The position numbers and the translations under genes were made by a program. From NCBI GenBank assembly GCA_903813345.2, contig CAIIXF020000006.1:14822348-14886347 (forward strand): 64,000 bases of DNA. The letters are read 5' to 3'. Below are positions 1 to 64,000 of the stretch, in pieces. Under the pieces are notes generated by a model. That model worked only from the letters and a program-made list of their open reading frames with translations, did not search any database and had not been told where the DNA came from. Origin of the DNA: Owenia fusiformis. Lineage: Eukaryota > Annelida > Polychaeta > Sabellida > Oweniidae. Positions within the stretch are counted from its first letter, which is position 1. Each line of letters starts with the position of its first letter.

Positions 1-641
1 TACAAGCTATTTCACTGCTACAAATTGAGTTTTTGTTGGAGTCAATGCATTGAAATGGTCAATTCTTTGAAATTGCTCAATGCTTTTGCTTTGTACATTG
101 TTTCATAATAATATGATCATTCTAGCATTTTTTCTGATTCTGCATACAAATTTTCAATGAATAGAGTATGACATGAGCATTGGATTTACTGTTTAGCTCA
201 GCAAGTATAATAGAATACATGGGACTTTGGTCTATAATAAAACTTTGATCTAGTCTTCATGATCCCCCATGTCAGTTAAGGATACAGAGAAAATGTATGC
301 TTGAATCTGAAACCAAGTGATTCCAAACCAATATTTAATGTGAAAAAGGCACTGGTGAACTGGGATGATCATATCTATCTTAACTATTAAAATATATTCA
401 AATATGTTATGTCCACAAAGGTGCTTGTGAAGTTTTCTTTATTTTGATGTCAACTTGAATGGACGATTTGGGTTCTTGGAAGAATGCTAAAACATTGTGC
501 TTATACTTCAAATACCTTTACTTTGTACAGTATTTTAATGTTGGTTTTCTTGAGTCCAGTACTCAGCCACAGATCCCCTCGAATCAGAAATAGCCAAATG
601 CTTTGAAGAAAGTACATTAATGAAAAAATGTTAATATTGTG
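1..641. other. AT-rich non-coding stretch, nothing recognised
   Basis: I see no ORF with coding character, repeat structure or RNA gene here. The one open frame (about 501-728, minus) runs into the inverted-repeat element on its right and looks like chance. Confidence 0.5.
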
Positions 642-1379
642 CACAGGCAAATTACATCGGGCCCCGTACGAGCCTTGAGAATTATGAGTCATTACGGGCA
701 AAAAGGAGCACCATCCTCGTACAGGCATGTACGGAGCTCGTTTTCGAGGCTCGTATGATGCTCGAAATTGTTGTTTTCGAGGCCCGAATGAGCATGTACC
801 ATGTTCGTAATTTTGAGGCTCGTACGAGGTCTGTTATTGAACTCCTTTATTGAACAAAAAAATTAATTGTTGTCATGCTACATGATTCACGTATCTATCC
901 AGCACATGCTGTGTATGTTTAATCATTTCAGATTGATGTTTTTTTCACACATTCGATAACAATAACATTTATTTACATCACATTTCAACTTATTCCAATA
1001 CCACACGTAAATGTTTTTATATGCATTTACTTCCCTTGTAGAGAAATATGGTGTCTCCATTGGTAACTCTGTTTTTTTGTTCTTAGCTTTTATACTGTTT
1101 ATCATGTTGATACAGACATGCGAATATTTTGAAATTGTTGGAGACATATTAATTTACAATTAGATATAATTGAAATGTTATTTCTCAAGTATGCTGTATT
1201 TTATTTCATCGATCAAAAAGTGTTCACCAAAATAAACGAGCCTCGTTACGAGCCCCATACTGGAAAGTACAGTGCCCGAAAATTATGGGCCTTGTTGTGG
1301 CCATCGCACAGGCAAGTACAAGGCTCAAAATTACAAGCTCTGTACGGGTTTGTACGGGGTCCTATGTAATTTGCCTGTG
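642..1379. mobile_element. MITE with CAC...GTG termini
   Basis: The two ends are inverted copies of CACAGGCAAATTACAT (16/16), and imperfect pairing continues inward through GGGCCCCGTAC-like sequence. TGTG occurs on both outer sides (638-641 and 1380-1383) and may be a 4-bp target duplication, although the right flank is a TG run, so this is weak. Copies of TACGAGCC/GGCTCGTA cluster near both ends, as subterminal transposase sites do in CACTA/Chapaev-type elements. No transposase is encoded. That it is a DNA-transposon derivative is well supported; the superfamily is a guess. Confidence 0.7.
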
Positions 1380-1383
1380 TGTG

Positions 1384-1903
1384 TTTTTTTACTTCCCAAA
1401 ATGCTTGTTGGAGACTGGCCTATTGATTTGTTTTACTTACTTTATTTATTGGATCCCTTATTGTTTCATGAGATTACAAATGAGGATCCACATTCGGAGG
1501 AAACACATTCATGTATGAGGATGTGGCATGTTTTGATTAGTTTCTTGCTTTTGTTGTTGTTGATAGGGTTAGCAATTTGGATATACAACATATATATTGT
1601 ATCAACTTTTTATATTTTAAATTGAAGTACATGTACATTGAATGGTATTGTATGTTGTTCAGAAAGGTCCTTGTGATTACATTTTTTGAATTTTACTTTT
1701 GTTGCATTGCTCCAATTCTTAACTGAGTAATTGCTTTCAAATAAACCCAGCATTTAAAGATGATTGTGATAGCTTTTTGGGGTATGAAATGAAATGCATG
1801 TATGTGTCATTGTGATTATAAAATGTTTTATTCTTCTTTTGCAGATTGTTGGTATGATTTTCTCAATGTGCCTATATAGAAACTTGGACTAGATGGATGT
1901 ATA
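1384..1903. other. AT-rich non-coding stretch, nothing recognised
   Basis: Open frames from 1272 run out of the MITE and lack codon character. Nothing else is supported. Confidence 0.4.
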
Positions 1904-2020
1904 CATAGATACATGGCTCATTGCCCATAGATACATTACTCATTGCCCATAGATACATTACTCATTGCCCATAGATACAAGATGCATTGGCCATAGATAA
2001 AGGGCTCATTGCCATAGATT
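1904..2020. repeat. 22-bp tandem repeat, about 5.4 copies
   Basis: The unit CATAGATACATTACTCATTG plus CC is repeated about five times; the second and third copies are identical, and the outer copies carry substitutions (GGCTCATT, AGATGCATT). It is a simple minisatellite in non-coding DNA. Confidence 0.85.
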
Positions 2021-2587
2021 CAGTATTTGTAAATATTCCAACTTTAGGACTAGTCTACTTGATTGTTCAGGGATGTCATTGACTAAGTTGAACCCCACAA
2101 ACATTAACATACTCAAAATTGAAGCTACCTATCAATATGTGTATGATAGAAGGGCCTACTATTGGAATATACAATTGATGAAATGTTGAATATCACCTTG
2201 ACACCTTGTACTAAATGAACAAATTCAGTGCTGAGCAAACTGTCTTTGGCTGGTTGCCATTAACGCCATTGGAATTGAGGACCTGCTCTTTTCCGAAACA
2301 AATTATAGTATTTTGTCTCAATATGATCGAAAAAGTAAATTTTGGATTAGGTTTCACAGAAAAAATTATCCTTGGTTAGTAGTTATCTGAATCAGTATTT
2401 GTTCAAATATTTTTGATTACTTTGTACGGTAATCAAAATATGGGTAGGCAATAGGCAAATATAATGTTGCATGCATATGTATGACTGTTTCAATAGACAT
2501 TTGAATTATTCAACATGAGATTTGAATGTGAATCAGTCATGTAATAGTAAATCACCATTTTACTCCTGCCATATGCATTTACAACAC

Positions 2588-3105
2588 CAGTGTGGGAAAT
2601 AAGCACCGGACAAAGCACAAATGTCGAGTCAGAAAAGAAATTTGTCCAGACTGTTTCAAACTGTGTATAGTAGTCAAAATTGTCCAGAGAGATTTTGCTG
2701 AGACATGAGATGATGAATTTTGTTTTACACATCAAATGAAAGAATATAAATTGGCCTTCCTCTGAGGAAGAAGTTGTAGACAAATGAAACAACGCAAAAT
2801 ATAAAATTCAATGGTGAACAATTTCAATCATTTTTTCCCCACCCCCTGTTTCTATGTATATATTATGTATTTTTTATTTTCAATACATTGACCAAGTACA
2901 AAAAATTGTCCAGTATGTTTTCAAACTATCTGGTCAAAATTTAGTTCAATGTCGTTGAAATTAATAACGGCATTCTTTACTGATCAGAATCTTCTTGGCC
3001 GTTATAAGACATGTCAGCCAAGAAACGAGGCCCCAGGCTAGGTCTAATGTTGTTGGACTGGTCAAAATTTTTACCAGTCAAAAAAAATGCTTATTTCCCA
3101 CACTG
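2588..3105. mobile_element. MITE, CAGTG-type TIRs (hAT-like)
   Basis: Perfect 18-bp terminal inverted repeats, CAGTGTGGGAAATAAGCA at the left and its complement ending at 3105, enclose about 520 bp. Motifs near both ends (AATTGTCCAG, ACTGGTCAAAATTTTTACCAG) add internal inverted similarity. The CAGTG start is typical of hAT elements, but I could not find a clean 8-bp target duplication. The minus-strand open frame across its left half (2490-2792) looks fortuitous. Confidence 0.65.
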
Positions 3106-3228
3106 CAAAACAAATTATGTACATATTCAATATTGAAAATATTTCAGATTTTATATTTCTAATAGTCATTCAACATAAATCATGGATATAAAAGTCTACT
3201 TTAAATTTATCATTCTGTGAAAAACCAA

Positions 3229-3500
3229 GGAGGATTGGCTCCCAGAGTGCAACATCGAAACAGTACAAAATTTGAATTCTAACAGCTGCCATTTTGTTCA
3301 CTTCAACATTTGAATCATGAATTTTGGTCTTATTACCCAACGAAAAATTCCAAAACTTACAAGAAATGATCGAGATATTAGTTCGAATCTTTGGAACTGT
3401 TTATTTCGAATTTATAATCGTTATAATTTCAGAAAATAACGACATTTCAGCGTTTTCATTGTTCGAAAATATCGACTTCGATTCTGGGAGCCAATCCTCC
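3229..3500. mobile_element. MITE, 18-bp perfect TIRs, TSD AACCAA
   Basis: The ends are GGAGGATTGGCTCCCAGA and its exact complement. Both flanks read AACCAA (3223-3228 and 3501-3506), a 6-bp target-site duplication. The 272-bp interior is non-coding; the small plus-strand frame at 3324-3515 runs out of the element and is chance. The superfamily is unclear. Confidence 0.8.
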
Positions 3501-3506
3501 AACCAA

Positions 3507-5740
3507 TTAACCTAGATATGTCATTATTTCCATATATTATACATGTATATTGGTTTAGTAGTTAGTGTACATAGGAATAAGTTGAATCATGTAATCATAT
3601 TTTTGCAATATACAACACATATCAATGAAACAACATATCAGAGATTTAACCAGAAATATGTATTTTTAGAAAAAACTAAGGCACCTAATTTATGTTTGAT
3701 GTGAAATCATATTCTCCATGCTTACTGTATTTTAGTTTTTTGAAGAGTTAAACGGTATCCTGGTTTACCTCTTTAAATGCATTGCATTTTGATATGTGAA
3801 TAAGAATAATCTCATAACTGCTTTAAAAACAGGGGGAAGGATGTGACATATTTTGGTGTGACATATTTTGAAATAAAAGGAGTAAACAGTTTGGAACATT
3901 GGCACATAAGGAAAATGGGAAATGGGATCCTGAAATATATGTTAAAAAAATAAGAGGTAATATTATATGAGGGGAAAATAGATAATATATTATAAACCCA
4001 TTCACCCCTTACCCTTACTACAAAAAAAAATTATTATGACAATTCCAGTCTGGTTTAAGTCGATGATTTTCAAATAGAAGAATCATGTAAAAATTATTGT
4101 AATATTTTGTAAATATGAAATAGTAATATTACAGTAGTATTTTTAATGTTTTGTAGCCAGTATATTTTAATAGTAAATGTAGTAGCATGCCAATTAATGT
4201 TATGATTCTGAACTGTACATGTATTTTGAAGAATGTTTCCACATGTACTCTTACAGCTGTAGAAGAATTAATTTTGACTCATTGTACATTAAACATTATC
4301 TCCCACATTGTAGACTATAATCAGCAATGTTTTTATACATTTAAGTTAACATTAAAAATAATGTTTAAAACAAAATTAAAAATTTGTGTTTGTTGAAGTT
4401 TATCCTACATTCATGTGAATTAATAGAAGGTACATTGAGAAGCTGGATTGCTAACTGGCCTTCATTATTAAAGCCTGGGAGCCTATGTGTTATCTTCACA
4501 TTTTTAGTTCTCATCCATATCCTTAAACTGTTTTTTTTTCAATTCGATATGACATGTAACTTACACAAATCAATAGACTACTACTTGAATACACACCTTT
4601 TCTAAAATATTGAGCTCGAACAGAATCCTCACTTAGTAAGCAATGCAAGCTCCAAAAAATCAAGTTTCAAAACAATTTAAGTGATTGATAAATTGTAACA
4701 GTAATTCCTTGCTATATATTTTGGCTCAAAGTTGTCAAAGAAAATCCAATTAAAGAATACTGCCTGTTAGATATTTAGTTTTCAAATAAAGCAATAGAGT
4801 AATGAATTTTGCAATTTTACTTTGATGAGAATTGAATCAATGTAACAGAAATGCAACAGTGACTAAATAGATGTACATTGCAGCTTTATTTGGAATTGCA
4901 AATTCTTAACCACCACTCCAGTATATTCTTCATAGCTCACGGTGGGGAATCAAAACGATGGCGCTGCCGCGGATTGCGACTCGCGTAATCCAAAAAGAGC
5001 TAACAGCGCATTATTGCTGTACAATGCTAGTAAATCCAAACTTAATTTGGGGAGAGATTTGGGGTAAATCGTTGCTTTTGATGAACCACACAGGAGCAGC
5101 TATGTCCCAGTCGGTGATCAACATACATATACTCCACCTTCAATAGCACTCATGTTGCTCGGCTATCCAATAGCTCAGTACGTATGAACATTCGAAATCT
5201 GCCACAAAAAGTAGTTTTGTAAAGTTTTGTCCCTCACATACCGATTTAAACAAAGGAATCAGAAATATCATCGCATTGTTATAAAAATTCAAGTACTGTT
5301 GGCACAATTACACTTCGTGTGATCTTTAGTTAGCGGAAAACGTACCATTACTGAGAAGTTAGAATAGTCACAGTCCATCCATCTGCCCAACGCAGTACGA
5401 TACTCGGTGTTGCTCTATGAATAAACCTCAACGCAAGCAGAGCCCAGCCAAAGGTTGATAGGACAATTAGTAAATGTGGGTGAAATAAAGCAAATTTCTC
5501 CTAAAATATGATATCATTTTAGCCGCTAGCCGTTATTCGATTCGGAAATACAAGCTTAGTTCTCAATTCTTCGGACCTTATCGTCACTTGTTCTTTGCAT
5601 GTATTAAACTCTTGTGATGGTGTATTATATGAAATCCTAATTTTGATCATATGTGGTCGTGAATCGCCACAATATACCGTCTTCCATATCGTTGACGACA
5701 ACAGAATCTAAATTTCATATTATAGACAGAGATACATGGT
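3507..5740. other. AT-rich non-coding stretch with one CpG-containing patch
   Basis: Mostly low-complexity AT-rich DNA. Around 4950-4995 there is a short GC-rich patch containing AAAACGATGGCGCTGCC, a reasonable Kozak/YY1-like context opening a 62-codon frame (4958-5146). I cannot match the peptide to a family or find a good splice donor, so no gene is called. Confidence 0.4.
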
Positions 5741-5746
5741 AAGATG

Positions 5747-5897
5747 TGACAACGGACTCGGTATATATTGCATTGGAACATAAGAGAAAGACAACGGGAA
5801 CTAGATGCATTACCGTTGTCTTTCTAGATAATATTACCGTTGTCATTTTACAGCACATTTGACCCACATTTACCGTTGTCATTTATATCCGTTGTCC
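5747..5897. repeat. Cluster of ACCGTTGTC / GACAACGG motifs
   Basis: Within 150 bp the motif CCGTTGTC occurs four times and its complement GACAACGG twice. TGACAACG...CGTTGTCA recurs as a hairpin at 12133-12168, on the other side of the large foldback element. Function unknown. Confidence 0.5.
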
Positions 5898-8698
5898 CGT
5901 GTGATATTTTCATCGGTAAAATTTAAGGCTTTATTTTGAAAGTAGATTGTATTCAACTATACGATGAGTAGAAAGACACTTTGATTGATGTATATAAATT
6001 CATTGACTGATTGTGTTACGTGGTAAACACGATACAAATATATATATTCCGCAGCGAATATGGCAAATTCACTTGCCATGTATGACAGATTCACCTGCGG
6101 TATATGGCATACACACTGACCAATTAGAACGGAAATACGCAATTGTCAATTACATCGATTCAATGAACGGGGTAAAGTCTATAAATTATTATAATGATTA
6201 CTGAATCAACATGTCAGTGCATTGAATATATCAACTAATACAATTGAATAACATACACCAGTGGTACCTGTATTGTTTGATGTTATTTTATGTACTGTAT
6301 GTGTTACACGCAAAACACACTTCAAGGGAAACATTATTACGCATAAGTAATCGAACCTACGTTCGTGAAGCTTATACTGCCTTTTATAACCAAACCAACA
6401 GTTGACAAAAAAGCCAGATAAAAACCTAAAAAATCACGAGTGTTTAAAGTTGTATTGGCAATCACGATTTACACATTTCTGATACTTTCAGGATTATCAT
6501 TCAGCAATTACACGTAGTAAACGTACTTAATCATTATTAGCACTCGAAGCGCTAACTATATTTACTTAGGGACCCAGCCTGAATATTTTTGTTTTTGAAT
6601 ATTGGAGAGTATTACGCGAGATTTTTTCATTTTCTTGTTGGAAAATATATTTATTTTATGATGTGGGGTGATATCTAGAGTTTGAGGCTTGCGAAAATAA
6701 GATATCCTCACCTTTATACCCCCACCCTATAATTTCAGGGGGGTCAGAAGAAAATAAACTTTAATTCATAACTTTGGAAGTAAATGAGATACAAACTTCA
6801 TTTTTTCACCATAATTTATAGAATAACATCAGTAATGCAGAAAAAATATATCAAACGAAAATAAGCTAATTTGCATAATTTAACCCTTAAACCGCCATAA
6901 AAACTATTAAATAACGGAATGATAATAAACAACTTTTATTGTAATTGCCTTCATATGAAGTTATAACTTATGAAATAATTCCTAAAAATGCATCTATATA
7001 TGTATATTAGATGTGCAAAATATTAAAAGTGTATCTTACATAACGACTGTGAAAAATATTTCTCCCCTTACCCTAAAATTGAAGGGAGGGGGTCAAAAGA
7101 AAATAAACTTTAATTCATAACTTTGGAATTATATAAGATACAAACTTAATTTTTTCACCAAAATTTACAAAATAATATCAGTAATGGAGAAAAAAATATT
7201 TTGAACAAAAATAAGCTAATTTGCATAATTTGACCCTTAAACCGCCATAAAAACTATTAAATGACAAAATGATAATATACGACATTTACTGTAATTACCT
7301 TCATATGAAGTTATAACTGATGAAATAATTCCTAAAAATGCATCTATATATGTATAATAGATGTGAAAAATATTAAAAGTGCATCTTATATATAGATTGT
7401 GAAAAAATTTCTCCCCCTACCCAGATATTTCAGGGGGGTCAACTGAAAATGGACTTTAATTTATAACTTTGGAAGTATATGAGGTATAAACCTATTTGTT
7501 CACCAGAATTTATGTAATAACATCAGTAATTCAGAAAAAACATTTTTGATAAGCAAATAAGCTAATTTGCATAATTTAACCCTTATACAGTCATAAAAAC
7601 CGTTAAATGACAAAACGATAAAATACGACATTTATTTTAATCGACCTCTCATGAAGTTATAACTTATGAAATAATTCATATAGTTGCATTTATATATGTA
7701 TAACAGATGTGCAAAATATTTAAAGTGTATCTTACATAACGACTGTGAAAAAAATTCTCCCCCTATCCATATTTTTGAGGGGAGGGGGTCAAATAAAAAT
7801 GGACTTTAATTCATAATTTTAAAAGTATATGAGGTACAAACTTAATTTTTTCACCAAAGTTTATGTAATAACATCAGTAATTCAGAAAAAGATATTTTTG
7901 ATACGCAAATAAGCTAATCTGCATAATTTAACCCTTATACAGTCATAAAAACTGTTAAATGACGATGCGATAAAATACGACATTTACTCTAATTGACCTC
8001 TCATGAAGTTTTAACAAATAAAGTAATTCCTAAAAATGCATCTATATATGTATAACAGATGTGCAAAATATTAAAAGTGTATCTTACATAACGACGCTGA
8101 AAAAAATTGTCCCCCTACCCAGATATTTATTTATTTATCAAATGGAAATGGACTTTAATTCATAACTTTGGAAGTATATGAGGTACAAACTTAATTTTTC
8201 ACCAATATTTATGTTATATCATCAGTAATTCAGAAAAAATATTTTTTGATATGCAAATTAGCTTATTTAACCCTTATAAAGTAATAAAAACCGTTAAATG
8301 ACGAAGTGATAAAATATGGCATTTACTTTAATTGACTTCTTATGAAGTTATAACTTCGAGAAAAAATTTACAACAGATATGCAAAATATAAAGAGGTTAT
8401 TTTATATAATGAGTGTGAAAAGAATCTTACACCCTACCTTAATAATTTTGAGGGCTCGGGGGGGGGGGGGGGGGTTAAAGAAAATAATAGACTTTAAAGC
8501 ATAACTTTGAAATAATTTAAGAAAGAGCTTATATTTCTTTGCTGAAAATTGAGAAATCACATCAATAATGAAACGAATATTACATGGGGACAATACTATA
8601 TTTCAACTAATTTGCATAATTTAAGCTTCAAACAGTCATGAGAATCATTATAAGGCAAAGTGGTTCTATAGTTTTTCCCAACTATTTCAATGCCCATG

Positions 8699-8893
8699 GA
8701 GATTTTCATAGATATAATACTAGAGGCAAATCAAACTTCACCCTTCCTAAAGCAAAACTGAAAATTATGGCAAAGAACAATAGCCTTTAGTGGTTACTCC
8801 ATATGGAACAATCTCCCAGAAGAAATAAAAAAGTCAAATTCAATTTCTTTTCTTAAATCAAAACTGAAGAAGCATATTCTCTTAGCTTATTAA
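8699..8893 (+). pseudogene. Non-LTR retrotransposon (LINE) RT C-terminus, degenerate
   Basis: Translation gives YNTRGKSNFTLP, then after a frameshift near 8786 WNNLPEEIKKSNSISFLKSK and a stop at 8891-8893. The order YNTR..., then WNxLPxxI, then FKxxLKxxL is the usual end of jockey/CR1-like LINE reverse transcriptases. The DNA to about 9010 may be its 3' UTR. The fragment lies inside the spacer of the foldback element and is dead (frameshift, 5' truncation). Confidence 0.65.
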
Positions 8894-9009
8894 TCATTAG
8901 TTGACTATATCATTTCTTGTTTCTTCAGTAAGAAGGGTAGGCTCTCAAGGGAGGTACATGGGCCAACCTGGGGGCTGCTCCAAACTACTTAAGATCTAAA
9001 ATAATAATT

Positions 9010-10328
9010 CTGACCATACCAACCTTGGGGAAGGTAAAATAATAACTAATATTTTATAAGAATCACACTTTTAACGATTATTTGCATCAGTGCGGTAGCC
9101 TGGTATCTTATAAATAATAATTAATGAAGCTACACATTCATAAAATTTCCCTATGGCATATGGCACCTTCTTGGCTTCAAATGAAACGAGCATCATGGAT
9201 CCCCCATACCTTTATTTATTATAATCTAACTTTTGTGATTACATTCCGGTTTGATTCGTTGACAACATAATGATATACTTCATGATTTAACTACTATATG
9301 TACGGGTATTTGAGTATCACCTGTGGTGCCACCTATTATTAATAATATGTGTACACATAATGATTAAATGATGAATAAATTGAGTTTAATTGAACTTGCA
9401 ATGTTTCAGAATAACCCTTAAAAGGTAACCATAACAATTCTAAAGTTTATTGAACCATATTCAGAGTCACTGTGGGGACTGGTGTCATATTCTAGGTTGT
9501 AGGTACCTGATGCAGTGAAAATGTCATCATATATGTTTGGTTAAATCTACTTATTCCCGTCCACACTCACTTTCCTTTGAGCCGCATGAACATGAAGCAA
9601 AACATTCTGTACCTGCAGTGGCACATGAGCAAGTGGTTTAACATATTGCTTTGTCCTTGTATCGTTTGCATGTGCAAAATGACTTTGGGATTTTTGTTAT
9701 ATCAAGTTTCGGTTTTTTGGTCATTTTAATGGTCTCAAGAGTAATATGAACCACTTGACATCCAAATCCATTCCCTGGCTCTGGAATCTCAAAAATTGGT
9801 TTGTCAGCATTCATTGAAATGTATAATTGTTATAAACCAAAAATGCATCCATAGTTAATGGTAATGCTCTAATATCATTTTGGATGCTGCAAACAAGTGT
9901 AATACATCCAATGATAGTTTGAATGAAATATAAACAAAAATAACGCAACTCCCCTAGACCAGAGATCGTGCCCATGTGGACAGTCAATGGAGACAGAAAC
10001 TCACTTTAAAGTAGAATGTCATATGTTTGAAAATGAACAATTAAGTCTGTTTGCCTAAATGACTGATATCCATAGTGACTTTTACATGTATACAAGTCTT
10101 GGAAAATATTGTATAATAATGAATGAAAAAAACTGTTCAAATGACACTTGGAAAATGTATGATAAATATGTGAGTCAAAAGGCGTGAAATAGTTACATGC
10201 GATGGTCTCTAATAGGTCGGCATCAACCAGGAATTGTTTTAATTCATGTATGTATCTTAATGTAACATCTTTAGTGTGTTAGACTTTAATTAATAAATTT
10301 ACTATTACTACTAGTATAATATTGTTTC
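9010..10328. other. Foldback-element spacer, otherwise unannotated
   Basis: AT-rich DNA between the LINE relic and the right arm. I see no open frame of note, no tandem repeat and no RNA gene. Confidence 0.4.
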
Positions 10329-11635
10329 CATGTAATATTTGTTTCATTCTTGATGTGATTTCTCAATATTCTGGCGAAGAAATATATGTATAAGCTCTTT
10401 CTTATACGATTTCAAAGTTATGAATCAAAGTTTGTTTTTTTTCTTTTAACTTCCCCCAACCCTAAAATATTAGGGTAGGGTGTGAGATTTTTTCACACTC
10501 ATTATATACAATACCCTTTTTATATTGTGCATACCCGTTGTAAATGTATTTCTAGGAATTATTTCACAAGTTATAACTTCATAGAAGTCAATTAAAGTAA
10601 ATTTCGTATTTCATCACTTTGTCATTTTATGAATTAAAGTCCATTTCCATTTGATAAATAAATAAATATCTGGGTAGGGGGACAATTTTTTTTCAGCGTC
10701 GTTATGTAAGATACACTTTTAATATTTTGCACATCTGTTATACATATATAGATGCATTTTTAGGAATTACTTTATTTGTTAAAACTTCATGAGAGGTCAA
10801 TTAGAGTAAATGTCGTATTTTATCGCATCGTCATTTAACAGTTTTTATGACTGTATAAGGGTTAAATTATGCAGATTAGCTTATTTGCGTATCAAAAATA
10901 TTTTTTCTGAATTACTGATGTTATTACATAAACTTTGGTGAAAAAATTAAGTTTGTACCTCATATACTTTTAAAATTATGAATTAAAGTCCATTTTTATT
11001 TGACCCCCTCCCCTCAAAAATCTGGATAGGGGGAGAATTTTTTTCACAGTCTTTATGTAAGATACACTTCTAATATTTTGCACATTTATTATACATATAT
11101 AGATGCATATTTAGGAATTATTTCATAAGTTATAACTTCATATGAAGGTAATTACAGTAAATGTGATATAACATCATTTCGTCATTTACTAGTTTTTATG
11201 GCAGTTTAAGGGTTAAATTATGCAAATTAGCTTTTTTTCATTCAAAATATTTTTTCTTCATTGCTGATGTTATTTCATAAATTTTGGTGAAAAAATTAAG
11301 TTTGTATCTCATATACTTCCAAAGTTATGAATTAAAGTCTATTTTCTTCTGACCCCCCTAAAATTATAGGGCGGGGGGTATAAAGATGAAGATATCTTAT
11401 TTTCGCAAGTCTCAAACTCTAGATATCACCCCACATCATAAAAGTAACTTATTTTCCAACAAGAACTGAAAAAATCTCGCGTAATACTTTCCAATATCCA
11501 TTTTCACTTTCTAGCTGTTTCTCAGAACTTGGGTCCCTGAGTAATTGGTAATCCAGCGTAGTTGTACATTTAGAATAGATTCTTTTGACCAATCAAATCG
11601 AGCCTTTCTGTATCGCGTTTCCACCTACTGTATGT

Positions 11636-11748
11636 GGCATATTCTGCAGGTGAGTATGCCATATTCCGAAGTGAGTATCGGATATTCACTGAAATGAATG
11701 TATCGCCATTCACTGCGGAATATGCCATACTCACCTGCGGAATATGCC
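11636..11748. repeat. Long hairpin of CATATTCCGC motifs
   Basis: Arms 11636-11668 and 11716-11748 are complementary over 33 positions with two mismatches, around a 47-nt loop; their core is GCAGGTGAGTATG. More half-copies (GCATATTCACT, GCCATATTCCGC) follow to 11831. A related but shorter set lies at 6046-6113 on the opposite side of the foldback element, inverted relative to this one. Confidence 0.7.
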
Positions 11749-12132
11749 ATATGCCGCAGCTGAGTGTTGCATATTCACTCGTATCACAAATACCGCACAA
11801 CCATGAATACTAGTATATGCCATATTCCGCCTAACAGATTGTGTGTCTTTAATATTTTTCAAAGACAATACTTTTATTAGCAATATTTCTGAGATGGACA
11901 GTGTCTCATAAGCCATTGTTGGCTTGGAGCTTTTGAATAAATTGTACAATTCTGTAAAACAATAACTGAGCCCGTGACACTTTAATAATAAACGAAACTA
12001 AAACCATTGACTTTCAAGTCTTTTGAAAGCCCATGCTAAAACCAAAGGAATATCTACAATCTAAGTGCCCTATTGAATATGCAGTTAATGAAAATCGAAT
12101 CGAATCGAATACGAATTTGTGGCCGCCATTTG

Positions 12133-12255
12133 TGACAACGGTATCTGTATCTGACTTTATCGTTGTCAGGGTGTTCCGGTGTGAACATGCTCACGCCATT
12201 CATTCACTCTGGTGCGTTACATTTGAAACATAACGCACCGGGTCGATCCCCGGTG
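12133..12255. promoter_or_regulatory. Three hairpins upstream of the sulfotransferase
   Basis: TGACAACG (12133-12140) pairs with CGTTGTCA (12161-12168). GGTGCGTTA (12211-12219) pairs perfectly with TAACGCACC (12231-12239) over an 11-nt loop. CACCGGG (12236-12242) pairs with CCCGGTG (12249-12255), sharing CACC with the previous stem so that the two compete. A YY1-like GGCCGCCATTTG sits just upstream at 12121. The structures are visible; a regulatory role is inference. Confidence 0.4.
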
Positions 12256-12276
12256 AGTCTTGGTTTCTCGCCGTGG

Positions 12277-12284
12277 TATATAAG
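12277..12284 (+). promoter_or_regulatory. TATA box of the sulfotransferase gene
   Basis: TATATAAG lies 67 bp before the ATG. A start site about 25-30 bp downstream would leave a 5' UTR of roughly 40 nt, fitting an intronless gene. Not proven; an upstream non-coding exon cannot be excluded. Confidence 0.5.
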
Positions 12285-12350
12285 TGCAATCAATCAAACA
12301 TCTTTTAGAAACCATATGCAATACTATCGACTTCAATATAAACCAATAAA

Positions 12351-13574
12351 ATGACGGGATTTGTCAAAGTTGGGTTTGTGGTGTTATTACTTCTAATGCT
12401 ATGTCAATTTATCCTTTTAAACCGCTACAAGATATTTAACAAGAATAAACTGGCGAAAGTGCCGGAATCGAGGGAATATTTCAACTTGCAAGACAACATG
12501 AATCAAATCCAACAGAGGAGAAAACATATGCGAGCACACTGCTCTAGGCACACCAGATCTTATCCGAATAAAGCTCGTCATCAGGAGAAGGTATACAAGA
12601 GGTTGTTGGTTAACGAACAGTATAAATTTCTCCTCTGTCCAGTAGCAAAGATTGGCAGTACATTTTTGAAAGCAGTTTTTAAAACACTAAACACAACGGA
12701 AAGGAACCCGATAAGAACGCTTGAAAATTCGCCAATAATACGCAAAGAACGATTTCCAATTTTGACGGATTTTAACAAAACCGAACAAGATAGAATACTG
12801 AGAACATATACCAAAGTTATATTTGTCAGGAATCCATTCAGGAGACTTTTCTCTGGTTACCAAAACAAATTTGTAACCATAAATTATCCTTTTTGGTCAA
12901 GAGGAATGCGTGCAGGAATAATAAAGACGTTTCGTCCAAACCCTAGTAATAAATCGCTGACCTGTGGCCATGATACAAAATTTGAAGAATTTCTTAGTTA
13001 CGTAATTGCGCTTTCTGAAAAGGGTGGAGTCGAAAACATGGATATACATTGGCAACCGATTGATATCGAATGTGATCCATGTATGATCGATTATAACATT
13101 ATAGGGAAAATGGAAACATTTCATAGTGACATGCAGTACTTTTTGAGTACCATTGGTGCAGAAGATAGGATAGAGCTTCCAAGGCCCGGATCCTCTAGCT
13201 TGGAACATCTCAGATCTCGACTGAAAGGTGAAATTAAGTGGGCCTTTAATCAGTTGTCTAAGCTGAAGGACTGCATATCTGAAAATGAATACAGTATGCG
13301 GATTGTTCAAAACTTTGTGAGTCATGGCTATATTGAACCTTTAGATGCCACCGACCTCGACGATTTATCAAAAATTCGCTATGGACCAAACACAGCAGAA
13401 AAACTGACAAAATGGATCTTTAATTATGTGGATAAAAGCAACAAGACATATTTATTGAACCTTCCGGAAGAAACACAAAAAGCTGCATATGCTAGACTAC
13501 CAAGGGACTTATTATTAAGAGCAAAAATGGCCTACCTGAACGATCTGGCATTGTTCAGTTATGATTCACCCTAG
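12351..13574 (+). CDS. Golgi carbohydrate sulfotransferase (HNK-1ST/CHST family)
   Basis: A 407-residue single-exon protein of the Sulfotransfer_2 family, which moves sulfate from PAPS onto galactose, GalNAc or glucuronate residues of glycans in the Golgi lumen. Residues 1-7 are the cytoplasmic tail and about 8-24 (VGFVVLLLLMLCQFILL) a signal anchor, giving type II topology. The 5'-phosphosulfate loop is CPVAKIGSTFLKAVF (about 97-111), and the 3'-phosphate site is FVRNPFRRLFSGY (about 157-169). The family block HWQPIDIECDPC...YNIIGKMET follows at about 233-259, and the C-terminus ends in a LNDLALFSYD-type motif. Three candidate N-glycosylation sequons are visible (NTT, NKS, NKT). Length is slightly above vertebrate CHST8-14 (about 350-420). 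Acceptor specificity cannot be assigned. AATAAA follows at 13594. Confidence 0.93.
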   Translation: MTGFVKVGFVVLLLLMLCQFILLNRYKIFNKNKLAKVPESREYFNLQDNMNQIQQRRKHMRAHCSRHTRSYPNKARHQEKVYKRLLVNEQYKFLLCPVAKIGSTFLKAVFKTLNTTERNPIRTLENSPIIRKERFPILTDFNKTEQDRILRTYTKVIFVRNPFRRLFSGYQNKFVTINYPFWSRGMRAGIIKTFRPNPSNKSLTCGHDTKFEEFLSYVIALSEKGGVENMDIHWQPIDIECDPCMIDYNIIGKMETFHSDMQYFLSTIGAEDRIELPRPGSSSLEHLRSRLKGEIKWAFNQLSKLKDCISENEYSMRIVQNFVSHGYIEPLDATDLDDLSKIRYGPNTAEKLTKWIFNYVDKSNKTYLLNLPEETQKAAYARLPRDLLLRAKMAYLNDLALFSYDSP

Positions 13575-13593
13575 CACTACTAGCTCTCATTGA

Positions 13594-13599
13594 AATAAA
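13594..13599 (+). terminator. Polyadenylation signal AATAAA
   Basis: AATAAA lies 20 bp after the sulfotransferase stop codon, giving a very short 3' UTR. Confidence 0.6.
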
Positions 13600-14551
13600 C
13601 AAATCGTATTAATTTGCATTTTTATCCTACATGGAATCTCAATGTACCCATTTTGATGAAATCATTGTATATTTGTGCTTCATTTTTATGCGAGGCCAGA
13701 TCAAAAAGTTTCTTACCAAATCCTATTTTTAATTCTAGAGAAAACAACCTGATTTTTCATGAAATATGCTTATAGCATTTAGCTTTAGCATGCATATATC
13801 ATTTGGAGTATTTAATGTTATACTGTTCATTGAGAGGTTACCATAGCAACCAAACTTAGGAAGGATGGAGAAGCAGTTATAACTAAGCCTAATTAACTGG
13901 GCCTAACTTTATCTAATACGGTCACATACATACTTGTACGTATATTTTGAATGTCCAATGTGTTCAACTGAAATGGTGATACGATAATACAATGCTGTTT
14001 ATGTGAAACAAACAACACCCCATGCAGACAGATCGCCTAAAATTACATTCGTATAATCATGGGCTCTACCACTCTTGAGCCTACTTTGCATGGGTTCACA
14101 AACTTTTTTTACATGCCTTGGGGTCCCCTACATGAATCTAAAGTCAAATTGAATCTAGGTGTTTTGGACACAAATGGCCTTGGCCGTAGTACTATAACGG
14201 CTAACTCGGGTTTTGAGGGCGCAGCTTATGCCAACGAGTGCTTGTGTCTCCGTGGACTGAGATTTGCGGACAATGAATCAATAATTGAAGTTTTCAATAG
14301 CAGCCTCTACAAAATATCTGATTTTAATGAATATCTCCTTTATTTCCCCGGATGTATTCAAAGATCGTGTCACTAGTTGCAGGAAGTGTATCTCCTTCGG
14401 AGGAAATTATTTTGAATAAAACGTCAACAATTAATAAATGATTTATGTCATATTACTAGCAATGCATTCTGTGAAAATGTCAAGTCAAAATCTCAAGAAA
14501 CAAAAAATGAGAGCATTTGATAAGAAACTTTCTGATCAGGCCTCGTATATA
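13600..14551. other. Non-coding stretch, no gene supported
   Basis: It includes a 105-codon frame (14059-14376) whose peptide I cannot relate to any family and which lacks splice or promoter context. No repeat structure was recognised. Confidence 0.4.
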
Positions 14552-15658
14552 TAGTACCCCACACACAATTTGTCGTCTACTTTGATGTGTTGTAGAAAAA
14601 TATCCAATAAGAGTTTTCTCATGAAATTTGGCATACATTAAATTGAAACAATTTGTGACACTCAAATTTTTTTTGTTTGGGGTCATCTGACTTCAACACA
14701 ATTTGACTTCGGTTTCTAAATTGCTACGCATTTACAGATTTGACCTAAATTAAGCTAAATTTTGAAACAATTTGTAACAAATTGATTACAAAAAAATTTG
14801 AATATTCTGGTCAATCCTATCCTATTAAACACCATTATAATCCATTGGTAAAAGAAAAACTGAACCAAGCAGGAGTGACTGTTATACTGTTACAATGTTA
14901 TGATGTTACCCCTAAAAGTTCACATGTTTAATCCATGTGAATCATTTCCAACAAAAGGTAAGCCGTCGGTGGCCACCTGTGAGGTATTGGGTGAATATTC
15001 CTCCCGATCGTAGGCCAACGAAAAATTGAGTTCAACCTCACTGTTAACAATGCATTAATTGAATTAAACAAAATACAACCATTTTCTTGAGATTTTATGA
15101 GATGCCAGCTACTGGAAAGGATTTTTTAATCGAGTGAGACAGTAGGAAATGCTGTAGTGGTAGGATGGGATAGAAATCCAAGCAGGGATATGTTTCAGTG
15201 CCCTGATAAACCTTTATAGACTTAAAGCCAACAAACCATGATATATGCACCCGTCCATGTATTGAAAGTATTAAAAGGGTCGTCACTCTTAAATAATAAT
15301 AAAACCACACTTACCATATTCCTGTTTAGGAGTTAAACATCTCCAACACATAGTAACAATATCTTAAGAGAACAGACAAACCAAATATAATGCAATAAGT
15401 TTGTAATCAAAATGTAATCAAAATGATTTAAACTCTCTTTAAAACTGCAAAACTGGAAATTTTCGTCAACTTTTGTTAAAACATGAATATTTTAAAATTG
15501 CTTGATTTTCGTCAATATTACTTAAATTTCCAAACAAAAAAATTTGAGTGTCACAAAATATTTCAAGTTTAAGTATGCCAAATTTCATAAGCAAACTCTT
15601 TTTGGATATTTTTCTACAATACACTAAAGTAGACGACAAAATTGTGTATGGGGTACTA
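14552..15658. mobile_element. Inverted-repeat element, arms of about 123 bp
   Basis: Left arm 14552-14674 and right arm 15536-15658 are inverted copies with scattered mismatches: TAGTACCCCACACACAATTT against TAGTACCCCATACACAATTT, running on through TAGAAAAATATCC and TTTGTGACACTCAAATTTTT. About 860 bp of non-coding DNA lies between. Probably a MITE or foldback remnant; no clear target duplication. Confidence 0.65.
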
Positions 15659-16429
15659 ATTAAAGGAGAAATTATTGCCATGTTTCGGTTTTTCTATGGG
15701 CAAAACTGAGTACACAGCATCAGTCATGATGCAAAAACTGTCATATTTTTCGAAAACAACAATATCGAGAGTATGATAAACAAGAGTAAACCCAGAGTAC
15801 TTTCGGTCAAGTCAGAATACTTCAGCAAGAGTCACAAATACTTGGGTAGCCCATAACACTTGGAACTTTCATATTCGTCTCGTCTGTATAGACATGCAAT
15901 ACCCGCAATACATGAAAAGAGTCAAAAGACTGTAAATTGTGAATTGGCTACATAGATGTTTTTATTTGAACAAATATTTTTGAAGAACACCAAAACATTT
16001 AATTTCTCTTTGTGACTCATTTTAATGGATATAAAAAACATAGCCTATATATACATCAATAGTCGTTTCATTTGTATTGACATGAAGCATTCACTCAGTA
16101 GTAATTCGGATTTGTTAATACGTGGGTCGTGGGAAAGGAATGTACTAGCAGGGGCGTAGGAATGAGTAAATTCAACACTACGCCCAAAAATATGAATCAG
16201 TTGTGTCAAATCTTCTTTATCAAAACGCCTATTTTATGCTCGTAAAACGTCATTTTATGGCAATACCTTTCTAATGTGCTTAAAATGTTCTAATGTAAAT
16301 GTTAATTTTCTCGAACGATAAAGACTACCAATTTCCAAATAACAATTAGAGATTTTTAATCATTTTTGAATAATTGAATTTAGACCACTTTAAATGTTCA
16401 CAGTTTATCATGTTTATTGTAAATTTAAT
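15659..16429. other. AT-rich non-coding stretch, nothing recognised
   Basis: No supported ORF, repeat or RNA gene. Confidence 0.4.
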
Positions 16430-16530
16430 TATGGGCAGTCATACACCCCCTGGGGTGTCATAGCCTGTATAATGTTGTAATTTTTGTAATGAAAACTGAA
16501 ATAAATTATTTTGAAATTGAATTGAATTGA
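16430..16530 (+). mobile_element. LINE 3'-end-like fragment with (ATTGA)n tail
   Basis: The string TAATTTTTGTAATGAAAACT, then AATAAATTATTTTGAAATTG and a short run of ATTGA units, looks like the 3' terminus of CR1/L2-like LINEs, which often end in short tandem tails. There is no coding sequence to confirm it. Confidence 0.35.
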
Positions 16531-16735
16531 TACATAGTATTGTCTGATTCCGTGTACCGTGCAATACAGATTAAAGAAAACTAGTATGATCAATCGATTT
16601 AAGAAACATATTCGTGGTCAATAATACTATAGCATTTTTCATGTTGATTCACCGTATTGTGCTGCCATCTTTCAATGGGTTTCTTATAGGTTTTGTAGGG
16701 TAAGGGATTGCCTTTCATTTCCTATAACTTGGGGG

Positions 16736-16743
16736 TATTTAAG
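16736..16743 (+). promoter_or_regulatory. TATA-like box upstream of the left LTR
   Basis: TATTTAAG lies about 150 bp before the left LTR as delimited by homology to the right copy. If it is the element's promoter, the true left LTR would begin further upstream and the right LTR would lack its U3 part. Confidence 0.3.
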
Positions 16744-16883
16744 AGAAATTTTGGGCTTCATTCAGTAGAGAGTTAGATCGGGGGGAACATCACACATCAT
16801 TTCTTTTCATCTTATTAATCTCATTTTCATTCTTTCTTTATCTTTGAACAGTTTTATTTTATACTGAAGAGTGTAATTGTACA

Positions 16884-17031
16884 TGTTAAGTCTTTTACTT
16901 GGAATAAAGTATAGTTTTATGAGTATATTAATTCAGTGTTAATCTTGTCTTTTTTACATTACAAGACCAATCCATATTATTTTATGAAGAACCCACAGAG
17001 CTATTTAAACAATAAAGATTCGAAGCTTCAT
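16884..17031 (+). repeat. Left LTR (148 bp) of a non-autonomous retroelement
   Basis: Begins TG and ends CA, contains AATAAA at 16903-16908, and matches 21775-21920 with only a few differences (about 97% by eye): a one-base indel in a T run plus changes in the last 20 bases. Preceding GTACA compares with ATACA after the right LTR, a possible 5-bp target duplication with one mismatch. Confidence 0.8.
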
Positions 17032-17032
17032 T

Positions 17033-17050
17033 GGTGGCAGCGGTGGGATT
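17033..17050 (+). other. Primer-binding site complementary to tRNA-Leu 3' end
   Basis: TGGTGGCAGCGGTGGGAT begins one base after the LTR. Its complement, ATCCCACCGCTGCCACCA, is the 3' end plus CCA of animal tRNA-Leu(AAG/TAG) as I know it. This supports reverse-transcription ancestry. Confidence 0.75.
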
Positions 17051-18030
17051 GGTCTTTGTCTTGTAAAGAGATTCTTTTTGCAGTTTTAGTGTCTTTATTT
17101 TCATTAAAGAGTGGAGATTAGTTCTCTTCACATCTTTAAATTTGATTAACTTTTACTGAAGAGTGGAGATTAGTTCTCTTCGCATCTTCAAGTTAGCTTT
17201 ACTCTTACAAAAGAGCGGAGATTAGTTCTCTTCGTTTCTTTCTTTTAAGTTAGGTTCATTATATACTGAAGAGTGAAGATTAGTTCTCTTCAACTCTTTC
17301 TTTAGGATTTTGTCTTCATATTCAGTTTACTTTGAATGAAGAGTATTTGTGTTCACTGTACTATTAGATATTAACTTTGTCTTTATGCACAATGTTTGTT
17401 TATGCCTGCATTTAAGTTGACAGTCTTCACTTAAAAGACTGATAATGATCTTGCGTTTGTGTACGCTCAGTTAATTTATGCGTAACTTTACCTTGATCTT
17501 GTGAACAAAAAGAAGACAAAGAGTCGAGAATATTTTATGTTTACACGTGCTATTGTTAAGGGAATCATCATTTAGTAATGAAGACGGGCTCCCGTTGTAG
17601 TTACTTTTAAAATTGAAATACGAAAACGCTTGCATTTCAGCGTTGTACTAATTTCTGTATTTGCTATCAACAAGAAGCTCATGTAACAGGCTCCTGTTTT
17701 AGTTACTTCAAAAACACTTTCTTTTACTTTCTTTCTATCCTTTATTTCTACAATTGTGCATGCTAAGACGCATTGCTTTAAAATTGGCAAAATCGAGCGC
17801 GTATCTATTTGTTTGGCTGTGGCATAGTGTTAAGATTGTCCCGAATTGGTGTAAGACGAAATTATGAATTGAGAAGTATTTTATTTGAATGTTCGAGATC
17901 TAGTTTTTGGACTTTGTATTTTGTAAAAATCCCTGTATTGATGATAAAAGCGTACTTGATTCTGTTTGTGTTTTGATATTACGTATAGATTATAGCTCAT
18001 TCATTAAATAGAAGTTGATACCTTGTGAAT

Positions 18031-18282
18031 ATGGAGGGGAAGGATCAAGGTGAAAATGGGTGTTCTGTCGTGTTAGGTGCCGTCGGGGAAAATGAAGATG
18101 AGAAAGACGAAAATAATGAAAACTTTGATTTGATTTGGTCAGATAAAAATGTAAGTCTCCATGACGAGAAAGACACAGATGGCAAAATCACGGTTTCACC
18201 TGAAAATCAAAATGAAGAAAAGAAATCGTCGGATGGTTTATTAAGGCGTAGTCTTGCTTCAATATTGAAATGCAAGAAATAG
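18031..18282 (+). CDS. Small acidic ORF inside the LTR element
   Basis: An 83-codon frame (from the second ATG) starting MEGKDQ, very rich in E, D, N and K, ending in a basic stretch (LLRRSLASILKCKK). It matches no domain I know. It is the only ORF over 80 codons in the 4.7 kb interior, so it could be a residual or accessory protein of the element or a chance frame in A-rich DNA. Confidence 0.2.
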   Translation: MEGKDQGENGCSVVLGAVGENEDEKDENNENFDLIWSDKNVSLHDEKDTDGKITVSPENQNEEKKSSDGLLRRSLASILKCKK

Positions 18283-20454
18283 AAGAGCGCCTACAAGATA
18301 TGGATGGGATTAATTGATTGTTTAGTCAAAGAATGTATATAGTGTGTATAAGCAGAGACCTATAAAACATTTTATATGTCTCTGGTATAAGTAAATATAA
18401 AGGGAACATATTTAGTTAGCTAGTTGGTTAGTTAGGTAGTTAGGTAGATAGTCGGTTAGTAGTAAGTTAATTAAATGTGTGCTGCATGAGCATTGTTTAT
18501 CTCGTGATTATTTAAAAGCGAAAAGGTACATAATACAGAGTTAAGTAAAAGTTAATAACGCATACGCTGCTGCAAACATGAGATATTTTTATATTTTGAT
18601 AAAGCCTTTATTTCAAACTCTTAATGGAATTGCATAGGTATATTTTAATGGCTAGTGGATGAAAACATGACTTGCAAAAAAATTGTCCAGGGGAGGTAAA
18701 GCCTTTCAAGTATGAAAACAGGACCATTTTGTAGTATTGAAGAACATTTTTCTTTATTAATTATGCATAGAAAGAGTCAAACATCCGTATTTGGCAAGAA
18801 TGCATGTTTGTTTTGTGTTGCTGAATGGATGAATGAGATTTGTCATTTTTGTAAAATGTGGTTGCCCGGGCAATTAGAAATAAGCAATTAGAAGTAACAA
18901 TAAAGAGTAAAAAATTAGAATTAAAAAATTAGAAGTAAGCAAATAACAAAAAGACTGAAGAGTAACTTGTAAAATGAGATTTCTGAAGGCAATTTATGTT
19001 ATGATATGAAATTCCATGAAAATGGAGGGGGTAGTTTGAGACTGGTGGTTTGTTATAGAAAATTATGATGGAATTTCATATTCCATTCGTGTAGTAAGGC
19101 CTGGCAGTTATATGGTACTTAAATGATGAAAAGTGAAGTCGGCTTCTTGTCATGTGTTCTTGGATATTGCATCTAAGTTGATAAGTTAGCTAGAAGAAGA
19201 GTTCAATGTTGTTTTAAATCGAGGTTGTGTGGTTGTTACTTATTCTTGGATATCGCATCTAAGTTGAATCATAGGTAACAAATGATCCACATGTAATGCA
19301 GTGGGGTAGAATAACTGGTATTTATCCTTGGATATCGCATCTAAGTTGAATCATAGGTATCAGTTAGCCCACGTGCACTGAAAGTAACATTAGTTGGAAT
19401 TACTCGGTATTATGTAGAATTAGTGCAGTTTTGTTTTAAGACTCGGCATCATGAACCAGGGTTGGAGAATAATTTTGCTATGACTTTAAGAGGAATCAAA
19501 TGGCTAATAATTTTAATATTACTTACAGTGAGCAAGTTGTATCTTTTCAGGATGCGAAAAGCATAAAAGTATATCGCATGTTTTTCTGTTTGTGTATTGT
19601 GGAAATTGCATCATAAGATTATGATGATTTTAGTCTATCAAGAAACATATTCCTGCTGGACGGGATTATATTATCTTTGGGATATCTTGTCTTTAGGTTT
19701 CTGATTTTGCATTTTATTGTTTTATTCCACACTATTTGTTATGAGATTTTGCCATGTACATGCTCGAAATATTATGGTTATTTCCTGAGCGGCAACTGGA
19801 TAATGTTATGATGACGATCATAAATTGTCAAATTTAGGGTTCAATAGAGAATTGAATTGAAGCCCAGGCAAGTGGTTTTCTCAGTTTTGTAAGAAAGTAC
19901 AAACTGTGGATCCTACAACGAGATTTTGTTATGACAGCCATCAATCATCAGGTTTAGTGAAATGAATACATGAGAGATTAGTCATTTATATTTGAATATA
20001 GCAATTTGTTTGTATTTGTGAAATACATAGCGCTAAGTATGAAAATATAGAATTCTTTGGAAAATCCAAAGTAAAATGCTATTGTGCACTGAGGTGTTAC
20101 TGATTTACTTTCGGAAACAAAGTCCTAGCAAGAGGGGGCGACCTGATGAAAAGGTTTTAGTAATCTTGGCAGAGTCTGAAACCCATGTTGCATTATTGAT
20201 GTTAATGTTAAATCGCTAGATATGTATAATTGTGTTATTACTTTTTGGAATTTGTCCTGCCTATTATGAAAAACATGTTAAGCCATATTCATATTCTTTC
20301 TTACTGTTCGTAAACAATTTGCATCTTTTATTTTAAAAGACTAACCACTCAGTGCATTTTAAAGATAAAGACAAGTTTCACAAGTAACAATCAGAGATCA
20401 TTTTGAAGAATAGAGAGAAAAATAAATAATTTCATGAAGAGTTGAAGTTGAAGA

Positions 20455-21039
20455 TAGTGGTGTCAATTAACCGCTTGAGCATTAACCGGTTAACCGGGGG
20501 TTTTTACCGGTTAAAGTCGGTTAACCGGCGGGAAATTTGAACTGATAATTTCAAATGAAATCTTCATCTTCGATCTTGAAAGTTGAAAAAATTGGAAAAA
20601 TGATATATCGGCGTTTATTTTTTACGTTCGTCAAGCTTTACGCTATTCTATGTAAGTAAGCGCGGGAAAGCAATGTGGCAGGGATTAAAGATGCTGATTG
20701 GATGTTTGTAAGGAATTATCGGGCCTATCACATGTATGAGTAGCTCACATGCAACTGACGCTTGAAAAACAAACAGATTAAAATGCAAAGCAAGCGCGGG
20801 AAAGCAATGTGGCAGGGATTAAAGTTGCTGATTGGATGTTTGTAAGGAGTTATGGGACTTATGACATGTATGAGTAGCTTACGTGAAACTGACACCATAA
20901 AACCAAACGGATTAGCATGCAAAATAAGCGCGGGAAATAATAGAATTATACACGGTCAACTAACCGCCCATAAAAACTCAGACCGGTCAAGGCATTATCG
21001 GCGGTTAACCGGTTAACCGGTTAATACTTGACACCTCTA
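20455..21039. mobile_element. hAT-family MITE nested in the LTR element
   Basis: Ends TAGTGGTGTCAATTAACCG and, inverted, TAGAGGTGTCAAGTATTAAC lead into repeated AACCGGTT blocks. An exact 8-bp duplication, GTTGAAGA, flanks it (20447-20454 and 21040-21047). The TAGNGGTGTCAA termini and 8-bp TSD are hAT hallmarks. Inside are two copies, and a partial third, of a unit of about 134 bp beginning AAGCGCGGGAAAGCAATGTG (20658, 20792, about 20929). No transposase. Confidence 0.88.
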
Positions 21040-21774
21040 GTTGAAGAGTTGCTAGAAGAGTTGAAGAGTTGAAAAACGCTCAGTCATGAAAGACAAGTCA
21101 AGTGAAAAGTTTGTATGTTGAAGAGATAGAAAGACTAGTTACTTGTCAATGAAGAGAAATTGATGTCTTGAAGAAAATTAAATTCATGAAGAGTTTAGAA
21201 CACGAAGAAGACTTGTTTATGTCACATAGAAAAGCAAGTTAAAGACATGTTAATAAAAAATGTTTCTTAAAGACACTTTTGGAGAACTTTTTGAGAATTA
21301 AAAAATTAATTGCCCGGGATCCCAGTAAGCGATTTCCTATGACGACCTGAAGTAGATGACGACTACCTAACCGTGAAGAAGCGATGAAGATGACCTGTGA
21401 AGGCGATGCCTATGTCTTATGGAGATGCAGACGACGCGGATTTCGGATGGAGTGGAGCCACAGAGGATTTCGACAACTGATGAAGTATCTGAAGATGTAC
21501 GATCTCCTGTTATTATGAACAATTCTTTTCTCCAACGAAAACGTTTATTATGAACACTGCTACAAGGAAATGGATATTTTATTATGGATTCTTAAGCGAG
21601 GATACGGACATATTCGATAATGGATACGATGCGGACGTGCATGTGATATACGGATTATGGATATTATTTCGACTACTAAGACGGTGCATATTTTGGATTC
21701 GAAAATATTACATCGTGGACTAGATGCACGTATTACAGCATCGCATTGGATCCAGGACTAGATACGCGGATACA

Positions 21775-21920
21775 TGTTAAGTCTTTTACTTGGAATAAAG
21801 TATAGTTTTATGAGTATATTAATTCAGTGTTAATCTTGTCTTTTTTACATTACAAGACCAATCCATATTATTTTATGAAGAACCCACAGAGCTATTTAAA
21901 CAACAAAGCTCGAAGCTTCA
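21775..21920 (+). repeat. Right LTR of the LARD-like element
   Basis: A 146-bp direct repeat of 16884-17031, TG...CA bounded. The sequence before it (GGATACA) is not purine-rich, which is unusual. Confidence 0.8.
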
Positions 21921-22176
21921 ATACAATTAACCCTTATGTCTGCACTCTTATTCCCGAGACCAAATAACCCCCCCCCCCCTCCACGGAGGTCAAATCGAGG
22001 TCAACGTAACTTAGGGGGTGCCAAAATGCTATATTTCCTAAAGAAATAATCTATTATCTTTCAAATGAAATCAAAATCCAGGTAATAGCTTTTCTAGAAG
22101 TGAAGTTATACTTTATGTACTTTCAAAGTTCATAATCGTACATAATTTAACATTCATATTTCAAGAAGTACTACTA

Positions 22177-22920
22177 CAGGGTGGGCCAAAAAAATTTGCA
22201 ACTTTTTAGAAGGCAAAAAAAGTATCATAACATTATGATATTGACATGAAATCTTTTTTACAGAAACCTAGTGATAGGCATATTTTACCATTCAAATACT
22301 TAAGCTTATACTGACTTCAATTTTTTTGTCAGATGTTTGAATATTATGGTAAATTGTTTATGTGTCCAAGATTTACCATTTTTCCTAGAAAATGTGACTT
22401 TCTATGATTTTATGTGATCAACACTAACACATTCATAATGTTTATTAAATCTGCTACAATCTTTGATAACTGTTTAACCAATGGCTATAACAGGTTTATA
22501 TCAGTATCTAGTCACTATGGTAGTATTGTTACACTGTATTAATTATTTATTAAACAAATGCTCTATGCATCCGCCTTTCACCTTCACAATCACATGGAGA
22601 CTAGAACCGAACTGGTCATTGGCGAGATCCAGCACTTCTTGTGGTAGTTCTCTCCACTGATCCTGCAGAACTTCTTATAGTTGATCAATAATTTGTGGGG
22701 TATAACCATTAACTACAATACTTTGCTCCAGGTGCCCCCATGTGTAATAGTCCAAGGGGTTGGCATCTGGTGTATTTGGGTGGCCATTCGACTCAGGACT
22801 AATATTCTTCAAAAGGGACATCTTTCAAGAATGAGGGCTCTTTCAGCCCCAGGTGATAACTTATTCCAGCAGGATAGTGCTCCTGACCATAGGGCAAAAG
22901 TCAAGTCAAGTAGCTTTTGA
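22177..22920. pseudogene. Tc1/mariner-type transposase relic, internally inverted
   Basis: CAGGGTGGGCC preceded by TA (22175-22187) looks like a mariner-type terminus. On the minus strand, 22800-22570 translates to HPNTPDANPLDYYTWGHLEQ and, after a stop, LPQEVLDLANDQF: the last-aspartate and C-terminal region of the DDE/D domain. On the plus strand, 22849-22905 gives GDNLFQQDSAPDHRAKV, the middle-aspartate block. In an intact transposase these lie on one strand, so the copy was broken by inversion. Both pieces are short and stop-ridden; it cannot be active. Confidence 0.8.
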
Positions 22921-25150
22921 AAAAATGTTTTTCTCTCAAATTGTGAAACACTAGCAATAGGGAATAATTACTTTGTATTTTCTACAGTGTTAGAATAGAA
23001 ACAAGGCAGTAACTTTCAATATTTTATGAATTTAATTTTTCAAAAAATGTCATTTATCTTTGGCACAGAAACCTTGCAAAAGAGTACTATTGAAAAAATC
23101 GAGCATCTTGTGACCAGCGATGCGTGACCGATAATCACTTAGGGCTGTTTCCAGGATCTTGTGGGTCTCTGGTACTCACAGGTCGTGATCATTAATCGAC
23201 AAACGTAGTATATGTAGAGTTCCAATGATTTATTTTCCGTTCCTCGTTCCTGACTCCAAGTGGCTAAGTTCGAGTTGCAGCCAAATATTTTCTAAGTCCG
23301 AAATATTGCCGAAATTTCCTAAGACCAAAAGTAGTGAATATTTTCTAAGTCCATTTTGTTTCAGTTTCCTTCCGTAGTTTAGTTAGCATTTGATTGATTC
23401 CAATTTCCGAATGAATTTACTGCAATTCGGCACTTGTTTATATACAGGTAGAGCTACATAGATCATTCTGTCAAAATATTGCTTATATTAGCTATAATTT
23501 GGGCTTAAATTACGCTTAGCTTGCAGATATTTGAAATTGTATTTAGATTTTGATTGGATAATAATAAACATCAATATTAAATTTTTGACACAAAATCGCG
23601 TTTTGTTACTATAAATAACTTTTCGCAGGTGAAACAGTACATTCTATTGTCATAAATCATTTAGGTTATGTTGAGTTCTAGACAGATGATCTTACATCAA
23701 AATAATTGCATTAGTCATACCTGTAGACACTTGGATTATTATTACATTAATTTATATAAATTATTAGTTGATTAATTAATTATAATTACCAATTAATCTG
23801 AAAAGCGGGTTGTAACAATATCATATGGTATCCAAAAACATTTCTTTGGGCTAGCGAGCTCGAGATTACGTTTAAAATTTATGCACAATGAGAAAATATG
23901 ACTAAAGAACATAGGAAAATATTTAATTAATAAGCCTTTTTATTCTCACTTTTCAACACGACGCACTGGCGTTTTGGCGTACATTGTTCCTACGCCACTG
24001 AAAAGCCTTCGACCAACGACCCCGACCCCGTACAAACAGTAGATCTACCAAGAATGCGATCTTCAATTTCAAGGTCCACATAAAGCAGAGCACAAGTTTT
24101 TTTACGTAATTCCACCCACGTCCATGTGAATATAACAAACCTTTTCCAACCGGTCAATTATGAGGGTGGAATTACCTTGAAAAAATTCGAGCACTGCTCT
24201 ATTTCTCCACTCGCGCACATAGATCCGTATTTTTTGTGGCAAAATTTAACAATTTCAAGATGTTTTTTGTGATAGTCTTGCTCAAACCCTTGTGACAAAA
24301 TTGTTAAAGTGAATAGTCCAGGGTCTTGAAGAAAGACTATTTGGTAATTTCTGTGCACTTTTAAAGTTTGCCCTCGTTATGGTTCCACACCGTGTTATTA
24401 GCATTTTGCAAATAATTGATGTATACTACTATTTAGGCGGTGTAAATCCCAAATGCCTTTCCCCACGCGATTGTACAGTACTAAAAACTCTTCGACCCTA
24501 CGACCTACTACGACTTACTGGGTGTCAAGAAATCTTTGGAATCGACCTTCGCTTTCTCAGTACAGTCCTGTTTTTCTAGTTTATACATGATTAGTATAAT
24601 TCCAACTTTAGTTTTCCTAAGGGTTTGTTTAATCCGCCCCTACCTCGGTGGATTTCCATCTACCCACCCAGCAATCAGGGTCTAATTTTAATTTATCTTG
24701 CAAGAAAATTCGAAGCAAATGCGTGACATATGCGCAATTCGTGTGAAAATCTCGAATGGACTGCGTTCGTTTTTTCGGCGTTTGTTTTTGATGTTCTTAT
24801 TGCTTGACAATAATCAGAAAATGCGTTTGCGTGACATATTCTGTCACGCAAAAACGGGCTTTACTTCAATTTCTTTAGAAATGCGTGACAAATACGCAAA
24901 TTGTGGGACAATTGGACGGCCTGAAACTATTTCAAGTTTATCATAATCCAACAGTAGGTTGCATGTTTGTATTTCAGACGTACATTGACGAGGGCATTGT
25001 TATATATCTTTTTTTATAAGAATCATCATTGCTCAAATAAATGTGGAGAGAGATAACTCTGTTTCATTTTATGTGCTGGTATTTTCTCTTACTGGGGCAA
25101 TCCGAGACACTTTGAGGCAAAATGGGACACCCTATATATGCACAAGTTAC
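22921..25150. other. Non-coding stretch with scattered short repeats
   Basis: AT-rich. The string AAAAAATCGAGCA/AAAAATTCGAGCACTGCTC occurs near 23093, 24180 and 26127, suggesting a dispersed repeat. GCGTGACAtAtkCG-like words recur at 24720-24900. No ORF has recognisable homology. Confidence 0.35.
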
Positions 25151-25976
25151 ACGCCCGGTGATCGTAGAATTGGGACGGAGGGGGGGGGGAGCAGGCAATT
25201 TCTGCTAGAAATTTCAACAAATCTGGAAGATTTATTTTTTAAAGAAAAAGTTTACTATTGAATTGCTAAATAAATAGGCTCACGGTATTGTAAAATATGT
25301 TAGGTATTCTAGGATTTTTTTCAACCGATACTCTTTTAGGGTATAAGATCTATTAAAAAAGGCGCAACGCACCAACGTGCAAAAGTCAATGTTGTTGCTA
25401 TAAATGAGGCAACAATGGTGTAAATGACCTGTAGTAAATACTTGTGAGTGACATTATCGTCACAAAATTAATGTTATTGCTGACTTTGTAAAATAAGTTT
25501 CCATAGGTGAAATAAAAAATAATCGAAAATAATTTTGGGACGGAGGGGGGAGCAATATGTATTAAGACATGATACATATTGTATTCTTAGTAAAAATTAT
25601 TTTCGATTATTTTTTATTTTACGTATTGAAACTTATTTTATAAATTCAGCAATGGCATTAATTTAGTTATGATATCGTCACTTACAAGTATTTAATACAG
25701 GTCGTGTAGACCATTGTTGCTTGATTTATAGCTAAAACGTTGATTTGTGTCTGTTGGTTGCCTCGCGCCTTTTTTAATAGATCTCATATCTTAGATGCCT
25801 ATCGTTTCAGAAAAAATCCCAGAAGACCTAACATATTTTACCATACCTTGCGCCTATCAATTCAGCAATTTTATAGTAAACTTTTTCTTGAAAAAATAAA
25901 TCTCTCAGATTTGTTGAATTTTCTTGCAGAAATTGCCTGCTCCCCCCTCCGTCCCATTTTCACGATCACCGGGCGT
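25151..25976. mobile_element. Foldback element, nearly full-length palindrome
   Basis: ACGCCCGGTGATCGT at the left is complementary to ACGATCACCGGGCGT at the right, and complementarity continues at moderate identity almost to the centre near 25570 (GGGACGGAGGGGGG, TTTTTTAATAGATCT-like, TTATTTTCGATTATTTTT blocks). Frames across it, 25740-26009 for example, are mirror images of non-coding DNA. Confidence 0.75.
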
Positions 25977-26588
25977 GAGTTATATAACCAGCATTTTCTC
26001 GAATATTAGTGATGCAAATCTCAAAATCAATCGACTCACTTAGGCGACAGGGGAAAAAATGATCAAAGGAAATGTGGAAAACAACATTTTCTAACCGATA
26101 GATTTTGTTGGTAGATTTACTACGAAAAAATCGAGCACTGCTCAAGATTCTTTTATCGTAATATTAAGGATTTGAAAGAAAACGGTGATGTAGGTTTTAA
26201 AAATTTTACTTGAGGAATATGATGCAGTATTTCATGTTAATATAATTTCTTAGTTAAAACAGAATCAGGATTGTATGTTGTCAACTTACGTTAACACGTT
26301 GATAGTCAGATCAAAATTCACATTCAAGTAAACAGCGAACCGTATGTTATAATATACATGTAATTAACAAAATATATTTGATGATAAGATTATAATTATA
26401 GTTAGACATTCAAATATTTTTACCGTCATATTATGTCCCCTACTTACAAGTAATCCACAAGATTGTCTTCAATATTATTATCTTAATTTTGCCATTCTCT
26501 TTTATTTTCCATAACCTGACATTGGCCTGGCCCCTTTCTAGGAGCGATCATAATGGATCATCTTGGCACCTTGGATTTATTTAAGCAT
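25977..26588. other. AT-rich non-coding stretch
   Basis: Nothing recognised except the AAAAAATCGAGCACTGCTC word at about 26127. Confidence 0.4.
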
Positions 26589-26593
26589 AATAT

Positions 26594-27839
26594 CACGATG
26601 CCCATGTCAAGCAGCGTCCCTACTAGGCACGCAGTTTGAAACTCTGACAAACTGCGCGCATATTTCAAAATGTGAGACGGGGAGGACACGACTCCCAAAA
26701 AGAGCCAAAATACGAAAAATACAAGGTTAGTCTCGTTCTAAAGATAGTACCATTCTGTGAAGATAAACTTAATTTACTCATAGCTAGTACTCCATGTTTT
26801 TCCCGATGTAAACCTAGTTATCTCAATATAAGGGTCTTAAGTAACTTCTGTGTTCAAAATTTACAGTGTAAAGTTATATCTATGTCTTTTTATCGTCATT
26901 TGCCGTTTATTCAGCCATTGTGTCTGTGTATGGTAGAATATGATAGGATCCCTCCATCTGATTAAATCAGCAAAGTTTGTGTTCAAAACGATAATACGCC
27001 ATAAACGTGATTTAAACATTTTTCTTGTCAAACTGCGCGCCTATATTCACATGTATTTCCCAAACTGCGTGCCTATCCAAGCTTGTTTTGTATTATTAGA
27101 AAACATAAGCGCCATACAAGGCACATATGTGTCTAATAGTATAACCCCATAATTGAAACACTATGAGAGTCCATCCACCAAGATGGTGATCTGAAAATAA
27201 AAGTTTTTTTCGTTCCCAACTTAATTGTCACTTCTATTATACATTTTGACTTTCATTATGAAAATCTCATAAAATCTGACGATAAAGCAAAATTTCCAAA
27301 GCTACATGAAAAACACCTACACGTGCCTCTGTAGAAATTCCAATGATAATATGTAGTTTTAATAGTGTATGCACACAGTTTGTAATTTGTGGCTAAAATA
27401 GGCGCGCAGTTTGTGATTTATTTCTTTTTAATCTCCTGATTATCTGTTTTATCTCGAAATATTTTGAATTATACATGATAAATGTGTAAGGAATTAAATA
27501 TAAAACGAGTCTAAAGTATTTGTCATTTATGTTTAAAGTGCTAGATCGATTTACGTATATACATTCCCGTTAAATCAGTGACGAAAATGCCATTAATATG
27601 CTTATGTTTTAAAACTTAGATTCATTTGCACATAGTTTTTGCTAGTATTTGCAAGATTCGTATATTCGCCACAGAATGAACGCATTGAACAAGAAAACAA
27701 TGCAGGATAAATGTCACATTACGTTTCAAAATACAGACTCCAACTTAAATGATGCAATGTTCTCAGGTACGCATACGCAGTTTGTGATCGAAACAAACTG
27801 CGCGCCTAAGTAGGCGCGCAGCTTGACATGGGCACCGTG
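26594..27839. mobile_element. Transib/RAG-like-ended non-autonomous transposon
   Basis: The termini are CACGATGCCCATGTCAAGC (left) and, inverted, CACGGTGCCCATGTCAAGC, 18/19 identical. An exact 5-bp duplication, AATAT, flanks them (26589-26593 and 27840-27844). The subterminal word CAAACTGCGCGCCTA recurs in both orientations (about 26647, 27029, 27059, 27400, 27777, 27795, 27811). A CACNRTG heptamer with 5-bp duplications is shared by Transib and RAG-related transposons; clustered subterminal repeats are also common in CACTA elements, whose TSD is usually 3 bp. No transposase is encoded, so the assignment rests on ends alone. Confidence 0.65.
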
Positions 27840-27844
27840 AATAT

Positions 27845-28204
27845 GAGACTTATATAAACGACTTTTGCCAAGTTTGACCATATAAGCAGTTTGAATCTCA
27901 TTCTCTGGGTTCCTCCATTGCAAACCTCCTTGAATATAATCAACATTTTCCAATCGGTCAACAAGAAATTAAACATGATTTCTCATCATGTTCTTTAAAT
28001 AAATCTTTTAAAACATACCACAGTTTTTGCTTCAGAGTGCATCTAAAGTGTACAGCCGTATATTTTATCACCGTACGCCACTTGTCGATGGTTATGCGTG
28101 GATGTGAAATCGTGGTTCGAGTGTTCACTGTTAGTGTTAACTCATATAGTCTATAGCCCATATATAAAAGAATTTTAATATAGGAAAATATTAACTGCTA
28201 TATC
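27845..28204. other. AT-rich non-coding stretch
   Basis: No supported feature. Minus-strand frames at 27726-28161 read through the transposon end and have no homology I recognise. Confidence 0.4.
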
Positions 28205-28480
28205 CACTGGTGGATCTAGGGGGGGGGGGGGCGGGGCAGGGGCCCAAAATTATAGGCCCAAGACTTTTTCAAAGGCCCGTTTAATGGGCTTCTTTTTAAT
28301 TTTAGGCCAAATTATGGTTCAGAAAGCCCATGGAAAAATGAGCCTTAAATTTTCAAAATTTTAGCCCGCTTTTTGGTTTTAGGGGTCCACTTTTTTTTCC
28401 GCGGAAATTTTTTTCAAGGCTTCAAATATCTGTGGTTTAAAAGCTTTTCGTTGGCTTTTTATAAAAACCTACTACCTCGC
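28205..28480. mobile_element. Possible transposon fragment with poly-G start
   Basis: ACTGGTGGATCTAGG followed by a G run and GGGGCCCAAAATTATAGGCC, then repeated GGCCC/GGGCC words (AGGCCCGTTTAATGGGCTT). The G-rich head resembles truncated transposon ends in invertebrate genomes, but I cannot name the family. Confidence 0.3.
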
Positions 28481-30599
28481 ATCCAGCGACACAGATAAAA
28501 TGAATTAAACTGGACTTTTTTAGTCGAATGCTTATAAACAGTGTAAAGTTTTTCATAGTCTTACTCTTGTCGTGGCCTGTACAGTAAGATCTCAAGTAAC
28601 TTTTCTATTTGAAATAAAAAGAGAACTAGTTGACGTTCGGTATTTTACTACTCAGATTTAGGACGTTCGCTAAAGTGCTGCATACCATGATCAGAGTCAC
28701 ATTTTATTTTCATCTGAGAATGGATTAATGATTTAATCATACAAACGGTCCAAAGTCTTTCAATATTATAAGGAGGTGAGTACAATTCTTCTCAACATCG
28801 ATGTTTCCAGTTTTCACTGATGTTCGTACGTTTTAGAATAGAGAATCTTGAGCAGTTCTTTTTTGTTCTTTATTATCGCCCAGCAAATCACCGGGGACTG
28901 CAGAACGCATTAGCCAATATTTCACTTTCAAGCAATAAACTTCGTGTGACACGCCGTAGAACAATTTAATATTTTCATATTGGGAGCTAGTATAGTTATA
29001 AAATCTAAAGATCTGACCTACTTTTTGGATCACACAGTGAGCCTATGGGATTGACCAGGCGTCCATCCATCTGTTGGTCCATCGGTCCGTCCGTCAACAT
29101 TGGCCGCACAAATTAAAACTGCTATTCGGATTGAGTCATATTCACATTCGTTTTATGCATATCCTTAATGCCTATTTGACGTATCAATCACCATTTCCTG
29201 AGAAATTGCTGTTTTTGACGTCAAAAAGTCAAATTTTCTGTAAATAATAGGCACTTTGTTGAAGTAGAACTTTCAAATATTGTAGTAGTTGCTGTATATG
29301 CAACTTATGTTCTCTGAAGATTTCAAAGCAGTCAATATGGTACAACGAAAATGGGACTTCTGCGCATGTTAAAATTTTTCGTCAAAACTCAAAGTTTGTT
29401 CAAGTTGATACGATTGTCTTTCGAACTAGAGACTTACCTCATTCGAAAGATCATAAAAGACTTTATCTATACTGAAAATCTTAGATCCAAGCATAGTGGA
29501 ATACGCCGTCAGTCCGCATTTGATTTTTTGAAGTGACTTTCCTAGATCGTCAGATTTCTCCGACTGACATCGGGTTATCTCAAATTGGTTCGTTTATAAA
29601 TACGATTTTCTTTACCGTTGTAAGGCGCATGCGCAAAATTGATTTATAAACGTTATTGGTTGATGGTTTTTCTCATGAGCATGCGTGAAGCCTGATGAAC
29701 ATTTATGACGAAGACCGGAGCAAACATTACTCGCTCTCGAACGAAATTCCAAGATTCAGATCATTTCGCCGTGTTTGCTAAGCGTGTATACGTGAATGTC
29801 AAGCTGTTTTGAGTAGATCAGGTACCTGTTTTAGACACAACATTGATTTAGCTTGACATTGATGTGCACATTGGCACTTATGAGCATGTTAATACAAGTT
29901 TTTACACTCTTAGCACGAGATGGGTTTTCGAAAAATCTGTTATCTGATTCACTCGATTATCGTATGGATATGTATTTCTGCTGACATTTCAACACCACAT
30001 CACATAGAATTACGATGCAGAATGATAATAAAACACAAAACAACTACTAAATTCCAGTCTTGTTATTTCATAGGAGGTAAAAATGCACACTGCCTAGATT
30101 CTTTGTAAGGGTCGTCAGACATCGGATTGGCCGCCATATTTGAAATGAAAATATCACTAAATAGAGCTCTGCGCATGTCTCAACATTTCGACTGAAAGCT
30201 CTTGAAATTACAGTCATTTTCAGGGAACTTCCTCATGTATATCGTCAATGGCAGGTTTTGTGACTGACAAGTTTCTCAAAGTTTGTCCATATACTTGTTC
30301 ATTACTTGCAATGAATTACATCATTACTAGATTTAAGCATTCCCTACATATTGCTCAATATATGTCAGGATCAATTTTTTACTGTTTTTGAGATATTTGA
30401 CGTAAAAAAAACAGTAAAAATAAGTTATTTTTCAACTTGCTTCAATTTGACCAAATTGTTTTGGGAAAATCGTCTACAAGTTGCCAGGAGTTCAAATCTG
30501 ACCTTAGTTTTGAGATTTGACCTTTAATGACCTTCAAAAGGTCAAAAAAAAATTTAATTGATTATTTGGATGTAAATTTTGGTCACCTTAAGGTGCTAT
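28481..30599. other. Non-coding stretch; short CCGTC-rich patch at 29060-29100
   Basis: GCGTCCATCCATCTG...GGTCCGTCCGTCAAC at 29060-29097 resembles the microsatellite leader of the pearl-like elements found later, but no tandem array follows. TTGGCCGCCATATTTG at 30127 carries a YY1-like core. No gene supported. Confidence 0.35.
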
Positions 30600-30728
30600 C
30601 TACATCTACATCAATAATGCGCAAAAGGCTAATAAGCCCATTTAAAGCAGATATATAGTTTAACAGTGATATAATTTGAATAGAATACAATTTGAACCTT
30701 AACATTTAAAAAATAGATCTATGGTTTA

Positions 30729-31482
30729 CAACTCATGGAAGTTAACAGGAAATGACAAAACAGGAAGTGACAAAATTTTTTGCATTTTTAGACATTTTTT
30801 GAACAAAGTTAACAGAGTTCTGTTTTGACCTCCAGTCAATTCAACTAGTTCCAAATACTATTCACAGGTCCAGGATCACAATGTTTATGGTCAGAATGAC
30901 CCTAAACATGATGAAATAACTTTTTCAGCCCTCTGAAAATGTCACTGAAAAATAGCTAAAAGAAGGAGGTAGGAAAGGTCACTGAACAGAATCTTTCGAA
31001 TTTTTCAGAAAATGTGCCCAATATATTGCTCTAAATGATACAATCTTTGAAAATTTGATATCATTCATAGAAAAAGAAAAAAAATGAAAAAACTGATTTG
31101 AAAAGCGATCTATTTTTCTTTTTATGACCGCCATTTTTGTTTTAGACAATTTTCTAAAATTTCAAAGATTGTATCAGTTAGAGCATTATATTGGGCACAT
31201 TTTCTGAAAAATTCAAAAGATTCTGTTCAGTGACCTTCCCTAACTCCTACTTTTAGCTTTTTTTCAGTCACACTTTCAAAGGACTAAAAAGGTTATTTCA
31301 TCATGTTTAGGGTCATTCTGAACATGTACATTGTGATCCTGGTCATGTAAATGATATGTGGAAATAGTTAAATTGACTGGAGGCAAAACCAGAACCCTGT
31401 TATCTTTGTTCAAAAAATGTCTAAAAATGCAAAATTTTTTGTCACTTCCTGTTTCGTTATTTCCTGTTAACTTCCATAGCAC
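30729..31482. mobile_element. Foldback element, arms of about 300 bp
   Basis: ATGGAAGTTAACAGGAAATG at the left is inverted at the right (end about 31479). The arms pair through GTCACTTCCTG, TGCATTTTTAGACATTTTTT, CAGGATCACAATGT and AATGTGCCCAATATA blocks, to a loop around 31060-31150. The minus-strand frame 31276-31545 is the shadow of the right arm. Confidence 0.75.
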
Positions 31483-33364
31483 CTTAATCACAAAAGACCT
31501 GCTGACCTCTGAATAAGTAAAATGTTCAAGGTCAAAGGTCCTCAAACTAGGTCACAAACTGTGCTATCTAAGTTTCTCAAAGTTTGAGACTTCAAATCAA
31601 AATCAATAATTTTTTTGAGAATCAGGATATACATTGCTCAGAAGGTTCTATACAGCGTGAGCACAGAACCGTGGGTCCTTTTTTATTATGAATTATAATT
31701 AGTCACACTTTTTTCAACAGAAGAGAAGATCAACATTTTTTGGCAGGTAATATAACCATAAACTGCTTAACTCTGATAAGAGAATCATGGAAAATCCACG
31801 AGAAATCTTATATCTGATTCAATGTTCACTAAAGACAGGAAAATTCAATTCATTGATTTTGCCAAGATTTAGTGTCACTGTTCACAGTAGGTAGATGTTC
31901 ACTACATAAATGTACTTTAACATGGGAGTCAATGGGAGTCATGGGAGTCAATGTTGATAGGTGTTCACTAGAGAGATGTGTTCACAAACTCAGGTTTTAC
32001 TGTATTACATATTGGTGGTAACTAGAATCATGGTGATTATCATATCAGTTCCTTATATTTTTTTACGATCAAAGTTGTCACAAAAATTATGGTCAACATT
32101 GTTGTGTTTCCTTACCTAGCAATACCCTCATCACATTCCCAGTACATCGGGGAGCATTCAGTTGTTCTGAATTAACAGCCATCTATCTAGTCTCGACAAT
32201 GGGAAGAACTGCTCTATCTTAGTGACTAATATGTGACTGATATGACCAAGGGCGTTACAATACCCGGGAATTTATCGGTTCGTGCAGTACTTGTTTGTGA
32301 TAGCGCCATCTGCAGGTCACTGTGGTTATAGCCTACAGTAATACGGGGTAGGATATCGGGAATTCCGTGCAGTTTCTATCCGTCGATTACGCTATGAATT
32401 GAAGCAAGTGTGACCACTTTATCCACATAAACAATTTGATAATTGATTAAATCTTTAAACAAAATCGATAAACACGTCATACACTTCCTATCTCCTTAGA
32501 AATTAGCATGTATTTATCGGATTGTGTTTTCGGACGATGCTCGACCCAAACCACTAGGGAAATCCTTATGCTAATTAGTATGACGTCATATTTTCCTGGG
32601 GAATCCTAGATTTCAAAGCCTTGGTCTTTTATTGTGTCAAATGTAAACGTTCTTTTGCAGACAGAAAATTGACAGATTAGCTTTTAACTTTCAGCTTTGA
32701 TGTTTAAATATTCTATATTTCTACCAGACTTCTTGCTGAATATCATATAATGTTATAACTTGATTTGGATTTTGGACGATTGCCTGATTGATCCTTACTG
32801 AAATTTTGATTGTGATTCATGATTGATTGGCAAGAAAAATAATTCCTATTGTTTTCCAGCGAAGTCTAAATGTTACAGCATAAATTATAATAAGTGGGAA
32901 GTAGAATAAAGGATGGACGGGGCCAGGGGATTGGTGGCCCTACCAGCCCCACCAATTCACAAGCATACACATAAGAGACAAACACACCCAGGCTCCAGGC
33001 CGTGATGGAAATATAAAACTATTTGGGGCACAAAATGGTATTTAATAGACCGATATGTAGTGAATCCGCCATGTATTGAAGGTAAAACAGTCTGCATTAT
33101 TGTTACTTCTATCAATACATGGATTGTGCAATGGAAAAGCAATGGCACAATCAAAAATGTGCATATCAATCGTGAATATCTCTCGGTTCAAAGCTTATTT
33201 CCAGCAGAATCGTGTCAAAATATGTGTCTGAGTAACAGTTATACATTATAAGATCGCAAACTCTTACAAATTATCAGCCGAATGTCTAATTTTCAACAAA
33301 ATGTCCTTAAGACAACAGCCCTGGGTCGCGCCTATGACGAAAATAAGCTTGAATATCCCTCCCC
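31483..33364. other. Non-coding stretch with a CRE-like site
   Basis: TGACGTCA, a consensus CREB/ATF palindrome, lies at 32581-32588 but no gene start was found beside it. ATTGGTGG...CCACCAAT near 32929-32957 is a small hairpin. Open frames at 32957-33251 have no recognisable homology. Confidence 0.35.
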
Positions 33365-33367
33365 TAA

Positions 33368-34052
33368 TGGCCTAGTCACATAGCCCGACCGATGAGGTTA
33401 CGATGAGCCAGCGATGCAATTTTCACCGAACTCGGCCGAACACCGGCCAGACACCGGCCGGACATCCGTGGCGTTTGTTGCTTAAAACAGCATCGGTGGT
33501 AGCTCGGTGAAATTTTAACTTCGGAGTTAAATTTCACCGGGCTCTCACCGAGCTCCCTCATCATGTCATCGCAGCCCCCATCGTAACCACATCGGAAAAC
33601 ACGTCGGCCGGTGCACGGCCGAGTATCGGCCGGTGTCCCGTGCATCTGAGACAACCAGAGGACGAGGTTTTTTAACGGACAGCGGCCGAGCTCCGACCGA
33701 GCTCCGGCCGATGTGGGACAGAGCATCGGCCGGTCACTGTTCAAAGCCCGTTAACAACCCGGCCGGCGATCGCACGGTGTCCTGTTACCTGCTCGGGTAC
33801 CGGCCGTATTCCTTCCGATGTCCGGCCGACCTCCGGCCGGTAGTTGCTGCCACATCGGCAGAAAAAAACTACCATTTTGAGACAGACTCCGTACGGTCAC
33901 CGGCCGGTGTTCGGTCGGTCGCCTGAAGATGTCCGGACGGAGTCCGTTCACGTCACCGAGCTCTGCTTCCGATGAGGAGAGCTCGGTGGCACCAAAAAAA
34001 TCCACCGAGCTCTACCGATGCCGGACATCGGCCGGGCTATGTGACTAGGCCA
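33368..34052. mobile_element. GC-rich Harbinger-like MITE packed with CGGCCG
   Basis: The ends TGGCCTAGTCACATAGCCCG are exact inverted copies over 20 bases and are flanked by the 3-bp duplication TAA (33365-33367 and 34053-34055); a TWA duplication is typical of PIF/Harbinger. Base composition is strikingly GC-rich against the AT-rich host. The interior repeats CGGCCG-centred words (ACCGGCCGG, CTCCGGCCGA) and GAGCTCGGTG many times in both orientations and contains a strong hairpin, CGGTGAAATTTTAACTTCGG with its complement, at about 33506-33540. Long open frames on both strands reflect the lack of AT-rich stops, not genes. Confidence 0.82.
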
Positions 34053-34055
34053 TAA

Positions 34056-34708
34056 ATAATATTGATAATCACATTTATGCGTGCGCGCGCAGCTCATCCA
34101 CTGAACGAAACGCGACTTCCCGCTGAAATCACCGGGTATTGATTTTTCCCTTGATATGACATCTAAAGAGTCAATAAAAGATATATAATCAAAGAACCAT
34201 TTTGATGTTTAAAAAATACTATGGTCAATCCCACTTTATTGAAAAACTTAAGTTGTTAAAACTGAAAATTTTCTTTTGTTCTTGCCGAAAATGCTTTACA
34301 GGTTTCCTCCCCCTGAGATTTGAAATCAAATTGAGAGCCCCACATCTTAGTGTACTTAGGATACTAAAAATTATTTAGATGTAATTTAGAAAATAGGTAC
34401 TACTTACTGAGCAAATTGCATGCCTTTTTGAGTATGAGTAATAAAACAACAATGAAACTATATTTTTAGTGTGTATAGTTTCATGTGTAATGCAGTTAGG
34501 TATCATGGTTTACCGGGAACTTATATATTCAAAGTTGTAAACATTGATGTTTGTGAAAGGAGGGAGGGATACATCAAATTTTTAAAAATAGAATACTCTT
34601 TTACATAAACAGAAATTATCTGTTATGTTTTTCTCTTATCGTTTGTTAATTGTTTTCTTTAACATTTTCTATTTCTTTGCTATTTTTCAGGTAAAATCTG
34701 GTGTCAAA
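34056..34708 (+). other. 5' region and probable intron end before TRMT10C start
   Basis: A pyrimidine-rich tract from about 34626 runs into TTTTTCAG at 34683-34690, a convincing 3' splice site 18 bp before the chosen ATG. The 28 extra codons that stay open upstream of that ATG would therefore be intron. The 5' UTR exon was not located. Confidence 0.5.
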
Positions 34709-35694
34709 ATGTTGCGATCGATATTTCCAAGGATAAGAGAAATGGTATTTGAATCGTTAACAAAGACAACTACTTATAATACCAATTGTGGATTTAGTAC
34801 AGGATTTGCTAAAAAGAAGATGATAGCTATGTCCAATGTGGCAACAAAAATTGATTTAGAACGTGGAAATAAGCTAGACATAGAAGATGAAGCTACCTTA
34901 AGGATTCAAAACCTTACAACTGATGAACAAGAAAAATTCAAACGTGTTCAAGTAGAGTATGATGTAGCGCAGTCTCTGAGCTTTAAAGTGCCTCGGGAAA
35001 TGACTAACTCCATGTGGGTAAAAGTCTTGAAGGGAGATACGCAAAGTCGGAGAAAGAGATTGTTTAGCTATTTATGCCAGATTGAGTCAGAACGGAATAA
35101 AAGAATAGAGAAGAAACAAAAGAGACAGGAGCATCTTGAGCTGCAGAGACAAATACGTGCCGAGGCAGGGGAACCCGATGAGATAATTAGCAGGCTTCAC
35201 ATCAAAATTCACCGTAGCTATATGTCAAGGTACTGGAACAATGGACTGGTACGAGCCTTGATGTTTGGCCAACCAATTGTCTTCGACATGGGATTCACTG
35301 AATATATGACGGAGAAAGAGAACATCGGTGCAGTTGAACAAATAGCCATGGCATATGGTCAGAATAAGATGAATTATGAACCATTTAACATTCATTTCTG
35401 TAACTGTGCACCTGATTCCAAATCATCTCTTTGGTTGAATGATAAATTAAAAAACGAATTTATTCAACAACCTTTATGCGAAATAACCAGTAAAAGTTAC
35501 CTGGATATTTTTCCTAAAGAAAAGCTGGTGTACCTATCGCCAAATGCCCCCCATGTTCTTAAGGAATTTGACAGTGATGCTGTATATATCATTGGTGGCT
35601 TAGTGGACCTCTCTGAATCCAAACCATTGACCATGGCGAAGGCTAAAGAGGAGAGAATTCAGATGGCTAAGCTCCCACTAGATAATTACTTACA
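34709..35694 (+). CDS. TRMT10C: TRMT10C/MRPP1, coding exon 1
   Basis: Mitochondrial tRNA methyltransferase 10C, which methylates purine 9 of mitochondrial tRNAs and, with the dehydrogenase subunit MRPP2, forms the platform for protein-only RNase P. The ATG at 34709 follows a 3' splice site and opens a basic, acid-poor presequence (MLRSIFPRIREM) as expected for matrix import. A basic helical linker (about 122-158: RKRLFSYLCQIESERNKRIE) precedes the SPOUT fold, with FGQPIVFDMGF (about 200-210), PFNIHFCNC, LVYLSPNAPHVL and DAVYIIGGLVD, then the LPLDNYLQ block. The exon ends at CA|GTAAGT, splitting a Gln codon (phase 2). The joined protein is 415 residues; human MRPP1 has 403. Confidence 0.92.
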
Positions 35695-36283
35695 GTAAGT
35701 AGGACCATTGTTTGTGTATGACTAATAGTGTCTGTCCTGCATATATGTCTGGAAGAATGTTCATGTGAGCTCATTTATAAATGAAATTAGTTACAACCCT
35801 AGTTTAGTTTAATAAAATGCATGCGCGTAACCAGGCAAGTGCGAGAGTATGCAGTTGCGCACCCTAATTGATGGAGCAAAAAATAAATTGTTGTTAACAC
35901 CATTAGTCTTTCTGGCTTTTATGCAAGACTTTTTAAGAATCTTAATCAGATAATTACTGTTTTACCATATCACCAATATTATACTTTGTATACAGAGATT
36001 GGGGGATTCATTTCTCCATAGCCCATCTTCTCTGTTCCTTTGCCTATGTGTATTTTGGGAAGTTAGTTATGTCAAATGTTTTGGGGATTTAGATAAGATT
36101 TTGGGAAGTTTATATATTGAGTGTTATACTGCCTTTACAAATGATAAATGTTATTTCATTTTATTTGTCTGCATGTTTTGCATATTATATCCATTGTCAG
36201 AATCTAATCTAAAAAGCTACAATACTTGCGCAAACAATAGAGAGCAAAATCCTTACATGAAATATGCATTTTTGTGATTTTAG
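35695..36283 (+). other. Intron of TRMT10C
   Basis: 589 bp from the GTAAGT donor to the TTTTAG acceptor at 36278-36283. The phase agrees: CA plus A makes Gln, followed by FRKGHKSLTLDQ, as in other TRMT10C proteins at this point. The frame at 35999-36277 is intronic and not coding. Confidence 0.9.
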
Positions 36284-36545
36284 ATTTAGAAAGGGTCATA
36301 AATCGCTGACCCTTGACCAAATGATGAAGATCATGCTAGAGTTACGTGATACAAGAGACTGGATGAAAGCTTTTCGTCACGTCCCACAGAGAAAGCTGGA
36401 CAGGCAAACAAACGAGACAATAGAAATGTTACGGGACAGACATGTCCCAAGTAGAAGACCTCAAAAGGAAAGAGGTGCCACTAGTGGGAAACCTCAAAAA
36501 GAAAGAGGCAGTACTATTGAAATGCTACTCAACCAACTTGATTGA
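36284..36545 (+). CDS. TRMT10C: TRMT10C/MRPP1, coding exon 2 (C-terminus)
   Basis: Encodes the last 86 residues. GHKSLTLDQMMKIMLELRDT is the conserved C-terminal helix of the SPOUT domain, followed by WMKAFRHVPQRK. The tail carries a small internal duplication, PQKERGAT and PQKERGST, 12 residues apart, not in the vertebrate proteins as I know them. A possible poly(A) signal, AATAAA, is at 36749-36754. Overlapping frames at 36442-36753 are shadows. Confidence 0.9.
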
Positions 36546-36754
36546 AGGATATAGACACTGGATATTACTAGGTACCTTAGTACTTGTCCCTCATAGCCTC
36601 TCATTGTGGTCATTTATACTACTGTACTTCTGTAACCATGTTCATCTGGTGCTCATGTCAAATCTGAGGCAAATTCAAAACCTCTTTTTACTAATTACAA
36701 TGTGGTCCCTTATGTCTATAACTCAAATGTTGATTGCAGGTCTTCTAAAATAAA

Positions 36755-37635
36755 AAACAGGCAACTGTTCATGCTAAATTGCCAAATTAATATGTTGTGC
36801 CAAAAAATAGTCAATGGTTGCACAATATTACAACAAATTGATTAGAAGAGCTTTATTTTTTCGGAGAATGAATTTTAAAAAATAGTTACCAATCTTGCAT
36901 CAGATATCTGGGTTCTTCTTCTGACAACAATGTGATGCTCGTTACATCTTCTGTTTCTTTGACTAGCAGTAGCAACATCTCTTGATTAAGCAACACGAAA
37001 GCATGGTTTATCACAATTCCATGACATTATCCATCCCAATTGTGAAATAGGTTAGGTTAACATGGACTTGATGTAAGATGTATAACAATGGCCATTTTGA
37101 AAGACTTGGAGGGACCTCTTGCTAGCTAAGATGTTTTTGTTTACTGTTGGATACATTTTAGTTTCTATGAAAGGAAAGTATTCTCAGCAAATATAGCCTA
37201 GACTAAGAATGAGAAAAAAATATGGATCACGTATGTGAAATTGCAGTTTCTTCTAAATCCTCAAATAAACTTTGATACAGGAATTATAGTTTGTATAATA
37301 ATATTTTTGAAATTCAACTTTCCCTTGGTATATCAATGTCAAATCATAATTTCTGTTTCAGAAAGTAAGGAAGGATTTAAATCAATGCATTCTCACTTTT
37401 GCAGCGACACTAGAGCCTCTCTCACATTTGCTCTATGGCGGACGTAGCTTCACAAAATCAATATAGAAAATCTACAGCGCACAACTTATCCATATAGTGT
37501 ATGCTGCATATTTCTCTTGATTTTGGGAAGCTATGCCGCCATACAGTTGCCATTGATCAAATGTGACCAAGGCATTAGTTTTCAACTTAGTGTAATGCTG
37601 TCATTTACATTGTAAATGCACATATACACTGTATA
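36755..37635. other. Non-coding stretch
   Basis: AT-rich. CACATTTGCTCTATGGCGG (37420) and its inverted near-match around 37530-37577 may be a decayed copy of the small MITE seen at 52214. No gene supported. Confidence 0.4.
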
Positions 37636-38278
37636 CAGGGTGTCCCGAAAGTATGGGGCCCCCCCTAGGCAGACATATTCCAGTGTCCTCATAGTATGTG
37701 TCATATATCATTTTAAAGCTTGTCCAAAGTTACATTGATTTGCCAAGTATCATGGTTTAACTCCCAAATGGGAAAAAGTTACAGGCATTTTAAAAGTTAG
37801 TGTTTTGTCAAAATAAAGTTCAGTTTTACACCACATTATTAGTCAATGTGTCCCCCCTTGGCCATGTTAACATTGGCAATTATTTTCCGATATGACCTTA
37901 AAACCCCTTCAAATAGGAGTGTGGAATTTTATAACCCTCTTAAAACCTGTTAAGGGACTTTAGAAGAGTTTCCTTAGAGTTTCTACCCTCACCGTTCTCT
38001 TTTTCCAACTCAATATCCATCCGACACGAAAAGAATTGCTGCTGTTAAGATGGCCTAGAAGGACACATAGACTAGTGATTTGGCGTAAAATTGAACTTAA
38101 TTTTGACCAAACACTAAATTTTGAAATGCCTATAATTTTTTCACATTTGAGAGTTGAACCATGATACTTGGTGAATCAATGTAACTTTGGATAAGCTTTA
38201 AAATGATATATGACACATACTATGACGACACTGGTATATGTCTGCCTAGGGGGGGCCCCATACTTTCGGGACACCCTG
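37636..38278. mobile_element. Tc1/mariner-type MITE with TIRs of about 200 bp
   Basis: Begins CAGGGTGTCCCGAAAGTATG and ends with its complement, each flanked by TA (37634-37635 and 38279-38280). The arms pair for about 200 bp on each side (blocks CCTAGGCAGACATAT, TGACACATA-like, TTTTAAAGCTT, ACCATGATACTTGG). The roughly 240-bp middle is non-coding. The TA duplication and CAGGGTG end fit a mariner/IS630 derivative. Confidence 0.88.
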
Positions 38279-38280
38279 TA

Positions 38281-39141
38281 CATATACACTTTGATACAAA
38301 GCAGATTTGTTCCTATCAAATCTAAAAAAAAACATTCTTCTGCCATCATAGATGTCTCTTCATTACATATAGTAACGCTTGTACAATTGTTAGCTCTATT
38401 AATAAATCACCAAATGACATTAATAGTAAAATCTTGCATTAACCTTAGAGGGGGGTATCCTCTGTAACCCACACACCCCCTCTGGCAACCTCCCCCATCC
38501 AAACTTATTATTGGACACTGATTCATTGATTGTTACTTATATTCCAGGCCCATTTTTGATATCTAAACACATCAAATATTCCCACCAAATCACCAAATTG
38601 TATATTAATGGTAAAATTATCAAGAGGGAAGGGCATCCCCTGGCAAAATATTGTTTAAATATTAATTAATGAAATATGAATTACATAAGTTAATAATTGG
38701 CTAGAACTGATAGCATATCATGGTTTAGATTCAAAGTGCCTTTCGCTGCACACCTGAGTTATCTACTCTCATAAATTATTTTGATACCTAAAAGGTGTCT
38801 AACTTATGTACATGTATTTTGTGTTTTAAGATATTTCATGCTCTCGAGGCCGCATCAAAAAGAAAATAATTATGTTAAACTATTTGAACTATATTTTAAA
38901 ATTCACATAATGTTAAACAATGAATTAATTTCACAAGATTCCTGTATAGAATGCACTTTCAAATGGTAATGATGTGAATCTTCATAAGAGGTGTACTTAT
39001 ACATCCAACTAGCAAATATATAGATAACATGTACATCTGTCTACTACAGATATACTTTGGAAATGAACAATATGGCAACAATACAATATATTGTTGAAAT
39101 ATTAAGAATTAAAATGCACAGTTTTTTGTTGTGATTGACAG
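38281..39141. other. Non-coding stretch upstream of the fucosyltransferase
   Basis: AT-rich; the end (TGTGATTGACAG at 39130-39141) resembles a 3' splice site for a first coding exon. No promoter element recognised. Confidence 0.4.
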
Positions 39142-39158
39142 AGGATGAAGTTTTGAAC

Positions 39159-39373
39159 ATGAGGCAGATATCATTGACTGTTATAAGATTATTTGTCTTC
39201 ATAGTAACTGCAAGTTTTATTCTTTCACTGACAAAAATGAATTCAGGAAATGTGGATTATCACGAATTGACTGAAGTGCAGTTTGAACGAGAATTACAAA
39301 AATGTGTAGTAGATTCTTATATCCTGGAGGATATGGGCAACAATAAACTTTCAGCTGATTCAGCAGTTTTCAG
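39159..39373 (+). CDS. Alpha-1,2-fucosyltransferase (GT11), exon 1: signal anchor and stem
   Basis: The ATG at 39159 gives a 3-residue tail and a hydrophobic segment at about residues 4-25 (ISLTVIRLFVFIVTASFILS), a Golgi type II signal anchor, then a hydrophilic stem. The exon can end at TTTTCAG|GTTATA (39373), leaving two bases of an Arg codon; the catalytic exon at 46478 supplies exactly the missing base. Phase, topology and the need of the downstream catalytic exon for an N-terminus all support joining, giving a 359-residue protein (human FUT1 has 365). The donor is not strong, and an intronic AATAAA at 39711 could end a short alternative transcript. Confidence 0.7.
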
Positions 39374-39859
39374 GTTATACTAGTAGTTAAGTCTCAATTA
39401 GTGGTTGCTTCAAATATTGACATCTAATTTTATTGTGAACCTAGATTAGAAGTATATGAGATGGAAAAAAACCAAGTTGTCAAATGAACAGGGGGTGGGT
39501 TCATCATTAAAAATCATTTGCATTAGCCTAAATTATTTTGCCTTTTCCGTGATGAAATTGATTATTTAGATTGTTCTACATTGTACATAGTATTGCACCA
39601 TTATATACACCTGTGCCACATATTACTTCATCATCTGTGAATGAGCAGGTGTATCAGAGGTCACAAGTGTGAATTCTGTCATGTTTGTGCTATGGTACAT
39701 TGTATCACTTCAATAAAACATGATGTAGCATAAGTACCATACAAGTTGATCACTGACTTTTGAAATTTTATTTTTTCCAATGCGAGTCTCCATTATGCTA
39801 TTTTATGCACAGAACGAAAAATGTTATTGTCTTAATAGGCCTTTGATTTTATAATAGTT

Positions 39860-42215
39860 TTTAGCTCACATGGTGAGCTTTTGCAATCACTCACTTGTCC
39901 GTCTGTCTGTCCGTCCGTCTGTCCGTACGTCCGTCCGTCTGTCCGTCAACAATAGTGGCACGTTTTTAAACCTCTATCGATAGGATTCCTGTTTTAAGTT
40001 ATTTCTGTTCAACATCAATACAGAAAACCCCCCTATGACTCCTGGTTCAAAAGCTTGGCTATTTTCAAAATGGCCGTCACTTTTGTCTCGCGAAATTCAC
40101 TTTTAGCCCATTTCCTAGCTAACCTCTGTCGATAGGATTCCTGTTTTAAGTTATTTCTGTTCAACATCAATACAGAAAACCCCCCTATGACTCCTGGTTC
40201 AAAAGCTCGCCTATTTTCAAAATGGCGGTCACTTTTGTCTCGCGAAATTCACTTTTGGCCCATTTCCTAGCTTTACAAATAATTTCAGGTGTCCTACATT
40301 GTAAAAATCCATGTCAATGTAAAGATTAGATATATGAAATAATTTTGTTACAAAAAATCAGCGAAAAATTGTATCCATTTTTTTTATTTTCAGCCATTTT
40401 AGTTAACATTGATTTGTCTATCTGACTCGCGAAATCCACTTTCTGTCAATAACAGTGGCACGTTTTAAAACCTCTGTCGATAGGATTCCTGTTTTAAGTT
40501 ATTTCTGTTCAACATGAATTCAGAAAACTCCCCTATGACTCCTGGTTCAAAAGCTCGCCTATTTTCAAAATGGCCGCCATTTTTGTCTCGCGAAATTCAC
40601 TTTTGACCCATTTCCTAGCTTTACAAATAATTTCAAGTGTCCTACATTTTAGAAATCCATTGCAAAGTAAAGAGTAGATGTATGAAATAATTTTGTTACG
40701 AAAAATCAGCGAAAAATTATATCCATTTATTTATTATCAGCCATTTTCGTTAACATTGATTTGTCAATCTGTCTCGCAAAATTCACTTTTGGATCATTTA
40801 CCTTAAACCCTCTGTCGATAGGATTCCCATTTTAAGTTATTTTTGTTCAACATCAATACAAAAAACTCTCCTATGACTCTTGGTTCAAAAGCTCGGCTAT
40901 TTTCAAAATGGCCGTCACTTTTGTCTCGCGAAATTCACTTTTGACCCATTTCCTAGCTTTACAAATAATTTCAGGTGTCCTACATTGTAAAAATCCATGT
41001 CAATGTAAAGGGTAGATATATGAAATAATTTTGTTACAAAAAATCAGCGAAAAATTGTATCCATTTTTTTATTTTCAGCCATTTTAGTTAACATTGATTT
41101 GTCTATCTGACTCGCGAAATCCACTTTCTGTCAATAACAGTGGCACGTTTTAAAACCTCTGTCGATAGGATTCCTGTTTTAAGTTATTTCTGTTCAACAT
41201 CAATTCAGAAAACTCCCCTATGACTCCTGGTTCAAAAGCTCGCCTATTTTCAAAATGGCCGCCATTTTTGTCTCGCGAAATTCACTTTTGACCCATTTCC
41301 TAGCTTTGCAAATAATTTCAAGTGTCCTACATTGTAAAAATCCATGTCAATGTAAAGAGTAGATGTATGAAATAATTTTGTTACGAAAAATCAGCGAAAA
41401 ATTATATCCATTTAATTATTTTCAGCCATTTTAGTTAACATTGATTTGTCCATCTGTCTCGCAAAATCCACTTTTGGACCATTTACCTTAAACCCTCTGT
41501 CAATAGGATTCCCATTTTAAGTTAATTTTGTTCAACATCAATACAAAAAACTCTCCTATGACTCTTGGTTCAAAAGCTCGCCTATTTTCAAAATAGTTGC
41601 CATTCTTGTTTCGCGAAATTCACTTTTTGCCAAGTTCCTAGCTTTACAAATAATTTCAGCTGTCCTGCATTGTAAAAAGCCATGTCACTGTAAAAGGTAG
41701 TTGTATGAAATAATTTTGTTACAAAAAATCGACAAAATATTATGTCCGTTTCTTTATTTTCAGCCATTTTAGTTAACATTGATTTGTCCATCTGTCTCGC
41801 GAAATCCTCTTTTGGACCATTTGCTTAAAACCTCTGTCGATAGGATTCCAGTTTCAAGTTATTTTTGTTCAACATCAATACAAAAAACTCCCCTATGACT
41901 CCTGGTTCAAAAGCTTGCCTGATTTCAAAATGGTCGCCATTTTTCTCTCGCGAAATTCAATTTTGGCCCATTTCCTAGCTTTACAAATAATTTCAGGTGT
42001 CTTGCATTGCAAAAAGCCATGTCACTGTAAAGAGTAGTTGTATGAAATAATTTTGTTACAAATTATTGGCAAAAAATTATATCCGTTTTTTTTTCAGCCA
42101 TTTTAATTGACTGAGAGACAGATGGCTTGAAATAATTTTGTAACAAAAAATCAGCAAAAAATTATATCCGTTTTTTTCTGTTACCATGTGAGCCCAGTAC
42201 CCATGGTACTAATTT
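39860..42215. mobile_element. Pearl/Helentron-like element with 340-bp tandem units
   Basis: The left end is the palindrome AGCTCACATGGTGAGCT followed by GTCCGTCTGTCTGTCCGTCC; the right end is CCATGTGAGCCCAGTACCCA. Between them GATAGGATTCC marks units at about 39978, 40130, 40478, 40816, 41163, 41501 and 41838. The alternating 348/338 spacing and sequence variants show a dimeric (about 685-bp) higher-order pattern. Each unit contains TTCAAAATGGCCGCCATTTT or a variant. Palindromic end, CGTC microsatellite and tandem core are the layout of bivalve pearl elements. Non-coding. Confidence 0.8.
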
Positions 42216-42341
42216 TTCATCTTAAAAACAGGAATACACTTTAAAACATTTTATTGACTATAAGACTGCACCATATAATTCAAAAAATTATTTCTCATTT
42301 TCAAGGATTATCCATGGATTAACACCCAGGTATTTTTTATT

Positions 42342-43262
42342 ATCGTACCTAATAAAGGTACGATATTGTCGTCAGCTTGACGGGCGGGCGGGCGGCGTCT
42401 CACTTTTCAGCTTGTCTACAGGTTTCCAGCCAAACCATTTGACAGATTCATCTGAAATTTTCAGGAATGTTTCTACATATCAAAGTTAAGAACTGATTAG
42501 TTTTTGGGCATTCTGGGTAAATTTTAAGGTGGCCATTTTGGATTTTCCGTCCTAAAATCTTCACTTTCAAGACTTGTCTACAGGTTTCCAGCAAAACCAT
42601 TTGACGGATTCATCTGAAATTTTCAGGAATGTTTCTACGTATCAAAGTTAAGAACTGATTAGTTTTTGGGCATTCTGGGTAAATTTTAAGGTGGCCATTT
42701 TGGATTTTCTGTCCTTAAATCTTCACTTTCAAGACTTGTCTACAGGTTTCCAGCCAAACCATTTGACGGATTCATCTGAAATTTTCAGGGATGTTTCTAC
42801 GTATCAAAGTTAAGAACTGATTAGTTTTTTGGCATTCTGGGTAAAATTTAAGGTGGCCATTTTGGATTTTCCGTCCTAAAATCTTCACTTTCAAGACTTG
42901 TCTACAGGTTTCCAGCCAAACCATTTGACGGATTCATTTGCAATTTACAGGGATGTTTCTACATATCAAAGTTAACAACTGATTAGTTTTTGGGCATTCT
43001 GGGTAAATTTTAAGGTGGCCATTTTGGATTTTCCGTCCTAAAATCTTCACTTTCAAGACTTGTCTACAGGTTTCCAGTCAAACCATTTGATGGATTCATC
43101 TGAAATTTTCAGGGATGTTTCTACGTATCCAAGTTAAGAACTGATTAGTTTTTGGGCATTCTGGGTAAATTTTAAGGTGGCCATTTTGGATTTTCCGTCC
43201 TAAATTCTTCACTGTCACACTGCTGTGTTTTAGGTACGATATTGTTCACGTCTGTGCCTTGT
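42342..43262. mobile_element. Tandem-repeat element, five 162-bp units
   Basis: Starts with the palindrome ATCGTACCTAATAAAGGTACGAT-type hairpin (42342-42364) and GGGCGGGCGGGCGG; ends with a second copy of AGGTACGATATTGT (43232). CTTGTCTACAGG marks units at 42411, 42573, 42735, 42897 and 43059, exactly 162 bp apart. Each unit contains AAGGTGGCCATTTTGGATTT. A different family from its neighbour but of the same general build. Confidence 0.82.
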
Positions 43263-44015
43263 ATTATTCAAACTTCAGAAGGCTGGAAATCATTGTGCTC
43301 GATGCTTTTGAATAATATAAATGCTGTTTTAAATAGGTTTCATGTATGCCAATAATTTCTCAAATTGTGTAAACTGCACCAATTCTAAAATCCCTAGAAT
43401 ATTCTCTTGGAGGAATTTCCCATGTTAATTCAATGATGGGGTTCCAAGCAGATTTTGAGATAACAGGAAGGTTAATTCTTTAACATACACCTTACTGGGT
43501 TGTGATATAAATGAAAGCAACCTGATAAGGTGTATATTAAAGATTAATTAACAAATTCCCATTTTGTATCTATCTAGTTTAAAGAAATGATCAACTTCTC
43601 AGCATTAGAAATAACCAGCATTAGAAACAACCCTAATAAAAAGACATTGTTGCAAGGTGTGCTATGTAACATCATGTTTCCCACATTCTGTATTCTCAAC
43701 AAAAGCATATATCTAGATGGGAGAGTATGCTAGCATATTGACTTAACGATGTCATAAAACCTTTTTACTACCTTTTGTATTCGTTCGACTTCACTTCTTG
43801 AAAGAGAGCTTCAAGAAGTGAAGTCGAAGTTTACAATAAACCTCTGATCTCACTGAGCCAATCAGAGCGCGTTGAAATACGGACAACTTTCTGTATATGG
43901 TCATTTCCTCTGACATCAACATATTGTTAATGAGCACGTATGAGCAGATGACATTAAAAAATTTGAATGTAAACCAACTTCTGTCGGCCATTTTGAGGTT
44001 AAATGCAAAAAATCC
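43263..44015. other. Intronic AT-rich DNA
   Basis: Contains a small hairpin, CGACTTCACTTCTTGAA with its complement at 43787-43824. Nothing else recognised. Confidence 0.4.
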
Positions 44016-45355
44016 TTGTCTCCGAACTTAGGAAATATTGTTTTTTTATTGTTAGCCACTATTGTATTTTCCATCATAAAATCTGTATACACATTTCCAA
44101 GAGAACTGTTTGACGGATTGTTTTACAATATTCAGGGATGCTTTTTTATCCTAATTTTATGGTGTAAAAATCAGGTTTTCAGCTCTTTTTTGGTTATAAG
44201 TCAACAAGTTTTCCACCAATTTGCTTGAAATTATACAGGTACCTTAATTTATAGGCTATAAGTTTCGGCAAAACAAGTCACAAAGATTCAAAATGGCCAC
44301 CACTCTTATTGCAGAAAAATCAGGTTTTCAGCTTGTCTTTGGTCATAACTCCACAAGTGTTCCATTAATTTGCTTGAAATTAAAAAGGTACCTTTATTCT
44401 ATATTATCAACGATATCTACAAGTTTCGGCAAAATATGTCGCAAAAATGGCCACCACTCTTATTGCAGAAAAATCAGGTTTTTAGCTTGTTTTTGGTCAT
44501 AACTCCACAAGTGTTCCATTAATTTGCTTGAAATTAAAAAGGTACCTTTCTTCTATATTATCAACGATATCTACAAGTTTCGGCAAAATATGTCGCAAAA
44601 ATGGCCACCACTCTTATTGCAGAAAAATCAGGTTTTTAGCTTGTTTTTGGTCATAACTCCACAAGTGTTCCATTAATTTGCTTGAAATTAAAAAGGTACC
44701 TTTATTCTATATTATCAACGATATCTACAAGTTTCGGCAAAATATGTCGCAAAAATGGCCACCACTCTTATTGCAGAAAAATCAGGTTTTTAGCTTGTTT
44801 TTGGTCATAACTCCACAAGTATTCCATCAATTTGCTTAAAATTGTACAGATACATGTACCCTAATTTCTAAGTTATCAATAATGTCTACAAGCTTCAGCA
44901 AAATATGTCTCAAAGATTGAAAATGGCTGCCAATTTTATTGTAGAAAAATCAGGTTTTCAGCTTTTTTGTCATAACTTCACAATTATTTCATCATCAATT
45001 TGCTTGGAATTGTACATACAGGTACCTTAATTTATTTATAAGTTATCAATACTTTGTTTACAAGTTTAGGCAAAATATGTTGTAAATTTCAAAATGGCCG
45101 CCACTTTATTGCAAAAAAATCATGTATAAAGCTACCTTTTAGTGTGCTTGTGAAATTCCTCTGTTCCAACTTCATTACGGAAAATGGTATTTATTGGTCC
45201 AAGCTAATACCCATGTTTTTTTATTTTAGCTAGCCAGGTAGTTCGATAAAATTAGTATGTTTCATAATGTGCAAAAAACTTTGATTATTCTAAGCTCCTA
45301 CTGTAAACATTAAAAATATTGAAACATTCCCATGTGAGCGCAGTGCCTGTGGTAC
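44016..45355. mobile_element. Tandem-repeat element, 154-bp units
   Basis: CCACCACTCT marks units at 44297, 44451, 44605 and 44759, exactly 154 bp apart and almost identical, with more divergent units on either side. The right end CCATGTGAGCGCAGTGCC, then GGTACT, matches that of the 39860-42215 element, so the two share a terminus although their tandem units are unrelated. Each unit has GCAAAAATGGCCACCACTC. The left end was not identified. Confidence 0.75.
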
Positions 45356-46118
45356 TATTTTATTACAAATACTGACTCTCATTGTAAACAATTCCAATAA
45401 ACAGTCGATCAAAAACAAGAACACTTTACTTCTGGTTTGAGAATTTGAAAAATTATTTCTAAAAAAGATCTAGTTTTGTTAATTCCTAGCGTAATTTGGG
45501 TTTTTTAACAACTATTGATAGAATAGAATCCATTTGAATGATCTTAATGAAGAGAGCATCAGGTTAAATCTCTATTTTTAAATCATTCAGAGTCAAAATT
45601 GTAAGAAATTTAAATGTTGCAATTTGTCTGATAGCAAATGTGGTAGGTGTTATGTGGTAGGGAGTATGATATTGCAAAATGTTACTGTAGGAATAATGTG
45701 ACATGAGTTGCGTGTGATATATTTTTCCAGGGGTTATATTTTGGTATCTCTCAATCTATACCAGCTGCTCTGCACATATATTTAGCGAAACTTAGGATTA
45801 GATTATCAATGTGACAGTTGACCAACCACTAGTTAACACAGGATTCTTGTTTGTAATAATAAATGTCAACTTTAAAGGCCAGTTTTTGTAATTAAATTTT
45901 TCACCCCAAACATGTTTAATACATAATGATCAATAACTTTGCACCATTTTTAATTCAAATGTTAACTTTTCCAAGCTTAGCTTGTTATTCATAAAAAGTT
46001 GATGATGTTTCAAGTTACAGATCATAATGACACGCGGTACTAACTTTGACCGTTCATTTGAATTTTTGACCTACCAGATGCTTGAAATTCGAGGATTGCG
46101 AGTCTCATACTGCACTGT
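45356..46118. other. Intronic AT-rich DNA
   Basis: No supported feature. Confidence 0.4.
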
Positions 46119-46343
46119 TTTCTTCAAACTTATACCATTAAAAGCAAAACAAAATTGCCTTTCTGTTGGTGCATTACTTAATTGTCCCTCGTTCTAGCAG
46201 CATTTTGGTCCCCAGCTGTTAGAAGGCCTTCTCACAGCTGGGGACCAAAATGCCGCTGGAAGTAGGGACTCTGTTTAGGAGAATAATGTACCAACAGAAA
46301 TGGATTTTTGTTATGCTTTGAATGGAACAAGTTTGAAGAAAAT
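46119..46343. mobile_element. Hairpin MITE just before the catalytic exon
   Basis: Arms TTTTCTTCAAACT...CTGTTGGTGCATTA and the inverted TAATGTACCAACAG...AGTTTGAAGAAAA enclose a tight core hairpin, CATTTTGGTCCCCAGCTGT with its perfect complement around a 14-nt loop (about 46200-46252). It ends 134 bp before the acceptor of the fucosyltransferase exon. Confidence 0.7.
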
Positions 46344-46477
46344 CGTTGAATAATGAATAATGTTAATGAATAAGGTAAATGTTTTGAGAAAATTGAGTAT
46401 GACAATAACAGATACAGCCCCTTTAAATAGCAAATACTTTCCAACAACTTAACTTCAACTTTAACTCTATTTATTAG

Positions 46478-47342
46478 GGAAAAAGCTGGCAGCATCAATC
46501 CTTCAACTTATAACTTGACAATAGCTGATGTAGATTCTTCAGAGGCAGGATTAGGAAACCTGATGTTCATGTATGCGTCAATGTATGGCTTAGCTGTAAC
46601 AAATAATAGGACCCCAGTACTGAAAACAAACCATAGATTATTGAAATATTTCACTTTAAAAGTGATCAAGGTCACAAATCAGGATATTGACAGTTCCAGA
46701 CTTGAGAACACCAAAGTTATGGTACCATGTTGTGCTAAATATTTCCCAAATCTTTGTAATTTGAGTCCCGGAAACCATCAAATCTCAGGCTATTTACAAT
46801 CTTGGAAATATTTTGATTTTGTGAAACCTGATATTCTTGAACAGTTTCAATTTGATTTGAAGACATCTCAGTTGGCTAAAGAATTTATTTCTGAAATTAA
46901 GAAAGGATTGTCTGGTCAAATTACTCTCATAGGAGTCCATGTTCGAAGAGGCGACATGATCTCCAGAAAGAACATTGATTTTGGTCATCAGGTTGCAACA
47001 ACAGAATATCTGAAAAACGCAATGCTTACTTTCAAGCAAAAGTATCCAAAACTTGCATTTGTAATAGTAACATCAAATGACGACCTCTCATGGACGAAAC
47101 AAAACATCAATCTGACTGAAGATGTATACTTCTCTGAAAACCATTCGGAGATAGAAGATCTGGCGATTTTGACACATTGTAATCACACCATCATAACAAC
47201 AGGGACATTTGGATGGTGGGGAGGATATTTAACAGGGGGGACCACAGTGTACTTTAGGGACTGGCCCAGAGCTGGGAGTCCCCTTGACAAGGGGACAAAC
47301 CACACTGAATATTTTCCAAAGAGTTGGATTGGAATGTCCTGA
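46478..47342 (+). CDS. Alpha-1,2-fucosyltransferase (GT11), exon 2: catalytic domain
   Basis: FUT1/FUT2-type enzyme that moves fucose from GDP-fucose to the 2-OH of galactose on Golgi glycans. The exon opens after TTTATTAG and stays in frame from EKAGSINPSTYNL, with no ATG at its start, so an upstream exon is required. Motifs in joined numbering: AGLGNLMFMYASMYGLA (about 95-111), the GT11 N-terminal glycine motif; GYLQSWKYF (176-184); HVRRGD (226-231), the GDP-fucose-binding HxRRxD motif; and TGTFGWWGGYLTGG (about 313-326), the C-terminal family motif. Sequons include NRT, NLT, NHS and NHT. All key residues are present and the frame is intact, so the enzyme is probably active. Confidence 0.93.
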
Positions 47343-47900
47343 TTGATCACCATTAGCTTGGAACTCTGATTAACTATTAAAACTGATAATAATGTACTTA
47401 CTGGGCTAAATTGAGAGGGAATTTGGGAGTGCTTTGCTTGAAATTGTACAGGTTGTACAGTAGCTAAGTTTATATAAAGTTAGTTATGATAGAATATCTT
47501 TTTTGACTTTCGTCTCTCCGACAAATGGATCACTATAAAGGTTTTTACAAGTGTTCGGTTTTACAAGTCTAAAAAAATAATTCATCAAAATATTATTTAC
47601 ACAATGATACTTTACAGTGTTTATATTAGTGGTGCAACTCACCAGAAAAATTCCACTCGAGTAGAAAGTATAAAAATGCCACTGTGATCAAGTGTCACTC
47701 ACAAAAATGAGAAAAAATTGTAAAAATTAAAAACTCACCCCGGAGACTGTTTCAACAACAAATAAATACTATTTTAGCGTCTACCATATTATGTAAATTG
47801 CTTTAATTTGGCGCTATTTAATTTTGCGGATAGGGCAAATTTTGAAATTTTGGCTGCTATTTAATTTGGTGGATCAGTAAAATATGGATATTGGAGGGCT
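47343..47900. other. 3' flank of the fucosyltransferase, non-coding
   Basis: No strong AATAAA close to the stop; nothing else recognised. Confidence 0.4.
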
Positions 47901-48470
47901 AGTCACGTGCCCCTTTTTATGCCCATAAAATGTATACATTTCTCAGCAAACAAGTTTGTGTTTTTTCTTGAGTTTGTGTTTGTTTTCCTCGTACCCTTGC
48001 ATGATTTGGATTTTGCCAGGACACAAAACAAAGAATCTACTGCTTATGACCTAATCTTTGATAACTCAAATACCAGTGAACAGATTTGGATCAAATTTTA
48101 TATGATGATGCCTAGAGACACAGTACCTCTGTTTGATAAAGAATATTCAAGATGGCAGCTGAATCTTAAAATGGCCGTCATTTTTCGTAAAAAAAATGTA
48201 ATCTTTGATAACTCAAATAGCAGTGAATTTTGTTCAAATTTTATATGCTGATGCCAAGGGACACAGTAACTCTGTTTGAGAAAGATTTTCAAAATGGTGG
48301 CTGAATTTCAAAATGGCTGCCATTTTTCGTAAAAATGGAATGTAATCTTTGATAACTCAAATGCTTATTTATGGATATGGTTTACATTTTTATGTTGATG
48401 CCTAGGGACAAACAAGCTGCTCAAGAAGGAATTTTCAAGATGGCCGCTAATAATTAAAATATATGTTTTG
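47901..48470. mobile_element. Fragment of a tandem-repeat element, units of about 147 bp
   Basis: TAATCTTTGATAACTCAAAT recurs near 48051, 48200 and 48343, each followed by GATGCCTAGGGACA-like sequence and AAAATGGCTGCCATTTTTCG. Ends were not resolved. The plus-strand frame 47907-48251 crosses the units and is not a gene. Confidence 0.6.
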
Positions 48471-48914
48471 TTCAGTGGGATTTGCTACTCCTTGGAGCTG
48501 CTGTTTTTCTAATTGGGATTTGCTTCTTCATGGAGTTGCTGTTTTCTAGTTAATATGTTTCTTCAGCTTATCCTTTTCAAATTTTGTAAAAGCTAAACCA
48601 GAAGAGACTTAAATACACTGGACAAAGTTCCTGGGGGTCCTTTCAAAATTTTAGCGAAGATGTAAATTGCCGTTTTTTCTATTTCGCCATATCAAAGGGG
48701 GTGCCAATATAACCCAATCTACAGTATGTCACTACCACAAGTGATGACATATTGTTACAGTCTCCAACTTGTTTTTGTGGATGTTGTTTTGCTGTCAGCA
48801 TCTGTAACAAATGGCATGTGGGGATATTTTGCATCCTAATGCCTTGTTTCAAAATATTCTGATAAAGCAACACTTTAAAAAAAAAACATATCCCATTGTA
48901 ACATAACTATAATT
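48471..48914. other. Non-coding stretch
   Basis: No supported feature. Confidence 0.4.
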
Positions 48915-48961
48915 ATCCCATCAAACGAAGTTCGGAGGGATATAGGGAACGCCTCCATCCG

Positions 48962-49537
48962 CTATACTTATACAGTTATGAATTTCAAGCCATTGAGAAA
49001 ATGTATAGGGAAGACTACTCCAAAGTACTAAAATATGCTAAAACTACAAGATTCATCGATGATTTATGTACTATAAACAACGATGGAGAAATGGAGACTG
49101 ATATGAAGAACATCTATCCTGAAGAACTAGTGTTAAACAAGGAAAATGAGAAGGATACAGAAACAACTTTTCTGGACATACAAATGAAAATAGTAAATAA
49201 ACAAATCACTACAAAACTATACGACAAAAGGGAAAACTTCAATTTCCAAATAGTCTCATATCCTGATTTATCTGGAAATATTCCTAGAAACCAGTCTTAT
49301 GGAATATTTATATCACAAATAATAAGGATTTCAAGAATCTGCAGTCAACTGGAAGATGCAACAAACAGAGTTACCAGCCTGGGAAATAAACTACAATGTC
49401 AAGGCTACAGGAGCAACATACTTAATTTGTATACTAAGAAAGCTATAACAAGAAATAAATGGATATGTACTAAATACAATATGCAGGAGAATATCATCAT
49501 GAAGCACTGGAAAATTAACGAGAGAAGAGAACATTAA
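48962..49537 (+). pseudogene. Reverse-transcriptase fragment, 5'-truncated
   Basis: In frame from LYLYSYEFQAIEKM, then RFIDDL (about residues 29-34), the F/YxDD catalytic box of reverse transcriptases, then TFLDIQ, TTKLYDKRENFNFQIV, PDLSGNIPRNQSYGIF and SQIIRISRICS. This order resembles the palm/thumb part of Penelope-like or related retroelement RTs, which have FLD and YDKR/YRK blocks after the YxDD; I am not sure of the class. The fingers region and any endonuclease are missing, so the copy is dead although its frame is open. Confidence 0.7.
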
Positions 49538-49771
49538 CAAATGAATATGAAACAGTATATTCTCCGCAAAGAGGGTAAACTAAGAGGACAAATCAACATA
49601 AGACCAACAGTAAGGGGAAGGGGAGAGTTTTCCGGCCGGATCAAAACGTTTAACCCACCTATGCGCAGTCTCAAGTCTGTGGACCCTGAAGAAAGATAAC
49701 TAACATCGCAATCAAATCAAGACAAAGAAAGAAGAAAATAAATGAAGAAACCAATGCAGCAAAAACAAATG

Positions 49772-49900
49772 ACGTCCGTCCGTCCGTCCGTCCGTACGTA
49801 CGTACGTCCGTACGTACGTCCGTCCGTCCGTCCGTCCGTCCGTCCGTCCGTCCGTCCGTCCGTCCGTCCGTCCGTCCGTACGTCCGTCCGTCCGTCCGTC
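49772..49900. repeat. (CGTC)n/(CGTA)n microsatellite
   Basis: An almost unbroken run of CGTC with interspersed CGTA units. All long frames across it (R/T/D/G or V/R/P/S repeats) are translation artefacts. Confidence 0.95.
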
Positions 49901-50943
49901 CGGGCAATAACTCAAATACCGTTGGCCCGATTTTATTCATATTTTGTATACATATACCCTATGGGGGTAGAAGTTCTGCTCGAAAGCCGATTTTCAAAAT
50001 GGCTGCTCATTTCAAAATGGTGGCCATTTTAGTGCCGATTTTACAGTAATTTAGTTGCAATATGTAAAACTGTAATAGCAATATGTTTCAAATGTAAAAT
50101 AAATTATATAGGACATTAATAAAGCTAGAAATGTAGATATTAAAAAAGCACATGGCAGCCATCTTGAAAAATGGCGGCCTTTTCTCGTTATTTTACGATT
50201 TTTGCTGTAACTTGAAAAGAAGTGGAGCGATTTTGTTCATATTTGGTATGTGAATACTATAAGCATGGCACACTGTCTAATGACACTTTTGGTAGAAGGT
50301 GGCCATTTTGAAAAATGGCGGACATTTTGAAAAATGGCCGCTATTTTAACTTATTTTACTAAAACTCGAAAAGTAGTGGAGCGATTTTGTTCATATTTGG
50401 TATGTGAATACGTAAAAGCATGGCACACTGTCTAATGACACTTTTGGTAGAGGGCGGTCATTTTTCAAAATGGCCGCCATTTTAACGTATTTTACTATAA
50501 CTCGAAAAGTAGTGGAGCGATTTTCTTCATATTCGGTATGTGAATACTGTAAGCATGGCACACTGTCTAATGACACTTTTGGTAGAAGGTGGCCATTTTG
50601 AAAAATGGTGGACATTTTGAAAAATGGCTGCCATTTTAACTTATTTTACTATAACTCGAAAAGTAGTGGAGCGATTTTGTTCATATTTGGTATGTGAATA
50701 CTATAAGCATGGCACACTGTCTAATGAGACTTTTAGTAGAAGGCGGCCATTTTTCAAAATGGCCACCATTTTAACGTATTTTACTATAACTCGAAAAGTA
50801 GTAGAGCGATTTTGTTCATATTTGGTATGTGAATATTATAAGCATGGCACACTGTCTAATGACACTTTTGGTAGAAGGTGCCCCTTTTGAAAAATGTTCG
50901 ATGGGATTCGCTACGCTTTGGCGTTGCCGTTGTTCTGGTTTCT

Positions 50944-52210
50944 TTTAAACTTATTTATTTTAAATTGCTAAACAATTCCTGAATGATTTAATCCCTGTTT
51001 TAATGGCATTTTTATTCAAAGGTACTCTGCAAAATATATCTCTGAATCGTCAAGGCATGTTTGATTTATTGTACAGTGAATCATGTGTAAGTGGAATGGT
51101 GTATAGCCTACAAAATAGTGTTCTAATCTTAGAGGTAGCCTAAATCTTCGACTACGTTTATGGGGAATGGAATATTAAAATGTTCTACTCATGGAGGTGT
51201 TCCACTTTACAGGTTTCATTGTACTTCTAGGTATTTCAGTTTGTGAGATAATTCATTCCAGCTTTTCATACACTCCTCAACAAAAGTTTAGCAATTGGCA
51301 TTTCCTTTTTAAAATCATTTTTTATATCGGGTTAAGTTTTTGTAGTATTATCTCCCCTAGGGTATATCAACCTTGAGCAAGATTTCTTCCTTTAGCCACT
51401 TGCCTGATTTAGATGGTTGGCAGATACAAACAAAAACAGGCTTTTCAAACATGTCATCAAACAAGGTTGCAAAACATATGAAGGGGGGTGTAAATCTTAT
51501 ATAATATATCAGTTAACCTGAACTTTTCGATGATGGACATTTCATTCCTGTTTCTCTATTTGTGTAACATCTTGATGTGGAATAGCATGATATAAAACAA
51601 ATGTTTCACCAATAGAATAATAATAAACTTTAAGACATTTTATAGGAATGTACACTTGTTTTTATTACAAAAATAGCCTATCAATTTTTCCTGATTTCCA
51701 TGCTTGATTCAAGAAAATAATTGCCATTTTATTGCGTCCTTATGAGACCTATGTACATATATGGATTTACAATGTAAGGCGCCTTGACATACATACAATC
51801 ATTGTTGTATAACTGAGCTCATAACAACCATATATCATGACAAATTAACTTTTACCATTTATGTTTATAGGAATCATAAATAGAATCACTTTGCCTTACG
51901 TTGGTTAATAGTTATGGACTAAGTTTCTCAGCATAAATAATGCAAGTACAAATAAAATGCAATAAAAATCTGGAATGTACAGTAACTGATGAAAGATCTA
52001 TTCCGCTCTTTATTGGAACCTCGGACCAATGTGATAAGCCACAAATATCTAAGGATATAAGTGCTAATATCAAAGGAAATAAGTACAGACTATACTAATA
52101 TTGAAGGATATTAGTACTATAGGCTAGTGCAGTGCAGAATTTCTGTACTTACAAGAGCCTTAAAAATCCTATTTAATTGTACTTATGTGTTAAACATGCT
52201 TGCTTACGTA
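50944..52210. other. Non-coding stretch with one MITE fragment
   Basis: GGTGTTCCACTTTACAGGTTTC ends at TTGTA near 51224 and is the right end of the TACAGT...GGAACACC MITE family seen intact at 62130-62307. The rest is AT-rich without features. Confidence 0.5.
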
Positions 52211-52213
52211 TTA

Positions 52214-52342
52214 TGCCCAAGTCGCATTTGCTCTGATTCATCAGCAAGCAACCAGCCGACAGGCCGATTGAGTGTTTTGTTCAAAACTGAATGCAATCGG
52301 CCGGGCGCCAGTGGATGAATTGGAGCAAATGTGACTTGGGCA
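52214..52342. mobile_element. 129-bp MITE with TTA duplication
   Basis: Ends TGCCCAAGTCGCATTTGCTC and, inverted, TGCCCAAGTCACATTTGCTC differ at one position and are flanked by TTA (52211-52213 and 52343-52345). The size and TWA duplication suggest a PIF/Harbinger MITE. Confidence 0.82.
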
Positions 52343-52703
52343 TTACATGTGCTACATATTGAAAATTCTCATAGCTAAAACTCTCATTCCTAATGAATTA
52401 TTTTACCCCAAGTCCAAGTACATGTACCATCAAACAGAGAAGGGACACTCACAAGATTCGATTTATTAATTTCTACTTCTGTTCAATGCTCAGAACACCC
52501 CCTCCCACTTGCCAGTACTACTGTACTATTTGTGTTTCTGACACTTCTCATAAGGTGACACTGTCAAATTCTAACTTTTTCAATCCCATATTTTGGATGA
52601 TCCATGGACTAACATGCCAGGCCATTAGAACATATTTACATAAATAAGTCATTAACTGTCATCGTTAGTATCACCAAGGCAGCACCATTCCATATTGGAT
52701 TCA

Positions 52704-52914
52704 ACATACTGTACTCCAGGTAATTTTCGCGCGCTACTATATTTGGTCCTTTTCGCGAGTTTTGAAAAATTTGCGAAACATAATAGCCGTGAAATTCCTC
52801 CATTTTTAATTCGTGAAATTTGCAGAGATTAATAGCCGCAAAATTTCAAAAAACTGAAAATTACACGAAATATAATATTGCGTCAAATATTAGTGGGAGT
52901 ACAGTATTTCATTT
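52704..52914. mobile_element. Small MITE, ACTGTACTCC ends
   Basis: ACTGTACTCC at the left and its exact complement GGAGTACAGT at the right. The interior pairs loosely (AATTTTCGCG against CACGAAATATAATATTGCG) and repeats TTCGCGA/TTCGTGAAATTT words. Confidence 0.6.
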
Positions 52915-52920
52915 CGTAAA

Positions 52921-53528
52921 GTAGTTTTTGTGTAAAAAACCGGGTGACCGGGTACTTAACGTTCCTAGCACTGGGTTAGGAATTTTTTTATTTATAACGT
53001 TGGATCTGGACGATACATGTACGTTATTTTCGACGTCACGTTTTGAGGTTATTTCACAATTAAGAACGTTTTGACAACGTTAATTTTTAACATTAAAATA
53101 ATGTCGGTAATGGACCGATTTAGTGAGAACATGTTGACGTCTTTGTAACGTTTCCTTAACTCACAAATATTTTGAAGCCATTTCCACAATGTTGAAATTC
53201 AACCATCCATCGACGTTTTGCTGAATATTTAAATAACGTCAGATTAATACGGTCCATATTGAGGTTATTTCAAATCGAAAAAACATTTCGACAACGTTAA
53301 ATTTTAACGTTACCAATATGTCGGATCGATTATTTTAAAATGTGCTCTGACTCGTATAGGGTAAAAATATCAAACAGCAGTGCACTCGAAAGGCTAAGTC
53401 TGTCAAGTCAATTCGCTACTATATATCGGGGGCAATGAGGAACTTTGAAAGTTTGTAACCCTGCTAGGAACGGTAGGGAACGGTACCCAGTTACCCAGTC
53501 ACCCGGTTTTTAACACAAACCCCGTAAA
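52921..53528. mobile_element. MITE with AACGTT-rich interior
   Basis: TTTGTGTAAAAAACCGGGTG at the left corresponds to inverted TTTGTGTTAAAAACCGGGTG at the right, each continuing into a GGGTA and CCTAGCA block. The interior repeats the palindrome AACGTT and CAACGTTAATTTTTAACATT-like strings in both orientations. GTAAA on both sides may be the target duplication, but the exact borders are uncertain. Confidence 0.7.
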
Positions 53529-54792
53529 ACGATTTTAAAAAGTCTAACAGTAGCCTATTAGGGTAGATGGTTGGTCTAACAGAATGCATTACTGATAAAA
53601 TCTACTTAAAAATATTTGAGTTGAAATTGATTTTACTGTTAGGCTATGTTGCTCAGTCAGGTGCCCAGTACCAAAAAAAAAACATGTACTATATCTTGTC
53701 CCTCCACCCACAACAGGTTGTTTTTGGAAATCACTCATACTTCAAGCAACCTGTTGGGGGTACTATAATATATAATAGCCATTTGTGCATTTCTTTTCAA
53801 AACCTGATTTTACAATACAGGCAATATTTTTATATTATTATGATCAATACACCCTTTTTCTAGATCTCAGGTTCCAGCACTGGCTACCAGAGGGCTATGG
53901 GTTGAGGATGTGAAGTTAAAAGAACTAAGTTGATCCTGAATTTAAAAATAAAAGTTCTTGGTCAGTTTAATTTATGAATCTCAAAACAAAGTACATGTAC
54001 AAACAATATGGCAACTTATGTTATGGCAAATTCAGAGTACATTTTTATGATTTTTAGAATCATTGTGAAGTTGATGATACAAAAGCAAGCAAATAAAAGC
54101 AAAATATTTCAATATAGTGAGCATAAAATCCACTTTAACATCAAGAAAAATAAACACCTTGTCTAACATATGTATCTGCCATTCATGCATGATTATTTTG
54201 TCGTATTAATCACTGATACACAGGGTCAAAATGCAAAATTTAACATGCAAGAGAAGTATTTCCCTCAAGCCTTTGCACATGTTACACAGATATACCTATT
54301 ACCCGGGTATGCAGCTGCTCGTGTGTATGTATCATATACCTAGTTTAGAGTATAAATGTTCAAATCACAGCATAATTATGTTGCTACACATTGTCCATTA
54401 ACAGGTGAATAGCACATTTTATCAAAAATGTATGTTTAATAACAAGAATGGGAATTGATTTTCAATTAATTAAATTTTCACAACACAAGAACAGCAATTT
54501 TGCAAATACTTGGGTTTATCACAGCAATGCTCTCCCCTCTCCAGACTGATTCTATAGAAAGCAGAGAAGATGCTGACCCTAGTTTTGCTTATACTTATAT
54601 TGACCTAGGCCTACCAAATCAAAAATAATATATGAAAAAAATATGAAAATACATCTTTTCTCTTCATTTGTATACATATTTCAGACTAAGCCAGTGTTTA
54701 ACCGGTTAGTTGACTGTTAAACACCGAGTTGACTGCTGGATCTTGGTGATTGTAAAGATTTTACATTTTGGCATGGCAACTCGAGATCCTTG
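53529..54792. other. Non-coding stretch
   Basis: Contains a small inverted pair, CCAACAGGTTGT-type at 53711-53757. The open frame 53567-53863 has no recognisable homology. Confidence 0.35.
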
Positions 54793-55735
54793 CATAGCAT
54801 GGTTGTACTAAGGTGTCAATGTATGGCATGGTTGCACTAAGGTGTCCTTGCATTGCATGGTTGCACTAATGTGTTCTTCTGGCATGGTTTCACTAAGGTG
54901 TCCTTGCATGGCATGATTGCACGAAGCAGCAGAACAGCCTAGCAGTACATGGTTGCATTAGCAGCAGTACAGCCTAGCAGTACAGCCTAGCAGTACAGCC
55001 TAGCAGTACATGGTTGCATTAGCAGCAATACAGCCTAGCAGTACATGGTTGCATTAGCAGCAGTACAGCCTAGCAGTACATGGTTGCATTAGCAGCAGTA
55101 CAGCCTAGCAGTACATGGTTGCATTAGCAGCAGTACAGCCTAGCAGTACATGGTTGCATTAGCAGCAATACAGCCTAGCAGTACATGGTTGCATTAGCAG
55201 CAATACAGCCTAGCAGTACATGATTGCACGAAGCAGCAGAACAGCCTAGCAGTACATGGTTGCATTAGCAGCAGTACAGCCTAGCAGTACATGGTTGCAT
55301 TAGCAGCAGTACAGCCTAGCAGTACATGGTTGCATTAGCAGCAATACAGCCTAGCAGTACATGATTGCACGAAGCAGCAGAACAGCCTAGCAGTACATGG
55401 TTGCATTAGCAGCAGTACAGCCTAGCAGTACATGGTTGCATTAGCAGCAGTACAGCCTAGCAGTACATGGTTGCATTAGCAGCAATACAGCCTAGCAGTA
55501 CATGGTTGCATTAGCAGCAGTACAGCCTAGCAGTACATGGTTGCATTAGCAGCAATACAGCCTAGTAGTACATGGTTGCATTAGCAGCAATACAGCCAAG
55601 CAGTACATGGTTGCATTAGCAGCAATACAGCCAAGCAGTACATGGTTGCATTAGCAGCAATACAGCCTAGCAGTACATGGTTGCATTAGCAGCAATACAG
55701 CCAAGCAGTACATGGTTGCATTAGCAGCAGTACAT
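54793..55735. repeat. 35-bp minisatellite with higher-order structure
   Basis: From about 54926, roughly 23 copies of a 35-bp unit (AGCAGCAGTACAGCCTAGCA then GTACATGGTTGCATT). At 54965-55010 a 13-bp sub-unit, TAGCAGTACAGCC, is itself repeated. The variant TGATTGCACGAAGCAGCAGA appears at about 54914, 55221 and 55362; the last two are 141 bp (four units) apart, showing block duplication. A degenerate leader (54793-54925) has GCATGGTTGCACTAAGGTGT units. Confidence 0.95.
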
Positions 55736-56686
55736 TTGAATACAAACTATGCAAATTATGCTTGCTAGTCATTTCCAAATGCTGGCTTACAAATGTGACT
55801 GTTACCTAGTATCAAGCTTTAGGTTCCAATATGCTTTAAGTAAAAACTGAACTCATCGGCACCAAATTATTTTGTTTGATTTATGAAGCAGAATAATGTC
55901 CTGGTTATTTTAATATAAAAAATAGATACATACTCAGTCGATCAATAAGTTCTGAGAAAAATACTCTAAAACTTTTGTGACTGTTTCTTTCAAATTTTCA
56001 TAGTAGATGTTAAATAGTGACATGAATTAGAATGCTAAATTTTATCGATTCTAGTCAAGTTTGCTAGAAAATATGATTACTATCATGGTTACTTGTGTTT
56101 TGGGTAGGCAAGGCAAGTGTTCAAATATTTGGGAATGAAGTGTTCATACAGCACAAGTATTAATTTACACATCACTAGAGATGCCAAATGAAGAATTGAA
56201 GATGTTTATCTTCTTTGATATACAGGGTATACCAGCCACCTACTTTACGAAATGAATCCAGACAGTTACGAAAAGAATCAAAGAATCGTGAAGCTTAATC
56301 TGTTAGAAGTCATAATTTTGAGAGGTAGATGATTCTCAGGTCATTAAAACTAATAAATACAAACAATAACATTTTAAATATTGTCATTTGAGCTTATCCT
56401 TATTTGACTTGGAATGACGGTTCATCGGGTGCATATTAAATGTTAGAGGCTTTTAAATGCCTCATTGGTTATATATTATATCATTAAAACCTTAAATAGT
56501 ACAAATAAAAACAAATGATGGATCCAATAATGACCTTAGTTCACCTTGTCATACTTTGGTATCGTAAGGTGCCATGCCAAAATGTAAAATCTCTTATACT
56601 GTAGTTCTAACACTTAGTTAGGCTCAAACCCAGGTCTATAGCATGAATGAATTAGAGTTGCACAACACAATCTACTTTCAGTTCTG
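55736..56686. other. Non-coding stretch, 3' flank of the minus-strand GT10 gene
   Basis: No ORF or repeat recognised. It should contain the 3' UTR of the fucosyltransferase on the minus strand. Confidence 0.4.
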
Positions 56687-57014
56687 CTATATCCATTTTC
56701 CACTTCCAATACATACATCTGGACCTCTCCACCATTTCTCCACATCTGAATAAAACTTTGGTTTATAATATTCTGAGTCTACAGCATGGACCATACTACA
56801 CATGCGACACCACCAGTATGTATTGATAAACTCCCCTGTCCCTTTCCATTGGAAATACTCATTATATAAATTATCATCTTGGTCTAGTTTGTGCAGATAT
56901 TTGGCCAATGCTTCTGGGTTTGCAAACTCATCCACATGTATAAAGCTACGGGGTGGGCCAACCCGTTTGTAGTCATCAGGGTGGGCACCCATAACTATTG
57001 GGATTACATTGTGC
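56687..57014 (-). CDS. Alpha-1,3-fucosyltransferase (GT10), C-terminal exon
   Basis: Last exon of a FUT4/5/6/7/9-like enzyme that moves fucose from GDP-fucose to the 3-OH of GlcNAc on Golgi glycans. On the minus strand a TATACTTCCAG acceptor precedes the exon; one base completes the preceding codon, then HNVIPIVMGAHPDDY...GPPRSFIHVDEF, the conserved GT10 C-terminal block, then LAKYLHKLDQDDNLYNEYFQ and WK. The closing CRMC is the usual C-terminal CxxC pair. The preceding exon should carry the FENS...YVTEKF motif; I found no such sequence up to the window end, so the gene is partial here. Confidence 0.88.
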
Positions 57015-58670
57015 CTGGAAGTATATAAGAAGATTCATTAAAATTGAACAATGAAAGGTTGTTCATAGATGTCCATTGATACCATAAATGTTGAAAATGA
57101 AATGGTTTGTGCAGAAAAACATATTTTAACCATCTAATCCCTTAAAATTACTTTACAGAGCAAAATGTCAAGTCATATTAGATATACAGCAAACAGTCAT
57201 ACAGTGGCCGTAGCTTACCAAAATTGAGAGAAATATGCAGTATAAAATATAGGGATAAGCAGTACAATGTGAGTTTTGTATATCAAATTTTTGAAGCTAA
57301 GGCCCCTTATGTCAGCTGTAGAGCAAATATGATTGAGGCATTAGATACTGATATACATGTACATATAACAATGGTTTCTGAATTCCACGTAAATCATGTA
57401 AATGTACTAAATAAAACATTCTGAAGCTCCAGAGTTACATGTTGAAAGGCCATTCTACCTCACTGTATTACGTAACAAAGAGACTATATGAGAGAGCGGT
57501 CAGCTGTTGGTTAATCTATATAATTTTTGTTTACATTCACCTGTTTCAACAGTTCAAGTGATAAACCTCAAAATTATTAATGGTAGATACATCAACATAC
57601 TTAGTGTTAAAGGAATTGACAATAATTTTAAAATTACCTCCTGTTCAAGTTGCAATCATTTTTATAGATTACATTGATAGATTTAATATCATTGAATATG
57701 GTATTGCTTGTTGAGAACCACACAACATTACCATTTATCATTTATTTGAGATTTAAGCAGGGGTCCATTTTTTAAAGAAATAATCATTTTAAAAGATTTC
57801 TTGTAAATAGATAATAAATTAGTGCAAAAAGTATGAATTATTATATATCAAGAGCATAATGTAAAATTTCAACTGAAAAGTTAGATCAAAATGGAATCCA
57901 AGTTCACAGTGGGGGTATACCTCATCAAACACTGTATAATTTTTTTAAAACTTATTGTTACAGCCTTATGTTTTTAATTTGCTTTTGCTAGTTAGGATTA
58001 TATCATTGACCATTCGTGAATTTTTGTGCACCATACAAGGTTACAGAACTTCATTTATGAACGATTTCAGCAGGGGTCTATTTTACGAAAATTAAATATT
58101 TTTCCGGATAGTTCTTAGATGGAAAGCTAGTACATTGTTACGATTAAATTACATCATTAAGTTCGTACGAGGCCATGTCACAAATGGGGTGGGGCACATT
58201 GGCCTCCACTTGGGGATCTTTATTACTCATATGATTTCAATATTACAATAATGTCGGTATCATTATAAACAGGCACTAAATAAGTGTAGAGTATTATAAA
58301 TACGTTGACAGCAAGAAGATTTATACAACTGAAACTGTAAAACGAGATAATATTTTGGCTCTAAAATCACAATGATTGGTATAACTAATCAAATGTTTAC
58401 TTTTAAGGTTATTATCATATCCTAGCAATCTAAATTGTTTTAAATAGTTATAATTGAATTATTTGCAGTTTCTGAATTTTTCGAATATCTTAAAATGGTT
58501 CAGATTTTCATTTATTGAAGATTTAATTCAAGTCTAATTCAAAAAGATGAATATTTTTGTGGATAGTACCCAGATCAATTACTATTATTACCACCTTGCC
58601 GGGAGTGTTATAGGGGTATTAGTGCTAGTTTAGAAGGCATTTATGTTACTTTATCGATCTGAGCAATATG
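57015..58670. other. Probable intron of the GT10 gene, non-coding
   Basis: AT-rich DNA without an exon I can recognise on the minus strand and without structured repeats. Confidence 0.45.
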
Positions 58671-58706
58671 TGACGTCATAGTGGCGGGCCATAGTTGCGG
58701 GCCAAT
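58671..58706 (+). promoter_or_regulatory. CRE and CCAAT motifs
   Basis: TGACGTCA (58671-58678), a CREB/ATF palindrome, is followed by GC-rich GGCGGGCC and a CCAAT at 58702-58706, about 35-70 bp before the ATG of a small ORF. Motifs are visible; promoter activity is inference. Confidence 0.35.
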
Positions 58707-58739
58707 TATGCATTGACGCCCGGCAATTTTCCCCGGGAA

Positions 58740-58979
58740 ATGACATATCTTTCAATTCATATACTTTTTGCTATTTCAGCTCTGGGCATTAACTGTGGTA
58801 ATACTAATAACCTAATTTCTGCGGGCAATATTAAACAAATACTGGATGATCAGGAGCTTGATATGGCAGAATACCTATTCGAGAAAAAAATATTGGGCGA
58901 GGCGGCATTTATTAATTTCAATATAGAGCGTTTGGGTTCTAGCATTGCCTCATGGGATAGTCTATTTTCTACTAAATAA
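58740..58979 (+). CDS. Candidate small secreted protein, 79 residues
   Basis: The ATG at 58740 opens MTYLSIHILFAISALGINCG, a plausible signal peptide, followed by an acidic, non-repetitive stretch (IKQILDDQELDMAEYLFEKK) that looks amphipathic-helical. The stop codon is embedded in AATAAA (58975-58980). I recognise no family. Alternatively GCTATTTCAG at 58770-58779 is a splice acceptor and the rest a terminal exon of another gene, or the frame is chance. It would lie inside the inferred GT10 intron on the opposite strand. Confidence 0.25.
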   Translation: MTYLSIHILFAISALGINCGNTNNLISAGNIKQILDDQELDMAEYLFEKKILGEAAFINFNIERLGSSIASWDSLFSTK

Positions 58980-59114
58980 AATAATCTATTACTAAAGTTA
59001 TGTGCTTGCAGAGATAGCCTGTATTGCAAAAATCATATATCCTTTCACCCCACATCATATCATATGCTTTATTGATGTTAAAATGTAATTTTATAAATAG
59101 CGGGAATAAATTCT

Positions 59115-61515
59115 TAATTCATCTTAGATTATAATTTAAATGCAAAAGCCGATTCATAAGTAGATAATTCGTTGTAGACTTCAAAAGTGTCAATATCTAA
59201 TATTTTTCATTATTATGGACCTCTGTTAAACCCCTCAATGATAAGTAAACGATAATGTTGACAGGTCCTCAACGGAAGAAAACGTATGTAGGAATATTGT
59301 AGGAATATATGTTTTATCAAATAAACATATCATTTAACAATTGGCGGATCAACGAAAAACAAGATGATGTTAAAATAAAGTGAAACTAAATGGAACCATT
59401 ATTTTTTATCATTTTGAATGCAAAATATAGTCAGACAGACGATCTTAGTTTCAATTAAACAGCTAAAATCAATATGTCATACTAATAAACTTTCCAAAAG
59501 CCGATAAATGAGTAGATAATCTGTTGTAAACCTCAAAAATATCAAAATCTAATATTTTTGTTGACCCCTGTTAAACCCCTCAATAATAAGGAGATGGTAA
59601 TGTTGACAGGTCCTCAACAGGTGAAAATGTATATAGGAATATATGTTTTATCATTTAAACATCAAAACAATTGGCGGATCAACAAAAAACAAGATGATGT
59701 TAAAAGAAAATGAACTGTAAATGGAATCATTGTTTTTAATCATTTTGAATGCACAATATTATCAGACAGACAATTTTATTTTCAATTAAACAGATAAGAT
59801 CAATACGTCATACTAATTAGAAAATGACAACTTCACGGAGTAGCAAATCCCAACGAACACCATATAAATCATCAATCTGTACAGTCACAATGTAATATTT
59901 ACCATCTACTCTTTCCTTCAATAAATATTTTAGATCATTGTAACCATACTTTAAAGATGACTCTAAGTAATGGCGAATTTCTGCTCTAGTCGGATATTTT
60001 GAATTTTCAGAGGCATAAATCCGAAAAACACTGCCATAATTGTGATCTACTCTGAAATTCCTTCAATTTGAGTATAATATAGCCATACTTTTAAGAAATA
60101 TAATAATTGCAAAATCCCGCATTAGACAGCCATTTTGAATTTTTTGAGGCCCGAATCAGAAAAACGCTACAATATTTGCAATCTACTCTAAATTGCCTTT
60201 CATTTGAGTATAATAAAACTACACTTCAAAAACATCTCAAAATTAATGCAAATTTGTGTTTTCCCAACCCCCCCCCCCCCATTTACGGCCCCTGGGGGTC
60301 AGGGTGAAATATCCAGGATATATGTGAAATAGATAGCTATCGTTAATATACTACCAATATTTCAAATAATAATGTTTCTTATTTTGGTTTAAAATGAAAA
60401 ACATAAGATTTTTGCGTGAAATCCCTGCCATTTTTAAACTGGCGGCCATCTTGAATTTTTTTTGCGTATTACTATTCACCAATATACATCTTTCCACCAA
60501 ATATGAAGAAAATCTGTCTACTAGTATTCAGGTTATCTTCCAGACAGATGGACGGATGGACTGACTGACTGACTGACGGACTGACGGACGGAGGGAGGGC
60601 TTCACTCTATCCCTACTGAACTTCGTTCGATGGGATAATAAACTTTCCAAAAGCCGATTAATGAGTAGATAATCTGTTGTAAACTTCAAAAATATCAAAA
60701 TCTAATATTTTTGTTGACCCCTGTTAAACCCCTCAATAATAAGTAAACGGTAATGTTGACAGGTCCTCAACAGGTGAAAATGTATGTAGTAATATATGTT
60801 TTATCAATTAAACATATCAAAACAATTGGCGGATCAACAAAAACAAGATGATGTTAAAAGAAATTGAACTAAATGGAACCATTATTTTTAATCATTTTGA
60901 ATGTAAAATATAATCAGGCAAACAATCTTATTTTCAATTAAACAGAAAAAATCAATAGGTCATGCTAATAAGCTTCCCAAAACCGATTCATAAGTAGAAA
61001 ATCCGTTGTAAACTTCAAGAATATCAAAATCTAATATTTCTTAATTTTTGTGGACCCCTGTCAAACCCCTCAATAATAAGTAAATGGTAATGTTGACAAG
61101 TGCTCAACATGTGAAAACGTATGTAGGAATATATGTTTTATCATTTAAAGATATCAAAACAATTGGCGGATCAACAAAAAACAAGATGATGTTAAAAGAA
61201 AGTGAACTTAATGGAACAATTATTTTTAATCATTTTGAATGCAAAATATAATCAGACAGACGATCTTATTTTCAATTAAACAGATAAAATCATGCTAGAT
61301 AAAAGCAAGTCATGCTAATAACCTTCCCAAAATCTGATTCATAAGTAGATAATCCGTTGTAAACTTCAAAAATATCAAAATCTAATATTTTTTAATTTTT
61401 GTGGACCCCTGTTAAACACCTCAATAATAAGTAAATGGTAATGTTGACAAGTGCTCAACAAGTGAAAACGTATGCAGGAATATATGTTTCATCATTTGAA
61501 CTCATCAAAACAATT
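59115..61515. repeat. Tandem array of 330-350-bp units, interrupted
   Basis: Five units marked by TAGATAATCCGTTGTA-like strings at about 59161, 59513, 60666, 60995 and 61346. Each contains ACCCCTGTTAAACCCCTCAA, GGTAATGTTGACAGGTCCTC and ACAATTGGCGGATCAACAAA. After removing the insertion at 59818-60639 the spacing is about 352, 331, 329 and 351 bp. Non-coding. Confidence 0.88.
59818..60636. mobile_element. Pearl/Helentron-like insertion inside the tandem array
   Basis: Neighbouring units read TACTAATAAACTTTCC without a break; here the sequence splits at TACTAAT and resumes at AAACTTTCC, so the borders can be read directly, with AAT on each side. Ends TAGAAAATGACAAC...GTAGCAAATCCC and CTTCGTTCGATGGGAT match the 48915-50943 element in inverse orientation. 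It keeps a GACTGACTGACGGACGGA microsatellite (60548-60595) and one GGCGGCCATCTTG motif but no tandem core. The minus-strand reading is the family orientation. Confidence 0.85.
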
Positions 61516-62129
61516 GCAGGATGAACAGGAGGAAACAGCTTAATTAAGGCTTATCTGAAAAATTCCTTTATCCCTAACTGGACTTATTTGTGGAAAAGAG
61601 AGTTTCCCTTTTTATACACAGTACTATTCAACCTTTAAGTATCACTATAAATGTGCAAATAGGAGAATAATATGATGATTTCCTTACTAATAACTCCCTA
61701 ATCCAATAATCACACTGTAATTTATATTGTTCCATTGTGTGATATTCATTTTCTGATTCATATCAAAACAAGAACTTTCTGTAACCAGCATTTTTTTTAG
61801 TAAACCATTGAACACAGCTCTCAAACCATGAGATACCCAAAACGCTATTGATGGTCACAATTATACTGACCCGTCATTTGGAAAGTTTTATTTGAATCAT
61901 TTTATAACTCCAAAAAGAACATTCTTATATACTCATGATATGATCTTTGATCCTCTAATGAATATGAGGATTATATGTGCATTTTATGTAGATCTCAAAC
62001 ACATACTGGTATGTAGACATCTAGGGTTATGTTAGCCTTTCAATAATGTCAGATGCGATTAGACTGGGGTTATTTATTATAATTGATATCCATTCATTCG
62101 AGTCAGTCTGAACTCTAATCAATTCACTC
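61516..62129. other. Non-coding stretch
   Basis: AT-rich, nothing recognised. Confidence 0.4.
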
Positions 62130-62307
62130 TACAGTAAAACCTGTCTAAGTGGAACACCTTTGGTACCTCAAAAGTGTTCCACTTGGGATGTGTTCCACTT
62201 ATAGACGTTCATTTAACATAAAGTCAGTTGGTCTTGGGACTCTGAAGTGTTCAATAAACAGAGGTGTTCCACTTCTAGAGGTGTTCAATTTTACAGGTTT
62301 CACTGTA
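62130..62307. mobile_element. Tc1/mariner-type MITE, copy 1
   Basis: CAGTAAAACCTGTCTAAGTG at the left and inverted CAGTGAAACCTGT at the right, with TA at both edges. The interior repeats GTGTTCCACTT in both orientations. The same family is at 62442-62578, with a remnant at about 51195-51224. Confidence 0.82.
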
Positions 62308-62441
62308 TGGTATTGTATAAATAATATTTCAATCAGAAATCACTACATTGCATTTCTGCTGAAAGATGCATTTTAGATCGTTAAGATCACATCAGGATTA
62401 TTGTAAACTGTAAAAACATGCCTGATATAAGTATAGTATAG

Positions 62442-62578
62442 TACAGTGAAACCTGTAAAGTGGAACACCTCTGTTGGTGGAACACTTTTCAGAGTTCCAA
62501 CTTCCATGACCAACTGATTTAATGTGGAACACTTTTTAGAGGTATCAAAGGTATTCTTCTTCAACAGGTTTTACTGTA
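62442..62578. mobile_element. Tc1/mariner-type MITE, copy 2
   Basis: CAGTGAAACCTGTAAAGTGG to inverted CAGTAAAACCTGT, TA-flanked, 137 bp. It is inverted relative to copy 1 and 134 bp away. The minus-strand frame 62373-62564 is its shadow. Confidence 0.82.
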
Positions 62579-63638
62579 TTCTGATTAGATTGGCTAAGGG
62601 GGGGGGGGGGTGTAAATGGATTTGATCACTTGTAAAGGGTTACATGGGTAGTTGAAACAAAAATGGTGTGAAAGAAGAATTGATATAACATCTGTTAAAA
62701 AATAAGTATTCAGGGTAATGCAAGTGTACTGGTTGTGGCCATTATCAGGTCATCATAAGAATAGCAGAATATGTCACTTCAAGAAATAAATAACATCTCT
62801 GCCCATTAATCATTTTTATTCAACTCCTTTGTTTGAAAACCTTTCCGGAACCTTTTCTTTATGATTTATTGTTCGACTTCAAATTATATTGTCCTGTTTA
62901 CATGGAAAAAAATGTTCATGTGCCATGTTGTATTCAGTATGATTATCTTTAAGTGTCTGATGAAGTATAAATCTGTAAATAATACCTCCCAACTTCGGTA
63001 AATTATAACACAACACACAGTGATCGCACTTTGAAGAGAAAAATGGCTGCATGTGATCTACCGAGGAAGCAAGGCTTTGTAGAAAGGGGAGAGACTGAAA
63101 TTGATTTTTTTTTTAGTTGTTCCTTTCTCGGATTCTATGTATAAAACTTATTTCAAGGTGCTCAATATTAATAAGATACTTATATTTCGCTCAGGATATA
63201 CCCCCAAAATCTCCCATAACATAACCCTCATATATAGCAAATGAATAATATCTTTGTATTTAATGTATGTATGAAAAATAAAATTCTTGTTTTATTTCCT
63301 TGATAATAGCATGTTCTGATAATGATTATCTAACATATTTTAAATTCTGATATATTTCTCTCCATTTTAAACCTACACATCGGTCTAGAACACAATCTTG
63401 GGTTGTTCCAGGGCAAACTGTAAAATTTTGAGCTTTGATGAAAGTATAAACATTATGGTGAACAAATGGGGCAAATCATGTGTACAAATCAAGATAAATG
63501 TGTTATTCTGAGGATTGTTCTTTGAATTGCTTGATTGTCGCCGACAATATTATTTTTGGAAGGTTTCTAAATTTAGAATGTGACATCACTACTGAATTAG
63601 AACATTCAATATTAGTAGCGTTACTTGAGTTTCGCAGT
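62579..63638. other. Non-coding stretch
   Basis: A poly-G run near 62600 and otherwise featureless AT-rich DNA. Confidence 0.4.
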
Positions 63639-63703
63639 TGGATGCTGGTCTTCTGGTAGAATGCTTGCTGTGCACGCAGACGGCAGTGGTTCGATCACCA
63701 CCC
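63639..63703 (+). pseudogene. tRNA-Ala-like relic or tRNA-derived SINE head
   Basis: TGGTCTTCTGGTAGAATGC resembles a D-arm/A box, CTTGCTGTGCACGCAGA an alanine anticodon arm with TGC, and GTGGTTCGATCACCAC a T arm/B box. The acceptor stem does not pair and the T stem has only four pairs with an eight-base loop, so it is not a functional tRNA. T-rich sequence follows directly, as in some SINEs. Confidence 0.35.
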
Positions 63704-64000
63704 ATGTTTTATTTTTTGTTTTTTAACTAAATGATTGCGCTTTGATATTATGCAGAAAAACAGTTTTTTGTCCATCAGTCCTGTCTGTCCGTCCATCCAT
63801 CAGTCTGTCCCGAGTATAAATCAAGAACTAGTTGACAGTTTTCCCTCATATAATAATATGTGGTTGTACACAAAAAAACAACATTTCCAAATGACCGCCA
63901 TTTCAAACAGGGCTTCCTTCATTCAAATAAAAGGTGTTGAGTAATGAGTAGTAGATCACAAATATCTAATTAATATCTACACTAAAAGGCACAAACTGCT
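63704..64000. mobile_element. Possible start of another pearl-like element
   Basis: CTGTCTGTCCGTCCATCCAT (63783-63802) is followed by ATGACCGCCATTTCAAAC, the same order (CGTC-type leader, then YY1-like core) as the tandem-repeat elements upstream. It is cut by the end of the window. Confidence 0.35.

Follow-up and report, generated by a model that had tools for sequence, protein, structure and literature searches.

Does a 1246-bp segment of Owenia fusiformis DNA that begins and ends with inverted CAC sequences between two identical 5-bp flanks represent a transposable element, and, if so, which type of transposase has moved it? The segment (termed E1) lies within the 64-kb stretch of DNA that was analysed as a whole (the window), to which all positions refer. 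According to the evidence presented below, E1 is very probably a non-autonomous cut-and-paste DNA transposon with ends of two blocks each, on which a DDE transposase would act in trans with 5-bp joining at the target.

Ends and target-site duplication of E1

Read inward, the tips of E1 (CACGATGCCCATGTCAAGC, 26594-26612, + strand; CACGGTGCCCATGTCAAGC, 27839-27821, - strand) are identical at 18 of 19 positions: the heptamers CACGATG (left) and CACGGTG (right) are followed by 12 bases that are common to both ends. The arrangement of a 12-/23-bp spacer and nonamer was considered for the bases after CACGRTG; these 12 bases belong to an uninterrupted inverted repeat, the identity of which extends to approximately 64 nt (81%, 59 bits in BLAST; see Table 1). 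Both flanks carry AATAT, a repeat as left by insertion, and among duplication lengths of 1-11 bp the length of 5 alone fits; an exact 5-bp flank match at the spacing of E1 is present at 125 of 62,730 window positions (0.2%). These ends, the 12 bp that extend them and the perfect duplication of AATAT had been described in the sequence-only reading, and all were recovered here at exact coordinates. When left starts at 26560-26611 were combined with right ends at 27821-27874, three other boundary combinations also yielded duplications (5-6 bp), but their ends agreed at no more than 2-4 of 12 positions, compared with 11 of 12 in E1. E1 is present as one copy within the 64-kb window, and its boundaries and duplication length rest on this single insertion.

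This single copy is one of the points in favor of a different explanation, namely that E1 is not a transposon and that a chance inverted repeat happens to stand beside a chance 5-bp match. The flanks are AT-rich and AATAT is no rare word in them; furthermore, a weak inverted similarity carries on into the flanks, as the BLAST inverted alignment of the ends reaches 18-19 nt into both of them (67.1 versus 59 bits). An inverted repeat that continues past the CAC, which would undo the duplication, was rejected and the extension taken as chance, with 6.2% of 3000 random flank pairs scoring as high as those of E1. Against coincidence stand the 59 bits of the inverted repeat itself, the nine motif copies in mirrored array and the outcome of the window-wide pair scan (see below); in sum, this explanation is regarded as extremely improbable.

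Table 1. Positions of E1, E2 and their component features in the window.
Feature	Position	Strand	Remarks
E1, non-autonomous DNA transposon	26594..27839	.	1246 bp; inverted ends and exact 5-bp duplication, no transposase match in 11 of 14 open stretches (at least 40 aa)
E1 left target-site duplication	26589..26593	+	AATAT
E1 right target-site duplication	27840..27844	+	AATAT
E1 left terminal inverted repeat	26594..26656	+	starts CACGATGCCCATGTCAAGC; 81% over 64 nt versus right end
E1 right terminal inverted repeat	27776..27839	-	starts CACGGTGCCCATGTCAAGC
Motif copy 1	26608..26622	+	15-29 from left end; 4 mismatches to CAAACTGCGCGCCTA
Motif copy 2	26624..26638	-	31-45 from left end; 1 mismatch to CAAACTGCGCGCCTA
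Motif copy 3	26648..26662	+	55-69 from left end; 1 mismatch to CAAACTGCGCGCCTA
Motif copy 4 (inner)	27029..27043	+	436-450 from left end; exact CAAACTGCGCGCCTA
Motif copy 5 (inner)	27061..27075	+	468-482 from left end; 1 mismatch to CAAACTGCGCGCCTA
Motif copy 6 (inner)	27368..27382	-	458-472 from right end; mirror of copy 5; 3 mismatches
Motif copy 7 (inner)	27399..27413	-	427-441 from right end; mirror of copy 4; exact
Motif copy 8	27794..27808	+	32-46 from right end; mirror of copy 2; exact
Motif copy 9	27811..27825	-	15-29 from right end; mirror of copy 1; 1 mismatch
E2	25150..25977	.	828 bp; almost wholly palindromic; ends CACGCCCGGTGATCGT, 16/16; 5-bp duplication
E2 left duplication	25145..25149	+	AGTTA
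E2 right duplication	25978..25982	+	AGTTA

A mirrored array of 15-bp motifs in E1

The 15-bp word CAAACTGCGCGCCTA and its reverse complement were found in eight window copies when up to 3 mismatches were permitted, all of them within E1 (expected: 0.40), and in nine E1 copies at up to 4 mismatches (shuffle mean of 0.11, maximum of 2 in 300 shuffles). Each of the four right-hand copies has a counterpart among the five left-hand ones, at a corresponding distance from its end (15/15, 31/32, 436/427 and 468/458) and on the mirrored strand; the mirror place of the remaining copy 3 retains CAAACTGCG only (27776, - strand). At a tolerance of 10 bp, which was chosen after the data had been seen, the simulated chance of the mirror layout of the inner four copies was 0.00024 if the copies are treated as independent and 0.0099 if each inner pair is treated as one 47-nt block.

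A long decayed palindrome comparable to that of the neighboring element E2 was examined as the source of this symmetry and rejected. With the motifs kept, the score of the E1 halves in the palindrome test was reached by 18 of 300 shuffles, and the short exact words on the E1 mirror diagonal (motifs included) were exceeded by one of 21 other bands. Once the motifs had been cut out, this signal was gone: no inverted homology was detectable between the terminal and inner blocks (256 of 500 shuffles as high), and 109 of 500 random window stretches scored as high as the same motif-free E1 stretch. In consequence, the words and their layout are what the two arms of E1 have in common. The simplest reading is that the 15-bp words are putative transposase-binding sites kept by selection for mobility; such a role had already been suggested for the repeated words, and the layout, mirrored and occupying both strands, is as would be expected of binding sites. 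As single strands, both E1 ends also fold better than their shuffles (z of -3.9 and -3.0), an outcome to be expected from the inverted motif copies; nothing was built on this result.

The neighboring element E2 and the window-wide pair scan

A second CAC-ended element, E2, is situated 616 bp upstream of E1. Its arms are 82% identical, and among duplication lengths of 1-11 bp those of 1 and 5 match and no others. The right-end word GGGACGGAGGGGGGAGCA recurs inside E2, the G run being longer at the left end. Beyond CACG there is no clear sequence in common between E1 and E2 (best BLAST match of 20 nt, E of 0.23), and E2 starts with CACGCCC, which does not match CACNRTG. Thus, the combination of CAC and a 5-bp duplication does not imply a heptamer of recombination signal type in this DNA.

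For the scan, 47,864 CAC..GTG pairs of the window at a spacing of 80-8000 bp were evaluated; another 1651 pairs were dropped since both of their ends lay in tandem arrays. When a match at 11 or more of 16 end bases was required, two of 559 pairs had an exact 5-bp duplication, a count that does not exceed chance (expected: 1.0); therefore, only well-matched pairs carry weight. At a threshold of at least 13 of 16, two of 27 pairs (expected: 0.05) and, at 15 of 16 or more, two of six pairs (expected: 0.01) possessed the 5-bp duplication, in both cases E1 and E2; among the 27 pairs, duplications of 2, 3 and 4 bp matched in three, one and one cases, respectively. It is the two of the six best-matched pairs that chance would hardly provide.

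As two elements with 5-bp duplications stand 616 bp apart, the data suggest past activity, in this genome, of a transposase that leaves such duplications. The observed/expected CpG ratios of E1 (1.09) and E2 (1.05) compared with that of the window (0.67) fit insertions that are more recent than the DNA around them, provided that CpG is methylated in the host.

A further region, 642-1379 (738 bp), has inverted ends CACAGGCAAATTACAT that match at 16 of 16 positions and is flanked on either side by TGTG, next to a TG run; it is a possible CAC-ended element with a 4-bp duplication.

Coding content and searches for relatives

E1 contains no recognisable transposase. The 11 open stretches searched against Pfam, out of the 14 in E1 with a length of at least 40 aa, gave no match above the cut-off; the sub-threshold matches were to CAC1F_C, DUF4597 and HTH_31 (best E of 0.089, 13.6 bits versus a cut-off of 27). 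The PDB sequence search with the longest open stretch and the Rfam search were without match, and a scan for bacterial promoters and terminators added nothing. With its 5-bp duplication next to CAC ends and no recognisable transposase inside, E1 conforms to the non-autonomous element as which it had initially been described.

In the window, none of the 34 open reading frames of at least 90 aa matched a Pfam transposase family. The window genes with a Pfam match code for a sulfotransferase, GT11 and GT10 glycosyltransferases and a tRNA m1G methyltransferase. The exon of the latter (34592-35698, +), assigned by its Pfam match, and a second region without Pfam match (36261-36545, +) probably constitute a TRMT10-type gene as judged by eye. 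An open frame of 211 aa with an RFIDDL motif (48902-49537, +) has the appearance, by eye, of a Penelope-type reverse transcriptase remnant; no Pfam match was obtained for it.

No second copy of E1 was present in the viral, phage, plasmid and prokaryote collections, which are not animal genomes, so that this absence says little. In the viral contigs, CAAACTGCGCGCCTA was found in 66 contigs with one copy each, the pattern GCGCAGTTTG..CAAACTGCGC in three contigs (surroundings of the match unlike E1) and CACNRTGCCCATGTCAAG in six matches, four of which are the same stretch in four contigs; CACGRTGCCCATGTCAAGC and TGTCAAGCTGCGCGCCTA were each found in none, and the E2 patterns gave seven single matches and zero, respectively. 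Pattern searches in prokaryote genome contigs yielded zero and zero matches, and the comparison of whole E1 with phages and plasmids by words of 11 gave no match, these collections not being meant for animal DNA. BLAST of E1 and E2 against 82 loci fetched from those collections revealed nothing longer than 23 nt (E of at least 0.04). In literature texts, short E1 words had single occurrences in unrelated topics.

Proposed mechanism of transposition

According to the proposed mechanism, a DDE transposase whose gene lies at another genomic site would act on E1 by binding the CAC-starting ends together with the adjoining 15-bp word, pairing both ends and cutting at the CAC. The E1 ends would be joined to opposite target strands 5 bp apart, and gap filling would produce AATAT on each side of the element. 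At each end, the predicted binding sites would be grouped into a terminal block, approximately 15-70 bp from the tip, and an inner block, approximately 430-480 bp from it, with the terminal and inner blocks of both ends mirroring each other in position and strand.

Assignment of E1 to a transposon superfamily

In the available description of CACTA, Mirage, Chapaev, Transib and their kin, the ends are mostly CA..TG and the duplications 2-5 bp (PMC12730594), and a duplication of 5 bp has been called typical of Transibs (PMC4411706). E1 may tentatively be seen as a non-autonomous Transib, mobilised by a transposase of the RAG1-core type in the absence of RAG2: like Transib it has the CAC start, a heptamer of the form CACNRTG at both ends and, in its one copy, the 5-bp duplication. 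The left end agrees at 6 of 7 positions with the ProtoRAG heptamer CACTATG (5.4% of window CAC starts do as well) and the right end at 6 of 7 with the recombination signal (RSS) heptamer CACAGTG (6.8% do as well). In the opposite pairing, agreement falls to 5 of 7 for the left end with CACAGTG and for the right end with CACTATG, values that 30% and 33% of the CAC starts equal, respectively. Of the 1302 CAC starts on the two strands of the window, 3.8% have the form CACNRTG, and the two E1 ends are not independent in this match; the heptamer is thus common enough to be weak evidence once CAC is given. The narrower end consensus of Transib is CACWATG, from which E1 deviates by a G at position 4. 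E2, whose duplication is equally long, has no RTG and scores 3 of 7 on both the ProtoRAG and the RSS heptamer.

Further points argue against Transib. Duplications of RAG, Transib and ProtoRAG are described as favoring GC (PMC8289069), whereas the AATAT of E1 is AT-only (0 of 5 G+C) and the AGTTA of E2 contains one G, although two insertions cannot prove a bias. Transib was rare in a bivalve/mollusc survey, the phylum of which may not be that of the host, being represented there by one of 14,275 DDE elements as reported (PMC10294476). Besides the lack of a visible transposase, E1 also differs in its architecture: its ends of approximately 64 nt are supplemented by a second motif block approximately 430-480 bp in, compared with terminal inverted repeats of 40-45 bp in four Drosophila Transibs (PMC10299278).

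An equally tentative candidate is hAT5, the branch of hAT elements in which the duplication is 5 bp long. The ends of hAT elements usually start with CAG or TAG and not with the CACG of E1; examples given in the literature are CAG(G/A)GG and TAGGGTG. In contrast to its tips, the 5-bp duplication of E1 agrees with the feature by which hAT5 is defined in the cited descriptions (PMC12730594, PMC9004415), and subterminal repeats, a feature to which the repeated words of E1 would correspond, are known for hAT ends (PMC4763223). Moreover, hAT5 has been named in the piRNA clusters of a snail, Lymnaea (PMC6128900), and hAT ranked second in richness among the DDE superfamilies of the bivalve/mollusc survey, far commoner than Transib (PMC10294476).

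It is rather unlikely that E1 is a CACTA/EnSpm element, a Chapaev-like one or some unclassified relative whose duplication departs from the usual length. The layout of E1 fits CACTA well except for duplication length and tip: CACTA elements (CMC group) are described with CAC..GTG ends and subterminal units of 10-20 bp in both direct and inverted orientation (PMC8978399), and E1 carries nine 15-bp copies on both strands behind such ends. However, the duplication is 3 bp in the CACTA elements described (PMC8978399) and 2 bp in some CACTA MITEs, whereas lengths of 2, 3 and 4 bp fail for E1 as well as for E2, and the tips of E1 read CACGA/CACGG instead of CACTA.

Membership of E1 in the RAG1L-RAG2L (RAGL) transposons known from oysters, as a non-autonomous relative, is very unlikely and was rejected. 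A CAC start and a 5-bp duplication, both present in E1, are said to be invariant in the protostome RAGL elements described from oysters and a ribbon worm, and non-autonomous members have been reported in a pearl oyster (PMC7204232). The protostome end consensus given in the same source, CACTWMCAAACKTYKBB with a conserved AAA at positions 8-10 (PMC7204232), is matched by the E1 ends at only 6 and 5 of 17 positions, scores that 97% and 99.7% of the window CAC starts equal or exceed, and E1 has CCC at positions 8-10; neither RAG1L nor RAG2L is recognised inside. For comparison, the E2 ends score 9 and 10 of 17 (equalled or exceeded by 60% and 39% of CAC starts). The RAG-like alternative offered by the sequence-only reading consequently fails at the one defining end feature tested.

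Since CAC together with 5 bp fits Transib, the 5-bp duplication also fits hAT5 and the heptamer is weak evidence, Transib and hAT5 are left about equal, each as a possible home of E1 in which confidence is low, the remaining probability being shared by an atypical relative of CACTA/Chapaev and a 5-bp group that is still unclassified. Of the Transib assignment originally proposed for E1, the fit of the CAC ends, the CACNRTG form and the 5-bp duplication holds, but the assignment is not favored over hAT5 and CACNRTG lends it little weight. Most likely, E1 is an ordinary element that fits the group which gave rise to antibody-gene recombination and other common groups too.

A more far-reaching reading, which we consider unlikely, would make E1 and E2 two families of one undescribed CAC-ended, 5-bp-duplicating lineage, a side branch of Transib; the far-inner block (in E1 approximately 430-480 bp from the tips) might then be part of a bipartite end, much longer than a RAG signal sequence and recognised either by the transposase itself or by a protein working with it. 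Were E1 and E2 the work of a Transib-type transposase, relatives of the enzyme that became RAG1 would be present in this animal and would have moved fairly recently, and the ends of both elements could show how a bipartite signal arises; if a hAT5 or CACTA relative made them, they would represent one more non-autonomous family. In either case, caution is indicated: CAC ends plus a 5-bp duplication are insufficient to call an element RAG-like.

Other repeats in the window

Several arrays of tandem repeats are present in the window. The regions 6739-8356 and 10315-11500 comprise one array of ~350-bp repeats and, a few kb further along, related sequence that is inverted; the arrays at 40084-42105, 42400-43217, 44290-45011 and 50200-50896 have periods of approximately 338, 162, 154 and 290 bp, and the word AAAATGGCC is common to some of them. 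Two other regions are bounded by long inverted repeats. The region 14552-15658 (1107 bp between inverted repeats of ~129 nt with 89% identity, starting TAGTACCCCA) is likely a MITE, and the region 37634-38280 (647 bp, inverted arms of 254 nt with 89% identity, TACAGGGTGT..ACACCCTGTA, TA at both tips) looks, by eye, like a MITE of the Tc1/mariner type.
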